DNA of 64,000 nt from Spirochaetota bacterium. Lineage in GTDB: Bacteria > Spirochaetota > JAGLSM01 > JAKPMW01. This document shows positions 1 through 64,000 of the stretch, piece by piece. Positions within the stretch are counted from its first letter, which is position 1. Every line of letters starts with the position of its first letter. The position numbers and the translations under genes were made by a program. The notes under the pieces are model-generated. The model saw only the letters and a program-made list of their open reading frames with translations. It was not told where the DNA came from and did not search any database. Location: assembly GCA_031283155.1 (NCBI GenBank), contig JAITCI010000003.1:1-64000 (forward strand), given 5' to 3'.

Positions 1-190
1 TCTGAAATCCCGAACTCAGTACAGAGCTGATTGAATGGCTTTTCTCGCTTCAGCATCTCGCTTATGAAGCGCTCTCTTTGATCCATGACACTGGTCTCCT
101 TCCACGGCATAGCGATCACTTGCCTTTGATGTCATTTTTCCATAATTTTCGGGTATCTCTGGTTTTTCCCATGTCCATGAAGGAGTTCGT

Positions 191-520
191 ATGGATACTC
201 TTCTTATGCTCGCGCAGTGCGCGCCCGGGCAGCAAAATCAGGCGCAGGGCGGGAGCAGCATCATGTTTCTGGTGATGATGGTGGCTCTGATAGGCATCAT
301 GTATTTCATCGTGTACCGCCCGCAGATGAAGGCGCGCAAAAAGCTCGAGGCCTCCATCCGGGAGATCAAAAAGGGCGACCGCGTGCTTGTTTCGGGCGGC
401 TTTTACGGCACCGTTGTTGGTACAGGCGAGACGTCGGCCATTTTGGAGATCGACAAGGAAAAAGGGGTCAAGGTAGAAATCAATAAATCCATGATTGCTC
501 AGGTTATGCCCAAAGAATAG
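191..520 (+). CDS. yajC: Preprotein translocase subunit YajC
   Basis: 109 aa, single N-terminal TM, YRPQMKARKK...GDRVLVSGGFYGTV...VEINKSMI; directly upstream of secD/secF. Confidence 0.93.
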   Translation: MDTLLMLAQCAPGQQNQAQGGSSIMFLVMMVALIGIMYFIVYRPQMKARKKLEASIREIKKGDRVLVSGGFYGTVVGTGETSAILEIDKEKGVKVEINKSMIAQVMPKE

Positions 521-553
521 GCTTGCCTCTGTCAGGTTTGCGAGGAGAATGCG

Positions 554-892
554 GTGTGGAAGTCGGGAACATCCTCCATATTGCTTTTGGTATGCGTTCT
601 CGTATCGGGCGCGGCAGCTCCAGTTTCCGCAGTTGAGGATCTCAACCGCGAATTTACCGAAAACTTTTTCCGCCTGAGCGCGGACGACGACGACGCCAAA
701 CTGCGGATTACCGCAGGCGAGGCGAAATCCAACGAGGGCGCGGTCTCGGCGGCGGCAAAAACCAACGAAACAAGCGAGTCGGGCGGGCCTTCCTGGGTCG
801 GTAAATTTTTACAGCTTTCCATTGTATTTCTGCTCGGTCTTATAGTGTATCTCTTGTCAAAAAAAAAGCGCGCCCGAGGGCGTTTCGAGTGA
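554..892 (+). CDS. Small secreted/membrane protein of unknown function in the yajC-secDF operon
   Basis: Signal peptide, second TM (FLQLSIVFLLGLIVYLLS) then basic tail; between yajC and secD. Confidence 0.7.
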   Translation: MWKSGTSSILLLVCVLVSGAAAPVSAVEDLNREFTENFFRLSADDDDAKLRITAGEAKSNEGAVSAAAKTNETSESGGPSWVGKFLQLSIVFLLGLIVYLLSKKKRARGRFE

Positions 893-910
893 AGCATTTG
901 CGGAGGCTCC

Positions 911-2545
911 ATGAAATTTAAATTTCGTTCCAGTGTGATTATTATCGTCCTGCTTCTCTGCTGGTGGGGGCTGAATGATACCATTGAGTGGTATTTTGTC
1001 CTGCCCGAAGCCGAGAAGGATCTGATTGGCCTCTCTATAGAAGAGATCGATCAGCTTCCGAAAGAGCAAAAGGAAAAGGTGTTATTCCTGAAGGATAAAC
1101 GCCGCCGTGTTCTGAACCTCGGTCTTGACCTGCAGGGCGGGTTGTACCTTGTTCTCGGTTTGAATGACGAGCAATTCGCTAAATATCTTGCGGACAAATA
1201 TACCGAAGTTCTCCAGAGCAGTACCATGCGGGGCGTTTCGGCGCGCGATCCCGAATTCCAAACCGAACTCGCCAAAAAAATCGCCGAGGAAAAATCCCGC
1301 GAGCAGGACGCCGCGATCCTCTCCGCCTATAACCGCATCGGCAACCGTATCGATCAGTTCGGCGTTTCCGAGCCGCTGGTGCAAAAGGGTTCCGATAACC
1401 GCATCTATATCAGTCTTGCGGGCATCAAGGATCCGCAGGCCGCCGAGGAGATCGTTTCCAAGGCAGGCCGGCTCACATTCCAGTTGTATGATCTGGATAC
1501 CCAAACCCGTTTTGTCCGGCAATACCGCGATACGCGCCCCGAACTTCTGGCTGCCTCCGACGACGGGCGCGGGCTGGTTGCGATAGACGCGGAGATCCCG
1601 AAAGATTTTGAGATGCCGGAGGGTACCGCGCTCTACTGGCTCTGGTCGCGCGATCAGTTTGACGTGCCGCAAAAAAAGGGCGGACTCTTCATTTTTAACG
1701 AAACCCTGATGGACGGGCGGTATATCCGCGAGGCGCGCCCCTCCTACGACCAATACTCCAGCGAGGTGCATGTATCCTTCATCCTGCGTGACGAGGGCGT
1801 CGATCTTTTCGCGCGCGTCACTGGCGATAATATCGGGAAGCACATGGCCATCGTTCTCGACGACAAGGTGCAGTCCTATCCGGTTATCCAGGGGCGCATC
1901 CCGGGCGGGTCGGGGCAGATCACCGGCAATTTTACGCTCGAAGAGGCGAAGAACCTGGCCGCGATCCTCTCCGCCGGGAGTTTTGACGTTGGCCTCAAGA
2001 TCGAAGAGAAGCGCTCCGTCGGGCCCTCGCTTGGCCGCGATTCGATAGTCGCGGGATTCCAGGCGGCGGTCATTGGGTTCCTGCTGATCGTGGTTTTTAT
2101 GGCCATTTACTACAAATACTGCGGCGTCATCGCCGACGTTTCGCTTTTGCTCAATTTTGTGATCGCGATTACGGTGATGATTCAGCTACAGTCAACCTTA
2201 ACCCTGCCGGGTATCGCCGGTTTGATCCTGATGCTGGGTATGGCGGTGGACGCGAATGTTCTTATTTATGAACGCATACGCGAGGAGCTGCGCAAGGGAG
2301 ATATAACCCTGCGCGTGGCCATCGATAGAGGCTTTGGGCGGGCGTTTGTAACCATCCTCGATTCCAACCTCACCACCCTGCTTGCGGCTCTGGTGATGAT
2401 GCAGCTCGGCAGCGGAACCGTAAAGGGGTTTGCGGTGACACTCTTCATCGGTATTTTAACCTCCATGTTTACCGCCCTGTTTGTGACGCGCTACCTTGTT
2501 GACGGCTCCGTGAGCCTCTTTAAGATGAAGCGTTTGCCAATCTGA
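911..2545 (+). CDS. secD: Protein translocase subunit SecD
   Basis: LGLDLQGGLYLVLG, GMAVDANVLIYERIREE, C-terminal TM bundle. Confidence 0.96.
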   Translation: MKFKFRSSVIIIVLLLCWWGLNDTIEWYFVLPEAEKDLIGLSIEEIDQLPKEQKEKVLFLKDKRRRVLNLGLDLQGGLYLVLGLNDEQFAKYLADKYTEVLQSSTMRGVSARDPEFQTELAKKIAEEKSREQDAAILSAYNRIGNRIDQFGVSEPLVQKGSDNRIYISLAGIKDPQAAEEIVSKAGRLTFQLYDLDTQTRFVRQYRDTRPELLAASDDGRGLVAIDAEIPKDFEMPEGTALYWLWSRDQFDVPQKKGGLFIFNETLMDGRYIREARPSYDQYSSEVHVSFILRDEGVDLFARVTGDNIGKHMAIVLDDKVQSYPVIQGRIPGGSGQITGNFTLEEAKNLAAILSAGSFDVGLKIEEKRSVGPSLGRDSIVAGFQAAVIGFLLIVVFMAIYYKYCGVIADVSLLLNFVIAITVMIQLQSTLTLPGIAGLILMLGMAVDANVLIYERIREELRKGDITLRVAIDRGFGRAFVTILDSNLTTLLAALVMMQLGSGTVKGFAVTLFIGILTSMFTALFVTRYLVDGSVSLFKMKRLPI

Positions 2546-2563
2546 GCATAAAGGGGACTGCAT

Positions 2564-3883
2564 ATGATAAAAACGAATATCGATTTTATGGGGATGCGCA
2601 AATATGTCTTTGTGCTCTCGGGGACGCTCATACTCTTCTTTCTGCTGTCGATCTTTGTATTCATCGGCTTTAACCAGGGTATAGATTTTTCCGGCGGGCT
2701 CACCGCGAATCTCACGATCAATTTTAAGGAATCCGATATAGGGATGCTGCGCGATCTCTTCGGTAACGTCAGGCTTGAGCGGCGCTTTGGCGCGCAGGCA
2801 CAGGTTCCCGAAGCAGAGACGCCCGATGCGCAGGAAGAGGCCGCAGCCGATGGGCCGAATGTTTTTTATGAGAACCTGGGAACCAGTATCTCCGGCTTTG
2901 AAACCCGCGATACAAAGTCGTACCCAAGCGCAACCTACGTCATCCGCATCAAAAATATGGAGGGCGTGGACAAGGATCAGATCGAAGGGGCTCTCACATC
3001 CATCCTCGCGGCCAATTTCCCGCCCAAAACGCGCATCTCTTTTTCCGTGTTTTCGCGCGATTCTGCGGATACCGGCGCGGGGCTGGACGCGATGCTGCAG
3101 GCCTACCAAATGGAGGGGAGCGCCCAAAGCAGCGTCATCGAATTGCGCGATGGCGAGCAGGTGACAACGCGCAAGCTCTTTGTGGTCAGCAAGGATTTTG
3201 AGACCCTCCCCATGAGCGAGATGGAGTACAGGAATGGCATCACGCGGCTCTTGCTGGCTAATCCCAATTACGATCTGGAAGAAGCGGTGGAATTTACCTC
3301 ATCCATCGACTGGGGTTCGTTCAATTCCGTTTCCTCCACCATCGGCGCGGAACTCGAGAGTTCCGCTGTTTGGCTTTCCATCGTTTGCGTTTTGATAATG
3401 CTGTTCTATATCGCTATCCGCTTTGATTTTCGCTTCGGCATCGGGGCGGTTGCGGGGCTTGTCCATACCATGCTGATAGTTCTTGGTTTTATTTCTGTCA
3501 CGGGGCGCGAGATGAATGTTACGGTTGTGGCTGCCGTCCTGACCATATTCGGATACGCGATCAACGACACCATAGTGGTTTTTGACCGCATCCGTGAAAA
3601 TCTGCAATTCTCGCGCAAAGAGGATCTGCTTATGGTTATCAACCGCAGCGTGAACGAAACCATTTCGCGGACGATCATCACCTCAGGTACAACGCTCTTC
3701 GCGGCTTTCTCTATCTATATTTTCGCGGGAGAGGTGCTGCGCGATTTTGCCTTCGCGCTGATCATCGGGGTCATCTTCGGCACCTACACCTCCACATTTA
3801 TCGCCGCGCCGGTTTATTATTTCATGGAGAAGTACACCAACAAGAAATTACACGCGCATACCGGACACGCCCAAAAGGCGTAA
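2564..3883 (+). CDS. secF: Protein translocase subunit SecF
   Basis: GIDFSGGLTANL; GYAINDTIVVFDRIREN; follows secD. Confidence 0.95.
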   Translation: MIKTNIDFMGMRKYVFVLSGTLILFFLLSIFVFIGFNQGIDFSGGLTANLTINFKESDIGMLRDLFGNVRLERRFGAQAQVPEAETPDAQEEAAADGPNVFYENLGTSISGFETRDTKSYPSATYVIRIKNMEGVDKDQIEGALTSILAANFPPKTRISFSVFSRDSADTGAGLDAMLQAYQMEGSAQSSVIELRDGEQVTTRKLFVVSKDFETLPMSEMEYRNGITRLLLANPNYDLEEAVEFTSSIDWGSFNSVSSTIGAELESSAVWLSIVCVLIMLFYIAIRFDFRFGIGAVAGLVHTMLIVLGFISVTGREMNVTVVAAVLTIFGYAINDTIVVFDRIRENLQFSRKEDLLMVINRSVNETISRTIITSGTTLFAAFSIYIFAGEVLRDFAFALIIGVIFGTYTSTFIAAPVYYFMEKYTNKKLHAHTGHAQKA

Positions 3884-3890
3884 GCGGGGT

Positions 3891-3958
3891 AGAACATCCT
3901 GTTCTAGTACACAGATGTACTGCACCGAGCGCGTACATGGATGTACGCTCTTGCTCGG
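3891..3958. repeat. Three consecutive hairpins between convergent genes
   Basis: AGAACA-TCC-TGTTCT; AGTACA-CAGA-TGTACT; CCGAGC-GCGTACA-TGGA-TGTACGC-TCTT-GCTCGG. Confidence 0.85.
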
Positions 3959-3959
3959 G

Positions 3960-5045
3960 CTAACGCGGTTTTGCTGTTTTAGGAGCGGTGGCTGCTTTTT
4001 TTCTGGCTTCCGAAAGCCTGATTATATTGCTGATGCGTTTGCCGAGGCGTGGGAGCGGAACCAGTTCGCTCAGCATCGAGAGTTCAATCGCCTGGAGTAC
4101 GCGCTCCGGCGCGGCGCTTGTTTCGGGGTGCTGCCCGAGGCTGAGCGCTCCCTTGCTTCGGAGCAGGCGAAGACCCGAAACCCCATCGTTGCCGCAGCCC
4201 GTCATCAGCACGCACAAAGCCTCAGACCCGCAGGTGTCCGCCAGGGTGCGAAAGAGGTAATCGATGGATGGGATCTGCCCTGATACCGTATCGGCGAATG
4301 TATGCTCAATGAGAAGCCGCTTGTCGCATTTAATAACGCCCATCTGCATCGCGCTGGAGGCGAGGATTAAGCGCCCGGGAAGGATCTCAAGGTGATGCCG
4401 CGCGAGATGCACCTCAATCGGAGAACGCTCGGCTATCGCCTGCGAGAGCGGCGCAATAAAAAGAGGCGGCGCCTGCAGCACGGTCAGACAGGCGATCTTG
4501 AGGCGTTTCGGAAGCTGAGGAATCAGGGCGAGCAGCGCCTTTGTGCCGCCTACTCCCAGGCCCAGCGCAATAATGTTTATGTGGCTTGCGACGCTTGTGA
4601 TCTGTTTCGCCTCAAACTTGTTCAGCGCCGCGCGATCCGGGAGAGGCCATTTGCGGGCATACGCGCTTACGCTTTCCGCGAGACACGCCGAGAGCAGGTT
4701 GGGATCCATCTGGAGGTTTTCTGACGGCCGCGGCAAAAAATCCTCAGCCCCCGCGTCCAGTCCTTCGAGCATACTCCGCATCGACTCAAGCTTCGGATCG
4801 CAGAGAAGGATAATGGGCGGGTGTTCGGGGGTTTCGACAATGGTTTGAATGGCCGAACGAGCGCTGTCGGTCTCGTTATCGAGAAGCACCAGGGAGATTT
4901 CGCGAAAATCGTAATCGGATATCTCGTGCGGCTGGCAGCTCGCGAGTCTGAGCGTAGAATTATGGAGAGAACGCAAAAGCCGAGCTATTCCCGTTGTTAC
5001 CTGGTTTTCGGTCGTCACAAGCAGAATATTGGTACTCGAAGTCAT
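3960..5045 (-). CDS. CheB-like receiver + methylesterase-fold protein, apparently catalytically inactive
   Basis: GVGGTKAL, PSIDYLFRTLA, LMTGCGNDGVSGL align with the CheB C-terminal domain; REC-like N-terminus; Ser and His of the triad substituted. Confidence 0.8.
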   Translation of the reverse strand: MTSSTNILLVTTENQVTTGIARLLRSLHNSTLRLASCQPHEISDYDFREISLVLLDNETDSARSAIQTIVETPEHPPIILLCDPKLESMRSMLEGLDAGAEDFLPRPSENLQMDPNLLSACLAESVSAYARKWPLPDRAALNKFEAKQITSVASHINIIALGLGVGGTKALLALIPQLPKRLKIACLTVLQAPPLFIAPLSQAIAERSPIEVHLARHHLEILPGRLILASSAMQMGVIKCDKRLLIEHTFADTVSGQIPSIDYLFRTLADTCGSEALCVLMTGCGNDGVSGLRLLRSKGALSLGQHPETSAAPERVLQAIELSMLSELVPLPRLGKRISNIIRLSEARKKAATAPKTAKPR

Positions 5046-5168
5046 AGTCTCCAGTCCCCGGAGGATACTCAAAGATAATAAGGATTTGCGCCCGGGTGCA
5101 AATCCAATGACTTGCCGCCGCTTTCACGGTTGCAGGTATGCAAATTCTTTTTTCAGTGCTAAATTTCA

Positions 5169-5669
5169 ATGATGTGCGCGCGACAAAAAGCCCTTCTCCT
5201 TGTATGCTTGCTTGGCGCGATCTATCCCGGCGCGTGTACTTCTTTCTCTCTGCGCGGAGACTGGAATCATCAGATTCGCGTCAGCGGTAAAACAAGTTCA
5301 CGCGAGTACCGCGAAGAAGGACTCCTGGTGTATCAGGGACGGCTCATCCCGGACAATTACCGGGCGATAGTCTGCCCGATTGGGAGCTTTGTATACCGCC
5401 GCCAGCCCGCGCTTGTGAATTCCTCCAGCGGCTGGCTGCGCGATGAAGCAAAGATGGATTCCTTAAGCGCCGCGAAAAAGCAGACTTCCGGAAAATCGGG
5501 CGCAGCCTTCACGGGCGACGACGCGCGGCAGGGCTGGTACGAGGCGGGCTTCTTCGCGCGCAAGCCGGGAACGCCGGTATCCTGGATATGGGTGGATTTT
5601 GGGAGCAAGAGTTACTGGATTAAGTCCGAGGGCGTATTTTATTATTCCACAATTCTTTCAAAGACGTAA
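5169..5669 (+). CDS. Putative secreted/lipoprotein of unknown function
   Basis: Signal sequence with lipobox-like GAIYPGAC; terminator immediately after the stop. Confidence 0.65.
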   Translation: MMCARQKALLLVCLLGAIYPGACTSFSLRGDWNHQIRVSGKTSSREYREEGLLVYQGRLIPDNYRAIVCPIGSFVYRRQPALVNSSSGWLRDEAKMDSLSAAKKQTSGKSGAAFTGDDARQGWYEAGFFARKPGTPVSWIWVDFGSKSYWIKSEGVFYYSTILSKT

Positions 5670-5693
5670 AAAGCCCGCTTATCGCGGGCTTTT
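5669..5693. terminator. Rho-independent terminator
   Basis: AAAAGCCCGC-TTATC-GCGGGCTTTT. Confidence 0.85.
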
Positions 5694-5717
5694 CGGGATG
5701 CAGCTTGGTTCGCAAAT

Positions 5718-6476
5718 CTACAGCTCAAAGCGAAAATCGTCGAAATAATAATCCCACACTGCCCAATTGGAAAACGTGCCGTAATAGCGGATACGCATCA
5801 ACTTTCCCTGGGTATCAAAGCCAAGGGGAAGGGCGATTTCGACCTTTTGCCAGTTGTTGTTGATACCTGTGGTTTCGAGAAATTGAATGACGCCGGTGGT
5901 AAAATCCCAATTCCCTTCTGTTTTCCATTCGCCGGCGGCGTAGGGGCTTTGAATGGTATTTCTGAGATAGAACACAGGGCTGTCCGGTGCCGGTTCGCCG
6001 GCACCAAAGGCGATAGCCAATGCGAAGGGAGTGCCTTTTATGGTACCCTTCCGGATCTGGAACGAAAATTTGCTGTACCCCGCGCTGCTGACCATCGCGG
6101 GCGACACATACGCGATGCAGTTACTGGTCAGTCCTGTAAAGTCGTTTACGGTATACAGATTCATGGATGAATATGGGCTTGTGTAATAACTCGTGCTGTA
6201 CCTTGCGTATGTATTGCCCGTAGACGGATTCCCCACCGTCACATCAGCACCGGCCGATCCGCCCGAAAAATCCGCGCCCGGGAAAGCCAAAATGAAAGGT
6301 GCCAGGCTCGAGGCGTTGCTTCCCGAACCCGCCGACCCGGGTACGCTTGCGCTGCCTGGCGTACTGACTGCGTTTCCGTCTCCCGAACTTGATCCCTCTC
6401 CTTCATCCAGCTCTCCGCAGGCCGCGAAAGCCAGAATGCAGAGCGCCGCAAAAATGCAGAATAAATGCTTATACAT
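5718..6476 (-). CDS. Putative lipoprotein, Ser/Gly-rich linker then beta-rich domain
   Basis: MYKHLFCIFAALCILAFAAC lipobox; start trimmed from the ORF track. Confidence 0.7.
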   Translation of the reverse strand: MYKHLFCIFAALCILAFAACGELDEGEGSSSGDGNAVSTPGSASVPGSAGSGSNASSLAPFILAFPGADFSGGSAGADVTVGNPSTGNTYARYSTSYYTSPYSSMNLYTVNDFTGLTSNCIAYVSPAMVSSAGYSKFSFQIRKGTIKGTPFALAIAFGAGEPAPDSPVFYLRNTIQSPYAAGEWKTEGNWDFTTGVIQFLETTGINNNWQKVEIALPLGFDTQGKLMRIRYYGTFSNWAVWDYYFDDFRFEL

Positions 6477-6711
6477 TACCGTCTCCTTATTTAATTGAAT
6501 TTGCGGTAAAAATCCGATCTGAATACACCGATTAACCTTGAATATAACGTATTTAAAAAAATTTTTCATGCTTCGCATTAATGTTTATACGGCAGTACGT
6601 TCTCCAAATATGGGTCGCGGCTGCGGTTATATGGTTGAACGGCAGAACTCTTGTCTGCGCGGTCAGGCTGCGCAGTGTATGTTGTATGCTATCCTGCTCC
6701 CAGAAAAAAAA

Positions 6712-7512
6712 TTATAAATAACACCGCAGTTCCTCGCCGGGCTTGCCCGCGTATAACTCGATATACGGTTTTACCGTACTGGACTCGATCTTGGGGAAGA
6801 GTACCTCCTCAACCTGAAAAAAGCCGACGGAGCTGGACATCAGCACGGTGATTTTGAGCGGGCAGCGCGTTCCGGGTTCAAGCAGCAGATCCTCGATGGC
6901 GGCAGCCGAATATTGATGAATATCGCCCGGCTTGGGTTCGTGATTGAGAATCATCGGGATGCGCGCGCGCCCCTTTTTCATGTCGCAGCCGTCGGCGATC
7001 AGGATCGTCCCCGCCTCGAGGGTGTGGACGCGCCGCGATGCCATATGCCCCGCTATACATTCCAGACTCACCGAGCGGATCGCTATTCTGCGCAGCATTT
7101 CCCCCGGGTACATCAGCGCGAGCAGCCGGTCGATGATGGGCAGCGCGAGCATGGTTCCGATGCGTTCATGCGCCTCGCGGCCAACGGTCATGCCTATATC
7201 GTGCAGCATCGCCGAAAGCACAAGAGCCATCTGCGCGTCCGTATAGGTATAGGGCCCTTCGCGTTCCAGATTAAATTCTATGTTTGCCGTATGCAGAATA
7301 TTTGCGATTACCAGCGCGTTCCGCGCGGCGGTGCGCATATGGACTGCGCCGTGGTCGTTATAATGCATCCGGTTCAGCGAGACCATATTGGCGTAATCCT
7401 GCAGCGCGCGCACCTCTTCGTCGTCGCAGAGCAATGCAAACAGCTCGGACGCCTTCCCGCCGAGGAGTTCCTGAATGCTTGCCTCAAGCTGCTTTTCCTT
7501 TGCCGATTTCAT
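6712..7512 (-). CDS. HD-domain phosphohydrolase-like protein
   Basis: DHGAVH...LSAMLHDIGMTVGREAHERIG; start at MKSAKEKQ. Confidence 0.75.
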   Translation of the reverse strand: MKSAKEKQLEASIQELLGGKASELFALLCDDEEVRALQDYANMVSLNRMHYNDHGAVHMRTAARNALVIANILHTANIEFNLEREGPYTYTDAQMALVLSAMLHDIGMTVGREAHERIGTMLALPIIDRLLALMYPGEMLRRIAIRSVSLECIAGHMASRRVHTLEAGTILIADGCDMKKGRARIPMILNHEPKPGDIHQYSAAAIEDLLLEPGTRCPLKITVLMSSSVGFFQVEEVLFPKIESSTVKPYIELYAGKPGEELRCYL

Positions 7513-7667
7513 GGCTGCCTCCTCGTTACGCATTGATTCTAGCGCAGGGACTCGTTTCTGTAAATATGCAGACTCCCGCACTGAAATAAATAATGCCCTG
7601 TTTACAAAAACAAATACTATTATTGTATCAGAAAGTTTTGCCGTAAACTCAAATGAGGAGAATTTTT

Positions 7668-8183
7668 ATGAAAAAATTACTTCTTGCTTTTGTACTTTTG
7701 GCAGCACTCTCAGTTCCTGTTTTCGCAGATGGGAATATCCGCATCGCCGGCAGTCTGGATCTGGGCAACTCCTGGAACAGCGGTTTAGGCATATCTGCTC
7801 ATGCGATTTACGCGCCTTTTATAATCGATAACATCCTGCGGGTTGGCGCCGGCGCAACATTCCAGCTTCCTCTGGGCGATGTTTCGCAATTTGCTGTCTA
7901 CGCATCCGGCTTCTGGTATCCCATACCCACCTTCGTCCAGGACAAAAAAACCGCATGGTACGACAGATGGTATGTTAAATTCAATCTGGGATTCAACTTC
8001 CCACTTATCGCGGACAGCAGCTACGCCAGCCCCGGCGGCGGCTTGTATTGGGGCTGGGGCACCGGCTACGAAATCACAGATACCTTCTTTGCGGAAATTC
8101 TCCGGGGAGTGTATGCCTGGTCGCATGGCGGAGCATCGTATGGGTACTCCATTCTTCATCTCACCTTTGGCGCTAAGTTCTAG
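7668..8183 (+). CDS. Putative outer-membrane/secreted beta-rich protein
   Basis: MKKLLLAFVLLAALSVPVFA signal peptide; C-terminal ...LHLTFGAKF. Confidence 0.65.
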   Translation: MKKLLLAFVLLAALSVPVFADGNIRIAGSLDLGNSWNSGLGISAHAIYAPFIIDNILRVGAGATFQLPLGDVSQFAVYASGFWYPIPTFVQDKKTAWYDRWYVKFNLGFNFPLIADSSYASPGGGLYWGWGTGYEITDTFFAEILRGVYAWSHGGASYGYSILHLTFGAKF

Positions 8184-8204
8184 CCTTCGCAAGAGCGTAC
8201 ATCC

Positions 8205-8237
8205 AGCCTTTCTGTGCGGACAGAGGGGCTTTTTTTA
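8205..8237 (+). terminator. Rho-independent terminator
   Basis: AGCCTTTCTGT-GCGG-ACAGAGGGGCT followed by T-run. Confidence 0.7.
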
Positions 8238-8284
8238 TACGTCAGTCTGCCTATATTTATGTATGCTGAAAAAAGGAGTTTTTG

Positions 8285-9004
8285 ATGCGCGCGATAATTC
8301 TGGCTGCAGGGATTGGCAAGCGTTTGCAGGAGCAGGGGAAATTAATGCCCAAGTGTTTTGTGCAGGTCGGCGGCAAGCGATTGGTGGATCTGCACCTTGA
8401 GCGTCTTGCGGAATGCGGAATCACGGAGGCTTGCTTTGTCGTGGGCTATATGGCGCAGGAGATCCGCAGTCATCTTGCGGCGGACACAAGCGGAGTCATG
8501 ATCCGGTTTATTGAGAATCCGGACTATCTCAAGGGGAATATTCTTTCCGCTTATGCGGCGCGCGATTTGTTTGACGAGCCGTTTATATTGATGGACGCCG
8601 ACGTGGCCTATCCTGCGGCGCTGCTCTCGCGTCTGATCCAGTCGCCGCACGAAAACTGCCTGCTCCTGGATGAAAATTTCAACAACGACGCGGAAGAGAT
8701 GAAACTCGGCGCCGACGAGGGCGGGCGCGTCTGGGAGATATGCCGACGCCTGTCCAGGAGCTGGGCGGTGCAGGGCGAAGGGGTAGGCTTTTTCAGGTGC
8801 TCTGCGGCGGCGGGCGCGATCTTCCGCGAGATGCTTGGGCGAACCATCGCCGCCGGAGGCGAGGGACTCGAATATGAAGAGGTACTCAATATGCTGATGA
8901 AGCTCGCCCTGATCAGATTTGAATATGTCGTCGGCTTGCCCTGGACGGAGATCGACTTCCCCGAGGATCTCCAGAAGGCGAACGCCCTCTTTGCGCGATC
9001 CTGA
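8285..9004 (+). CDS. Sugar/choline-phosphate nucleotidyltransferase-like protein
   Basis: MRAIILAAGIGKRLQ...MPKCFVQVGGKRLVDLHLERL; DADVAYP metal motif. Confidence 0.75.
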   Translation: MRAIILAAGIGKRLQEQGKLMPKCFVQVGGKRLVDLHLERLAECGITEACFVVGYMAQEIRSHLAADTSGVMIRFIENPDYLKGNILSAYAARDLFDEPFILMDADVAYPAALLSRLIQSPHENCLLLDENFNNDAEEMKLGADEGGRVWEICRRLSRSWAVQGEGVGFFRCSAAAGAIFREMLGRTIAAGGEGLEYEEVLNMLMKLALIRFEYVVGLPWTEIDFPEDLQKANALFARS

Positions 9005-9023
9005 TTATAGAGGATACGCCGAG

Positions 9024-11096
9024 GTGTTTTCCCGCTTTTCAATATGTCTTCCGATTGCGTGCGCGCTTTGCGCGATCATCCTGGGCGTCAGGCTGCTTAT
9101 GGAGAGTGTCTCTGACGGGGGCGGCAAACCGCTGCCTCCGGCGGCGGAAGTTTTCCCAGGCACCGCGTATGAACAGACGGTTTCCGGAAAAGACGCGCCG
9201 CATTTCAGCGTCACCGAAGAAGAAATTATACATCCCTCGGGGCAGGCCGAGAATTTTGCGGATATCTTCCGGGAACCGGATATCCCGGCGGCGTACGTCA
9301 GCGCGGAACAGATGCGGCTCGCGGAGCAGGATTTCGCGCGCAGCGCCGCAGATCGTCCGCTTATGGAACCGCGTCGGCTGGTCGTTCTCCCTTCCAAGAG
9401 GCGGTACTTTCGCCATGAACTCATCCGCCTCGACGCCTGGCAAGAGCCGGATGCGCGCGATTCCGTACTCTATGCGGTTCTCTTCAGGGATGGACAGGCT
9501 TTTCCCCAGATCGCCGGAAATTACGCCTCCCCTTTCATATTGCGCAAGGGAAGGCTGTCTGCGTATCTGAACACGGGCTGGAATCCTCCGCTCGGAAAAT
9601 ACGAAGTACGTATGTATTCCGCCGATCCGGAAATGGAATTCAAGGATTATTATCCCGTGGAAATCGAGGTGCAGGCGCGTCAGCCTTGCGGCTCCCATAC
9701 GCCCGGATTCTTCGCCATGACCATCGAGACTTCCATCAGGCTGCGGTATCAGGTTCTGCGCGCGCCGGGCGGAGAGCGCGGGGACTCCCGCGTGATCTTT
9801 GACTGGATGGACTATCTCGGCGCGGACGCGCTCTGGATCCTCGGAAGCCAAACCGCCGGAAATGATCATGGACTCAGTGCGCTGGATCCCCACAATAAGG
9901 ACACGATGGCCAATGTCGCGTTTCTCGCGCCGGAGGCAAAATCCCGGGGCTATAGTTTTGGCGCGTACATCATGTCGTACTACACCCCGCACGGCGGAAC
10001 AGCGGGAGGCGGCTATTGGCCGTCGGTTGGATATGATCTGCGCGCCTCGGCGCATACCAGTCTCGCAAGCCGGAAGCGTTTTCTTGACCTCGCGCGCTTT
10101 GCGCGCAGCATGGAAGAAAATACGAATGTCGATTATATCGGCTTTGACTTTATCCGGACGGGAGAGGCCGACGGCTTTGAGCTTGCGGAAAGGGTCATCG
10201 ACGAGATGAATATCCCTGTACCCGCTTCATGGAGCGCGATGAGCCGCCGCGAGCGCATCCTCTGGTTTGCGCGCGAACAGACGCTTCTGCGCCGTCCCGG
10301 CATGACAGAGGCCTGGCGCTGGTGGCGCGCCCATTACATGGCGGAGCTTCTTGCCGAGGTAATGCGCGCCGCGCGTGTGACCAAGCCGGTGTGGTGCTTC
10401 ACCCTGGGCTGGGAGAGCGGGCATCATCATGGGCAGGATCCCCTGATGCTTCTTGACGCCGGCATAACAATCGACGCGCCCATGCTCTACGAGGCGAACG
10501 GAGAGCAGTACCGCGCTATGGCGCACGCTTGGCGCAGGAATGCCCCGGGAATCGCATCCTCGCTTGTAATGGGCAATTGCGTCGACGCGATCCTGAATTC
10601 CTCTCCGGCGCGGTCCTCTCTGGAAGAATTTTATCAGCGGAATATTCTGGCGGTGGATTCCTTTTTGCCGGACGGGCCTCCGCTTGGTCTCTTCTGGCAC
10701 GATCTCGGGCGTGCGCTCTTTGCGCGTACAGGGGTGCATTCCGCGCGGGAATGGGCGGCCGCCGGCGCGAGCGCCGCGGCGCGCCTGCGCGAAAAGCATG
10801 AAGTTTGGCCGTTTCGTGTGCAATTCGCGCGCGGGCAAAATGGAATGCGCATACAGATTCGGGCTACAAGTTCCCGCGAGTGCGTGATCCGGCGCGTACT
10901 TGTGTACCCTGACGGCAATCCGCAGCGCGAGCGGGTGTATGCGCAGGATCTCGCGCTCATGCCGGATGAAACGAAGATGGTGGTTCTGGATGGAGTTTCG
11001 CGCGATTCGGTGCTGCGGCTCGAAAGCTCCGATTTTCAGCCATACATACTTGGATTTCGATGGATACCAGATTCTGACAATTCTGACGAATTTTGA
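9024..11096 (+). CDS. Membrane-anchored protein with glycoside-hydrolase-like TIM-barrel region
   Basis: N-terminal TM; barrel-like segments WILGSQTAGND, YIGFDFIRTGEADG, PVWCFTLGWESGHHHGQDPLMLLDAGIT; GTG start at 9024 after an AGAGGA SD-like sequence. Confidence 0.5.
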   Translation: MFSRFSICLPIACALCAIILGVRLLMESVSDGGGKPLPPAAEVFPGTAYEQTVSGKDAPHFSVTEEEIIHPSGQAENFADIFREPDIPAAYVSAEQMRLAEQDFARSAADRPLMEPRRLVVLPSKRRYFRHELIRLDAWQEPDARDSVLYAVLFRDGQAFPQIAGNYASPFILRKGRLSAYLNTGWNPPLGKYEVRMYSADPEMEFKDYYPVEIEVQARQPCGSHTPGFFAMTIETSIRLRYQVLRAPGGERGDSRVIFDWMDYLGADALWILGSQTAGNDHGLSALDPHNKDTMANVAFLAPEAKSRGYSFGAYIMSYYTPHGGTAGGGYWPSVGYDLRASAHTSLASRKRFLDLARFARSMEENTNVDYIGFDFIRTGEADGFELAERVIDEMNIPVPASWSAMSRRERILWFAREQTLLRRPGMTEAWRWWRAHYMAELLAEVMRAARVTKPVWCFTLGWESGHHHGQDPLMLLDAGITIDAPMLYEANGEQYRAMAHAWRRNAPGIASSLVMGNCVDAILNSSPARSSLEEFYQRNILAVDSFLPDGPPLGLFWHDLGRALFARTGVHSAREWAAAGASAAARLREKHEVWPFRVQFARGQNGMRIQIRATSSRECVIRRVLVYPDGNPQRERVYAQDLALMPDETKMVVLDGVSRDSVLRLESSDFQPYILGFRWIPDSDNSDEF

Positions 11097-11157
11097 CGAT
11101 ATTCACAGAAGAGTGGTATATACTTATTTTTTGGGGAATCCACAGAGGAGACAGGGC

Positions 11158-11571
11158 ATGATCGGAATACTTCGTATTGTGCTGACGATAACCCTTGCTG
11201 TATTGGCATTGACGTTTCCGGCGTGTACCGGGTGCACCACCGAGAAGCCGCCTGCCGAGCCGCAGGTAACAACTCCCGCGGAAACCGAAACACGTATACC
11301 CCGCCGGAAGATCGAAAAGCTGGACTCCAAAACCTTCATAGAACTCTCGATTGATCTCATGCGGGAATCCGCTAAATGGAATGAAGAAATGCTGCGCCTT
11401 ATGCAGCAAAAGCGGACGGAGTATTTCGCGTCCTTTGGCTTGCCCGAAAAGCAATTTAATGAATTCAATGAAAATAATGCCGCCGAATGGCAGCGTTTTT
11501 TACAGGAAAATCCGCGATACAATCAGGAGTTCATGGAGGCGTATACGCTGTATTCGCGTCAGCATCAGTAG
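11158..11571 (+). CDS. Small putative lipoprotein
   Basis: MIGILRIVLTITLAVLALTFPACTGC lipobox. Confidence 0.6.
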   Translation: MIGILRIVLTITLAVLALTFPACTGCTTEKPPAEPQVTTPAETETRIPRRKIEKLDSKTFIELSIDLMRESAKWNEEMLRLMQQKRTEYFASFGLPEKQFNEFNENNAAEWQRFLQENPRYNQEFMEAYTLYSRQHQ

Positions 11572-11617
11572 GCGCGGTTTTGCTTTTTTGGGCGTATGCG
11601 ATTCATCATGGTTTTTT

Positions 11618-12427
11618 ATGTCTGAGCAATCACGCCGCCGGATTGATCCTGTCCGCATCTGTATGCAGCCAGGAAGTCCCCGGGTTGTGCGCGCGGGATT
11701 CATTATTTCCGCACTCTCTGCTGTTTTGTTCTGCACAGCCTGCGCGAACCGCTCGGAGATATTGCGTTCCTCGCGGACTGCGGAGGAGCTTTTCTCCTTA
11801 TTGACCGAAAAGCAAACCCGCGCAGAAGCTCGTTTGGGATTTGCGCTGCAGGGCAGTCTTGTCTACCGCGATCAAACCCAGGAATTTCACTTCCTCCTCG
11901 ATGTGTGGTGCGATAAGGAGTATCAATTTACGCGAGCGCTTTTGCGTGGCAGCCTGGACGGTCTTGTCTGGGCGGAGATTACTGCGCATGGCGATGAGGC
12001 GCGTGTCTCTCTGCCGCAGGAGAATCGTTCCTTTGCCGGAAAACGGCAAAATTTAATCCTTGAGAACGCACGCGGTATGCGGATTACGCTCAGCGAAATC
12101 CTTTGCTTGCTGGAGCTGGATCTGCCCATACCCCCGGCCCGGAAGGCGCGTGATACCCGCGCGATTCGCCGCGGGCAGAATGATATTCTCCTCCTTGAAG
12201 AGGATCGGTATAACTGGAGCGCGGTGGAATTCGCGCCTGATGGAACGGTGATAAGTATTCGCGATTATGCGGACGGGTTTGAGCAATTCCATCTCATATA
12301 CGAAAATCAGTCAACCGGAACGGCACTCAGGCAGACGCTGATCTCGCGGCACCATGACTCCCGTCTCATCGTTTGGTTCTCATCATACAATCCGGCCTGG
12401 CGCTATCGGCAAGGCATGAATTTTTGA
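11618..12427 (+). CDS. Putative lipoprotein of unknown function
   Basis: AGFIISALSAVLFCTACANRSE lipobox; beta-rich body. Confidence 0.6.
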   Translation: MSEQSRRRIDPVRICMQPGSPRVVRAGFIISALSAVLFCTACANRSEILRSSRTAEELFSLLTEKQTRAEARLGFALQGSLVYRDQTQEFHFLLDVWCDKEYQFTRALLRGSLDGLVWAEITAHGDEARVSLPQENRSFAGKRQNLILENARGMRITLSEILCLLELDLPIPPARKARDTRAIRRGQNDILLLEEDRYNWSAVEFAPDGTVISIRDYADGFEQFHLIYENQSTGTALRQTLISRHHDSRLIVWFSSYNPAWRYRQGMNF

Positions 12428-12558
12428 CTATCCCGGGATTATATGATCGCGAGGTACGCTTGTAAGCGGTGTCGTAAAATTGTATTGATGCACAGCTCTG
12501 TCTATGGTATTACTATAGCTAAGGCTTAAGCATAACTCTTGCAGAGGGCAGGTAAGCC

Positions 12559-12843
12559 ATGAAAATTACAGATATACTGGTCAAAAAGGTTCAGGGCGAA
12601 GGCAGGTTAAAGGCGTATGTTTCGGTTACTTTTGATAACTGTTTCGCCGTACACAATATGAAGGTCATTGACGGCAAAAACGGCATTTTTGTAGCGATGC
12701 CGAGCCGCAAAACAAATAAGGGCGAGTTCAAGGATGTGGCGCATCCCATCAATATGGAATTTCGCACCGTCTTGCAGGATTTCGTACTGGAAGCCTATGC
12801 GAAGGCGCCCGAGCCCCCTGAAGGGGAAGTATACGAAGAATAG
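12559..12843 (+). CDS. spoVG: SpoVG family nucleic-acid-binding regulator
   Basis: MKITDILVKKVQGEGRLKAYVSVTFDNCFAVHNMKVIDGKNGIFVAMPSRK. Confidence 0.95.
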   Translation: MKITDILVKKVQGEGRLKAYVSVTFDNCFAVHNMKVIDGKNGIFVAMPSRKTNKGEFKDVAHPINMEFRTVLQDFVLEAYAKAPEPPEGEVYEE

Positions 12844-12934
12844 AATGAGCCTATACGCCGCATCGGCTGCTCTTTCAGTAATACAGATGGTATAGCGGAA
12901 TTTCTGTCTTTCGGAATGTGCTGCGGGGGAGTTC

Positions 12935-13801
12935 ATGAAGTTTGTCAAGATGCACGGCGCGGGCAACGATTACGTCTACCTGGATCTCTTCCGAAATGAT
13001 TTTACCGGCGATCCCTCCGCATTGGCCGCGCGCGTCAGCGACCGCCATTTTGGGATTGGTTCGGACGGACTCATTATAATAATGCCCTCCGGGCGCGCCG
13101 ACGCGCGTATGCGTATGTTCAACGCCGACGGGAGCGAGTCTGCGATGTGCGGCAACGGCTTGCGCTGCCTCGCCAAATATGTGCTGGACGAAGGGCTCCG
13201 CCCCGGACCGGAACTCACGGTCGAAGCAGGCGGCAAAATCATCAGCGTTACTGCCGAGCGGGGCGCCGATGGGCTTGTCGCCAGCGTGAACGTGGATATG
13301 GGCGTCCCACAGCTTCAGCCGGTGGATATACCCGCGATTGATTTGGGGGGCGAGCCGGTGATTGCGCGCGAACTCGAATTTCGCGCCGCAGTGGACGCCG
13401 CGCGCGATCTGCCGCTGCGCCATAAGGTAACGCTGGTTTCCATGGGCAATCCGCATTGTGTTATTTTTATTGACGATGCCGCGCATTTTCCGGCGGATCG
13501 CGTCGGGCCGATCATCGAGCATGATCGGCATTTTCCGGAACGGTGCAATGTGCATTTCGTTGAGCAGCTTGCGGAAGACGCCCTGCGGGTGCGCACCTGG
13601 GAGCGCGGCAGCGGCGAAACCCTGGCCTGCGGTTCCGGTGCCTCCGCAGTCTCGGTGGCCTTCGGTCTCACGCAGGGCTGGCGCAGACCTGTGCGGATGC
13701 AGCTTGCCGGCGGCGAACTCATGCTGCACTGGCAGGAGAATGATCATGTTATGATGCGCGGACCGGCGGTTCTTGTGTATCGGGGGGAGATCGATCTATG
13801 A
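12935..13801 (+). CDS. dapF: Diaminopimelate epimerase
   Basis: MKFVKMHGAGNDYVYLD; ESAMCGNGLRC; ERGSGETLACGSGA. Confidence 0.95.
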   Translation: MKFVKMHGAGNDYVYLDLFRNDFTGDPSALAARVSDRHFGIGSDGLIIIMPSGRADARMRMFNADGSESAMCGNGLRCLAKYVLDEGLRPGPELTVEAGGKIISVTAERGADGLVASVNVDMGVPQLQPVDIPAIDLGGEPVIARELEFRAAVDAARDLPLRHKVTLVSMGNPHCVIFIDDAAHFPADRVGPIIEHDRHFPERCNVHFVEQLAEDALRVRTWERGSGETLACGSGASAVSVAFGLTQGWRRPVRMQLAGGELMLHWQENDHVMMRGPAVLVYRGEIDL

Positions 13802-14301
13802 AAATGGCTGTATTTTCCGATTCGCACAAAAATATTCGTTTACTGGGACAGGCGCTTGAGACTGCGTTCGCGCAAGGGGCGTCCATGCTTGTGCATCTCG
13901 GGGATCATTATTCCGATCTCGATGCGCTTGATTGCCGCGATGCGATTGTGTATCGGGTGCCGGGGCTGCCCAACGTCGATTCCGTGCCTCCCGGGGTGGA
14001 GGCCTTCGCGCGCTTCGCGTTTCTTGGGCAAAATATTTTTGCATTGCACGATCGCGAGAAACTTCCGGCGGAGGGGCGCTCGCCCGAAATCACGCTTGTT
14101 TTGTATGGGCATACCCATATGGCCGATTGCTCCCGTTGTGAGAATGGCGTGTGGTACCTGAATCCCGGGCATCTGAAAGCGCCGATGGATCGCGATATGC
14201 CGGCGAGCTTCGCCCTGTTGCGCGCGGAGGAAGGCGGGCTTATCGGCGATTTCCTGTCTCCCGAGGGTAAATTGCTTTTTTCCCGCGCGCTCTCCGCTTG
14301 A
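13798..14301 (+). CDS. YfcE/MJ0936-family metallophosphoesterase
   Basis: FSDSHKN, VHLGDH, LYGHTHMAD, LNPGH. Confidence 0.85.
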   Translation: MKMAVFSDSHKNIRLLGQALETAFAQGASMLVHLGDHYSDLDALDCRDAIVYRVPGLPNVDSVPPGVEAFARFAFLGQNIFALHDREKLPAEGRSPEITLVLYGHTHMADCSRCENGVWYLNPGHLKAPMDRDMPASFALLRAEEGGLIGDFLSPEGKLLFSRALSA

Positions 14302-14382
14302 CCTTAGCCTCCGTATTGCCTATCTTTCACTGCGCTCCGGTTTTGGCATACCGGATATAAATACAAAGAGGGCTGCCTGGTT

Positions 14383-15045
14383 ATGGAAAAGATCGCGCTT
14401 GCAGGAAAAAGACGAAACGAATCCGGAAAAAATTCGAGCCGCAGGCTTCGTGCCGCCGGAAGGATTCCCGCTGTGGTTTACGGCGGGGCGACACACCTCA
14501 GTCTGAGTGTTGATCGCCATGCCTTTGAGAGCAGCTTCAAGCAGGTGTCGGTCAATACTCTCATCGATCTCACGATTGAGGGCGAGGGTACGCGCGAGGT
14601 GCTGATCAGGGAGTACCAGCGCGATAAGGTTCGCGGGATGCTCATCCATCTGGATTTCTATGAGGTTATGAAGGGGCATAAGCTCCGCACCCGTGTACCC
14701 TTGCATTTTGAGGGTACTCCGGTGGGTGTGCGCGTCGACAAAGGACTCCTTGAAACCCATCTCTACGCCATCGAGATTGAGTGCGAACCCAAGGATATTC
14801 CCGCAAATATCGTGGTCGATATCAGCGAGATCGCGCTTAACCAGGCTCTTCATGTCCGGGATCTCCATCTTCCCGAGGGGGTCGTTTCGCTCGAATCCGG
14901 CGACGCCGTGGTGGCGCTCGTCTCCAGTGTGCATGATGACGAAGGCGCGGGCGAGGGAGCTGCGGAAACCGACGCCTCCGCTGTTCCGGCTGCAAGCGCC
15001 CAGAAGACCGAAGCCCGCGCGCAGGAAAAGACTTCCAAAAAATAA
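14383..15045 (+). CDS. rplY: 50S ribosomal protein L25/general stress protein Ctc
   Basis: L25 N-domain plus TL5/Ctc C-domain, Ala/Glu-rich tail; upstream of pth. Confidence 0.92.
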   Translation: MEKIALAGKRRNESGKNSSRRLRAAGRIPAVVYGGATHLSLSVDRHAFESSFKQVSVNTLIDLTIEGEGTREVLIREYQRDKVRGMLIHLDFYEVMKGHKLRTRVPLHFEGTPVGVRVDKGLLETHLYAIEIECEPKDIPANIVVDISEIALNQALHVRDLHLPEGVVSLESGDAVVALVSSVHDDEGAGEGAAETDASAVPAASAQKTEARAQEKTSKK

Positions 15046-15076
15046 GACCCTGCCCAAAAGCGCATAAGGCGGGAAG

Positions 15077-15661
15077 ATGAAACTCCTTATTGGTCTCGGC
15101 AATCCCGGGGAGCGCTATCATAACACGCGGCATAACCTCGGTTTTCTGGCTCTTGATCATTTTGCCGGGGATTGCGGGTTTGGCTTCTCGCGCAAAAAAC
15201 ATGACGCTCTCTGGGCGCGCGGTGTTTGCGGGGGGCAGGAGTTTATCGCCATCAAGCCGCAAACCTTTATGAATCTGAGCGGTATTGCCGCGCGTGCCTT
15301 TGCCGAAGAATATCAGATATCTCCGGAAGAGGTTATTATCCTCTGCGATGATATCTACCAGCCCTTTGGGCGGCTCCGCATTCGCAAAGCCGGTTCCGCC
15401 GGAGGGCATAACGGCCTGGCTTCGGTGATCGAGTGCCTCGGGGCGGATTCCGTTATGCGTATCCGCCTCGGGGTGGGCAAGCCTGAAGATGAATCTGCGG
15501 ATCTCGCGGACTATGTTCTCTCCGCGCTGACCGCCGTAGAATCAGAGCGTGTTCCGGTGTTGTGCGGTTGGGTCAGCAAAGCCATAGCCCTTATACTCCA
15601 GGGCGATATCAATAAAGCGATGAATATCTGCCATGGACGCGATTGCGGCGAAGCTGAGTGA
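15077..15661 (+). CDS. pth: Peptidyl-tRNA hydrolase
   Basis: LLIGLGNPGERYHNTRHNLGF; KPQTFMNLSG; GSAGGHNGLASV. Confidence 0.96.
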   Translation: MKLLIGLGNPGERYHNTRHNLGFLALDHFAGDCGFGFSRKKHDALWARGVCGGQEFIAIKPQTFMNLSGIAARAFAEEYQISPEEVIILCDDIYQPFGRLRIRKAGSAGGHNGLASVIECLGADSVMRIRLGVGKPEDESADLADYVLSALTAVESERVPVLCGWVSKAIALILQGDINKAMNICHGRDCGEAE

Positions 15662-17042
15662 ATATCTCCGCGAGTATGGGCTTCCCAAGAGCGGGGAGTC
15701 GGTACTTGTTGCCTGCTCCGGCGGGGCGGACTCGCTCGCGCTCCTCTTGCTGCTGCACGAGCAGAGTGCGATGCTCGGGATCCGGCTCGGCTGCGCGCAT
15801 TATGACCACGGATTCCGGGGCGCGGAGTCGCGCGAGGATCTGGACTTTGTTCACGCCCGCGCCGCCGCTTTAGGCATCCCTTTTCATGCGGAAAGCGCGG
15901 ACTTAAGCGCGGTTCTGGCGCGGGAAGGCGGGAATGCCCAGGATCTCGCGCGCAGGATGCGCTACACCTTTCTGGAGCGCGTCCGGGAGCGCGCGGGATA
16001 TGATCGGATAGCGCTCGCGCATACCGCCGACGATCAGGCGGAAACGGTACTCTATAAATTTCTGCGCGGCGCTTCGATCAGCGCGCTTGCGGGGATGCCG
16101 TCGCATAATGGTCGCGTCATCCGTCCGCTCTTCTTCGCGCAGCGGAGCGAGGTGGAGGCGTATCTGCGCGCGCGGAACCAAAGCTGGCGCGAGGACTCGT
16201 CCAACAAAAAGCTCATCTACCGCCGGAATCTCCTCCGGCTTCAGGTGATGCCGGAACTGGAGCGCCATTTTCCGGGATTGCGGCGGCATCTGGATGAGCT
16301 TGCCTCCGAAGCCGCGGCCTGGGCGCGGGATATGGATTCCCTGGCAAGCCGCATGGAGGTTCGCTCCGAAGAGGATGGGGTTTCCTGGGCGCTTCAGGAT
16401 CTGCGTTCAGCGCCGCCCTCCCTGGCGCGGTATATTTTGGCGCAGCAATTTGCGCAGCAGACGCCGAGCGTCTCCGATCTCCCGCAGAGGGCTGCGTATC
16501 ATGCCTGGGTGAAGCGAATCATGGATACGCGGGGCGGATTGCTGTATCACGGCAGGGCGGGGACGCTCTCGATCCATCGCGGCAGACTGTATTGCGCGCG
16601 TCCGTACGCGGAGAGTTTTTATCAAACCTTACAGGAAACGTATCCTGTGCGGGAGGGGGAGATCGCCTTCGCCTGGGGAACGCTCCGGGTTGCGCAAGCC
16701 ATTGTACCCGAAAATGCGGGTAAAAAATTCTTTCAGGAGCAGGCTTTGAAGGGTATATTTTGGCTTGGAAAGATGGCCAATGGACTTGTTCTGCGTTCCG
16801 CGCGCTCCGGAGAAAGCATAGAGCTTGCGCGGAATGTGCATACAAAGGCCGCAGATATTCTTTCCGCGAGCGGCGTACCCCTGCCTCTTAGGCGTACTGC
16901 GTTCGTTCTTGCGTTTGAAAACGGTTCCGCCGCCGCGCTTTTTGTGCCCGCGATGCTCAAATTGGGACGAATCGGGAGCGTTCTTCATGCAGAAGCTGGT
17001 CGGCCTGCGCTCTGTCTGAGTTTTGCTCTGCCGGAAGCGTGA
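15633..17042 (+). CDS. tilS: tRNA(Ile)-lysidine synthase
   Basis: VACSGGADSLALL PP-loop; AHTADDQAET; 5' end overlaps pth. Confidence 0.93.
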   Translation: MDAIAAKLSEYLREYGLPKSGESVLVACSGGADSLALLLLLHEQSAMLGIRLGCAHYDHGFRGAESREDLDFVHARAAALGIPFHAESADLSAVLAREGGNAQDLARRMRYTFLERVRERAGYDRIALAHTADDQAETVLYKFLRGASISALAGMPSHNGRVIRPLFFAQRSEVEAYLRARNQSWREDSSNKKLIYRRNLLRLQVMPELERHFPGLRRHLDELASEAAAWARDMDSLASRMEVRSEEDGVSWALQDLRSAPPSLARYILAQQFAQQTPSVSDLPQRAAYHAWVKRIMDTRGGLLYHGRAGTLSIHRGRLYCARPYAESFYQTLQETYPVREGEIAFAWGTLRVAQAIVPENAGKKFFQEQALKGIFWLGKMANGLVLRSARSGESIELARNVHTKAADILSASGVPLPLRRTAFVLAFENGSAAALFVPAMLKLGRIGSVLHAEAGRPALCLSFALPEA

Positions 17043-17055
17043 ACGGAGTCGAAAA

Positions 17056-17592
17056 ATGGATACGCATGATATTTCCTGGCAGGTGATGATATCCGAGGAA
17101 GATATTCAGCGCAGAACGCGCGAGCTTGCCCGCATGGTAGACGCCGATTTTCAGGGCAAGGATCTCATCCTGATATGCAATCTCAAGGGGGCGTTTGTTT
17201 TTCTGGCGGATTTCTGTCGCGAGTTAACGATCCTGCACGAGATCGATTTTATCGCGACTTCCAGTTATAAGGGAACGACTTCCTCAAGCGGGGTTGTGCG
17301 AATCGTAAAGGATCTCAAATCCGATATCAATGAACGCCATGTTTTGATCGTTGAGGATATCGTCGACAGCGGACTGACGCTGGATTATGTGCGGCGGTAT
17401 CTTTCCCTGCACAATCCCGCGAGCATACAGATCCTCACCCTGCTCGACAAGCGGGAGGCGCGCAAGGTGGCTATCGAGGCTGATTACGTGGGGTTTGTGA
17501 TTCCCGATAAGTTTGTGCTGGGGTATGGTCTTGATTTTTTTGAGCATTATCGGAATCTCCGGTTTATTGCGGAGTATATCAGTCCGGAGTGA
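17056..17592 (+). CDS. hpt: Hypoxanthine phosphoribosyltransferase
   Basis: VLIVEDIVDSGLTLDYV; GLDFFEHYRNLRFIAEY; between tilS and ftsH. Confidence 0.93.
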   Translation: MDTHDISWQVMISEEDIQRRTRELARMVDADFQGKDLILICNLKGAFVFLADFCRELTILHEIDFIATSSYKGTTSSSGVVRIVKDLKSDINERHVLIVEDIVDSGLTLDYVRRYLSLHNPASIQILTLLDKREARKVAIEADYVGFVIPDKFVLGYGLDFFEHYRNLRFIAEYISPE

Positions 17593-17619
17593 TGCTCCGG
17601 TATTGCGCAGATATGGAGT

Positions 17620-19587
17620 TTGTGTGTGAAAAATTCCTTTCCAAAAACACCGTTTGGCGACGGGGGCGAGGGCAATAAGCCAAAGAAAAATGTCCCCATG
17701 CCCCCGCAGCGCGACCCGCGGCAAAGCCGCAATATCATTTTTCTCCTGTTTACCGCATTGCTGCTCATGGCGTTTTTTCTTCTGCTTGGCGACAGGAGCG
17801 CACCCGTAAAGAGCGTACCCTATACCAAATTTCTTGACAGGCTCTCCGAAGGACGAATCGAAAAGGTAAATATAATTGAACAGGAACTCGAATTTTTCGA
17901 GAAGGACGAGGGCGGCAAGAGCATCCCCTACAAGAGCTATATCCCCTATCTGGATCCCCGGCTCATGGATATCCTGCGCGAGCATAAGGTCGAGGTTCAC
18001 GGCGAGGAAAAGTCCCAGAACACCTTTCTCTCCATACTCCTGAACCTGCTGCCCTGGGTGGTGCTGATCTTTTTTGTCTGGTTCATTATGATGCGCCAGA
18101 TACAGGGCAGCAATAACAAGGCCATGTCCTTTGGCAAGAGCCGCGCCAAGCTCATCCAGGGCAGTCAGAAAAAAGTGAATTTCGCGGACGTCGCGGGGGT
18201 ACTCGAGGCCAAGCAGGAACTCGCGGAGGTGGTCGATTTTCTGGTCGAGCCCGGGAAGTACCGCAAGCTCGGCGCGCGGATACCCAAGGGGGTGCTGCTT
18301 GTCGGGCCTCCGGGTACGGGCAAAACCCTGCTTGCGCGCGCGGTCGCGGGCGAGGCGGACGTGCCTTTTTACAGCATCAGCGGTTCCGATTTTGTGGAGA
18401 TGTTCGTGGGCGTCGGTGCTTCCCGTGTGCGCGACCTCTTTGAGCAGGGCAAGAAAAAAGCGCCCTGCATCTTGTTTATCGATGAACTGGACGCGGTCGG
18501 GCGCGCACGCGGCGCGGGCTACGGCGGCGGGCATGACGAACGCGAGCAAACCCTGAACCAGATGCTCGTGGAGATGGACGGCTTTGAGGCGAACGAGGGT
18601 TTGATCGTGCTCGCCGCGACAAACAGGCCGGACGTGCTCGACCCCGCGCTCCTGCGCCCCGGACGCTTTGACAGGCAGGTCGTGGTTGACGCCCCCGATA
18701 TTAAGGGGCGCGAAGAAATTCTGAAGGTGCATACCCGAGGCGTTCCGCTGACTTCCGAGGTGAATTTAACCGTCATCGCGCGCGGGACCCCGGGTTTCAC
18801 CGGTGCCGATCTCGAAAATATGATCAACGAGGCTGCGCTTCTGGCCGCGCGCCGCAACAAGATGAAGATCAGCCAGGAAGAACTGGACGAGGCGAAGGAC
18901 AAGGTGCTGATGGGACCCGAGCGGCGCAGCCTTGTGATATCCGAAGAGGAAAAGCGCAACACAGCCTGGCATGAGGCGGGGCACGCGCTTTTGGGATATA
19001 TGCTGCCCTACGCCGATCCGATACACAAGGTAACAATAATCCCGCGGGGCCGCGCGCTCGGCCTGACCCAATCCCTCCCGATAGACGAGCGCCGAACCTA
19101 TTCGCGCGAGTATCTTCTCGCGCAGATCACGCTGCTCATGGGCGGGCGCGTTGCCGAGGAGCGCTACTCTGCCGGAAACGTCACCACGGGCGCGTCCAAC
19201 GATATTGAGCGCGCCACGCATCTCGCGCGCTCCATGGTATGCGAGTGGGGGATGAGCGAGCGCCTTGGCCCGCTTTCCTATGGCCAAAAGGAGATGCCAA
19301 TCTTCATCGGCAAGGAGATATCGCGGCACAAGGATTACAGCGAACGCCAGGCCGAGGCCATCGACGCCGAGATAAAGGCGATAGTCGATTCCTGTTATGA
19401 CGAAGCGGTCAAGCTCCTGCATAAATACTCGAAAGCCCTCGAGACCATCGCAAACGCGCTGATTCAGCAGGAGGTTCTGGAGGCGGGCGATCTGGAAACC
19501 ATCGCGCGCAAACATGGACTCTCGAGACTCGACAAGCGCTCATGGCATATCGGTAAAAAGAATGCGTCCTTGCGGCGAAAGGCGTAG
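17620..19587 (+). CDS. ftsH: ATP-dependent zinc metalloprotease FtsH
   Basis: [18 protein letters not shown] Walker A; SRH; HEAGH zinc site. Confidence 0.97.
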
Positions 19588-19589
19588 CT

Positions 19590-21014
19590 ATGACGCCTTT
19601 CCTGGCGGGGATCAAGGCGTCGGTTTCGGGCATACGCGGTATCGTTGGCGAGAGCCTTACCCCGCCGGTCGTTATGCGCGCTGTCATGGCTTATGCCCAA
19701 TGGCTCGCGGCGTCGGGGGCGGTCGGTAAGCCGCAAGTGGCGATTGGCCGCGATACGCGATCCAGCGGCGCCTGTATTCAGGGGCTGGCCGCAAGCCTGT
19801 TGCTCGCCTGCGGGATCGACGTTATCGACCTGGGCGTTGTACCCACACCCACCCTGCTCCTGTATGTGCGGCGGAAAGCGCTTGATGGCGGCATTCTGAT
19901 CACCGCGAGCCATAATCCCATCCAGTGGAACGCGCTCAAGCTCGTGAAGCGCGGCGGGCAATTTCTGAACGAAGAGGATTTCGCGAGTGTCGCGCGCAAT
20001 ATGGCCGACGAAACGCCGCTTTATAAACCCGCGCATCTCCTCGGAAAAATAACTTCCGATGATACCGCCTGCGCCTTGCACGTGGAGACTTTCGCGCGCA
20101 CCCTGCCGCTGGACGCCATCCGGCTCCGCAAATTCAGGGTCGCGATTGATCCGGGCAACGGGGCAGGGGCGGTCATGGACGCGCTCTTTCTGAACCGGCT
20201 CGGCTGCAGCATCCATACGGTGCATGGCGCGATCACCGGCGATTTTGAGCGCCCGCCTGAGCCGAAACCGGAGGCGCTGGGCGCGCTCTCCGCATTGGTC
20301 GTGCGCGAAAAATGCGCGGTCGGGTTTGCGCAGGATCCCGACGCGGATCGCCTGGTATTGGTTGACGAAAATGGAACCGCGCTCTCGGAGGAAATGACGC
20401 TCGCGCTCTCGGCCTGGGCGTATTACCTGCCCAGCCGCAGCAAAAAGCAGGAGGGCGCGTCCGGCGATATAGTGGTGAATGTTTCCACCTCGCGCCTGGC
20501 GATGGACGTCGCGCGGCATTTCGGGAAGGTGTGCCATCTTGCGAAAGTAGGGGAAGCGAATGTGCTTGCCGCGATGACCCGGCATAACGCCGGATTCGGC
20601 GGCGAGGGCAATGGCGGCGTCATATATCCGCTTATCAATCCCTGCCGCGATTCCTTTGCGGGTATGTATTGCATTCTGAAGCTCATGACGTATTTGCGCG
20701 AGCCGCTCTCCCGCATTGTGGAGAGATTACATACAGATATCGCGCCGCGCTATACGATGCTGAAGGAAAAAACGGAATTCGCCGGGGATCTCGAGCGCGC
20801 GTATGCCGGACTCCGTAAAGGCTGCGCAGCGCGCGGTACGGTCTGGACTGAAAATTTGCTGGACGGATTCAGGATGGATTTCGCGGACGGCTGGCTCCAT
20901 ATCCGCGAGTCCAATACCGAGCCTGCGGTACGCATCATCGCGGAGGCAAATGACGCGCAAACGGCGCGGGATCTCATGGCGATGATGCGGGCGGCTCTCG
21001 CTGATGGCGTCTGA
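19590..21014 (+). CDS. Phosphoglucosamine/phosphohexomutase family protein
   Basis: SGIRGIVGE; ITASHNPIQWNALKL; QDPDADRL; ESNTEPAVRII. Confidence 0.88.
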   Translation: MTPFLAGIKASVSGIRGIVGESLTPPVVMRAVMAYAQWLAASGAVGKPQVAIGRDTRSSGACIQGLAASLLLACGIDVIDLGVVPTPTLLLYVRRKALDGGILITASHNPIQWNALKLVKRGGQFLNEEDFASVARNMADETPLYKPAHLLGKITSDDTACALHVETFARTLPLDAIRLRKFRVAIDPGNGAGAVMDALFLNRLGCSIHTVHGAITGDFERPPEPKPEALGALSALVVREKCAVGFAQDPDADRLVLVDENGTALSEEMTLALSAWAYYLPSRSKKQEGASGDIVVNVSTSRLAMDVARHFGKVCHLAKVGEANVLAAMTRHNAGFGGEGNGGVIYPLINPCRDSFAGMYCILKLMTYLREPLSRIVERLHTDIAPRYTMLKEKTEFAGDLERAYAGLRKGCAARGTVWTENLLDGFRMDFADGWLHIRESNTEPAVRIIAEANDAQTARDLMAMMRAALADGV

Positions 21015-21050
21015 TTATATTTGGATAACCGGGCTTAAGGAGGAATAGAT

Positions 21051-21509
21051 ATGCGAATGCGCATTGCGCTTGCGAGTGATCACGCGGGGGTGCGGCTCAA
21101 GGAAGAACTCGCCCGCTTTCTCGCCAACAGCGGATATGAAATAGAGGATATGGGGCCGCATACCGAGGAGTCGGTCGATTATCCCGATACGATAGCGCCG
21201 GCCGCCCGCGCGGTTGCCGGAGGCAAGGCCGACCGCGCCGTTATCATCTGCGGCTCGGGGATAGGCGCTTCGATAGTCGCCAACAAGATTCGCGGTATCC
21301 GCTGCGTACTCTGCCAGGACGCCTTCGACGCCGAATATTCGCGCCTGCATAACGACGCCAATGTGATCGCCTTCGGCGCGCGCAAACTTGGGATTGAAAA
21401 AGCAACGGAATGTCTCGTGAAATGGCTCTCCACGCCGTTTGAGGGCGGGCGGCACGCGCAGCGCGTCGCGAAAATCACAAAGATCGAGGATGAAGAGGCC
21501 GCAAGGTAA
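21051..21509 (+). CDS. rpiB: Ribose-5-phosphate isomerase B
   Basis: IALASDHAGVRLKEEL; YPDTIAPAARAV; ICGSGIGASIVANKI; HNDANVIAFGAR. Confidence 0.94.
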   Translation: MRMRIALASDHAGVRLKEELARFLANSGYEIEDMGPHTEESVDYPDTIAPAARAVAGGKADRAVIICGSGIGASIVANKIRGIRCVLCQDAFDAEYSRLHNDANVIAFGARKLGIEKATECLVKWLSTPFEGGRHAQRVAKITKIEDEEAAR

Positions 21510-21539
21510 GGCGGGTTCATCCGTTGCCCCGCGCCGGTC

Positions 21540-21601
21540 GCAACATCCTGTTGCACCCGCAGGGGGCATAAACGCGCGGGGTGCTTGCATTGTGCAAGCA
21601 C
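21540..21601. repeat. Two hairpins downstream of rpiB
   Basis: GCAACA-TCC-TGTTGC (21540-21554); GTGCTTGCA-TTG-TGCAAGCAC (21581-21601). Confidence 0.85.
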
Positions 21602-21645
21602 GAATGAAAGATTAAAAAATTTTGAGGGTAAGGACGACTATCTTG

Positions 21646-23229
21646 TCATGTCCGGGCGATCAAGTTGTATGAGCGGGAAAATAAATCGGGCTGACGTGAG
21701 GATAACGCAGAGCGGTAATTTTCAAAATCCGCCGGGGATAATACTGCGTCAGGGAAAGTGGATCGAATAAAATTATGTATATGCGCAAAACCAACACAGT
21801 CCGCCAGCTTTTCCAAATCAATTCTTTGCAGTATTTCTTTGGTATAGGGGCGTTTGGAATCCAAAAACGCGATTGACTTGAGAAAATCCAGACATTCAGA
21901 GCTATTCAGCAGCGAAAGCGTGATGAGAGCGTCGCAAAACTTCTCAAAAGCAAGAAAATAGCATGTATCATCCATCATCATCGGATATTCTCCCCAAATA
22001 AGCGCAAAAAAGGGTTCCTTGTAGAATCCAGAAACACCTACCTTATATTTGGCAAAGGAGTAATCGCCTATTCCAAAAATGGAATATTTCGGGGCGCTTT
22101 TATAAATGGCTGATCGGCGGGCGGCAAAATGGTGTTCATGCCTTTGCAGATATTCCCAAATGTCCGGATCCTGAAATTGAATTTGCGCAGTATCGTCATG
22201 TACACGGCGCTGCGGAACAATAACAAATTTATGCGTTTGGATAATAGAGTACGATTTCAAGTCAGAACTTTTCACCAATGGAAAAACGTACCGCCCGGGC
22301 TGAAATTTTAATACTTCACCCAGACCATTCTGAAAAAGCATGGAATCGATTGTTTGCAGCTCCATTACTTTGGAACAGTCATGTTTTACGCCCTGACGCC
22401 ATTCATACTGGCACTTGCCGTCAATATTGGCGTGTAACCCATAATACTGCGTATCAGAATAAAAAGCGTCATCACACCATCCAAATTCTTTTTGTTTTTC
22501 GCTGGTATAAAAATCATAAACAGAACACGTTTTAGTTTTTGGATACCCCAAACGCACCACAAGCAAACCAGCGTCGCAATTAACTCCAAAAATTTCGTTT
22601 GCGTTAAAAATAAATAAGTCCATTGAAGCCATAGGGAAAGCATATTTACGTATTTCCTGAATGATGTTTTTTGCGACAATGGTTTTGCAAAGCATTGCCA
22701 AAGTACAGTTGTAATCAGAGAAATCATTCAGGAGTTTGAGAATAATATTTTCAGCTATATCAAAGTTTCCCTTTCCGGTCATGGCAGCCAAACCGGCGTG
22801 CTTCTTGAAATTGCTCTTGGCGGGGATATTGGCGCTGCGTAAAGATGATAATTGAGCGCTTGTTACCCATGGGGGATTCCCGATTATCAAAAGAGATTCT
22901 TCTGCGGAAATATTTTTTTTAATATCCCCGAAATCAAAATTAAATACATCGGAATTAAATAATTTGACCTTTGTTGTATTTGCCAGCCGCAATGCCGCAT
23001 TGTAATAATCCTTGTTTATCTCAATACCATAAAGTGAATGTGCGCCGGGAAAGGCAATCAATGCCTCATGGATGAAATTTCCTGTACCAAAAGTAGGTTC
23101 AAGAATGACGTCAACAGGCAGTTTATAAAAATGTGCCAGCTTCCCGCAAACGGCTTTTGCGAAATTTGCAGGCGTCTGATAATCGCCGTATTCCATGATG
23201 CTTTTTGTATTTCTATCTGGCAATATCAT
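21646..23229 (-). CDS. N6-adenine DNA methyltransferase of a type II-like R-M system
   Basis: EPTFGTGNF (motif I) then LLIIGNPPWV (motif IV); internal start MEYGDYQTP at 23196 also possible. Confidence 0.85.
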   Translation of the reverse strand: MILPDRNTKSIMEYGDYQTPANFAKAVCGKLAHFYKLPVDVILEPTFGTGNFIHEALIAFPGAHSLYGIEINKDYYNAALRLANTTKVKLFNSDVFNFDFGDIKKNISAEESLLIIGNPPWVTSAQLSSLRSANIPAKSNFKKHAGLAAMTGKGNFDIAENIILKLLNDFSDYNCTLAMLCKTIVAKNIIQEIRKYAFPMASMDLFIFNANEIFGVNCDAGLLVVRLGYPKTKTCSVYDFYTSEKQKEFGWCDDAFYSDTQYYGLHANIDGKCQYEWRQGVKHDCSKVMELQTIDSMLFQNGLGEVLKFQPGRYVFPLVKSSDLKSYSIIQTHKFVIVPQRRVHDDTAQIQFQDPDIWEYLQRHEHHFAARRSAIYKSAPKYSIFGIGDYSFAKYKVGVSGFYKEPFFALIWGEYPMMMDDTCYFLAFEKFCDALITLSLLNSSECLDFLKSIAFLDSKRPYTKEILQRIDLEKLADCVGFAHIHNFIRSTFPDAVLSPADFENYRSALSSRQPDLFSRSYNLIART

Positions 23230-23875
23230 GATTGATAACTCCGGAAACGCTATTGGACAAGGATATAACCCGTTGGTATTGCAGCCGCCATTGAAGCGCG
23301 TTGGATATGGTTAAATATCCCTGCGGGACGCCTTTTTGCAGAACTTCGTCAGCCAGTAAACCAAGCGTGATCTCGTCTCCGGGGATACATCTGTCTGCGA
23401 AGTAGGAAAGAATATCTTCTTTATTGCCGCCGTCTTTCAATATTTCCTGAATTCGTTTCGTCGTTGTAAAATCCGCCGTCCTTGACTTATCCACAAATGT
23501 ACAATTAAGAAAACGAAGGTAGCTGCTCTCTCTTGTATCCTCTTTATCATAAACCAGAACGAGCAAATTGTAACCCAAACCGAATATTTTCTGATGCGAA
23601 GACTTATATGGACAAGATGATTGAGGCTGTTTTATGGAGGTTACTTTTATATCTGTATTTATATCCTCAGACGGTAAATCAATACCCGATGCGCTGCTGC
23701 CGGGAGAAACATCAAAACGCTCTCTCAAATAATTTTTCAATCTGTGTTCAACAAAAGTCCCCACTGCTTTTCCGTCTGTAACGCCGATAAGCTGCGGAAA
23801 ATTTATTTTACTCTCAGTAATGCAGAATGCCTTTGCTGCGGCAAAAAGTTTTTTATGGGTAAGATTTTTTTTCAT
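23213..23875 (-). CDS. Putative type II restriction endonuclease (PD-(D/E)XK-like)
   Basis: SGIDLPSEDINTDIKVTS active-site-like motif; directly upstream of the methyltransferase. Confidence 0.7.
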   Translation of the reverse strand: MKKNLTHKKLFAAAKAFCITESKINFPQLIGVTDGKAVGTFVEHRLKNYLRERFDVSPGSSASGIDLPSEDINTDIKVTSIKQPQSSCPYKSSHQKIFGLGYNLLVLVYDKEDTRESSYLRFLNCTFVDKSRTADFTTTKRIQEILKDGGNKEDILSYFADRCIPGDEITLGLLADEVLQKGVPQGYLTISNALQWRLQYQRVISLSNSVSGVINHDIAR

Positions 23876-23906
23876 TGAAGAGCAACTCTCGCTTTTGAAT
23901 AATGAC

Positions 23907-24304
23907 TCAGGTATTCATTGTACATCCTGTGTCGGCAATAACGATAAATATAAGCACCGCTTCGTATTGGTCAAAGGTGCAATAAAAGATGCGTTCCGCG
24001 CCCGCCGGGTCGCTGGCATTCGGTTTAACGCGCGTGTCATATACCGCGAACTCCCTGAAATTGGTGGCAATCGAGAGCGCGAGCCCAGCGGTGTAGGCGT
24101 AACGGCGGAGTTGGTAGGCGGATTTGGCGGACTCCCTGATATATATGGGCGGCTTTTTGGCCTCCACAAAAATTTGCGCGCGCCGCCAATACGAAAGCTG
24201 TAGTCCGAGCCGATGCGGACTTTATCCTTGCGCACCACCTCGCGGTAGCTCTCCGCAAAACCCTGATCGTTGGCTATATCCCAGCCCTTTGGCCACGAAT
24301 CACA
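23907..24304 (-). pseudogene. Frameshifted N-terminal remnant of an Eco57I/type IIG-like R-M protein
   Basis: GWDIANDQGFAESYREVVRKDKVRIGSDYSFRIGGARKF then, after a -1 frameshift in a T5 run, VEAKKPPIYIRESAKSAYQLRRYAYTAGLALSIATNFREFAVYDTRVKPNASD. Confidence 0.75.
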
Positions 24305-24475
24305 CGAAAGGAAAGATCGAATAAAAGATTAAAAAGGCAAAAACAATGATTGGGGTAAATACAAACCAAAACTACCATATCGGTGGAACTGCAACCTCCA
24401 TCGGGATGTCAACATTTTCGTCTTTTTGGTCTTATTCGATCTTTTATTCACTTACACGATGTAAGCGTCCCGCGC

Positions 24476-24490
24476 GCAACAGGATGTTGC
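24476..24490. repeat. GGA-loop hairpin
   Basis: GCAACA-GGA-TGTTGC. Confidence 0.85.
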
Positions 24491-24697
24491 AACTGACGCG
24501 GGGCGTGAATTTCGTGGCTCAAATGTTTTTGGTCTTTTTTCTGCACCGGCGGGACGATTTTTTGGAGGCAAGGCTCTTCGGTTGAATAGAAGAACGGAAG
24601 AACATTATTTATAAAATACCGGCATTTTCGATATATCTCTGTATGCGGTATATGTTCCCTCGCAAAAACGCGCGGCATCCTTGCCACTGCTCGGGAC

Positions 24698-24712
24698 GCA
24701 ACATCCTGTTGC
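24698..24712. repeat. TCC/GGA-loop hairpin
   Basis: GCAACA-TCC-TGTTGC. Confidence 0.85.
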
Positions 24713-24754
24713 AGCCCAAAGAAAAAAAGAAAAAAAATATGCGCTCGCGCAGCC

Positions 24755-26221
24755 TCAGGCCCGGCCATACACGTCGTCAAACCGGATGATGTCGTCCTCG
24801 CCGACGTAGCTTCCGTTCTGCACCTCGATGATCTCAAGCGGAATATCTTCGGGATTCGCGAGCCTGTGCCGTACGCCCGCCGGAACGAAGGCGCTCATAT
24901 TTGTTGTAAGAATTTGCCGCTCGCCGCCGATGGTCACCTCGGCGGTACCCGCGATCACCACCCAATGCTCGCTGCGCTTCTCGTGCATTTGCAGGCTAAG
25001 ATGCCCCTTTGGATTGACGACTATGTGCTTGATCTTGTAATGATTTGCGGAATGTTTGCCGGTATATTGGTTTCCTTCTTTCAGGATCGTAAAGCTCCCC
25101 CAGGGGCGGTGCGTGGTTGCGGGCGTTTCGGTCAGCGCGGGATGCGCCGCGGCAAGCCGGCAGGTTAAATCCTTCACGCGCTGCGCCTCGCTGCGCGGAC
25201 ACACCAGAAGCGCGTCACTTGTATCGACGACGGCGAGATCGCGCACACCCAAAAGCGTGATGAGCCTGTTTTCCGCGAGCGCGAGGCAGCCCGAACTGTC
25301 CATGCAGGCCGCGCTTCCCTGCACCGCGTTTCCGGCGGCGTCATGCGGGATGGCCTGGTACACGGATTCCCATGAGCCGATATCGCTCCACGTGATATCA
25401 AGCGGGACGCACAGGATGTTCTCCGCCTTTTCCATGATCGCGTAATCAATGGAGAGCCGCGGGAGGTCGGCATAAAATTTGATTATGGTTTTATAATCTG
25501 TTCCAAGGGCTTTCGCTATTTCCGGGCAGTGTCGCGCAAAGGCGCTCATGAGCGAGCCGACGGAAAACAGAAACATCCCGCTGTTCCAGAGAAATTGTTT
25601 ATTTGTGCCCGAATGGGTACTTGTGCCCGAATGGGTACAAGCAACAAAGCGCTCGGCGGTTGCGCGGTCGGGCTTTTCGCGGAAGGAGCGCACCCCAAGC
25701 GGCGCATCCGGTTTGTGCGCAGAGGGCGCGTTAATCTCAATATAGCCGTAGCCCGTTTCCGCTCTGTCCGGCACAATCCCGAAGGTGATGATGTGGTCTT
25801 TTGCCCAGGGCGACGCCTGGAATATTCGTTCCTGGAATATACTCTCGGGATGGATGATGTGATCGGAGGGCGAAAAAAACAGGAGATCATCGTCCTGCGC
25901 ACCGCAGTCCAGGAGATAGCGCAGCGAGAGCGCGATAGCGGGCGCGGTGTTTCTGCCCTCGGGTTCGGGAATCAGGCGGTCGAAGTTTTTACTGAAAACC
26001 GCGCCGAGCTGATTGATGATGGTAAAACGGTGCTGCTCGTCGCTGACCACATACACCTGCTCTTCGCCCGAGAGAGCGGCGAGGCGGCGCGCGGTGGCCT
26101 GGATGAAACTCTCCTCGCCGAAGAGCCGCATGAACTGCTTGGGCGCGGAGGTTCGCGAGCGCGGCCAGAGCCGTGTCCCGCTCCCGCCGGCCATGATGAC
26201 GCTGATGATTTTTGGTTTCAT
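24755..26221 (-). CDS. manC: Mannose-1-phosphate guanylyltransferase/mannose-6-phosphate isomerase
   Basis: VIMAGGSGTRLWPRSR; C-terminal cupin HRPWGSFTIL...PKGHLSLQMHEKRSEHWVV. Confidence 0.92.
   Translation of the reverse strand: MKPKIISVIMAGGSGTRLWPRSRTSAPKQFMRLFGEESFIQATARRLAALSGEEQVYVVSDEQHRFTIINQLGAVFSKNFDRLIPEPEGRNTAPAIALSLRYLLDCGAQDDDLLFFSPSDHIIHPESIFQERIFQASPWAKDHIITFGIVPDRAETGYGYIEINAPSAHKPDAPLGVRSFREKPDRATAERFVACTHSGTSTHSGTNKQFLWNSGMFLFSVGSLMSAFARHCPEIAKALGTDYKTIIKFYADLPRLSIDYAIMEKAENILCVPLDITWSDIGSWESVYQAIPHDAAGNAVQGSAACMDSSGCLALAENRLITLLGVRDLAVVDTSDALLVCPRSEAQRVKDLTCRLAAAHPALTETPATTHRPWGSFTILKEGNQYTGKHSANHYKIKHIVVNPKGHLSLQMHEKRSEHWVVIAGTAEVTIGGERQILTTNMSAFVPAGVRHRLANPEDIPLEIIEVQNGSYVGEDDIIRFDDVYGRA
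25603..25638. repeat. Perfect 18-bp tandem duplication inside manC
   Basis: TTGTGCCCGAATGGGTAC x2; encodes THSGTS-THSGTN. Confidence 0.95.
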
Positions 26222-26431
26222 GCCCCGAAAGATAGGGAAAAATGAACGAGCGGGGAATACGGACACAAGCGCGAGGGGATACATACTGCGATCACATTTG
26301 CTGTACCACAGCCATATTTCCCGTCAGCGCCTCACGCCGCTGCCATATTCTCGCGGCTGGATTTTCTTTTGAGGCGTCACGCTATCTGAGTATTTTTGAA
26401 TACAAGAGACGCGGACAAGGAGAGGGATCCC

Positions 26432-28099
26432 ATGAACGATCTGTGTTCCAATCTGCAAAAAGAACGATACGCCTATATGCCCAAACTTCCGGAAAACATA
26501 GCCGCTGATTTTCAGGATATTCTGGCGGAATACGGCGAACCCACGGAAGCCATAGCCGATCAGGGCGAACTGAAAAAGATATTCCCCCATACCTACGGGA
26601 AGCCTGTCGCGCGCTTTCTGCGCCGGAAGGGGAAGGGGTCGATCAAAAGCGGAGTTCTGAATGTCGGCGTCATTCTCTCCGGCGGGCAGGCACCGGGCGG
26701 ACACAACGTGATTGCGGGACTCTTCGATGGATTAAAAAAAATTCATTCCGAGTCCAAACTCATCGGCTTTTTGGGCGGTCCCTCGGGAATACTCAAAAAC
26801 AATTTTACCGGGATTACCGAAGAGTTCCTTGCCCCCTATCGCAATACCGGCGGGTTTGATATCATCGCGTCGGGACGCACCAAGCTGGAAACCGAAGAGC
26901 AATTCGCGGAATGTGCCCGCGTACTGGAATCGCATTCCATAAACGCGCTGGTGGTGATCGGCGGAGACGACTCCAATACCAATGCTGCCCTGCTTGCGGA
27001 ATATTTATTACGCGAAAAACACGCCATACAGGTCATAGGTGTTCCGAAAACCATCGACGGCGATCTGAAAAACCGCGAAGTGGAGATCTCGTTCGGCTTT
27101 GACACCGCTTGCAAGGTCTACAGCGAACTGATTGGCAACATAGCGCGCGACGCGAATTCCGCCAGAAAATACTGGCACTTCATCAAACTCATGGGGCGCA
27201 GCGCGAGCCACATCGCGCTGGAATGCGCATTGCAGACCCAGCCCAATATCTGCCTGATCGGCGAAGAGGTTGAAAGCAGGTGCCTGACGCTGCGCGACAT
27301 CACCGATCAGCTCTGCGACGTCATCTGCAAGCGATCAGAGGCCGGCGCGAATTTCGGGATCGCGCTGATTCCCGAGGGTCTGGTGGAATTTATCCCCGAG
27401 ATGCGCGCGCTGATCGCGGAGATTAACGAGATCCTCGCGGAAAACGCCAAATATTTCGCCACGCTCTCGGGGTTTGATGAGCAGAGCGAATTCATCAATC
27501 CCAGGCTCTCGCGCGACGCTTCCTGGACGTTTTCATCCCTGCCCTGGAGCATCCAGCGCCAGCTCCTGATGGATCGCGATCCTCACGGCAACGTACAGGT
27601 ATCGCGCATCGAAACCGAGCGCTTGCTGATTGATCTTGCAGAAAACAGGCTCCAGGAACTCGCAGTCAAAGGGAAGTTTAATGGCGCATTTACTCCGCAG
27701 AACCATTTCTTCGGGTATGAAGGCCGCTGCGCCGCTCCGAGCAATTTCGATGCGGATTATTGCTATGCCCTGGGCATAACCGCCGTACTCTTAATCAGCT
27801 CGGGACTGACGGGCTATATGGCAAACGTGCGCAATCTGCATAAGGGCACTTCCGGAATGATGGCCGGCGGTATTCCGCTTACCATGATGATGAATATCGA
27901 GCAGCGTCATGGCAAAAAAAAGCCGGTTATCAAAAAAGCGCTGGTGGATCTTGACGACAAGCCATTCAAAACCTTTAAGGCAAAGCGGGAGGAATGGGCG
28001 TCGGCAACCATGTACCGCCACCCGGGTCCGATTCAATACTTTGGTCCCGCAAGTCTGACCGAGGCGAGTACCATCACTTTGCAATTAGAGCAGGAGTAA
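26432..28099 (+). CDS. pfp: PPi-dependent 6-phosphofructokinase
   Basis: VILSGGQAPGGHNVI; VVIGGDDSNTNAALLAEY; GVPKTIDGDLKN. Confidence 0.93.
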   Translation: MNDLCSNLQKERYAYMPKLPENIAADFQDILAEYGEPTEAIADQGELKKIFPHTYGKPVARFLRRKGKGSIKSGVLNVGVILSGGQAPGGHNVIAGLFDGLKKIHSESKLIGFLGGPSGILKNNFTGITEEFLAPYRNTGGFDIIASGRTKLETEEQFAECARVLESHSINALVVIGGDDSNTNAALLAEYLLREKHAIQVIGVPKTIDGDLKNREVEISFGFDTACKVYSELIGNIARDANSARKYWHFIKLMGRSASHIALECALQTQPNICLIGEEVESRCLTLRDITDQLCDVICKRSEAGANFGIALIPEGLVEFIPEMRALIAEINEILAENAKYFATLSGFDEQSEFINPRLSRDASWTFSSLPWSIQRQLLMDRDPHGNVQVSRIETERLLIDLAENRLQELAVKGKFNGAFTPQNHFFGYEGRCAAPSNFDADYCYALGITAVLLISSGLTGYMANVRNLHKGTSGMMAGGIPLTMMMNIEQRHGKKKPVIKKALVDLDDKPFKTFKAKREEWASATMYRHPGPIQYFGPASLTEASTITLQLEQE

Positions 28100-28115
28100 C
28101 GCGGTGGCTGCACGT

Positions 28116-29078
28116 CTACAGATGTTCCAGGACAGGTCCGATGCTCCGGATCTTCTCGAGACGCTTCTCCACAAGGCGATGCCTGGGCAGGCGTGAGAGT
28201 TCGCTCAAATTACGCAGGATGGATTGCTTCAGGTTTTCCGCCATCGCAAGGGGATCCCGATGCGCGCCGCCCAGGGGTTCGGCAAGGACTTCATCCGCCA
28301 CTTTAAGGCGGCGGAGTTCCTTTGCGGTTATACCCAGCGCGTTCGCGGCCTCCTCAGCCTTCCCCGAGTCATGCCAGAGGATGGAGGCGCAGCCCTCCGG
28401 CGAAATAACCGAATAGATCGAATTTTCGAGCATGATAAAACGATCCGCAATGCCTATCGCAAGCGCGCCGCCCGATCCCCCCTCGCCAATAACAATCGAA
28501 ACAATGGGAGTGGCAAGCATCGCCATCTCGCGCAGATTGCGCGCTATGGCCTCGCCCTGTCCGCGCTCCTCTGCGTCCATCCCGGGATACGCGCCCGGGG
28601 TATCGATAATTGTTACCAATGGAAGGCGAAATTTCTCCGCGAGCTTCATTACGCGCAGAGCCTTGCGATACCCCTCGGGGCGCGGCATACCAAAATTGCG
28701 CGCTAAATTTTCTTTAACGTCGTTCCCCTTTTGCTGCCCTATCAGCGCCATCTGCACGCCGGCTATGGCCGCGAATCCCGTCACGATGGCTTTGTCGTCG
28801 CCGAAAAGCCTGTCGCCGTGCAGCTCCTCAAAATCGTCGCTCATCATACGCACATAGTCGAGAAAGTAGGGGCGCTGAGGGTGCCGCGCGACCTGTACGC
28901 GCTGCCAGGGGGTAAGCCGTGTATATATATCTCCCAGAAGCTGATCCCGCCGCGCGCGGAGTTTCGATAATTCGGCGGAAAAATCCACTCCATCGGCGGC
29001 AGGAAATGTGCCGAGTTCCTGGATGCGCTGCTCCATTTCAGCTACCTGTGCTTCAAAATCGCAATATTTAATATCCAT
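28116..29078 (-). CDS. accA: Acetyl-CoA carboxylase carboxyltransferase subunit alpha
   Basis: RPYFLDYVRMMSDDFEELHGDRLFGDD; IDTPGAYPGMDAEERGQGEAIARNL. Confidence 0.95.
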   Translation of the reverse strand: MDIKYCDFEAQVAEMEQRIQELGTFPAADGVDFSAELSKLRARRDQLLGDIYTRLTPWQRVQVARHPQRPYFLDYVRMMSDDFEELHGDRLFGDDKAIVTGFAAIAGVQMALIGQQKGNDVKENLARNFGMPRPEGYRKALRVMKLAEKFRLPLVTIIDTPGAYPGMDAEERGQGEAIARNLREMAMLATPIVSIVIGEGGSGGALAIGIADRFIMLENSIYSVISPEGCASILWHDSGKAEEAANALGITAKELRRLKVADEVLAEPLGGAHRDPLAMAENLKQSILRNLSELSRLPRHRLVEKRLEKIRSIGPVLEHL

Positions 29079-29166
29079 ACATCCTTCCGAAGGTATGCCG
29101 GAGACCCGTTGGTATACCAGGGCGCAAATTTGCGCATAGCCCGGTTTACCGGTCAAGGCATAAGTT

Positions 29167-30030
29167 TTAATTGGTCTGATTGCCCATTTGCGGAACGTAG
29201 AGCGGGTCCAGGGCATTTTCATGCGCATACGGGGTACGCTCCGCGCGCGCAATCAAAAGTCCATGCGGACAATAACGATATTCGGTGATTTTCGCAAGCC
29301 TGCCCCAGAGGTATGTCAGTTCTCTGACCGGGCGGCCGGTAGAATCGCTCTCAATCAATGTGCGGCCAATAACAGCATTTCCGTTATTCCGGATAAGATG
29401 CATAAACAAGAACCCGGATGGATGATAGCGAACCTCGCTCACACGCTCAAGCACCCCCTTCCGGTATACACGGATGAGCATCAATTTACCGCTTTGATCA
29501 TATATATACTCTTCCATCTCGTTATTATTCTGGATGTCCCGAAAGCGCGTAAACCGCAGGATGCGCCCATGGTTTCCGTACTCCGCGAGATCATAGAGCG
29601 CCTGCCCTTTGCGATGCTCGGTGTGCCGCCATACTCCTTTCGTATTATAGACGCTCTCCCAGCGTTCCGCCTCGCGTCCATTCGCCATACGAAGAACAAG
29701 GGTCGCGCGGAAATAAGCGTCAAAAGAGACACGATAAGCGTTTGCGATCTCCGGGTCGTCCCCGGCAAGACGCCCGCAAAAAGCCTGCTCGCGCGGCTCA
29801 TATTCGCGAAAGAACGCATAAGGCGCTGCCCGGACGCCGAGAGGCAAAAAACAGAGTATCGCGAGAGGCAGAAGAAAAAACCGGGATTTGAAACACCGCA
29901 AACTATATTTCAGAACTCCAACCGCGCAGTGCCTGGGTTTCCGCCGGAAAAAAAGCATACGCCCAGGCAGATACTCAGGCACGTACGTCAAGTTCTCCGC
30001 CATAGGCGTTCTGCCCGGGAGCAGGTTCAC
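29167..30030 (-). CDS. Putative secreted protein with YD/MORN-like repeated strands
   Basis: Hydrophobic signal FLLPLAILCFLPLGVRA; repeated Y-D/S-G-x-x-x-x-V strands; true start may be internal. Confidence 0.5.
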   Translation of the reverse strand: MNLLPGRTPMAENLTYVPEYLPGRMLFFRRKPRHCAVGVLKYSLRCFKSRFFLLPLAILCFLPLGVRAAPYAFFREYEPREQAFCGRLAGDDPEIANAYRVSFDAYFRATLVLRMANGREAERWESVYNTKGVWRHTEHRKGQALYDLAEYGNHGRILRFTRFRDIQNNNEMEEYIYDQSGKLMLIRVYRKGVLERVSEVRYHPSGFLFMHLIRNNGNAVIGRTLIESDSTGRPVRELTYLWGRLAKITEYRYCPHGLLIARAERTPYAHENALDPLYVPQMGNQTN

Positions 30031-30148
30031 TGACTGTCTCGGGCTGCGGTTCCGCAGCAGGAGACGCCGGAGCCGCGTATTGAGAAGCGTAGGGCTGCGT
30101 TGCCGCCGGACTCATTGCGCTGGGCGCTATTTGCATATTTTCCTCCAT
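29975..30148 (-). CDS. Candidate 57-aa small protein (below ORF-track cutoff)
   Basis: Own translation: MEENMQIAPSAMSPAATQPYASQYAAPASPAAEPQPETVSEPAPGQNAYGGELDVRA*. Confidence 0.4.
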   Translation of the reverse strand: MEENMQIAPSAMSPAATQPYASQYAAPASPAAEPQPETVSEPAPGQNAYGGELDVRA

Positions 30149-30395
30149 GAATGAGCATATTTTTCATTCCTTGCCTTTGCATCCTACACCACCGGCGGAC
30201 GGAGGTCAAGCGGCACACACGAGGCTGCGTTCCTGAGCCAATTTCCATAAGCTGTTCCTTGCAGCCGCAAGCGCGCAAGGCAGAAAAAAAACAGGCGGAC
30301 GTTTTTCGCGGCCGCCTGCACATCGGGATGGTAGGGTGTTTTGTTCCAGTAAGCAACGCTTACTGTATACTTAATAAAGCAAGCACCGTGCCAAT

Positions 30396-30569
30396 ATGGA
30401 TAGAATTGAAAAAAATCTGAAAAATAACCCAAAATACCTTCAAAAGTGGTTCTCGGGTGCGCAAAAAATTGGCTTGCGGTTTGAAAATGAATTTTTTGGG
30501 ATATGCGCAGCGCGGACGCCGGAAGAGAAAAAGAATGATGTGCCGGACTGGCAAGGTTTTGCGGATTGA
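30396..30569 (+). CDS. Candidate 57-aa small protein (below ORF-track cutoff)
   Basis: Own translation: MDRIEKNLKNNPKYLQKWFSGAQKIGLRFENEFFGICAARTPEEKKNDVPDWQGFAD*. Confidence 0.45.
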   Translation: MDRIEKNLKNNPKYLQKWFSGAQKIGLRFENEFFGICAARTPEEKKNDVPDWQGFAD

Positions 30570-30597
30570 ATTTGAAGATTTGTCATTTTGGCGCGCC

Positions 30598-33500
30598 CTA
30601 TTCCACGCTCACCTCGGCGATGGAGGGAAATTTTTGAAGACGGGAGATGAGTTTTTCGGTGGGTTTCACACGCAGGAGAGCGCGGATAACCGTTTCCTTG
30701 TCGGCCGCATCGATATGAAAGAAAATGCCGGAATCCCCCCGGTACTCTTCTGCAAGCAAAAGTTTCTGGATCGCGTCCAGTTCCACATTGTCTGTTTCCG
30801 GACTCAGGGTAATATGCAGATCCCTTTCCAGGAGATCATCGAATAACCCGATATTCTGTATGGTCAATCGAAGATCCCCACGATCCTTTTGGCGCGTCAC
30901 AAAAATGTGCATGATGTATGCTCTGCCGACGGCAAGGAGGGAACGAAAGAGATCGTAGGTTGGCGAAAAAAGGAAAATGGTATATTTCCCGTCGAAGTCC
31001 TCGAAATCCAGGACGGCGTAGTTTTGCGCGTTTTTTGTCTGTTTATCCTGAAGAGAGCGAAGCATCCCGCCAATGCGCGCCGATGCTTTCAGCGCAAGCC
31101 CCGTGTGCTTCCGTGAAGAGACGAGCCCCAGGCGCTTCCAGGTGTGCTTATACCGCGCAAGCGGATGCCGGGTAATATACGCGCCCAGGAATTCCTTCTC
31201 GTACGTAAGGAGCATATCCTCTGGCCAGTCTGTTTCTGCTTCCCTGCGCGGACTCTCTTTTGCGATGGGCGCGGTTTCATCGGCGAAGGTGTCGAAAAAA
31301 GTATGCTGGCCGCTTGCGGTATCGCCCTTCTGCATATTGCCCTTTTCGATTGCACCCTCCATCGATTCAAAGAGCGCCTTCCGGGGCTTGCCTGTTGAAG
31401 CAAAGGCACCCGCCTTGATGAGAGCCTCGAGTACCCGTTTGTTCGCGCTGCGTAATTCACTGGCGGCGCAAAAATCCTCCAGATCGCGGAAGAAGGGGTG
31501 CCTGGCGCGCGTGTGCACTATCGTTTGGGCTGCAATTTCACCGATGCCCTTTATCGCGGAGAGACCATAGCGGATAGCGTTTTTTTCAACGGCAAAATTG
31601 ACGGCGCTGTGGTTAATGTCCGGCGGGAGCAGGGGAATCCCCATGTTCTGGGTTTCATGGATATATACCTCCAGTTTGTCGGTATCGGTTCGCTGCGAGG
31701 TTAAAAGAGCCGCCATATATTCCAAAGGGTAATTTGCCTTGAGCCAGGCTGTTTGATAGGATATGACCGCATAGGCGGCGCTGTGCGACTTGTTGAATCC
31801 ATACTCCGCAAACTGAGCCATGAGTTCATAAAGCTCTTCCGCCTTGCGTTTGTCGAATCCGCGCTCTTTTGCTCCCGCAAGAAACTGTTTGCGCATTTGC
31901 GTGATGGTATGTTTTTGCTTTTTCCCCATCGCTTTACGAAGTTCATCCGCTTCCGCCATACTGAAACCGCCCACAACCTGGGATATTTGCATCACCTGTT
32001 CCTGGTAGATGATGATCCCATGGGTGTCCTTCAGGATATTTTCCAGTACAGGAAGGAGGTATTCCACGCGCTCGCGGCCGAATTTACGGTCGCAAAAATG
32101 CGTATGCATACCCTTTTTGAGCGGCCCCGGTCTGTGCAGGGCGTTTAAGGCAATGATCTCGTTAAAAACGTCCGGTTTCATGGTGCGTAAAAGCTGCTGC
32201 ATCCCGGGAGAATCCAGCTGAAAGATCCCAAGCGATTGTCCCTTTTGCAGCAGCGCGTAGGTCGCTTTATCGTCGTAGGGAATTTTTTCAAGATCGATTT
32301 TTATTCCGCGGTTTTCCTGAATCAGACGCAGACACTCTTCTATGGTGGTCAGGTTTTGCAAACCAAGCAAATCCATTTTGAGGAGGCCGACCTTCTCCAG
32401 ATGCGGCCCGTCGTATTGTGTGATCACCTGATCGCTTTTTGTGTCCTTGTGGAGCGGAATGATATCGATGAGCGGCTTTGAGCTTATGACCACGCCCGCC
32501 GCGTGTTTGCCCGTACCGCGGATCACGTCTTCCAGTTTGAAGGCATTGCGAAAGAGGGTCTCGTAATTACCGCCCTTTGCCCGGAACTCCTGCAACTTAG
32601 GCTCAAGCTTAAAAGCTTCCTCCAGATTTCCGGCCATTCTGGAAACGAGGGAAGTCATTTCATTGCTCTCGGCAAACTCAAAATTCAGAACGCGCGCGAC
32701 GTCTTTTATAACGGCCTTGGATTTCAGATACTGATAAGTGACAATCTGCGCTACCTGCGCCGTCCCGTATTTTTCGCGGATATAGCTGATGATCTGTTCG
32801 CGTTTTTCCACGCAAAAATCCATGTCTATGTCCGGCATGGTTATGCGCGAGGGGTTCAGGAAGCGTTCAAAAAACAGATCGAATGTGAGCGGATCAATGC
32901 TTGTGATTCCAAGTGAATACGAAACAATCGAGCCGGCGGCGGAACCCCTACCGGGACCCACCGGAATACTATGCCTCTTCGCGTAATCCACGAGATCCCA
33001 GACTATCAGAAAATAGCCGGAGAATCCCATTTGCTCAATGACCGAGAGTTCATACTCCAGGCGCTTTTGGATTTCCGGCGTGATCTCTTCGTACCGCTTC
33101 CGGATGCCTTCCTCGCAGAGCGCGCGGAGATATTCATTTTCGCTGCGGCCATCGGGCGCTGTATACGCGGGGATCAGGTACTTTTGCCCTTTGGGATGAT
33201 CCTCTGTGGTTTCGATGACGCCCTGGCAGCGTTCCGCTATCCTGACTGTATTTGCGAGCGATTCCGGTATCTCCCCGAAGATCGCGTTCATCTCATCGGC
33301 GGATTTCAGATAGAAATTATCGTTATCCAGCAACGCGCGGCGGTTTGGGTTGGAGAACTTATCAGCGGTTCCGATGCAGATCGCTATTTGCGAGGCTTCA
33401 TAGTCCTCGCGCTCAAGGAAGTGTACGTCGTTTGTGGCAATCAGCGGAAGCTGCATCTCTTTCGCAAGTTCTGTCAGAGCCCGGTTGACCTGCTTCTGAG

Positions 33501-34038
33501 GCTCGATACCATGATCCATCAATTCGATAAAAAAATTATCTCTTCCCGCAATATCGATATAGCTCATCGCTGCCGCCCTGGCCTGCTCCTTCCTTCCATT
33601 TCTGAGGTGCCAGGCTATTTCGCCCTGAAGGCAGGCGCTCGAGAGGATGAGACCCCGCGAGTGTTCTGCGAGCAGTTCCTTGTCGATGCGCGGCTTATAA
33701 TAAAAACCGTCCAGATACGCCATCGAAGCGAGCTTACAGAGATTGCTGTATCCCTCGTTGGTTTCGGCAAGCGCGATCAGGTGAAAGGTTTCGTCTTTTG
33801 GATTGCGTACCTTCATTGAGCCTTCGGCCAGATAAAATTCGCAGCCCAATATGGGATGAATGGCATTTTTTTTTGCTTCTTCCTGAAAATCGAGCAGACC
33901 GAAAAGATTCCCGTGATCGGTTATCGCCAGCGCCTTCATTCCCAGTTCGCCGGTTTTTTTGAGGAGCCTGTCTATGGGGATAATGCCGTCCAGCATACTA
34001 TAATGGGTATGGACGTGCAAATGAACAAATTCAGGCAT
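30598..34038 (-). CDS. dnaE: DNA polymerase III subunit alpha
   Basis: FVHLHVHTHYSMLDG PHP start; VGPGRGSAAGS; PDIDMDFC. Confidence 0.97.
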   Translation of the reverse strand: MPEFVHLHVHTHYSMLDGIIPIDRLLKKTGELGMKALAITDHGNLFGLLDFQEEAKKNAIHPILGCEFYLAEGSMKVRNPKDETFHLIALAETNEGYSNLCKLASMAYLDGFYYKPRIDKELLAEHSRGLILSSACLQGEIAWHLRNGRKEQARAAAMSYIDIAGRDNFFIELMDHGIEPQKQVNRALTELAKEMQLPLIATNDVHFLEREDYEASQIAICIGTADKFSNPNRRALLDNDNFYLKSADEMNAIFGEIPESLANTVRIAERCQGVIETTEDHPKGQKYLIPAYTAPDGRSENEYLRALCEEGIRKRYEEITPEIQKRLEYELSVIEQMGFSGYFLIVWDLVDYAKRHSIPVGPGRGSAAGSIVSYSLGITSIDPLTFDLFFERFLNPSRITMPDIDMDFCVEKREQIISYIREKYGTAQVAQIVTYQYLKSKAVIKDVARVLNFEFAESNEMTSLVSRMAGNLEEAFKLEPKLQEFRAKGGNYETLFRNAFKLEDVIRGTGKHAAGVVISSKPLIDIIPLHKDTKSDQVITQYDGPHLEKVGLLKMDLLGLQNLTTIEECLRLIQENRGIKIDLEKIPYDDKATYALLQKGQSLGIFQLDSPGMQQLLRTMKPDVFNEIIALNALHRPGPLKKGMHTHFCDRKFGRERVEYLLPVLENILKDTHGIIIYQEQVMQISQVVGGFSMAEADELRKAMGKKQKHTITQMRKQFLAGAKERGFDKRKAEELYELMAQFAEYGFNKSHSAAYAVISYQTAWLKANYPLEYMAALLTSQRTDTDKLEVYIHETQNMGIPLLPPDINHSAVNFAVEKNAIRYGLSAIKGIGEIAAQTIVHTRARHPFFRDLEDFCAASELRSANKRVLEALIKAGAFASTGKPRKALFESMEGAIEKGNMQKGDTASGQHTFFDTFADETAPIAKESPRREAETDWPEDMLLTYEKEFLGAYITRHPLARYKHTWKRLGLVSSRKHTGLALKASARIGGMLRSLQDKQTKNAQNYAVLDFEDFDGKYTIFLFSPTYDLFRSLLAVGRAYIMHIFVTRQKDRGDLRLTIQNIGLFDDLLERDLHITLSPETDNVELDAIQKLLLAEEYRGDSGIFFHIDAADKETVIRALLRVKPTEKLISRLQKFPSIAEVSVE

Positions 34039-34078
34039 GGGAAATTTCTCTCTTTACAAAGTACACAAAACGCACATT

Positions 34079-34978
34079 TCAAAGCGATACGAGAAGCCTT
34101 TCTTTTGCGGGAAAAATAACGAGGTGCTTGTCTTCATTCTGCATTCGCTGCCGCAGACCGGTGTGCAAGGCATTCAGTTCCTCGTCGCTTCGTGTGGGAT
34201 CGTGATGGAATATCGCAAGCTGCTTTGCGCGGGCGGCAAGGCAGTTTGCGATGGCTTCTTCCACCGAGGAATGTCCCCAGCCCCTGTGAGAATCGAGTTC
34301 CTGTTGTGTATGGTATTGGGCGTCGTATATGACGAGATCGGCATTCTCAATATGCCGCAGCACCTTCTCGCTCGCCATGTCCACGGCCTCCTGCGCCTCC
34401 CGTGCTTCATCGGAGTCTTCGGGATTGCCAAAAATATTCACATACGGTTCATGATCATAAACCGTACAAATAACGCGATCATCCGCTTCCACGCGGTAGC
34501 CCAGGCAAAGAATGGGGTGGTTCAAGTAACAGGTCGTCACCTTTGCGCCGCCGAGGGTTATGGTACCTTCCTTGAGTTCATTAAATCTGACCTTGGCACC
34601 GGCGTCCTCAAGTTTGATGGGGTAGTAGGTATAATCCATTTGGGCGGAAAATATCTTCTCGAGATTTCCGGCGTAATTCACGGGACCATGAATTGTAAAT
34701 TCATTGCTCTTGATATAGGCCGGCACGAAAAACGGATACCCGTGAATATGATCCCAGTGCGTATGCGTCAGGAGTATATCCGTTTTTAAGGGACCCTGTT
34801 TCTGATCGTTGGCGAGCAGCCAGAGTCCAAATTCGCGAATCCCGGATCCGGCGTCAATGATCAGCAGCTGCCCGCTTGCGAGGCGGATCTCGATGCAGGA
34901 GGTATTTCCGCCGTAGAGTACTGTTTGGGGACCCGGAGCAGGGATGGAACCGCGTACCCCCCAGAATTTAGCGTACAC
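34079..34978 (-). CDS. MBL-fold metallohydrolase
   Basis: KFWGVRGSIPAPG, THTHWDHIHGYPFF; GTG start at 34978 after GGAG. Confidence 0.85.
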   Translation of the reverse strand: MYAKFWGVRGSIPAPGPQTVLYGGNTSCIEIRLASGQLLIIDAGSGIREFGLWLLANDQKQGPLKTDILLTHTHWDHIHGYPFFVPAYIKSNEFTIHGPVNYAGNLEKIFSAQMDYTYYPIKLEDAGAKVRFNELKEGTITLGGAKVTTCYLNHPILCLGYRVEADDRVICTVYDHEPYVNIFGNPEDSDEAREAQEAVDMASEKVLRHIENADLVIYDAQYHTQQELDSHRGWGHSSVEEAIANCLAARAKQLAIFHHDPTRSDEELNALHTGLRQRMQNEDKHLVIFPAKERLLVSL

Positions 34979-35018
34979 AAATATTCTCCTTAAATATCCG
35001 CCCAAACGGGAAGTATGT

Positions 35019-35879
35019 TTATCCGCCCATTGTCAGGAAGATCGAAGCCTTCATGATTTCTTCATTGATGGTTTCTTCTATGCCGAAGAGATCCTCTTCA
35101 ATCAAGCCGAGGGTTTTCCAGCTTTCGTCAGAAAGTATATCGGGAGTACGGTTTCCGGCAAATCCCGTCGCGTTTTCCACGCAGAACATATCCGCAGCGG
35201 CCACCGCCGTCACAAGGGTGCGGTTTTCCTGCGACGATTCCAGCGGTCTGTGGTGAAAACTGATGACCTCCGCAAGCGACTGCGTGAGACTCCATTTATC
35301 CGCGATGAGTTTGCCCGTACCCGCATGATCGATATCAAAAACCGCGCTCTCCTCCTTCCAGAGCGAGACGCGTTTGCTGTCGGCAGACTGGATGATCTGC
35401 AGATACTGCGCGGCAAAATGCTCGTTGATCACGATCTTGCCGATGTCATGCAGCATCCCCGCGATGAAAAATTCCTCGCGGAGCTTTGGATCGATCCCGA
35501 TTTTCACCGCGATGCTGCGCGACGTCACCCCCACCGCAAGACAGTGCCGCCAAAAGCCATCCATATCGAGGGTGCTTGTTTTGCCCTTCGTTTTCATTGT
35601 ACCCAAAATGGCGGTACTCACGGCAAGATTTTTAATGGTATTCAGTCCGAGCAAAATAATGGCCTTCACGATGCTCGTAACGCCATTGGAGATGCCATAG
35701 TACGCGGAGTTGACGAGTTTGAGTACCTTGGCCGTGAGAACAGGATCCAGGGTGATAACCTTATTGAGATCCGCAGGGGTAGACGACGGATTTTTGGTTA
35801 TTTCCGTGATTTTGGCCACAGTAATCGGAAGGCTGGGCATGGAATCGATGATTCTTTCAATATTTCCGCTCAAACGCAC
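35019..35879 (-). CDS. HDOD domain protein
   Basis: LPITVAKITEITKNPSSTPADLNKVITLDPVLTAKVLKLVNSAYYG; MLHDIGKIVI. Confidence 0.88.
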   Translation of the reverse strand: MRLSGNIERIIDSMPSLPITVAKITEITKNPSSTPADLNKVITLDPVLTAKVLKLVNSAYYGISNGVTSIVKAIILLGLNTIKNLAVSTAILGTMKTKGKTSTLDMDGFWRHCLAVGVTSRSIAVKIGIDPKLREEFFIAGMLHDIGKIVINEHFAAQYLQIIQSADSKRVSLWKEESAVFDIDHAGTGKLIADKWSLTQSLAEVISFHHRPLESSQENRTLVTAVAAADMFCVENATGFAGNRTPDILSDESWKTLGLIEEDLFGIEETINEEIMKASIFLTMGG

Positions 35880-36124
35880 ACCGACTACCCCTTTATTTTC
35901 ACATACACCGAAAGATAATTCTACTTGGCAGAAGGGGGGAAATCAAGGCGATTACAGGAGACGAAACCTTATGGAGGATGTGTACGCACGCATACATTAT
36001 ATTAAGCATATAGGTTCAATATGTTTTTTAGTGCAGGCGCGGAGATTGGGGAACAGGCGGCAAGGTCATTTCACGCCATGACCGGGACGCGCGGTACATT
36101 TAACGGTAATCGCGGGAGGGCGTT

Positions 36125-37276
36125 ATGCTTGATATACCATCGCCCGATCTGGAGCGCGGGGAGTACACGCGCTATTCGCGGCACCTGCTGCTGCCTGAGA
36201 TCGGGCTTCCGGGGCAAAAAAAACTCAAAGGCGCCAAAGTGCTGATCGTCGGCGCGGGAGGGCTTGGCTCGCCGCTTGCGTTATACCTTGCGGCGGCAGG
36301 CGTCGGCACAATCGGGCTTGTGGACTCTGACGCCGTGGAAGAATCGAATCTCCAGCGGCAGATCATCCACTCCACGCGCGATATTGACCGCCCGAAGACG
36401 GCAAGCGCGGGAGACAGGCTGCGCGGGATAAATCCATATATTACGGTTAATACGCACGACCTGCGGCTGACCGCACAAAACGCGGCCGATATTATCAAAG
36501 ACTACGATATCGTCGCCGACGGCACGGACAATTATCAAGCGCGGTATCTGATCAACGACGTGTGCGTATTCCTGAAAAAGCCGAATGTCTTTGGTGCCGT
36601 GTTCCGGTTTGAGGGGCAGGCAAGCGTGTTTGACGCCGAAAGAGGGCCCTGCCTCCGCTGCCTGTTCCCCGCGCCGCCGCCGCCCGGACTTGTGCCGGGC
36701 TGTTCCGTCAGCGGGGTGATGGGGGTTTTGCCGGGGATAGTCGGCACAATACAGGCTTGCGAGGTCATAAAGCTCATCGTCGGCGCGCAGGATACGCTGA
36801 TCGGGCGGCTGCTCATCTTCGACGCCTGGAAGATGCAATTCCGCGAGCTGAAACTCCTGAAAGAGCCGCATTGCCCCGTGTGCGGCGTAACGTCGCCCGG
36901 GCAGGTTGACTATGAAGAGTTCTGCGGGCTGCGTAAGCATACCGGGGAAGCGCCGGCAGAGACCATCACCGCCATCGAGCTGAAAGCGCGATTGGACGCG
37001 GGCGAGAAAATACAGCTCGTGGATATCCGCGAACCGCATGAGCAGGCGATCTTCAGGTTCCCCGGCGCGAGGGTCATGACGCTCGGGCAGGTTGCGCGGC
37101 GAATCGGCGAGTTTACCCCCGAACACGATATCGTCTTTCTCTGTAAAACCGGGGTACGCAGTATATACGCGATTCAGGCCTTGCGCGAGGCGGGCTATAC
37201 CGGACGCGCGCTGAACCTTCATGGCGGCGTATATGCCTGGGTGCGCGATGTGGATACAACGCTGCCACTGTATTAA
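36125..37276 (+). CDS. MoeB/ThiF adenylyltransferase fused to rhodanese domain
   Basis: GAGGLGSPLALYLAAAGVG; CPVCG zinc pair; C-terminal IQLVDIREPHEQ...VFLCKTGVRS. Confidence 0.9.
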   Translation: MLDIPSPDLERGEYTRYSRHLLLPEIGLPGQKKLKGAKVLIVGAGGLGSPLALYLAAAGVGTIGLVDSDAVEESNLQRQIIHSTRDIDRPKTASAGDRLRGINPYITVNTHDLRLTAQNAADIIKDYDIVADGTDNYQARYLINDVCVFLKKPNVFGAVFRFEGQASVFDAERGPCLRCLFPAPPPPGLVPGCSVSGVMGVLPGIVGTIQACEVIKLIVGAQDTLIGRLLIFDAWKMQFRELKLLKEPHCPVCGVTSPGQVDYEEFCGLRKHTGEAPAETITAIELKARLDAGEKIQLVDIREPHEQAIFRFPGARVMTLGQVARRIGEFTPEHDIVFLCKTGVRSIYAIQALREAGYTGRALNLHGGVYAWVRDVDTTLPLY

Positions 37277-37360
37277 GGACAAAAAAATTCCAAAACGGCG
37301 TCCGGCATAGTATTTTGAGAGAATTGTATCGGTTGAGCGCCGATGAGGAAGGTGTCGCAA

Positions 37361-37804
37361 ATGACGAGAAATAGACTTGTATATATTATTGCCGCCGTAT
37401 GTGTACTGGGCGCGGTTCTCTTTATTGTCGGCTCTCCGCCCAGTTCCGCGAATATTGCTTCCGCAGCCGAGGGCGCGCATGGATACGTCGTCCTGAATGA
37501 TTCCAATTTCGCGCGCGAAACAGCGGGCAAGCTCGTGTTCATCGATTTTTACGCCGACTGGTGTCCGCCCTGCGTCGCTTTCGCGCCGGTATTCGCCGCC
37601 GTTTCCGCAGAGGTGCAGGATGGGTTTTTTGTGAAGGTGGACGTGGACGATTCGCCGAAAGTCTCGGCGCAGTTTGGCATTCAGTTCATCCCCTATATCG
37701 TTGCTGTAAAGGATGGCAAGGTACTCGCGCAATTTCAGGAGAGGCGCACTGCGGAAAGTTACGCAGCCTGGTGCCGCGAACAGATGCGGAAGCAGGATCC
37801 GTGA
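37361..37804 (+). CDS. Membrane-anchored thioredoxin-like protein
   Basis: N-terminal TM; FIDFYADWCPPCVAFAPVF (CPPC). Confidence 0.87.
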   Translation: MTRNRLVYIIAAVCVLGAVLFIVGSPPSSANIASAAEGAHGYVVLNDSNFARETAGKLVFIDFYADWCPPCVAFAPVFAAVSAEVQDGFFVKVDVDDSPKVSAQFGIQFIPYIVAVKDGKVLAQFQERRTAESYAAWCREQMRKQDP

Positions 37805-37872
37805 GGTAATGCGCGTACACGTGTACTGGACAAGACGCTGCTTTTGCCATAAGCTTTCCGCAAGACCACGGA

Positions 37873-38997
37873 ATGGGGGACGCCATGCTCTATGGTGATT
37901 TTCAGGGGCTGCGGCTTTCGCGGCTCGGGATGGGGAATATGCGGCTGCCCGTCCGAAACACACGGCAGGATGGACCGATACATCGCGCGGAAGCGCAGAA
38001 AATGATAGACCACGCCCTCGCCGGCGGCATCAATTATTACGATACCGCCTACGTGTATCATAATGGCGAGTCGGAAGAATTTTTAGGCGATGCCCTCGCG
38101 CGCCACCCCAGAGAGTCGTATTACCTTGCAACGAAATACATTCTTTTTTCAGGTGTCGATTATAAGGCAATCTTTGCGGAGCAGCGGCGGCGTCTTAAAA
38201 CAGACTGCATAGACTTTTACCTGATCCACGCCATCATGGATAGTAATTATAAGCAGTATCTCGATTCCGGCTGCATCGATTATTTTCTGGAACAAAAGGA
38301 AAAGGGCGCGATCCGATTCCTGGGGTTCTCGAACCACGCAAGCCCGGACGTACTCGCGCGCTTTGCCGATCACCATGCCTGGGATTTTGCGCAGATCCAG
38401 CTCAATGCCTACGATTGGATTCTGGGCAGCGCGAAGCAGGAACACGCCATATTATATGAGCGCGGGATACCCATCATGGTCATGGAACCCGTCAGGGGCG
38501 GAAAGCTCGCAACACTCTCGCCTAAGGCATTGGCGATCATTGAAAAAGCGGCGCGCCCGGACTGGAGTCCGGCATCCTGGGCGTTTCGCTGGATTCGGCG
38601 GTTTCCGGGCATTCAGGTGATAATAAGCGGGATGTCCACCATCGCACAGATTGAGGAGAATGTTGCGCTTTTTTCATCGGAGGCAAGCCTCGGTGATGAA
38701 GAGCAGGAACTATTATTTGCTGCCTGCCGCGCCTTCCATGAGGAGGTTCGCGTCGCCTGTACAGAGTGCCGTTATTGCTGCGGTGAATGTCCTGCCCGTA
38801 TTAACATTCCCGAAATTCTGAAAGTTTATAACCACTATCAAACCGACGGTGCCTGGGCGCTGAACGAGATGAAGGGGGTCACATCGGAAAGCAAAACAAG
38901 CGATTGTACCGCTTGCAGCGCCTGTACCGCCCGTTGTCCTCAGGGAATCGATATCGCGCCCATCATGGCGGAACTGACCGATTTGCTTTCAAATTGA
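37873..38997 (+). CDS. Aldo/keto reductase with C-terminal 4Fe-4S domain
   Basis: LSRLGMGNMRLP; GINYYDTAYVYHNGESEEFLG; CTACSACTARCPQGIDI. Confidence 0.9.
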   Translation: MGDAMLYGDFQGLRLSRLGMGNMRLPVRNTRQDGPIHRAEAQKMIDHALAGGINYYDTAYVYHNGESEEFLGDALARHPRESYYLATKYILFSGVDYKAIFAEQRRRLKTDCIDFYLIHAIMDSNYKQYLDSGCIDYFLEQKEKGAIRFLGFSNHASPDVLARFADHHAWDFAQIQLNAYDWILGSAKQEHAILYERGIPIMVMEPVRGGKLATLSPKALAIIEKAARPDWSPASWAFRWIRRFPGIQVIISGMSTIAQIEENVALFSSEASLGDEEQELLFAACRAFHEEVRVACTECRYCCGECPARINIPEILKVYNHYQTDGAWALNEMKGVTSESKTSDCTACSACTARCPQGIDIAPIMAELTDLLSN

Positions 38998-39062
38998 CCT
39001 CATTATCAGGGAAATCTGCGGCATTTGTTTTCAAACCGGGTGCGTAAATATGGATTTGGCTG

Positions 39063-40235
39063 TCAAAATTTACCTTTTTTTGCAAGAATATCGGCTTCCG
39101 GCAGATTCTTGCGCCCATTGTTATCGGCGGAATCAGCGGAAGTTCCGCTCGCCATTTCCATGAGCATCTGTTTTGCGGTATAGTCATCAACCTGCTGTAC
39201 GGGCGACTTAAAGAGGTAACAGGCCGCTTCGAGAATCGGCCCGGAGAGCTTGCGGTCAAGGGCTACCTTTGCGGCGCGAATGGCATCGGTGATCACACCG
39301 GCGGAATTGGGAGAGTCTTCTACTGAAAGGCGAAGTTCAAGGTGCATCGGAACGCCGCCATATTGCTCGCCCTCGATACGGATAAAACAGAGCTTATTAT
39401 CGTTGAGCCAGGGTACGTAGTCCGAAGGACCCACATAAATATTTTCGGGATCAGGCTCGACACTCATCTGCGAGGTAACAGATTTGGTTTTGGAAATCTT
39501 TTTGCTCTCGAGGCGTGAACGATCCAGCATATTCAGAAAGTCCTGGTTGCCGCCCACGTTGAGCTGATAGGTTCGGCGGATCTTCTGCCCGCGATCCTCA
39601 AAGAGCTTTGTGAGGACGCGATGCACTATGGTCGCGCCGACCTGGGACTTAATATCATCCCCGAGGATCGGAAGCCCTGCCTCGCGGAATTTGTCACCCC
39701 ATTTTTTGGATACAAACACAGGGATCGCGTTTACAAAGGCGCAATGCGCTTCGAGAGCGCATTCGGCATAGAAAAAAGCAGCCTCTTCGCTGCCAACCGG
39801 AAGATAATTCACGAGAACCTCAACCCCGGCACCGCGCAAAATCCCAACTATCGCTTTTTTGGCCGCATCCCTGCTTTTGTAAATATCGTCCAGAGCGTCA
39901 AAGCGCCGATCAAGCGGGTAATGAGTAGTATGATCGGCGATACTGTCAAGCCGATACCCCATTTTGACTTCACAGCCAAGATGCGGTATTTCCGGCTGAA
40001 AAATCTGGGTGCAATTTGGCTTTTCAAATATCGCTGCGGAAAGATCCTTGCCTACCTTGCGCCTGTCGACATCAAAAGCAGCGGTGAACTCAAAATCCTT
40101 TGGGGTATATCCGGCAAAATTCTGCGTTATGAGACCAGGAACTTCCTCAGTCCTGCTTCCATAATAAATCGTACCTTGCACAAGAGACGATGCGCAGTTG
40201 CCAATACCGACCAGGCCAACCTTAATCCGACCCAT
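39063..40235 (-). CDS. Myo-inositol-1-phosphate synthase
   Basis: VGLVGIGNCASSLVQG; LNVGGNQDFLNM; DSPNSAGVITDAIRAAKVALDR. Confidence 0.9.
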   Translation of the reverse strand: MGRIKVGLVGIGNCASSLVQGTIYYGSRTEEVPGLITQNFAGYTPKDFEFTAAFDVDRRKVGKDLSAAIFEKPNCTQIFQPEIPHLGCEVKMGYRLDSIADHTTHYPLDRRFDALDDIYKSRDAAKKAIVGILRGAGVEVLVNYLPVGSEEAAFFYAECALEAHCAFVNAIPVFVSKKWGDKFREAGLPILGDDIKSQVGATIVHRVLTKLFEDRGQKIRRTYQLNVGGNQDFLNMLDRSRLESKKISKTKSVTSQMSVEPDPENIYVGPSDYVPWLNDNKLCFIRIEGEQYGGVPMHLELRLSVEDSPNSAGVITDAIRAAKVALDRKLSGPILEAACYLFKSPVQQVDDYTAKQMLMEMASGTSADSADNNGRKNLPEADILAKKGKF

Positions 40236-40555
40236 AGATTCTGCTCCTTTTGACACTCAGAAAAACGATCAAACACACACGATCCTCCAAATATACATAC
40301 AAGATCAAGCGGAATGAAAATGTTTTTCCTCTTTTTCAACCAGGACTTATGCGCATTGCGCCCTGCATACATAGATATTATATATCATAATCCGGGCAAA
40401 AGTGTGCCAAAAACGGAAAAGAACCTGTTTTTCGCATTATGCCGCACAGAAAAGATACCGATTGTAAAACTGTGGGAAACTCCTGAAAATACTGCGTGTT
40501 CTCGGGAGTCCTTCGGAGGCGGTCCTGAGGAAGCGACTGCCCATGGGAGGTCAGG

Positions 40556-41599
40556 ATGCGGCATATTTTCAGTATACCCGGCGGGTGCGCGGCGTTTATC
40601 TGCATAGTTTTCCTGCAAACAATGCATGCAAGCGATCCTGCAGGCGCGCTCCACTGGACGAGTGAGGTGGATAGCTGGTTTGTGAACAAAAAATCCCCCT
40701 GGCTTATGCCAGGCTCGCGAAACTCAACCTTTACGCTGGATGGAAAGCAGGCTGTACTCTCCCTGACCAACGGCGGACTGGCAATAGTGGATCTGCGGGA
40801 TCAGATGGTACGAACCGTGATTGACTTTTCGCTGATTCTGGGGCATGACGGAGCGGAACCTGACTCCATCGCGGTTTCCCCCCTGGGCTTGATTGCTGCA
40901 GCCTTTCCGAACCGGCATGAGGTGCTTCTGATCGATCAGAAAAAAATGCGCGTACTTGAGCGAATTAAGACGTCGTTCATTCCGATGGGACTGCGCTTCT
41001 CTCCGCTCGGCAAATTTCTTTTTATGGGCGAACAGCGGGATAAGCACGCCTGGTCATCGATCTATTCCATTCAAAAACGCGAGTATCTGCTTTCCCGCAT
41101 AACCCCCATGGTATGCGATATAAGCCGCGACGATCGCTACATCTATTTATACGATGAAACAAAAAACAGCCTGCGCTGGATCCTGACGGACACCCTGCAG
41201 ACCGTGCGTGATTGTAATCTCTCCGCCATCGCGCCCGTGGGAGAACCGCATACCATTAAGGTGCTGCGCGATCACAGAATCGCGATGGGCTTCCTGGGTT
41301 CGCTGGTTATCAGTGATCGCTACCTGGAGCGCGTCGTTCTCACGCATATCGCGCCGGAGAACGCAGGCGCGGTTTCATTTATCGAACCGAGCCATGATAA
41401 TCGATTCCTCATTTTCGGCAGCAGGGGATCGCTCTCTGTCCTTTCATTGGTCAATAATCTTTCGGAGCCGCTCTCCATTCCCGCCGGTGCGGGTTCGGTC
41501 AGCACCTACCCAAACGGGAATTATATCCTGTACACCGATCAGGCGAGCGGAAGCGCGCGGATCATGCGCATAACCATCCCCTCGCGCTACGGGGATTAG
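40556..41599 (+). CDS. Secreted beta-propeller-like protein
   Basis: Signal peptide; blade-like repeats (FSPLGKFLFMGEQ, DISRDDRYIYLYDE, EPSHDNRFLIFGS). Confidence 0.6.
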   Translation: MRHIFSIPGGCAAFICIVFLQTMHASDPAGALHWTSEVDSWFVNKKSPWLMPGSRNSTFTLDGKQAVLSLTNGGLAIVDLRDQMVRTVIDFSLILGHDGAEPDSIAVSPLGLIAAAFPNRHEVLLIDQKKMRVLERIKTSFIPMGLRFSPLGKFLFMGEQRDKHAWSSIYSIQKREYLLSRITPMVCDISRDDRYIYLYDETKNSLRWILTDTLQTVRDCNLSAIAPVGEPHTIKVLRDHRIAMGFLGSLVISDRYLERVVLTHIAPENAGAVSFIEPSHDNRFLIFGSRGSLSVLSLVNNLSEPLSIPAGAGSVSTYPNGNYILYTDQASGSARIMRITIPSRYGD

Positions 41600-41632
41600 G
41601 GACACGCCCTAAGCATTCATAAGCTGCATATA

Positions 41633-41669
41633 ATACAAAAACTCCCCCAAAGCGGGGGAGTTTTTGTAT
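41633..41669. terminator. Bidirectional intrinsic terminator between convergent genes
   Basis: ATACAAAAACTCCCCC-AAAGC-GGGGGAGTTTTTGTAT. Confidence 0.9.
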
Positions 41670-41684
41670 GCGTTTCTTGCTGCG

Positions 41685-43286
41685 CTATTTGCCCGAAAAA
41701 CTCCTGAAGAGATTATATAAAACGTCTATCTCCGCCTTGGTAATAAGCGCGGAACCCGTCATCGAATTTTGCGCCAGTTGGGAAATACCGTAGATACCTC
41801 CGCCGGCGGGAATTCTTCTCAATTTGTTTACAGCGGACTTAACTTCATTCCCGCCGATATCATACGCCGAAACGATGCGCACGATTTCTTTTATCGTATC
41901 TCCGATGGAGATGTAGCTTACTCCGTTTTTGGCATACTGCCCGTAATTCTGCCCAATGGCTTTCCAGGCGGCGGTTGAGGAGAATCCGGATTTCGTGCCG
42001 CCCACAAGATCGGCAAGACGGCTCTGCGCGCCCGTGCCGATGGCCATATACTCAACCCCGTTTTTCGTAACGATATACGCGGTCAGCGAATCCAGGAGCT
42101 TATCGAGATTGCGCGCGCTGCCCCGGAAATTCTGGGGCGCGCCCGATTCAAATCTGACAAGGTCGTAGGAATCCGCGCCCATCCTGCCGGCGTTTTGGGT
42201 ATAGACAATTCTGCCCTGGATATTCTTCAGCGCAGGGAGAGCGTTGATGCGATCAGTGTATTTGGCCATAAGCGCCTTTGAATCCTTGCCGGGGGCGAGC
42301 TTCATGGCGGCAACCATCGCGAAAGCGCCCTCTCCGCCGGGTACCAGGGCGCAGGCAAAGTCGTCGCCGTAGATATCTGCGGCTTCCTTCATGGCGTCCG
42401 CGAGTACCCCGCCAAGACCGCGCGCAAACTCATCGTAAAAACCAACAAGGATTTCGCCGAATGACGACTCTATCCATTTCAGCTCCATTTTCGCTCCGGT
42501 AACGAAATAGCTGTCGGCGGGCATCTTTGCGACAAGAGCAGGTTCGCCCCGCGAGGCGGATTTGAGAAGCGCCGAATAGGCGCTTTCGGGCTGCACTTCG
42601 ACAGCGCTTATAAATTCGATTCCCTGCGGCGTAAACGAAAAGCCAAAGGACATTTCCTGAATGCCGCCGATGAATCCGGAATGGAATTTACGCGCGAGCT
42701 GATTGATCGCGTTTGAGTTCCCGTCGATCATGGAACCTATATCGTCCGCTGAATTTTTCAGAAAAGCGCCGTCTATAAACACAGCAATGTGTGCATCGGG
42801 CAGTTTGGCTATCGTTTTTTTGGCACCCTTTTCAAAAAGGGTCATAGCATCCGCATCGGATGCGACGATCAGATAGCGATCACGGTACCGGACCTTTTGC
42901 GCGTCTGCGCCGTCAAAAACGCCCTGCTGGCTTAAAAAATTGCGCAAGGTATTTGGATCAGTCACGGGAACCATAACCACAAACCCTTCCGATTCATCCT
43001 GGCTTTTCAGAAGAAAAACGCCGGTTGGCCGTGAAAGATCAAACCCGGGATATCCGGTTCTGCCCGTGAGCTGCATCGAAATAAGCATATCCAGCTGCCC
43101 CTTGCTGAGTCCAAGACCGTACCTGACCGCATAACTCTCAATTTCCTTTACGATTTCAGGAAACTTTTCGAGCTGAACAAAAACAACGCAATCCTTTGTG
43201 ATATATCTCTGCAGGGCGGAATCGGCCGCGCCTAACGGCAAAACGCAGAGCAGAATAAGAAAAACCGGGAGTGCCAATCGTTTCAT
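41685..43286 (-). CDS. Secreted protein of unknown function (533 aa)
   Basis: Signal peptide MKRLALPVFLILLCVLPLGAA; long coding frame. Confidence 0.65.
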   Translation of the reverse strand: MKRLALPVFLILLCVLPLGAADSALQRYITKDCVVFVQLEKFPEIVKEIESYAVRYGLGLSKGQLDMLISMQLTGRTGYPGFDLSRPTGVFLLKSQDESEGFVVMVPVTDPNTLRNFLSQQGVFDGADAQKVRYRDRYLIVASDADAMTLFEKGAKKTIAKLPDAHIAVFIDGAFLKNSADDIGSMIDGNSNAINQLARKFHSGFIGGIQEMSFGFSFTPQGIEFISAVEVQPESAYSALLKSASRGEPALVAKMPADSYFVTGAKMELKWIESSFGEILVGFYDEFARGLGGVLADAMKEAADIYGDDFACALVPGGEGAFAMVAAMKLAPGKDSKALMAKYTDRINALPALKNIQGRIVYTQNAGRMGADSYDLVRFESGAPQNFRGSARNLDKLLDSLTAYIVTKNGVEYMAIGTGAQSRLADLVGGTKSGFSSTAAWKAIGQNYGQYAKNGVSYISIGDTIKEIVRIVSAYDIGGNEVKSAVNKLRRIPAGGGIYGISQLAQNSMTGSALITKAEIDVLYNLFRSFSGK

Positions 43287-43446
43287 GGATGTGTCCTTTC
43301 AAAAAAAATTTTCCGAAGGGTTCCTGAGAATATGCGGCATTCCCGGGAGTTTCCTGTCACATACCAAGATATACACCCGATGGCCGAAAAGAATCATTAA
43401 ATCTGCGATGCCCAAAAGTATGGAAGGCGTTGCATGGGGAAACTCC

Positions 43447-44196
43447 TCACTCCGGAGAGGCGAGGCGGAATTCGCGGAGGCGAAAGGCATAAATTATTGC
43501 ATCCATCTCCGCTCTGGCCTCTTCGCGCGGTCCTGCGGCTTCGCCGGGCAGCTTCGCCTCGGCGGCAAGAAGCGCCCCCAGGAGATCGGATATAAGATTA
43601 CACAAAAACCCGGATTCCTTCAGATACTCCTTGCAGAAGCGCTCCCGCTCGCGCTCGCCGACTGTGATCCGCCCGAGCGATAAAGCCAGATCCGCGAGGA
43701 TCCTGGGGGGAGCGCCGGCGCGCACCGGCTCAAGCTGATGAAAGATCCGCTCCCAGGCGGTATGCGCGAGCCGCGCGGCGTCGGTTCCGGGCGGGAGAGA
43801 GCGTGCGCCCGGCAGAATCTGCCCCCAGCGCTCATAAAACGCGGAGAGAGCGCCGGCGAGCCGTTGGGTTTCCTCATCCGCGCGATCCGAAAATTCCATG
43901 CGCGGATACGCCTGGATGCGCTCCGCGAATTCCTCGAGCATACGGTCGGCATTGGTCGGGAGAACCTCCGGCGGGGGCGCAAACATCTCTTCCGCTTTTT
44001 TCTCCAGCTCTTTCAGGATACGCACCTCGTTGGCGAGAAAATGCTCCGCCGGAAGACGCTGCTTCAGCGACTGCATATAGCGTTCATCCACGCGCGTCCA
44101 GGAAAAAATATTGCTCCCATATTTTGCGGCGAGGGTATCGTACTGCTTCCGGAGTTTTTCGCGGGCTGTTTTTATTTCACGATCAGAGAGCGCCAT
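43447..44196 (-). CDS. Hypothetical helical protein
   Basis: 249 aa ORF, high Ala/Glu/Arg. Confidence 0.55.
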   Translation of the reverse strand: MALSDREIKTAREKLRKQYDTLAAKYGSNIFSWTRVDERYMQSLKQRLPAEHFLANEVRILKELEKKAEEMFAPPPEVLPTNADRMLEEFAERIQAYPRMEFSDRADEETQRLAGALSAFYERWGQILPGARSLPPGTDAARLAHTAWERIFHQLEPVRAGAPPRILADLALSLGRITVGERERERFCKEYLKESGFLCNLISDLLGALLAAEAKLPGEAAGPREEARAEMDAIIYAFRLREFRLASPE

Positions 44197-44445
44197 GAAA
44201 ATATTCTAAACCACTGGAGAGTAATGTTCAAGGCTGCAATATGGGAAGGTGAAGTTTTTGTTTTTTCCCGCGCAGCGGAACGGTTCTTCGGAGGTGGGTG
44301 CTTCGGTTCCACCGAAGAACGGCAAAACACATACCAAAAAATTCAGGCTCGCGGCTTACAGCAGTATGAATCAACTGTTCCCAAAATAATGTTTTGATTT
44401 TATCCTGCCGCATCCGTGGCTAATTTTTCAGACAAGGAGCAAACC

Positions 44446-44850
44446 ATGAAAGCACAGATTGAAGTCGCGACACACACACGCGCGGAGATGATAGACGTCA
44501 CCCAAAATCTTACCGCGCTTGTCAAACAGAGTAGAATACAAGAGGGATTTTGTTATATATGGAATCCGCATACGACCGCCGCGCTGACCGTCAATGAAAA
44601 CGCGGATCCAGACGTCACGCGCGATATACTTGCCGGTCTGGAACGCTTTGTGCCGCGCAACGGGGATTACCGCCATGCGGAGGGAAATTCCGCCGCGCAC
44701 ATCAAGGCAAGCCTCTTCGGGCCGTCATTGCAGATCATGATCGAAGACGCGCGCCTTGTTTTGGGAACCTGGCAGGGCGTGTATTTCTGCGAGTTTGACG
44801 GTCCGCGCCGGAGACGCCTCCAGGTGCGTATCGTACCGCTGCCGGAATAG
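44446..44850 (+). CDS. YjbQ/UPF0047 family protein
   Basis: GFCYIWNPHTTAALTVNENADPDV; GNSAAHIKASLFGPS; GTWQGVYFCEFDGPRRRR. Confidence 0.93.
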   Translation: MKAQIEVATHTRAEMIDVTQNLTALVKQSRIQEGFCYIWNPHTTAALTVNENADPDVTRDILAGLERFVPRNGDYRHAEGNSAAHIKASLFGPSLQIMIEDARLVLGTWQGVYFCEFDGPRRRRLQVRIVPLPE

Positions 44851-44956
44851 AGCAAAATCATAATAGAAATATTTATAAATAGTTGTTCCTATATGGATAT
44901 ATATGGAAAGCGTATTCCTCGGCGAAGGCATATGGCAAAATACTGTGATTTATGGC

Positions 44957-44985
44957 TTGACGCTTTTGAGGCTTTTTGATATTCT
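44957..44985 (+). promoter_or_regulatory. Candidate sigma-70-type promoter for nrdDG
   Basis: TTGACG - 17 nt - TATTCT. Confidence 0.5.
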
Positions 44986-44991
44986 TGTTTC

Positions 44992-45291
44992 GGGAGAAAT
45001 ACCGAGGGAATCCCGGGAACAGACCATGTTCCGGAGAGCGCCCCAGCCTATGCGGCTGTATTTCCCGTAATGTTTGCAATCCACAGTCCGGTTATCATGC
45101 AGCCGGGCTTCATAAATTTCACTCGCAGGATGCGAGTGCCCTGCGTGGCACTTGGCGAAGTACCCTGGGGGTAATGGTGCCGTATTTACGAGGGGCTACT
45201 TGCAGGAAGCTCCGGGTGCGCGGCTTTGCTATGGATATTGTCATGTACGTATGTAAATAATCACTAAAAGCGGCAAAGGGTGGGGGAGAGC
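44992..45291 (+). promoter_or_regulatory. Long hairpin-rich 5' leader of nrdD
   Basis: Successive hairpins: GGAACA/TGTTCC, CAGCC/GGCTG, CACTCGC-AGGAT-GCGAGTG, GGCAC..TACCC-TGG-GGGTA..GTGCC. Confidence 0.4.
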
Positions 45292-47409
45292 ATGCAGTAC
45301 ACGGGTACGCTTATTCAAAAGGTGATCAAGCGAAGCGGCGAAGCGGTCGCTTTTGACGCGCAAAAAATCACAAACGCGATTGCGAAAGCCGGGAAAGCGA
45401 GCGGGGAATTTGAACGCGAGACCGCCGAGGCGCTCACGCAGCAGGTGGCCGCCATGCTGGAAGAAATATGCGATGAGAGCGGCGTGATTCCCGACATTGA
45501 AAGCATCCAGGACATAGTTGAACAGGTTCTCTTCGCGTCCAGATACAAAAAAACCGCGCGCGCGTACATCATCTACCGCGATCAACATGCGCGGCTGCGC
45601 GAGTTTATGGCCGAGCGAACGGTGCATCTCGTTGACGCCTATCTTGAGCGCGAGGATTGGCAGGTCAACGAAAACAGCAATATGAGTTTTTCGCTGCAGG
45701 GACTGAACAACTATATATCATCCGAAATCAGCAAAACCTACTGGCTGCATAATATCTATCCCGAAGAGCTTCGCCACGCGCACACAGACGGCGATCTGCA
45801 TCTGCATGATCTCGGCTCGCTCTCTGCGTATTGCGTGGGGTGGGATCTCTACGATCTTTTGCGCAAGGGCTTTCGCGGCGTCGCCGGCAAGGTGGAAGCG
45901 GGTCCCGCAAAGCATTTCCGGAGCGCCCTCGGGCAGATCGTCAATTTTTTCTATACCTTACAGGGCGAGGCGGCAGGCGCGCAGGCCTTCGCCAATTTTG
46001 ATACTTTGCTCGCCCCCTTCATCCGCAGCGACAAACTCAGCTATACCGAGGTGCGGCAGGCGATGCAGGAATTTATGTTTAACGTGAATGTTCCGACGCG
46101 CGTGGGTTTCCAGACGCCGTTTACAAATATTACGCTCGATCTGACCGTACCGTCGTACTATAAGGATCAGCCGGTGCTGATAGGCGGCAAACCCACAAGC
46201 AGCACATACAGCGAATTTCAAAACGAAATGGATATGCTCAACACCGCCTTTCTCGAGGTAATGGCCGGAGGGGACGCGCGCGGGCGGGTATTCACCTTCC
46301 CGATTCCCACCTATAACATCAGCGAGGATTTTGACTGGAATAATCCGCATATCGAAAAGCTCTGGGAGGTTACAGCGAAATACGGCATCCCCTATTTTGC
46401 GAATTTCGTCAACTCCGACATGAAGCCGGAAGACGCGCGCTCGATGTGCTGCCGTCTTCGGATCGACAACAGGGAACTCAACCGCCGCGGCGGCGGACTC
46501 TTCGGCGCGTCTCCGCTCACCGGATCAATCGGCGTTGTTACCATCAATCTCCCGCGAATAGGCTATCTTGCCGAAAACGAAGAGGATTTTATAAGCCGCC
46601 TCGACCGCCTGATGTGTCTTGCCGCCGAAAGCCTGGATATCAAGCGCAAGGTACTGGAAAAATTTACCGATAACCGCCTTTATCCCTATATGCAGTATTA
46701 TCTGCGCGACGTCAAAAAACGCTTCGGCAAATACTGGCAAAACCATTTCTCAACGATTGGCATCATCGGGATGAACGAGGCCTGCCTTAATCTGCTCGGC
46801 TGCGACATCACCACCCCCGGGGGGAATGCTTTCGCGCTGCGCGTGATGGATTATATGCGCGCCCGCCTCGTTGATTTTCAAAAGGAAAGCGGCAATATTT
46901 TCAATCTCGAGGCGACCCCTGCCGAGGGAACCAGTTACCGGCTTGCGCTTTTGGATCAGAAAAAATATCCCGACCTTGTCCATGCCTCCCGCGAGGAAGT
47001 TTCGCCCTTCTATACAAATTCAAGCCAGCCGCCGGTTAATTACACGGATGATCTCTTTGACCTGCTCGATATGCAGGATGAACTCCAGAAGCGCTATACG
47101 GGGGGTACGGTGGTGCACCTCTTCGCCGGAGAGCGCCTCTCCGATCCGAAAGCCGTGCGCGAGTTGGTGCGCACAGTCTGCGCGCGCTATCACCTTCCGT
47201 ATTTTTCCATCACCCCCACCTTCAGTATCTGCCCGCAGCACGGCTATATCGACGGCGAACACGCCGAGTGTCCCGAATGCCATAGCGACTGCGAGATCTA
47301 TTCGCGAGTGGTGGGCTATCTCCGGCCGGTCAAACAATGGAACAACGGAAAACAGAGTGAATTTACGCAGCGCAGGATGCTGCGGCTCGAAGCGGCGCGC
47401 CCCCAATAA
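45292..47409 (+). CDS. nrdD: Anaerobic ribonucleoside-triphosphate reductase
   Basis: ATP-cone; SMCCRLRIDN; CPQHGYIDGEHAECPEC; RVVGYLRPVKQWNNGKQSEF glycyl-radical site. Confidence 0.95.
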   Translation: MQYTGTLIQKVIKRSGEAVAFDAQKITNAIAKAGKASGEFERETAEALTQQVAAMLEEICDESGVIPDIESIQDIVEQVLFASRYKKTARAYIIYRDQHARLREFMAERTVHLVDAYLEREDWQVNENSNMSFSLQGLNNYISSEISKTYWLHNIYPEELRHAHTDGDLHLHDLGSLSAYCVGWDLYDLLRKGFRGVAGKVEAGPAKHFRSALGQIVNFFYTLQGEAAGAQAFANFDTLLAPFIRSDKLSYTEVRQAMQEFMFNVNVPTRVGFQTPFTNITLDLTVPSYYKDQPVLIGGKPTSSTYSEFQNEMDMLNTAFLEVMAGGDARGRVFTFPIPTYNISEDFDWNNPHIEKLWEVTAKYGIPYFANFVNSDMKPEDARSMCCRLRIDNRELNRRGGGLFGASPLTGSIGVVTINLPRIGYLAENEEDFISRLDRLMCLAAESLDIKRKVLEKFTDNRLYPYMQYYLRDVKKRFGKYWQNHFSTIGIIGMNEACLNLLGCDITTPGGNAFALRVMDYMRARLVDFQKESGNIFNLEATPAEGTSYRLALLDQKKYPDLVHASREEVSPFYTNSSQPPVNYTDDLFDLLDMQDELQKRYTGGTVVHLFAGERLSDPKAVRELVRTVCARYHLPYFSITPTFSICPQHGYIDGEHAECPECHSDCEIYSRVVGYLRPVKQWNNGKQSEFTQRRMLRLEAARPQ

Positions 47410-47412
47410 ACC

Positions 47413-48123
47413 ATGCTGCTCGCGGGTTACGTCCCCAGTTCGCTGATCGATTTTCCGGGCCGCGTATCCGCCGTCGCTTTCAGCCAGGGATGCACCCTGC
47501 GCTGTCCCTGGTGCCATAACGCGCCGCTTGTACACACGGGCGAAGCGGCTGCCCACACGCAAACGCAGGACACAGGTGAACACGAAGAGCGTCTCCGGAA
47601 TTTTTTTGCCTTTCTGGAACGCCGTCGGGGGCTGCTCGCGGGCGTGGTGATCTCCGGCGGAGAGCCCTGCATCCATGCCGATCTCGCGGAGTTCCTGGGC
47701 AGGATCCGATCAATGGGCTTTTTGACCAAGCTGGATACCAATGGGACGCGCCCCCAAATGCTCGCCTCCCTGCTGGAGGCGAAACTCGTGGATCTGGCCG
47801 CGATGGATATCAAGGGGCCGCGCGACCGCTATGCCGAATTGTGCGGCGTGGCGGAATCAGCGCTCCCCTGGGATGCGATTCGCGAGAGCATCCGCATTCT
47901 TGCCGGGCGGCAAGAGCCGCATCTCTTCCGCACAACCTGCATGGAGCCGCAATTCGATACCGAGGCCGTTATGCGTATGCGGGAGCTTGTCCCCAAAGGG
48001 ATACCGTGGCATTTGCAGCCGTATAAAGAGGGTTCCGCCGCTCTGGATCCCGCGTTTACAGCGCGCGCGCCCGCCCCGCAAATCCTTGAGGATTGGCAGC
48101 GGCGCATAGACGAGCGAGGGTGA
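47413..48123 (+). CDS. nrdG: Anaerobic RNR activating protein (radical SAM)
   Basis: GCTLRCPWCHN (CxxxCxxC); immediately follows nrdD. Confidence 0.93.
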   Translation: MLLAGYVPSSLIDFPGRVSAVAFSQGCTLRCPWCHNAPLVHTGEAAAHTQTQDTGEHEERLRNFFAFLERRRGLLAGVVISGGEPCIHADLAEFLGRIRSMGFLTKLDTNGTRPQMLASLLEAKLVDLAAMDIKGPRDRYAELCGVAESALPWDAIRESIRILAGRQEPHLFRTTCMEPQFDTEAVMRMRELVPKGIPWHLQPYKEGSAALDPAFTARAPAPQILEDWQRRIDERG

Positions 48124-48230
48124 TTGCGGGAGGAATGCCCGCGTGTAAAAGCGCGGAAAATTATGAAATACGCATAACAGATCGGAAAATTACTTGGACT
48201 AATTTTTTATTATAAGACTGGTATGGATCG

Positions 48231-48369
48231 TGAGAATTGCGAATCATATGCAATAGAGAGGTAAATTACATTATCTGATTTTTCTCGTATATAGCGTATA
48301 ACAGCGCTCAATAGAGCTGAGAATTGCGGATCGTCTGTAGCGGCGCGGCAAATTACCTTATCTGATTTT
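48231..48369. repeat. Two 52-bp imperfect direct repeats, 87 bp apart
   Basis: TGAGAATTGC-N20-G(T/C)AAATTAC(A/C)TTATCTGATTTT at 48231-48282 and 48318-48369. Confidence 0.85.
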
Positions 48370-48383
48370 CCAAACTATCCCTT

Positions 48384-48974
48384 TTACGCCCGCGCCGCGA
48401 GGCGCTCCTCGACCAGCTCGCAGAGAATATGCCCGATCAGTACATGGCATTCCTGGATACGCGGCGTAACAGTGGAAGGAACGGAAATTATAATATCCGC
48501 GCGCGCCGATACGCCGCCCGCATCACCCGCTCCGATCAAAGCGATGCGCCGTATACCCAGTCTGTCCGCCTCCTCGAGCGCGAGAATGATATTGCGCGAC
48601 TTCCCGGAGGTGGAGATGCCCACCAGTACGTCCCCCCTGCGTCCTTTGGCCTGCACCAGCCGCGCGTACGCGCCCTCGTAGGCGTGATCATTCGCGAAGG
48701 CCGTGATAAAGCTCGTATTCACGTGCAAGGCCTCCGCGTCGAGCGCCTGCCGCTCAAGATAAAATTTTCCGGCGAGTTCCGCCGCGAAATGCTGCGCGTC
48801 GGCGGCGCTCCCCCCGTTCCCGCAAAAGAGCGCCCTGCCACCCTCACGAAAAGCCTGGGTGAGCATATCCGCCGCCCGCGCGACGCCCGTAAGCGTTGCC
48901 TCATCGTTCAGGAGAGCATCGGTAAGCGCTGCGGATTCCCGCATGATCGCCTGAATTTTATCCTCTGTTCGCAT
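48384..48974 (-). CDS. gmhA: Phosphoheptose isomerase (SIS domain)
   Basis: ALFCGNGGSAADAQHFAAELAGKF; GISTSGKSRNII. Confidence 0.93.
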   Translation of the reverse strand: MRTEDKIQAIMRESAALTDALLNDEATLTGVARAADMLTQAFREGGRALFCGNGGSAADAQHFAAELAGKFYLERQALDAEALHVNTSFITAFANDHAYEGAYARLVQAKGRRGDVLVGISTSGKSRNIILALEEADRLGIRRIALIGAGDAGGVSARADIIISVPSTVTPRIQECHVLIGHILCELVEERLAARA

Positions 48975-49000
48975 AAGTTAAGCATCCGCAATATATATTT

Positions 49001-49108
49001 ACATAAGCTAATTTTCCGCAGCATCGCCGTTCATCGCCGCTTGATCGTTTACAGCAACTTAACCGTTTTCCGCAGCTTAATCGTTTAACTCCGCTTAATC
49101 GCTTGCTT
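49001..49108. repeat. Array of six degenerate 18-bp units (block 1)
   Basis: acataagctaattttccg/cagcatcgccgttcatcg/ccgcttgatcgtttacag/caacttaaccgttttccg/cagcttaatcgtttaact/ccgcttaatcgcttgctt. Confidence 0.85.
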
Positions 49109-49157
49109 CCATCCATTCCTCTGGCTTTGCAAAATTTATGTGCAATCATATATATTT

Positions 49158-49265
49158 ACATAAGCTAATTTTCCGCAGCCCAGCCGTTCATTGCCGCTTG
49201 ATCGTTTAACTCCACTCAGCCGTTTTCCGCCGCTTGATCGTTTAACTCCGCTTCCCCGCCAAATT
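49158..49265. repeat. Array of six degenerate 18-bp units (block 2), overlapping the 3' end of the gmhB-like CDS
   Basis: acataagctaattttccg/cagcccagccgttcattg/ccgcttgatcgtttaact/ccactcagccgttttccg/ccgcttgatcgtttaact/ccgcttccccgccaaatt. Confidence 0.85.
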
Positions 49266-50397
49266 TGCGCGCTATCGTTTGCAACAGATCCGCTATCCCG
49301 CCCTTTTGCTCATGGGCATACGGGAACTCGTCCGAAAACAAAAACGTCTCCAGATACGGTAGCGCGATGCGGTCGCTTTCGCTGTCGCCCGCCATAAGGG
49401 AACGCGCGAGATCCAGATGCAGCGCCTCCGCCGCAAGCAAAAGCATACCGGGGCTGGGTTTGCGCCGCAGGCTCCCCCGCGAAAGCTCGGGAATCTCCCC
49501 ATCCTCGTGATACGGGCAGTACCATACCCCATCAACCGCAAGTCCAATCTCCTGCATATGCGCGCACACCCGCGCGTTGACCGCTTCCGCCTCTTCCCGC
49601 GTCACCAATCCTTTGGCTATACCCGCCTGATTGGAAACGATAACGATGGCGGCACCTTTGCGCAGGTAATCGCAGTCCGCAAGCGCCTCGAGCAGCGCAT
49701 CGTTATACACAAGGGTTTCGGGATCGTTGATGTACCCGGTATCCTCAAGCAGCACCCCGTCGCGATCCAGAAACAACGCCGGAAGCGGCGCATCCTCGCT
49801 GATTTTCGCCGGATCATGGTTCCACATCGGTATGGGAAATCCATGGAGCTTACCGACATCGAACACCTGCCTGAAATATTCCGTATCCAAATTTGCCTGC
49901 GGAACATTCTCCAGAAAAAACGCGCGCGTCCCCGCGCAGAGCCCGCCATAGACATACCGCTCCTCCGAACAATTCTCCCGCATCATAAATTCGATTACGG
50001 AGGAACCCCAAAACACATAGCGCGTGTCCGGCGTTTTCTCTTCGCTGTACCGCAGTGCCAGAAGCAATCCATCGGCGCACCGCGCGCACTGCTCAAAAAA
50101 ACAGGAGAGTTCCATTCCAAAAGGGAAACCCGCCTGTATCATCACGCAATGCGCGGATTCGGCGTCCTCAAGCGCCGCCGCAAAGGCGTCTTTGCCGATG
50201 TACGCGCGCAGGGCGAGTTTCTGCCCGAGTTTTTCAGTTACGTCCGTATCCGCATCCCGCGCGTCAATCAGCACCGCTTCCCGGCAGCCCTGCCCTCTAA
50301 GCCATTCGATTTGCCGCGAAAGCGCGGAGGCGCAATCCTCTTCCGCGCGTATCCTGGAATATAATTCGTCAAGCAAAATATAGACTGTTGTATCCAT
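49216..50397 (-). CDS. GmhB-like HAD-IIIA phosphatase with N-terminal degenerate nucleotidyltransferase-like domain
   Basis: PALFLDRDGVLLEDTGYINDPE; VSNQAGIAKGLVT; YCPYHEDG; RKPSPGMLLLAA. Confidence 0.82.
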   Translation of the reverse strand: MDTTVYILLDELYSRIRAEEDCASALSRQIEWLRGQGCREAVLIDARDADTDVTEKLGQKLALRAYIGKDAFAAALEDAESAHCVMIQAGFPFGMELSCFFEQCARCADGLLLALRYSEEKTPDTRYVFWGSSVIEFMMRENCSEERYVYGGLCAGTRAFFLENVPQANLDTEYFRQVFDVGKLHGFPIPMWNHDPAKISEDAPLPALFLDRDGVLLEDTGYINDPETLVYNDALLEALADCDYLRKGAAIVIVSNQAGIAKGLVTREEAEAVNARVCAHMQEIGLAVDGVWYCPYHEDGEIPELSRGSLRRKPSPGMLLLAAEALHLDLARSLMAGDSESDRIALPYLETFLFSDEFPYAHEQKGGIADLLQTIARKFGGEAELNDQAAENG

Positions 50398-50614
50398 ATT
50401 TCTCCTTTCGGAATGGACGCCTGGCTGGACGTCTTTCTGTACACATTGATCGATTCCCAGAGTACTGCCGACTTACGGGCGCAATCTATATGAAATATAG
50501 CTCTTTCAGGGAATCTTTTTCAAAAGTATCAGGGATATATCCTGGGCATAAAATGAATTTCGTTTTTTGCTGCGCTGAATAAAGAGCGTTATTTGCCAAA
50601 AGAGAATCGCACTT

Positions 50615-51526
50615 TCAGCAGGACGAAATAATCGCAAAGATGATGACCACTGCTATGACCCCTAACAACAAGACCAGATCCCAGCCCCCTGCATCTTTTA
50701 TATCCCAATCCAATCCTGGTTCTCTTACATCCCAGCTATACCCGCAGCTATTACACACAGCGTACTTGTGGTTCCTGACCGTTTCTTTTCTTTTCCGTAC
50801 CAACATCCAGAGCAGCCACAGACCGCCCGTGAGCAGAATCCAAAACAGATTCCAAAGGCAAGAACGATGTTGCGACTGGACAAATGTATTGACGCCCACG
50901 TTCACCCTGTCGCTGTTACACTTTGGACATTTCATACCATACATCTGCTGAGTAATTCCTCGCGATTCCGAAAGCCGGTGTGCCGGAGGCATACCGCCAA
51001 GCATGGATCCGCAGTGTTTGCACTTAATAGCTCCATCAGCTATTTCTTCTTTGCAAAATGGACAAAACATCTGCTGAGTAATTCCGCGTGACTCCGGAAG
51101 CCGGTATACCGGAAGCATCTCGTTCTGCTGAATAATTTTGTGCGATTCCGGAAGCATATAAGCCTGTGGAATCTCGTCAAGCATAACCCCGCAGCGTTTA
51201 CACAGAATAGCTCCATCGTCGATTTCTTCGTTGCAAAATGGACAAAACTTCTGCTGCGTAACTTCGCGCGATTCCGAAAGATTGTTCTTTCCCCTCTGGA
51301 TTTTTGCGGTTTCCGTTTTGTCCCCCACAAAATTGTTCTGAATGAGTTGCCGCAGTTCCTTTTCGTCATTCTCAAACTGGTTTGCGGGAGATATGCAAGC
51401 CTGCGGCATCTCGCCAAGCATGGATCCACAGTGTTTACACTTAATAGCTCCATCAGCTATCAAGAAAAATTGGAAAAAGAATATCCTGGCAGAAATGGAA
51501 ACCGTGATCCAAAAGCATATAGACAA
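50615..51526 (-). CDS. Multi-zinc-ribbon membrane protein with internal duplications; 5' end appears truncated
   Basis: Repeats FCPFC(N/K)EEI(D/A)DGAI(L/K)CK(R/H)CG; first copy begins mid-motif (IADGAIKCKHCG). Confidence 0.6.
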   Translation of the reverse strand: MSICFWITVSISARIFFFQFFLIADGAIKCKHCGSMLGEMPQACISPANQFENDEKELRQLIQNNFVGDKTETAKIQRGKNNLSESREVTQQKFCPFCNEEIDDGAILCKRCGVMLDEIPQAYMLPESHKIIQQNEMLPVYRLPESRGITQQMFCPFCKEEIADGAIKCKHCGSMLGGMPPAHRLSESRGITQQMYGMKCPKCNSDRVNVGVNTFVQSQHRSCLWNLFWILLTGGLWLLWMLVRKRKETVRNHKYAVCNSCGYSWDVREPGLDWDIKDAGGWDLVLLLGVIAVVIIFAIISSC

Positions 51527-51607
51527 AGAAAATTAAGGATGTCGCTTTTACGAGAGCCGAGGCGGGTGAAATCCTTCCCGCCCGAAGCTCCAGAAGGAGA
51601 ATATGCT

Positions 51608-52618
51608 TTACAATTTTTTAATCAGCAACCTGTTATATATTTTTTTCCCGCCGATTATTGTACAGCATTTATAACCAATCCATCGCGCGGAATTCGCAAT
51701 TCCCAAAATTTCAAATTGTTCCGGATTATATTTATCTGCAAATGTAATGGGAACGCCCATGACCCCATCGTAATCTACAGGTATATCTTTGTAAGTGGAT
51801 ACTTCGATCACATCACAATTATCATATTTTGGATATTCTCCGGGATTATATTTTTTATACAATACCAGCTTTTCGTGCCTTTTGGCATGATCCAGATTTG
51901 TGAACCACATAATACTGCCTTTACTGAAATACCGGATACCATTTTCAACTTTTTTTCTTGATTCCGTTTGTATTTCATAATGCGGAGGAACCTGAAACCA
52001 CTTTGTACCGCCGTTATCGACTCCCGGCCAGATTTTATTTTCTTTAATGAGCAAAAAAGTTTCTTTATATGAAAGCGCGTTTACGTCGCCAATTATAATA
52101 AACTTCTTTTTATGCTCAATGAGCTGCGCGACATATTCCCGGAATAATGAAAATGGCGGGTTTGTCACCACAATATCAGATCGCTGCAACAGCTCTATAC
52201 ATTCCGGCGAACGAAAATCGCCGCTCATGGATCGCGTGGGCTCGTTCGTGAATAAAACGCCCTGTTCACCCTGCTCAAAATTCTGCTTCAGCGGCTTTTT
52301 CCTGCTTTTGATAATCGCCTTCTGCACTACTGCCTGCTTATCACCCCGCGCGTCGATACCGCCTTCGTATTCCAGCATATAGCTGGGCTTGTCCAGCTCA
52401 AAATGGGTGGTGATGAGCTTTTTCAAACCAAGCCGCTCAAAGTTGACGATAAAATAATACCAGAAATTGGAAGTTTCGGGATCGTCGCAGTTACAAAATA
52501 CCACCTTGCCCTTAAAATGCTTTGTATAATGCCCAAGTTCCTTTTCAATATCAGAAAGCTGCGTGTAAAATTCGTCGACTTTTTGCCGCCTTGCGTTGGA
52601 TAAACTCATATTTGCCAT
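51608..52618 (-). CDS. EcoRI-family adenine-specific DNA methyltransferase
   Basis: DEFYTQLSDIEKELGHYTKHFKGKVVFCNCDDPETSNFWYYF; SDIVVTNPPFSLFREYV. Confidence 0.9.
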   Translation of the reverse strand: MANMSLSNARRQKVDEFYTQLSDIEKELGHYTKHFKGKVVFCNCDDPETSNFWYYFIVNFERLGLKKLITTHFELDKPSYMLEYEGGIDARGDKQAVVQKAIIKSRKKPLKQNFEQGEQGVLFTNEPTRSMSGDFRSPECIELLQRSDIVVTNPPFSLFREYVAQLIEHKKKFIIIGDVNALSYKETFLLIKENKIWPGVDNGGTKWFQVPPHYEIQTESRKKVENGIRYFSKGSIMWFTNLDHAKRHEKLVLYKKYNPGEYPKYDNCDVIEVSTYKDIPVDYDGVMGVPITFADKYNPEQFEILGIANSARWIGYKCCTIIGGKKIYNRLLIKKL

Positions 52619-52785
52619 GATATACGTGCTTCTCCCTGTACATTGCGCTCGCCGCTATTGGTGGAGTATAGCATCCTACTCCGGCGGCGAGTACCCCCAA
52701 AAAAGAAGTGCTCAGCCCGTATTCCCCGCCCGCTCATTTTTCCCTATCTTTCGGGTGCCAAGGGCAAACCATTTCCGGAGGAGTT

Positions 52786-53298
52786 ATGGCAAGGATCGTA
52801 CTCATTATTGCGCAGGAAGGTTTTCGGGATGAGGAGTACGCCGTCCCCAGGCGCATTCTGGCCGATGCGGGGCATGAGGTACGCACTGCGTCGCGCGCGC
52901 GGGGGGTAGCAATGGGCAAGCTCGGTATGCGCACCGAGGCGGAATTTGCGCTGGACGAACTCAAGGCGGCGGATTTTGGCGCGATTATATGCGTGGGCGG
53001 ACCCGGTTCCACGCAGTTTTGGGACGACGCGCCGCTGCATACGCTGCTTTGCGAAGGCCTGGCGCAGGGGAAGATCATTGGCGGTATTTGCAGCGCGGCG
53101 GTCACGCTTGCGCGCGCGGGCGTACTCCAGGGCAAACGCGCGACGGTTTTTCCGGGCGACGCGGACGAATTCAAACCGTATGTCGGGCAGTACACCGCCG
53201 GAACCTGCGAACGCGATGGTCTGTGTGTTACCGCAAACGGTCCTGCCGCTGCGGAGGAATTCGGCAACACGATTCGGGATGCGTTACAGCGTACATAG
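52786..53298 (+). CDS. DJ-1/PfpI family protein
   Basis: GFRDEEYAVPRRIL; IICVGGPGSTQFW; GKIIGGICSAAVTLARAG. Confidence 0.88.
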   Translation: MARIVLIIAQEGFRDEEYAVPRRILADAGHEVRTASRARGVAMGKLGMRTEAEFALDELKAADFGAIICVGGPGSTQFWDDAPLHTLLCEGLAQGKIIGGICSAAVTLARAGVLQGKRATVFPGDADEFKPYVGQYTAGTCERDGLCVTANGPAAAEEFGNTIRDALQRT

Positions 53299-53450
53299 CC
53301 GCCGGTAAGCAGTGGAACTTCGTCTTCCTCCCAGGTAAAGCGCCTGTCTGGGGAGGGATCGGAATACAGCCTTCCGCGCAAAAAATTTTACGGCTGAACG
53401 CACATTCTCATGTTTCAAATGCCCCCTCGCCAAAATCGCCATTACCCATT

Positions 53451-53561
53451 TATGCCCTGTGGGTACAGGGCATAAGCCGTTCCCGAAGCACGTACTCCTA
53501 CTTCGGAAGCGCTCGGGACACAACTTCCTGTTGTAGGAGGTGCTTCCCGTCCGGGGAAGCA
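53451..53561. repeat. Cluster of intergenic palindromes/hairpins
   Basis: TATGCCCTGT-GGGT-ACAGGGCATA; GAAGCACgtaCTCCTAC..GTAGGAGGTGCTTC; ACAAC-TTCCT-GTTGT; TGCTTCCC-GTCCG-GGGAAGCA. Confidence 0.85.
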
Positions 53562-53626
53562 GGCGCAGCCCCCTCGCGCTGACCTTCCGCGAATAAAAAC
53601 ACAACGCTCTGCGTCCATGTACTTGA

Positions 53627-56386
53627 CTACTCGTCCTTAACCAGAATGAATTCCACCCGCCGGTTGCGGGCGCGGCCTTCCTCCGTGGCATTGGACGCGA
53701 CCGGCACAGATAAGCCAAGACCCTTTGCGATCATCCGCTTGTCCTCAATACCGCGCCGCAGAAGATAGCGGAGTACGGTACGCGCGCGTCTCGTGGAAAG
53801 CATCAGGTTGTATTCCTCGCCGCCGATGCTGTCGCTGTGGCCTTCGATGATGATTTTGTAGTCGCCGTAGCGCTTCAAAACTTCGGCGACGCGGTTTAAT
53901 ACAGGGCTCTCTTCCCGTTCAAGCTCCCATTGGTTATACGCAAATTCGATGTTCGTCAGCAGGATCTTTAACCCTCGCGGCGTACGGATGACCAGGATAT
54001 CTATATCGACGGACACGATGTTCGATGTACCCGCATTGCCGATGATATCTCCTGCCTTCGCCTCAAGGGTATACGTAGCGGCGCTTTCGACCAATTCCCC
54101 GGAGTCGCCCTTGCCGTCCCATTGAATGGAAATGGTTTTTGTTTTTGGACTTTCGCCGGAGAATGATTTGAAGATCTGACCGCTGTTTTTGATATCGATC
54201 CGCCAGTTGGAAATGACTTCGGCTTCCGCAAAATCGAGACTGATCCGAAGCCGCTTATTGTCCCCGCTGTCGTCCGGCGCGTAGAGCCTGGGCTGGGCGT
54301 CGAGCTTCAGGAGAGGTGCCTGGGTTAATATCCGGATTGGCTGCGTTTTGGTGCGCGGCGAATCACCATCCATGTATTCCGCCTGAAGGGTGTAATTGTA
54401 TATCCCGTCGGGAAGGATGGCACCCTCCGCATTGCGGCCATCCCAGGCGATCTCGCGCGGCGGAGCGCTCTTGCTCTCAAAGCTCCTCTGTACCGAGCCT
54501 TCGCGGTCGGTAACTGTCAGCTTCCAGTTCTCGAGGAGATCGCGCGTTTCGAGTTCCGGACTGAAACGAACGCTGCCAAAGCCCGAATCGCTGCCGGGCG
54601 CAAAGATCTCCGCAGAGGCGCTCACCTTGATCGCGCGTACGCGCGTGGAAAGGACAATGCCGCCGGATTTGCGGGAAACGCTGTTGCCTGCGGGCTCTCT
54701 CCCCTCCAGCCTGTATTCGTAATTGCCGTCTGCGGCTGTCCTGCCGTTATCATCCTTGCCGTCCCAGGTGAACCGCGAAGGCGCGTTCTCTCCCCAGGAG
54801 AAGGTGCGCACGACTTTGCCGTTCGTGTCGGTTATATATCCCGTCCAGCGCGTATCCCGCCCGGTGAGCGTCTGCTCAATCGTAAGGAGATCCCTGCCTT
54901 TGCCCCTGTTCGGCGAGAAGAGCGAGAGCTTGATATCAACCTCCGCTTGGGGCTGCGCCGTTCTGATTTCAACGGGTTTGATTTGCGAAACCCCCTCGTT
55001 GCCGCGCGCGTCCTGTACCTTGAGCTGGTACAGATATGTGCCGTCACCGAGAATTTTACCTGCGTCGTCGCGCCCGTCCCACTCCCAGGATGACGGCACC
55101 GAGACGTTCCTCCGCGATGAAAAGAGGATGGTAAAGAATTTTCCCGGGGTAAGGCGCTGCCCTGTTTCGTCTTTGTTGCCGATCTGGCGCACCACGCGGT
55201 TATTGGCGTCCCTGATGGTGACTTGCCAGCCCGCGATCTCCTGTTTGGCGTCCGCAAGCAAATCAAAGGTGGTGGTATCCTGTATGCCGTCATCGTTCGG
55301 CGAGAAATACCGGTAACGGCTCTTGATATCCGGCGCGGGCGGCACATAGTCGCGCGAACCGAATATGAGGTTCATGGTCAGAAAGTGTCCAACCTCGCGG
55401 GTTCCGTTATAAGAAAACGGAACCATCGCCCAGGAAAGATCAAAGCCGAAAGCGGGAAAGACGCTGCGCAGATCCAGTCCGAGACCCAGCGAGAAAGGAC
55501 CGAGACCGCTGTTCCCGAGCATGAGACCGAGATGCAGGCGCGCGATACCGAATGCGCTGCCGCTGATACCTCCGGAATAGCGCACCGAGGCGTCGTCAAA
55601 GGAAAACCCGAGCGCGTGATTTGTCTCGAGCCTGAATATCTTGTCCTTGAAAAAAGTAAATTCAAAACCGGCCAGCGCCTGCGGATCGGGATATTGCTTC
55701 CAGTTTTCCCAGGTGATATTCAGTCCGATGTTGTTGAGTGAAAACGAAAAAATCCGGTCAAAAAATCCGAAGCCCTCCTCGCGCTGCGAAGCCGCGATCT
55801 CCTGTACGGTTCCGTTTTGAAGAATGATAAAACCAAGATCGATCCCGGTACCCAGATGCGCTTTGGCTTCTCCCGAAGAATCGGGATGGCTGTTCGCGAA
55901 AAACAGACCCGCTCCTAATCCGAAGTGAAAATTGGGCGTGATGAGCTTCGATAGATTTCCTCTGGCCGCAACGCCCGCGCCTGCGTTCCGGTTGGTGACG
56001 GTGCCGGTATTTCTGACAAGCAGATTAAACGTCAGTACGCCGAAGTCTTCCGGGAGGGAGAGGCCAATATCCGCCAGGGAATCGGGCGTCCCGAGCGCCC
56101 CGTATCCCAGCCCGATCAGCAGATTCTCGGAGAGGGCAAGCGCGGCGGGGTTGCGGATAACGTCAAATACGCTTCCGCGTCCCGAACCGCCCTCTCCGCC
56201 CAGCGCGAGATTTGCCGCGCCGCTGCCGGTGTAGAACCACTGGGAGCCGGGCAGTCTGGGATCTGCCGCATCCGCCATACAGGGCAGGGAGAGCGCGATG
56301 ACTGCGAAAGTGAGTATGCGCAAGCGAAAAAGCAATTTCCCACGGAGGAAATTTTCGGTTCTGCGCGGGATTGTATCCGAAATCAA
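53627..56386 (-). CDS. PorV-like beta-barrel + FlgD-like repeats + C-terminal OmpA domain
   Basis: FlgD-like FSPNDDGIQDTTTF and WDGKDDNGRTAADGNYEYRLEG repeats; OmpA IIIEGHSDSIGGEEYNLMLSTRRARTV. Confidence 0.82.
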   Translation of the reverse strand: MISDTIPRRTENFLRGKLLFRLRILTFAVIALSLPCMADAADPRLPGSQWFYTGSGAANLALGGEGGSGRGSVFDVIRNPAALALSENLLIGLGYGALGTPDSLADIGLSLPEDFGVLTFNLLVRNTGTVTNRNAGAGVAARGNLSKLITPNFHFGLGAGLFFANSHPDSSGEAKAHLGTGIDLGFIILQNGTVQEIAASQREEGFGFFDRIFSFSLNNIGLNITWENWKQYPDPQALAGFEFTFFKDKIFRLETNHALGFSFDDASVRYSGGISGSAFGIARLHLGLMLGNSGLGPFSLGLGLDLRSVFPAFGFDLSWAMVPFSYNGTREVGHFLTMNLIFGSRDYVPPAPDIKSRYRYFSPNDDGIQDTTTFDLLADAKQEIAGWQVTIRDANNRVVRQIGNKDETGQRLTPGKFFTILFSSRRNVSVPSSWEWDGRDDAGKILGDGTYLYQLKVQDARGNEGVSQIKPVEIRTAQPQAEVDIKLSLFSPNRGKGRDLLTIEQTLTGRDTRWTGYITDTNGKVVRTFSWGENAPSRFTWDGKDDNGRTAADGNYEYRLEGREPAGNSVSRKSGGIVLSTRVRAIKVSASAEIFAPGSDSGFGSVRFSPELETRDLLENWKLTVTDREGSVQRSFESKSAPPREIAWDGRNAEGAILPDGIYNYTLQAEYMDGDSPRTKTQPIRILTQAPLLKLDAQPRLYAPDDSGDNKRLRISLDFAEAEVISNWRIDIKNSGQIFKSFSGESPKTKTISIQWDGKGDSGELVESAATYTLEAKAGDIIGNAGTSNIVSVDIDILVIRTPRGLKILLTNIEFAYNQWELEREESPVLNRVAEVLKRYGDYKIIIEGHSDSIGGEEYNLMLSTRRARTVLRYLLRRGIEDKRMIAKGLGLSVPVASNATEEGRARNRRVEFILVKDE

Positions 56387-57969
56387 TTGTCCAGATCCTG
56401 ATGAAAATAGCGTTCAATGTCCCTTCGCTTGGGATTCAGGCTGATCTGCGAACGCGCAAGCCGATCCAGCGCTTCGAGCTGATCTTTTAAGATATTTTTT
56501 GCCAGATCATTTTCCTGAATGGTCTTTTGTTCCATAACAGCCTTGTAAATCCCGATGGCTTTCAGATAATTCCGTTGCGTTTCCGCGCCCTTTGCGCTGT
56601 TCAGCATATGCCGGAAGTGCAGGAGGGGCGAGGCAATGGGAAGCATATCCCAGTTGTACGGAGCGAGGTTGGGACTCTCGCGAAGGATGAGGTCTTCCTC
56701 TGTTTTGAATTTCTGCTCTTCCTTTTGATCCATGGCAATGGTCATGACGGGCGCGCCGCCATATCCGGGCATACCCGCCTGTGGATATGGCGGCATTTGC
56801 CCCGCGCCATGCGTGAACGGAGAGGATGGCGGCGGATGACCCCCGCCCATCATCGGAGGCGGCTGCATGGCTGCACTTCCGGGAGTTTGTCCTTCGGTTT
56901 GCTGTTTTGCCGTCATCTGCGAAGAGGGCGGGGATGGAGGCTGCTGCGGTGGTTTTGGTGAAGCGCTTTCGGCGCCGCCTGCGGCATTGCTCCAGGCCTC
57001 TTCCAGAAATTCCGTGAGATCATCGAGACCGTCTGCGCCGCCTCCTCCTTTGCCGCCTCCTCCTTTGCCGCCTCCGCCTGCGCCGCCTCCGCCTGCGCCA
57101 TCTCCGCCCGCGCCGTCTCCGCCTCCGCCGTCTCCGCCTCCGCCTTCACCGCCTGCGCCGCCTCCGCCTTCACCGCCTTCCCCCTCGGAATCTTGATTTC
57201 CAAGCTGTTCCTGGAACAGGCGATCGAGTTTCGGCGTGGAGGCAAGCTGGATGTTCACATTTTCGATATTGTGAATGACCGTCGAGGCGTCATGGCTGCG
57301 CGAGCGATACTCGTTTGCGAGATCCTCCGACTGGGACAGCAGATCCTGGAATTCGCTCATCTTTCGCGAATCCAGAATGGGCTGGTTGGCGTTGAGATCC
57401 AATTGACTCAGGGCTTCCTGCAGATCCACAAGCGCTTTACGGATAAAGAGGCGCGACTTGACCTGCTTTTCAGAGATACCATGGATCATGTTCTTATAAT
57501 ACTGCTCCACCTCGGAGAGCTTGCCCTCAAGCTTATCCTGGTTACTGCGCATACGATCAAGGATCTGCTCCCCGCGCTCATCGCGTTCGTGGAGTTCTTT
57601 TGTGACCATGTCGCGGATCTCGCCGACGGAATGGCTGATGTTGTCCTTGTATTCGTCAACGGCGAGTTTGAGCTGTTCCAGGCGGAAACCATGTGTGGAG
57701 GAACGCTCAGTATTCAGCGAGAGCTTCTCATCCCGCGCCTGGACTTCTTTTTCAAGCTTTCGCACCTTTGCCATGAGTTCGTTGATGCGCTTGAGTTTTT
57801 TCTCGTTGTCTTCGGAGAGCAGGCTTATCTGATTTTCGTTGATCTTGTCATTCTGCGCAGCCGACTCCTTCAGGGTACTGATGATTTTGTCTTTTTCCCT
57901 GATGATGTCCAGCATTGCGCTCGAGTCGCTGCCTGCTTCCTCTTCGATAAAATCATTATCTTCCGGCAT
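56383..57969 (-). CDS. Coiled-coil protein with Gly-rich low-complexity tract
   Basis: Long heptad region, then EGGEGGGGAGGEGGGGDGGGGDGAGGDG..., then Pro/Gln-rich segment; 4-nt overlap with downstream gene. Confidence 0.72.
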   Translation of the reverse strand: MPEDNDFIEEEAGSDSSAMLDIIREKDKIISTLKESAAQNDKINENQISLLSEDNEKKLKRINELMAKVRKLEKEVQARDEKLSLNTERSSTHGFRLEQLKLAVDEYKDNISHSVGEIRDMVTKELHERDERGEQILDRMRSNQDKLEGKLSEVEQYYKNMIHGISEKQVKSRLFIRKALVDLQEALSQLDLNANQPILDSRKMSEFQDLLSQSEDLANEYRSRSHDASTVIHNIENVNIQLASTPKLDRLFQEQLGNQDSEGEGGEGGGGAGGEGGGGDGGGGDGAGGDGAGGGGAGGGGKGGGGKGGGGADGLDDLTEFLEEAWSNAAGGAESASPKPPQQPPSPPSSQMTAKQQTEGQTPGSAAMQPPPMMGGGHPPPSSPFTHGAGQMPPYPQAGMPGYGGAPVMTIAMDQKEEQKFKTEEDLILRESPNLAPYNWDMLPIASPLLHFRHMLNSAKGAETQRNYLKAIGIYKAVMEQKTIQENDLAKNILKDQLEALDRLARSQISLNPKRRDIERYFHQDLDN

Positions 57970-58161
57970 GGGGTACCTTTATCCTGCAAGAATTGCGTCC
58001 CTGAAGCAAACCTCCGGCAAAAGCGGCTGTCTGCACTCCGGAACTTTCCACATCAAATATCGGCAGAAGTATACCATGAAAAAACGCTTTCATTCCAGAG
58101 CGCTCTGTTTGCGTATCTTAAAGGGAATGGTTCACCAGTAATCTGCCCGGGAGACGGATTC

Positions 58162-58818
58162 ATGTCTGTGCTTCGTTCGATCATCCATGCCTTTTGCGAA
58201 GCGCCCGTTTTATGTCTAGCTTTATTTGCCCTTATTCCGCTCGGATTTTTGCTGCATATTCTGGCCGCCTGCATTCCCGCGATCCTGTTTGTTCTGGCGC
58301 TCTTTTTTTTCCGCGATCCCGAACGCGCGACGCCCCGGGACGATGCTGTTCTGTATGCGAGCGCGGACGGAAAGGTACTGCGTATGGAGGAAGCGGAGTA
58401 TGCGGGCATATCCGGAGGGAAGGGCTGGCGTGTGCTTATTTTTATGTCGCCGCTTAACGTGCATCGGAACAGAGCGCCGATGCACGGGCGGGTTCAGGAA
58501 GTCCGGTATAAAAAAGGTGAATTTTTGCCCGCCTTTCGGGAGGGAATGCACCTTGTGAATGAGCGGGCAAGCGTGGTATTTCAAAGCCCGGATGACGCCT
58601 CCCGCCGTGTTGTGGTGACGCAGATCGCGGGAATTCTGGCACGGCGAATCGTCTGCCGCGCCGAGGTCGGCGTGGAATATGCGCAGGGCGAACAATTTGG
58701 TCTCATACGGTTTGGTTCCGCGAATGAAATGATTTTTGATTCCGAATGGCAGCCTTTGGTTCAGGAAGGGACCCGCGTTCGCGCGGGAGTAACGGTTATA
58801 GCGAGGAGAAAAGCATGA
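58162..58818 (+). CDS. psd: Phosphatidylserine decarboxylase
   Basis: RDPERATP; MSPLNVHRNRAPMHG; GLIRFGSANEMIF (Gly-Ser autocleavage site). Confidence 0.9.
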   Translation: MSVLRSIIHAFCEAPVLCLALFALIPLGFLLHILAACIPAILFVLALFFFRDPERATPRDDAVLYASADGKVLRMEEAEYAGISGGKGWRVLIFMSPLNVHRNRAPMHGRVQEVRYKKGEFLPAFREGMHLVNERASVVFQSPDDASRRVVVTQIAGILARRIVCRAEVGVEYAQGEQFGLIRFGSANEMIFDSEWQPLVQEGTRVRAGVTVIARRKA

Positions 58819-59609
58819 GCCTGACCTGGATTCCAAACTCTTTCACATTGGGCAATCTCTTCTTTGGTTTTGTCGCCATGCTGGCCGCGCTTCGCGGGCG
58901 GTTTGATCTTGCCTCTCTCTTTATTTTCGCCTGTATGCTCCTGGATATGTTTGACGGCAGGATCTCGCGCGCGATCAAGGGAGAGAATCCCATTGGGAAG
59001 GAACTCGATTCCCTCGCGGATATGCTCTCTTTCGGGGTCGCCCCCGGGGTCATTTTTTACGCCGCTTTTTTGGGCAACAATCCCATATACTCCGATATTG
59101 CGCCGCTTGTGACCGGGGGCGATCTCTTGCAGCTTACCGAATATAATTCGACGCATATCCTCTTTGGGGCACTTGCCTTTCTCTTTCCCTTTGCGGCGGC
59201 TCTTCGTCTTGCGCGGTTCAACCTGGGCGGGAGCGATGCGGCGTATAGCGGCTGCCCCTCAACGACTGCGGGCGGACTTGTGGTTGTGCTGACCTGTTTT
59301 TCCAAGATACCGCATATGTTTTTTATGGAAGACTATAACTTCGAGATACCGAGCGTTCTTCTGATCATTCTTTTTGTGTGTATTGCTTTTCTGATGCTTG
59401 TCCATATACCCTTTTCAAAACCGCAAAAATCGCTGTTTCGCAAGTCAAGCTTGTCACAACCCCTGTTTTTGGTGTACAATCTGATGATAATTGCTGCGCT
59501 GATATTGTTTTTTAAGCATTTTTTGCTTCTGGTCGGGATTATGTATGTGATCTGGTCGCTTGTACGGGGAATTCAGTCCGCGAAGGCTTCCATACAGGCA
59601 CGTAAATGA
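58815..59609 (+). CDS. pssA: CDP-diacylglycerol-serine O-phosphatidyltransferase
   Basis: LDMFDGRISRAIKGENPIGKELDSLADMLSFGVAPG CDP-alcohol phosphotransferase motif; adjacent to psd. Confidence 0.93.
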   Translation: MSLTWIPNSFTLGNLFFGFVAMLAALRGRFDLASLFIFACMLLDMFDGRISRAIKGENPIGKELDSLADMLSFGVAPGVIFYAAFLGNNPIYSDIAPLVTGGDLLQLTEYNSTHILFGALAFLFPFAAALRLARFNLGGSDAAYSGCPSTTAGGLVVVLTCFSKIPHMFFMEDYNFEIPSVLLIILFVCIAFLMLVHIPFSKPQKSLFRKSSLSQPLFLVYNLMIIAALILFFKHFLLLVGIMYVIWSLVRGIQSAKASIQARK

Positions 59610-59618
59610 GGCGGGGTC

Positions 59619-60476
59619 ATGGATTCACCACAATTGGCCGGGATCATCAGAAAAGCGGCGAGCGAATCCGGTCGTTCTCCGATTGTAGCATTTGTTGATA
59701 AAAGCGGCTTGCCGCAGCTTGCGGTTTTGCCCTTTGCGCATATGAATCGTAATTGCACACTGGTTTTGCTTATGCCCGAGGCGCATCCGGCTACAGCGGT
59801 ATTGCGCGCGCAGCCCTGGGTTGAGATCCATTTTGCCTCTGTCAAGCGGGATTGTTTCGCGCGTTTTGGAGGCAGAGCATTCATAAAGCAAATGGATGGT
59901 ACGCTGGACAAGCTCATCGAGGGGTATCCCTGGCTGGGATCCTGGTTTCAGGACGCCAGAAGGCAGGATTATGTGCTGATGCAGCTCCATACCCAGATCA
60001 TCGCAATGGAGATGCTGGAAGGCGATTCCCCCTGGTATCAAACCTCGTATTATCGTGTTCAAAACGGAGAAGTCGTTCCGATCAACGCCGCGAGTACCGA
60101 GGCAATGCAGGAGATGGAAGCGGGGCAGCTTGAGACCGTACGCCGTATCATCACGCAAAACCGAAGCGAAATGATCCAATGCGTCGCGAAAAATAATTTC
60201 AGGGGTTTTGCGAATCATGTCTCGGAGAGCTTTAATCCGCCCGAGGGCATAACCGTGGACGACTGGATCAATGCGCAATGGAAACTCTATAAGTCCATCA
60301 AACCGGGCAAGACGTCGTATAACTGGGGGCTGAACGGTTTTACGCACAAGCGTGACGGCAGTGTGGAATGCCGCTTCTTTCTGGAGATAACCGAAGGCAC
60401 CGAAAAAAGGGCAAGTCAGCATCAGGAAATCTGGCTGCTTGAAGATACGGGATGGAAGCTGATTCGGGTTATCTGA
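59619..60476 (+). CDS. Split-barrel flavin/PNPOx-like protein with C-terminal extension
   Basis: N-terminal PIVAFVDKSGLPQLAVL...; C-terminal NTF2-like feel. Confidence 0.45.
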   Translation: MDSPQLAGIIRKAASESGRSPIVAFVDKSGLPQLAVLPFAHMNRNCTLVLLMPEAHPATAVLRAQPWVEIHFASVKRDCFARFGGRAFIKQMDGTLDKLIEGYPWLGSWFQDARRQDYVLMQLHTQIIAMEMLEGDSPWYQTSYYRVQNGEVVPINAASTEAMQEMEAGQLETVRRIITQNRSEMIQCVAKNNFRGFANHVSESFNPPEGITVDDWINAQWKLYKSIKPGKTSYNWGLNGFTHKRDGSVECRFFLEITEGTEKRASQHQEIWLLEDTGWKLIRVI

Positions 60477-60477
60477 G

Positions 60478-62205
60478 ATGGAAAACAGGATTATCGCTTC
60501 GCCGACGGACGCGAAAGCGCGGCTCGAAAAATACAGCTCCGCCTATACCCTCTCCGATATGGAAGTATTCATCTTCCCCCAATTGCTTTACGCCCTCGTA
60601 CTCGCGAATATCATGAGCCCGAGGCTCTGGGCATGGCGGGATCTGCCGTGGTTCTCCGGCATGGAAGAGTTTTCTCCCGAGAAGCGCGCCATGCGCCTGA
60701 AGCAATACATCATGGATCACTACACATTTAATCTCGATCTGGAAACCTGGGGGCTTACCACAAAAGAGAAAGAACTCGCGCGCTTCAGTGATTTCGTGGA
60801 TCCCGATTCCCTGCGCGAGAGCAATGCTCTTTTTGGGTACGAGGGAGATAAATACTATTTCTCGATTGATATCCGCCGCCACTTTGGGCTGGACAAATAC
60901 ACGAACGATATTATTCCCTATTGGAAAACTGAAACCCTGGAGGCCATGGACGCCTTTGCCCATAAGCCGGGCTGGCAGACCGGCGGCGGGGAATGTGTTT
61001 CGCTTGCGTGCCTGTATGCTGCGGCGCTTTTTGTGGTTGCGCGAATTCCGCTTGAAGACATATTCATTTATACAACGCCGCTCCACTCCCAGAATTTCAT
61101 CGTGATCGGCGAAGGGGTATTGACCAACAACCGCCGCATAGTTACGAAGGCGATGTTTTTTAATGGAAGCGAGATCTCGCAAAAGGCAAGGCGCGCGCTC
61201 GAGAATGAACGGATTATCGTGGCGGCACACGCAAGCGGGTATATCCACTATTTCTACGACGGGATGAGCATTGATCCCGCGCAGTATATGCGGTTTTGCG
61301 GGAATCTCCGATCCTATCTGACCACGCAATTAACCCCGGAACTCTTTGGGAATTTCATTCGCTGTCATCTGGATTTTCAGCGCTGCTTTTGCTACCGGTA
61401 TCACGCCGAGGGTGGGCGGGAACTCTACATCGAATGTGAAAAGGCTCTGCGCTATGAAGAGTCCACGAAGCTGCGGGTGAGCGACGCCTCGCGCAAGAAG
61501 CTCTTTGGGATGATCGACCGCGATGAGTATTATCCGCATCCCATCCCCGGGCGGCTGATAGTGAATGATATAGAAGATTTTTTGCGCGGCGGAGGAGGCA
61601 AGCAGGGCGATATCTGCGCGCGGCTCCACGCGGAATTTTGTTCCTCGTGCCAGGATACCTGCTCCATCGTGCAGGCTCTTCGCGAATTTGCGCATATCGC
61701 GCCCCGCCTGCCCGGGATCGCGGGCAAGACCAGGCTCGCCGAGCCTCCCATTGTACTGACGGGCGATATGGATCGCATTGCGATCATCCGCGCGCTTGAA
61801 ACCGGGCGTACGCAAAACGAAACTATCGATCTCGCCTTTCACGCGGCGCGGCTTCCGGGGGATTGGTTTGCGCCCTATTGGCTTGCCGCCTGTACGCGAA
61901 ATCCGATATGCGTGAGTCTGGCCGCGCGCTATTCCTGCCTGGACGAGGTGTACGTCGCCTTGCAGTCTTTTCCGAATGAATCCATTTATGACGAGGCGCG
62001 GCTCGCGCAGCCGGATGAGGTTTGGAATTACGCGCGCGGCGACGGCTTTGAAAAGGCAGTCTCCTTTGCTGCGATTGCGCTCGCGCGCGGGCAGGCGGAT
62101 ATGCGGCTTGCGAAACGGGGCGGTGAGGTTACTGTCATTTGCGCGGGCGCGGAGTGGAAATTTGCAAGTACGAAAGATATTGGTGAAATAACCTGGAGTT
62201 CCTGA
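60478..62205 (+). CDS. Protein of unknown function with possible transglutaminase-like core
   Basis: GGGECVSLACLYAAALFVVARIPLEDIFIYTTPLHSQNFIVIG (Cys/His spacing); 1 nt after previous stop. Confidence 0.5.
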   Translation: MENRIIASPTDAKARLEKYSSAYTLSDMEVFIFPQLLYALVLANIMSPRLWAWRDLPWFSGMEEFSPEKRAMRLKQYIMDHYTFNLDLETWGLTTKEKELARFSDFVDPDSLRESNALFGYEGDKYYFSIDIRRHFGLDKYTNDIIPYWKTETLEAMDAFAHKPGWQTGGGECVSLACLYAAALFVVARIPLEDIFIYTTPLHSQNFIVIGEGVLTNNRRIVTKAMFFNGSEISQKARRALENERIIVAAHASGYIHYFYDGMSIDPAQYMRFCGNLRSYLTTQLTPELFGNFIRCHLDFQRCFCYRYHAEGGRELYIECEKALRYEESTKLRVSDASRKKLFGMIDRDEYYPHPIPGRLIVNDIEDFLRGGGGKQGDICARLHAEFCSSCQDTCSIVQALREFAHIAPRLPGIAGKTRLAEPPIVLTGDMDRIAIIRALETGRTQNETIDLAFHAARLPGDWFAPYWLAACTRNPICVSLAARYSCLDEVYVALQSFPNESIYDEARLAQPDEVWNYARGDGFEKAVSFAAIALARGQADMRLAKRGGEVTVICAGAEWKFASTKDIGEITWSS

Positions 62206-62225
62206 GATTGCAGTTCCGCGCCGAT

Positions 62226-62300
62226 CGCGCCATCCAGGCGCGTACCCTTGCCCCCACAGGGGGTAAAGGCATAAACGCGGAGTGAAAACATCCTTGTTTT
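62226..62300. repeat. Intergenic hairpin cluster
   Basis: CGCGCC-ATCCA-GGCGCG; CCCCC-ACA-GGGGG; AAAACA-TCCT-TGTTTT. Confidence 0.8.
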
Positions 62301-62420
62301 CGAGCGCCGCAAGTAACGCGCCGCATATTGCGCCATCGCGGTTTTGTTTTCCATTGCGCCAGCGTCCCTTACTTGTACATAACGGCGGGGGAAGCCAAAA
62401 AGGATGTACGGTGGGCGGGG

Positions 62421-62615
62421 CTACAAACGCAGTTCTTCTTTAAGCAATGCGATCTCTTCCATTATCGCGTCGATCTCTTCGCCGATGATTGTTCGAATCG
62501 CCGCATCTTCGGTTTGCAGGAGTTCGGCGCGCGCGGCGTCGAGGCTTGCCTGGGCGTCGATGAGGGTCTCTTTGAGTTCCTGTGTCGTATCCTGCGGAGC
62601 GGGTTTCTCTTTCAT
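62421..62615 (-). CDS. Small coiled-coil protein
   Basis: MKEKPAPQDTTQELKETLIDAQASLDAARAELLQTEDAAIRTIIGEEIDAIMEEIALLKEELRL. Confidence 0.6.
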   Translation of the reverse strand: MKEKPAPQDTTQELKETLIDAQASLDAARAELLQTEDAAIRTIIGEEIDAIMEEIALLKEELRL

Positions 62616-62619
62616 GGAA

Positions 62620-63558
62620 TTATCCAAAAAGGAGTTTCCGGAAATACGCGATGGTTGGCAGCAGTCCTTCGTCAAGCGATACAATGGGTTCCCACCCCAG
62701 CTTGGACCGCGCGAGCGTGATATCGGGACGCCGCTGCACAGGGTCGTCGGCGGGAAGGGGATGAAAACTTAATCCGGAGCGGGAACCTGTCATGGCAATG
62801 ATCTTCTCCGCGAGATCCCGGATAGTAAATTCAACGGGGTTACCGAGGTTCAGCGGCCCATGAAAATCCGCATTCTCCATCATGCGAACCATGCCTTCGA
62901 CGAGATCGCTGATATATTGAAAAGAGCGTGTCTGGCTTCCGTCGCCGTAGATCGTGATCTCTTCATTTTTGAGCGCCTGGACGATGAAATTGGAAACCAC
63001 GCGCCCGTCGTCGGCCTGCATATGGGGGCCGTAGGTGTTGAATATACGAATGATGCGCACATCCACCGCGCATTGGCGCATATAATCCATGCAGAGTGTT
63101 TCCGCGACCCTCTTTCCCTCGTCGTAGCAGGAGCGGATGCCAATGGGATTGACATTGCCCCAATAGTCTTCTGTTTGCGGATGTACGATGGGGTTGCCGT
63201 AGACTTCTGAGGTTGAGGCCTGCAGGATGCGCGCATGGCAGCGTTTCGCGAGTCCCAGCATATGCACCATTCCGACCGTGGAGCATTTGATGGTTTTTAT
63301 GGGATTGAACTGATAATGGATTGGGCTTGCGGGGCAGGCGAGGTTATAGATCTGATCCACCTCGGCCTGGTAGGGCGAAACAATGTCGTGGCGCGCGAGT
63401 TCAAAATTCGGCGATTCGGCAAGACGGGCGACGTTTTTTTTGGTGCCCGTAAAGAAGTTATCGAGGCATATCACCTCATGCCCATCGGAGAGAAGGCGCG
63501 CGCATAAGTGGCTTCCGATAAATCCGGCACCGCCCGTAACCAGGATTCGCTTAGCCAT
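62620..63558 (-). CDS. UDP-glucuronate decarboxylase-like NAD-dependent epimerase
   Basis: [56 protein letters not shown]. Confidence 0.9.
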
Positions 63559-64000
63559 TATGATCCTCCCGGCGATCCTGCGCGCCGAATATGGGCGAAC
63601 CCACGGCGATCACCTGCATTCCCAGCGCTGCCAGAGTATGATACTGGCGCTCAAGCATCCGCCTCCCGTCCATGACCAGATAGGGTACCCGGCAAAATTC
63701 GGCTATGTATTCGCCGAGCGCGCGGAACTGCGGCCAATCCGTACAAATGAATAACGCCTCGCTTCCGGTGATTGCTTCTTCGGCGGAATTATGGTATGTG
63801 ATGCGGGGATGTTCTGCGGCAGGAAAGACAGCTTGCGCGGTTTCCTGTGCAGCCGGATCGAATGCGCGGATCTCCCGCGCGCCGTCCTGAAGCAGGCGTT
63901 GTATGATCAGACTCGCGCCGGAATGCCGCATATCGTTTGTGTCCTGTTTGAAGGCAAGCCCCAAAACAGCCACGCGCTTTCCCGAAAAGGCATACCCCGC
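63551..64000 (-). CDS. UDP-glucose/GDP-mannose 6-dehydrogenase, C-terminal part (truncated by window edge)
   Basis: [23 protein letters not shown]...; frame open to the window end. Confidence 0.9.

Follow-up and report, generated by a model that had tools for sequence, protein, structure and literature searches.

The window analysed here, 64,000 nucleotides of a Spirochaetota genome, contains a gmhA-like SIS-domain gene (48384-48974, minus strand; PF13580, E 2.1e-23) downstream of a double repeat array, and a gmhB-like HAD open reading frame of 393 aa (49216-50397, minus strand; Pfam HAD families) that runs into the same array. Positions 48991-49096, immediately upstream of gmhA, and 49148-49253 are two copies of one unit, both assigned to the minus strand, which align without gaps at an offset of 157 with 94 of 106 positions identical and 12 substitutions. 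Each copy consists of an AT-rich, palindrome-derived lead followed by degenerate 18-bp tandem units. With the lead excluded, self-identity at lags of 18 and 36 is 0.67 and 0.65 in block 1 (49019-49108) and 0.57 and 0.79 in block 2 (49176-49253); the 99.9% limit in shuffles is about 0.5. The first-pass annotation had described two collinear 18-bp repeat blocks here as a duplicated cassette of a minisatellite, and as a description this is right. It also counted six units per block; the 18-bp units are present, but unit 6 is poor (11/18 identity between the blocks, the duplication ending at 49096/49253), and the first unit in both blocks (ACATAAGCTAATTTTCCG) turns out to be one half of a dispersed palindrome, not a regular 18-mer of the array. 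One 18-bp unit in each block starts with CGGAAAA, as does the left arm of the palindrome, which leaves the impression that the 18-bp units possibly grew from it. The spacer between the copies (49097-49147, minus strand) matches 49256-49276 at 14 of 21 nucleotides (p about 0.03), a weak resemblance that may mark a duplicated remnant of the gmhB tail, reading IAHKF against IARKF in the gene.

The array and the lead with its flank each occur at a single locus in the genome (2.50 Mb, 89 contigs), and a genome-wide search with the 18-bp unit, a check proposed in the first-pass annotation, found elsewhere only single matches at background level. No array was found in a same-genus genome (G001), and a search of the named relatives gave one match only, which was distant. 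In the 64-kb window, one other local duplication is equally strong (about 50961-51280, offset 180) and lies within an open reading frame with tandem zinc ribbons (50615-51526), whose internal 180-bp duplication is about 81% identical. The window also encodes an EcoRI-type adenine methylase (51608-52618; PF13651, E 1.5e-120), and at 57029-57185 it carries a 15-bp repeat array (AASSFAASACAASA...) where an open frame begins, perhaps on the non-coding strand.

The array had been placed in the gmhB-gmhA intergenic region, which holds only in part, because the gmhB-like ORF extends into block 2: its 3' end, which encodes the C-terminus, takes up the final 38 bp of the block (49216-49253). The array supplies the last residues of the protein, EAELNDQAAENG, and the stop codon (49216-49218). 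The alignment of the G001 homologue to the gmhB-like protein stops at residue 361, and by reading the G001 protein ends in GLGG; the native gmhB end therefore probably lay near IARKFGG. Gene order in G001 is reversed, with gmhA upstream of a gmhB fusion. The N-terminal half of the gmhB-like protein matches, without the GGLGTRL motif, a nucleotidyltransferase-like domain in G001, and it is probably a dead domain. On the minus strand at 48958-49149 there is indeed, as the first-pass annotation noted, an open reading frame in register with the 18-bp period, 63 aa long with KRLSGV repeats, which overlaps the gmhA start. When the two copies are compared in the KRLSGV frame, seven codon differences are non-synonymous and one is synonymous; with differences mostly of the non-synonymous kind, there is no sign that this ORF is translated. 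The array region had no match in Rfam, its RNA fold was no better than that of shuffles (z 0.62), terminators were sought and none found, and promoter scores were at background level. The decayed lead does not fold into a hairpin; the consensus palindrome does.

What, then, is the AT-rich lead? The first-pass annotation recognised that it is nearly identical at 48991 and 49148, as it is, but missed that both leads belong to a dispersed palindrome family. The consensus of 15 copies, GGAAAATTACATTATGTAATTTTCC, is a 25-nt palindrome with perfect symmetry about a central T, and both block leads are decayed versions of it: GGAAAATTAGCTTATGTAAATATAT in copy 1 (48993-49017) and its counterpart in copy 2 (49150-49174), both on the minus strand and both scoring 26.2 bits. 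The leads retain the left arm and centre, and most of the right arm has been lost. On the other side of gmhA, the nrdG-gmhA intergenic region (48124-48384) is filled by three family palindromes on the plus strand, 76 and 87 nt apart (48184-48208, 24.5 bits; 48260-48284, 26.8 bits; 48347-48371, 31.5 bits), and the flank of the third repeats that of the second over 52 nt at 79% identity and an offset of 87. These scores come from a symmetric matrix built solely from copies on other contigs, which avoids circularity with the copies in the window. The five best matches in the window, at 48345, 48258, 48182, 48991 and 49148 (31.5 to 24.5 bits), all fall in the two intergenic regions flanking gmhA, whereas the sixth-best, which is not a family member, scores 14.8 bits; the maximum per 64 kb in 30 null runs averaged 13.6 bits and reached 24.4 at most.

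A pattern drawn from the lead and the nrdG-gmhA region found 23 matches in the genome versus two for its reversed control, a count that is partly circular because window copies went into the pattern. A looser palindrome pattern found 19 matches at 12 places and none for the reversed control; the same pattern gave no match in G001 and few, near background, in other relatives. A covariance model, with 150 candidates scored per genome in ten relatives, found no strong match. There is no covariation between the palindrome arms, which decay without compensatory change. Recognisable copies number roughly 20-30, a rough figure in that the sampled stretches were partly picked for containing matches. 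The Y1_Tnp profile of the RAYT transposases (PF01797) had no match in this genome, which is 94% complete, and matched in five of 14 control genomes.

The palindrome is also found within at least six conserved genes, and where this was tested, homology resumes in frame after the insertion. Three copies lie within residues 430-523 of a LysRS/EpmA-like protein (L132, C10:42134-43846), where the insert is 94 aa against 7 in a bacterial LysRS of known structure and 93 against 5 in G001. Two further, more diverged copies occur in the N-terminal region of the same protein, giving two insertion sites and about five palindromes in total. In a cysteine desulfurase (C86:17612), the insert is 54 aa against 11 in a solved homologue and 48 against 14 in the G001 orthologue, which is 72% identical; it is Gly-rich and in frame (L093:17519-17640), with the palindrome at its end, and its layout, in which degenerate GC-rich repeats lead up to the palindrome, is that of the gmhB array. 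G001 has no insert in either the cysteine desulfurase or the LysRS/EpmA-like gene. The insert in a GT9 heptosyltransferase (C48) is 56 aa against 21. A dehydratase-activase fusion (C77) has two palindrome clusters; for this activase, for an acyl-CoA synthetase (C78) and for a U32-like ORF (C58), in-frame insertion was judged by reading alone. The palindromes are read in two frames or more (GKL.. and AEN..). Most sites have two or three palindromes with local flanks duplicated, at offsets of 87 in the EpmA-like gene, 75 in GT9, and about 100 and 114 in the activase. Between different sites nothing substantial is shared beyond the palindrome of about 25-29 nt, setting aside 100% matches between neighbouring copies whose flanks overlap and are thus the same DNA. 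Matches in ribosomal protein S3 (C18) and an NtrC-type regulator (C49) look like native coding sequence, as do those in an HMG-CoA synthase-like gene (C26) and an ATP-synthase-F-like ORF (C23), which do not look inserted; none of these four was counted.

We consider it probable that the double array is what remains of a dispersed palindrome whose insertion at the end of gmhB was followed by slippage, duplication and decay. The 25-nt palindrome GGAAAATTACATTATGTAATTTTCC would first have entered the gmhB-like gene at its 3' end; replication slippage would then have expanded the GC-rich DNA 5' of it, in the gmhB sense, to some five degenerate 18-bp units. Array and palindrome could have been copied together in a single tandem duplication of about 157 bp, after which both copies and the palindrome arms would have decayed, leaving the gmhB frame to end within the array. 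We infer both this order of events and slippage as the mechanism. Several findings sit awkwardly with this history: no empty version of the locus is known, G001 having a different gene order; both leads lack most of the right arm; the 18-bp period was found only at the gmhB array; the match that suggests a duplicated gmhB tail is weak; a few pattern matches in genes (C23, C26) look native; and neither a transposase, sought as Y1_Tnp, nor a target-site duplication was identified. The double array is most likely a non-functional scar: no function is indicated, given RNA that folds no better than shuffled sequences do, arms lacking covariation, the absence of a terminator and a repeat-peptide frame that is not conserved between the copies.

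A simpler history would be a plain local minisatellite, formed by slippage and one duplication, with a lead that resembles the palindrome by chance. The absence of the 18-bp units elsewhere in the genome fits such a history, as does the different sequence that neighbours the palindromes at other loci, but a matrix free of window copies gives both leads a score that is topped in 64 kb only by family copies 600-1000 bp away, and we regard the local origin as unlikely. Alternatively, the palindromes could be operator sites for a regulator of gmhA and its neighbours, making the array a cluster of binding sites. Dyad symmetry and the multiple sites in intergenic clusters on either side of gmhA are what such a proposal would predict; many copies, however, lie deep within coding sequence in inserted segments, the arms decay uncompensated, and the nrdG copies are positioned downstream of a gene, so that regulation of this kind appears improbable.

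Could the array instead be coding, either by extending the gmhB-like protein at its C-terminus or through the KRLSGV ORF as a real peptide? A period of 18 preserves the frame, which is open in both copies, the last gmhB residues do come from the array, and family copies within genes are translated if their conserved hosts are expressed. Yet the excess of non-synonymous differences in the KRLSGV frame, the overlap of that ORF with the gmhA start and the gmhB stop within the array make a coding role quite improbable. That the segment was duplicated by misassembly, for which one could cite the draft state of the genome in 89 contigs, is very improbable, since 12 of 106 positions distinguish the copies and their flanks are different, although further identical copies of the array could have been collapsed in the assembly.

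How does the palindrome family compare with known repeats? REPs of the GTAG and CGTC super-families are palindromes of 20-40 nt that are mainly intergenic and also occur in ORFs of conserved proteins (PMC3733652); intragenic REPs are often in dimers or groups and sometimes supply a stop codon (PMC3733652). The family described here is similar in being a 25-nt palindrome that is dispersed (12 places versus none in the control), occurs in groups and also in conserved genes, and is associated with a stop codon. Unlike REPs, it is AT-rich and the GGAAAATTACATTATGTAATTTTCC consensus of 15 copies has neither a GTAG nor a CGTC tag, its 20-30 or so copies fall short of a high copy number, and its groups arise with duplicated host flanks. 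GTAG REPs are typically associated with a RAYT (Y1_Tnp) transposase, whereas no such gene was found in this 94% complete genome. MITEs are marked by terminal inverted repeats, target-site duplications and a parent transposase; a palindrome is present here, and the search for a parent element covered Y1_Tnp.

Insertion in frame into conserved genes, here the LysRS/EpmA-like, cysteine desulfurase and GT9 genes, is reminiscent of the RPEs, dispersed palindromes that lie in frame in unrelated protein-coding genes of Rickettsia (PMC10969869). However, RPEs are about 150 bp and encode a conserved peptide (PMC10969869), whereas the elements here are about 25 nt, encode no conserved peptide and are read in at least two frames. 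PARCELs, tandem repeats with dyad symmetry in coding sequence, form 25-residue amphipathic domains in ORFs without assigned function (PMC2996958). Repeats with dyad symmetry within coding sequence are common to both, but the inserts here are short, lie in housekeeping enzymes and by reading share no peptide repeat, and their periods vary between loci from 75 to 114 nt. The gmhB array has the short degenerate tandem units of a VNTR or minisatellite, some of them within a gene's 3' end, but it adjoins a dispersed palindrome and is known from one genome of the species. Since the family departs from REPs in tag, copy number and transposase, and from RPEs in length and conserved peptide, we take it to be a new family of broadly the same kind. 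The gmhB array itself is ordinary, and the palindrome family is a modest addition to a known kind of element.

Taken alone, the array is a neutral minisatellite scar, and its value is that it led to a palindrome family that lies in frame within conserved enzymes. Palindromes within genes are already documented in Rickettsia and in some REP-bearing bacteria (PMC3733652, PMC10969869). This spirochaete genome adds a further lineage, one in which most sites show local tandem duplication, as a place to study how inserted palindromes become protein insertions. A broader proposal, which we put forward tentatively and think more doubtful than not, is that an AT-rich, tagless palindrome, restricted to a single species and lacking any recognisable transposase, inserts both in intergenic DNA and within genes and favours the tandem duplication of adjoining host DNA. 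If so, the palindrome would give rise to new repeat segments, in frame, within housekeeping enzymes, and the gmhB array could be viewed as a product that lost its frame.

Other repeats were seen in the same genome. Over-represented motifs in a 464-kb genome sample include AACATCCTGTT, ACATCCATGT and CCTGTTCTAG, and the sample contains a REP-like hairpin around CTTCCGAAGTAGGAGTACGTGCTTCGGAA (L089, L129). FlaA (PF04620) scored above its cut-off at four places in the genome and in none of the 14 control genomes, which makes the organism a probable spirochaete. The U32-like ORF (L131, C58:1-900) carries an acidic tail of degenerate repeats (RAESADMDSD...), a further in-frame array.
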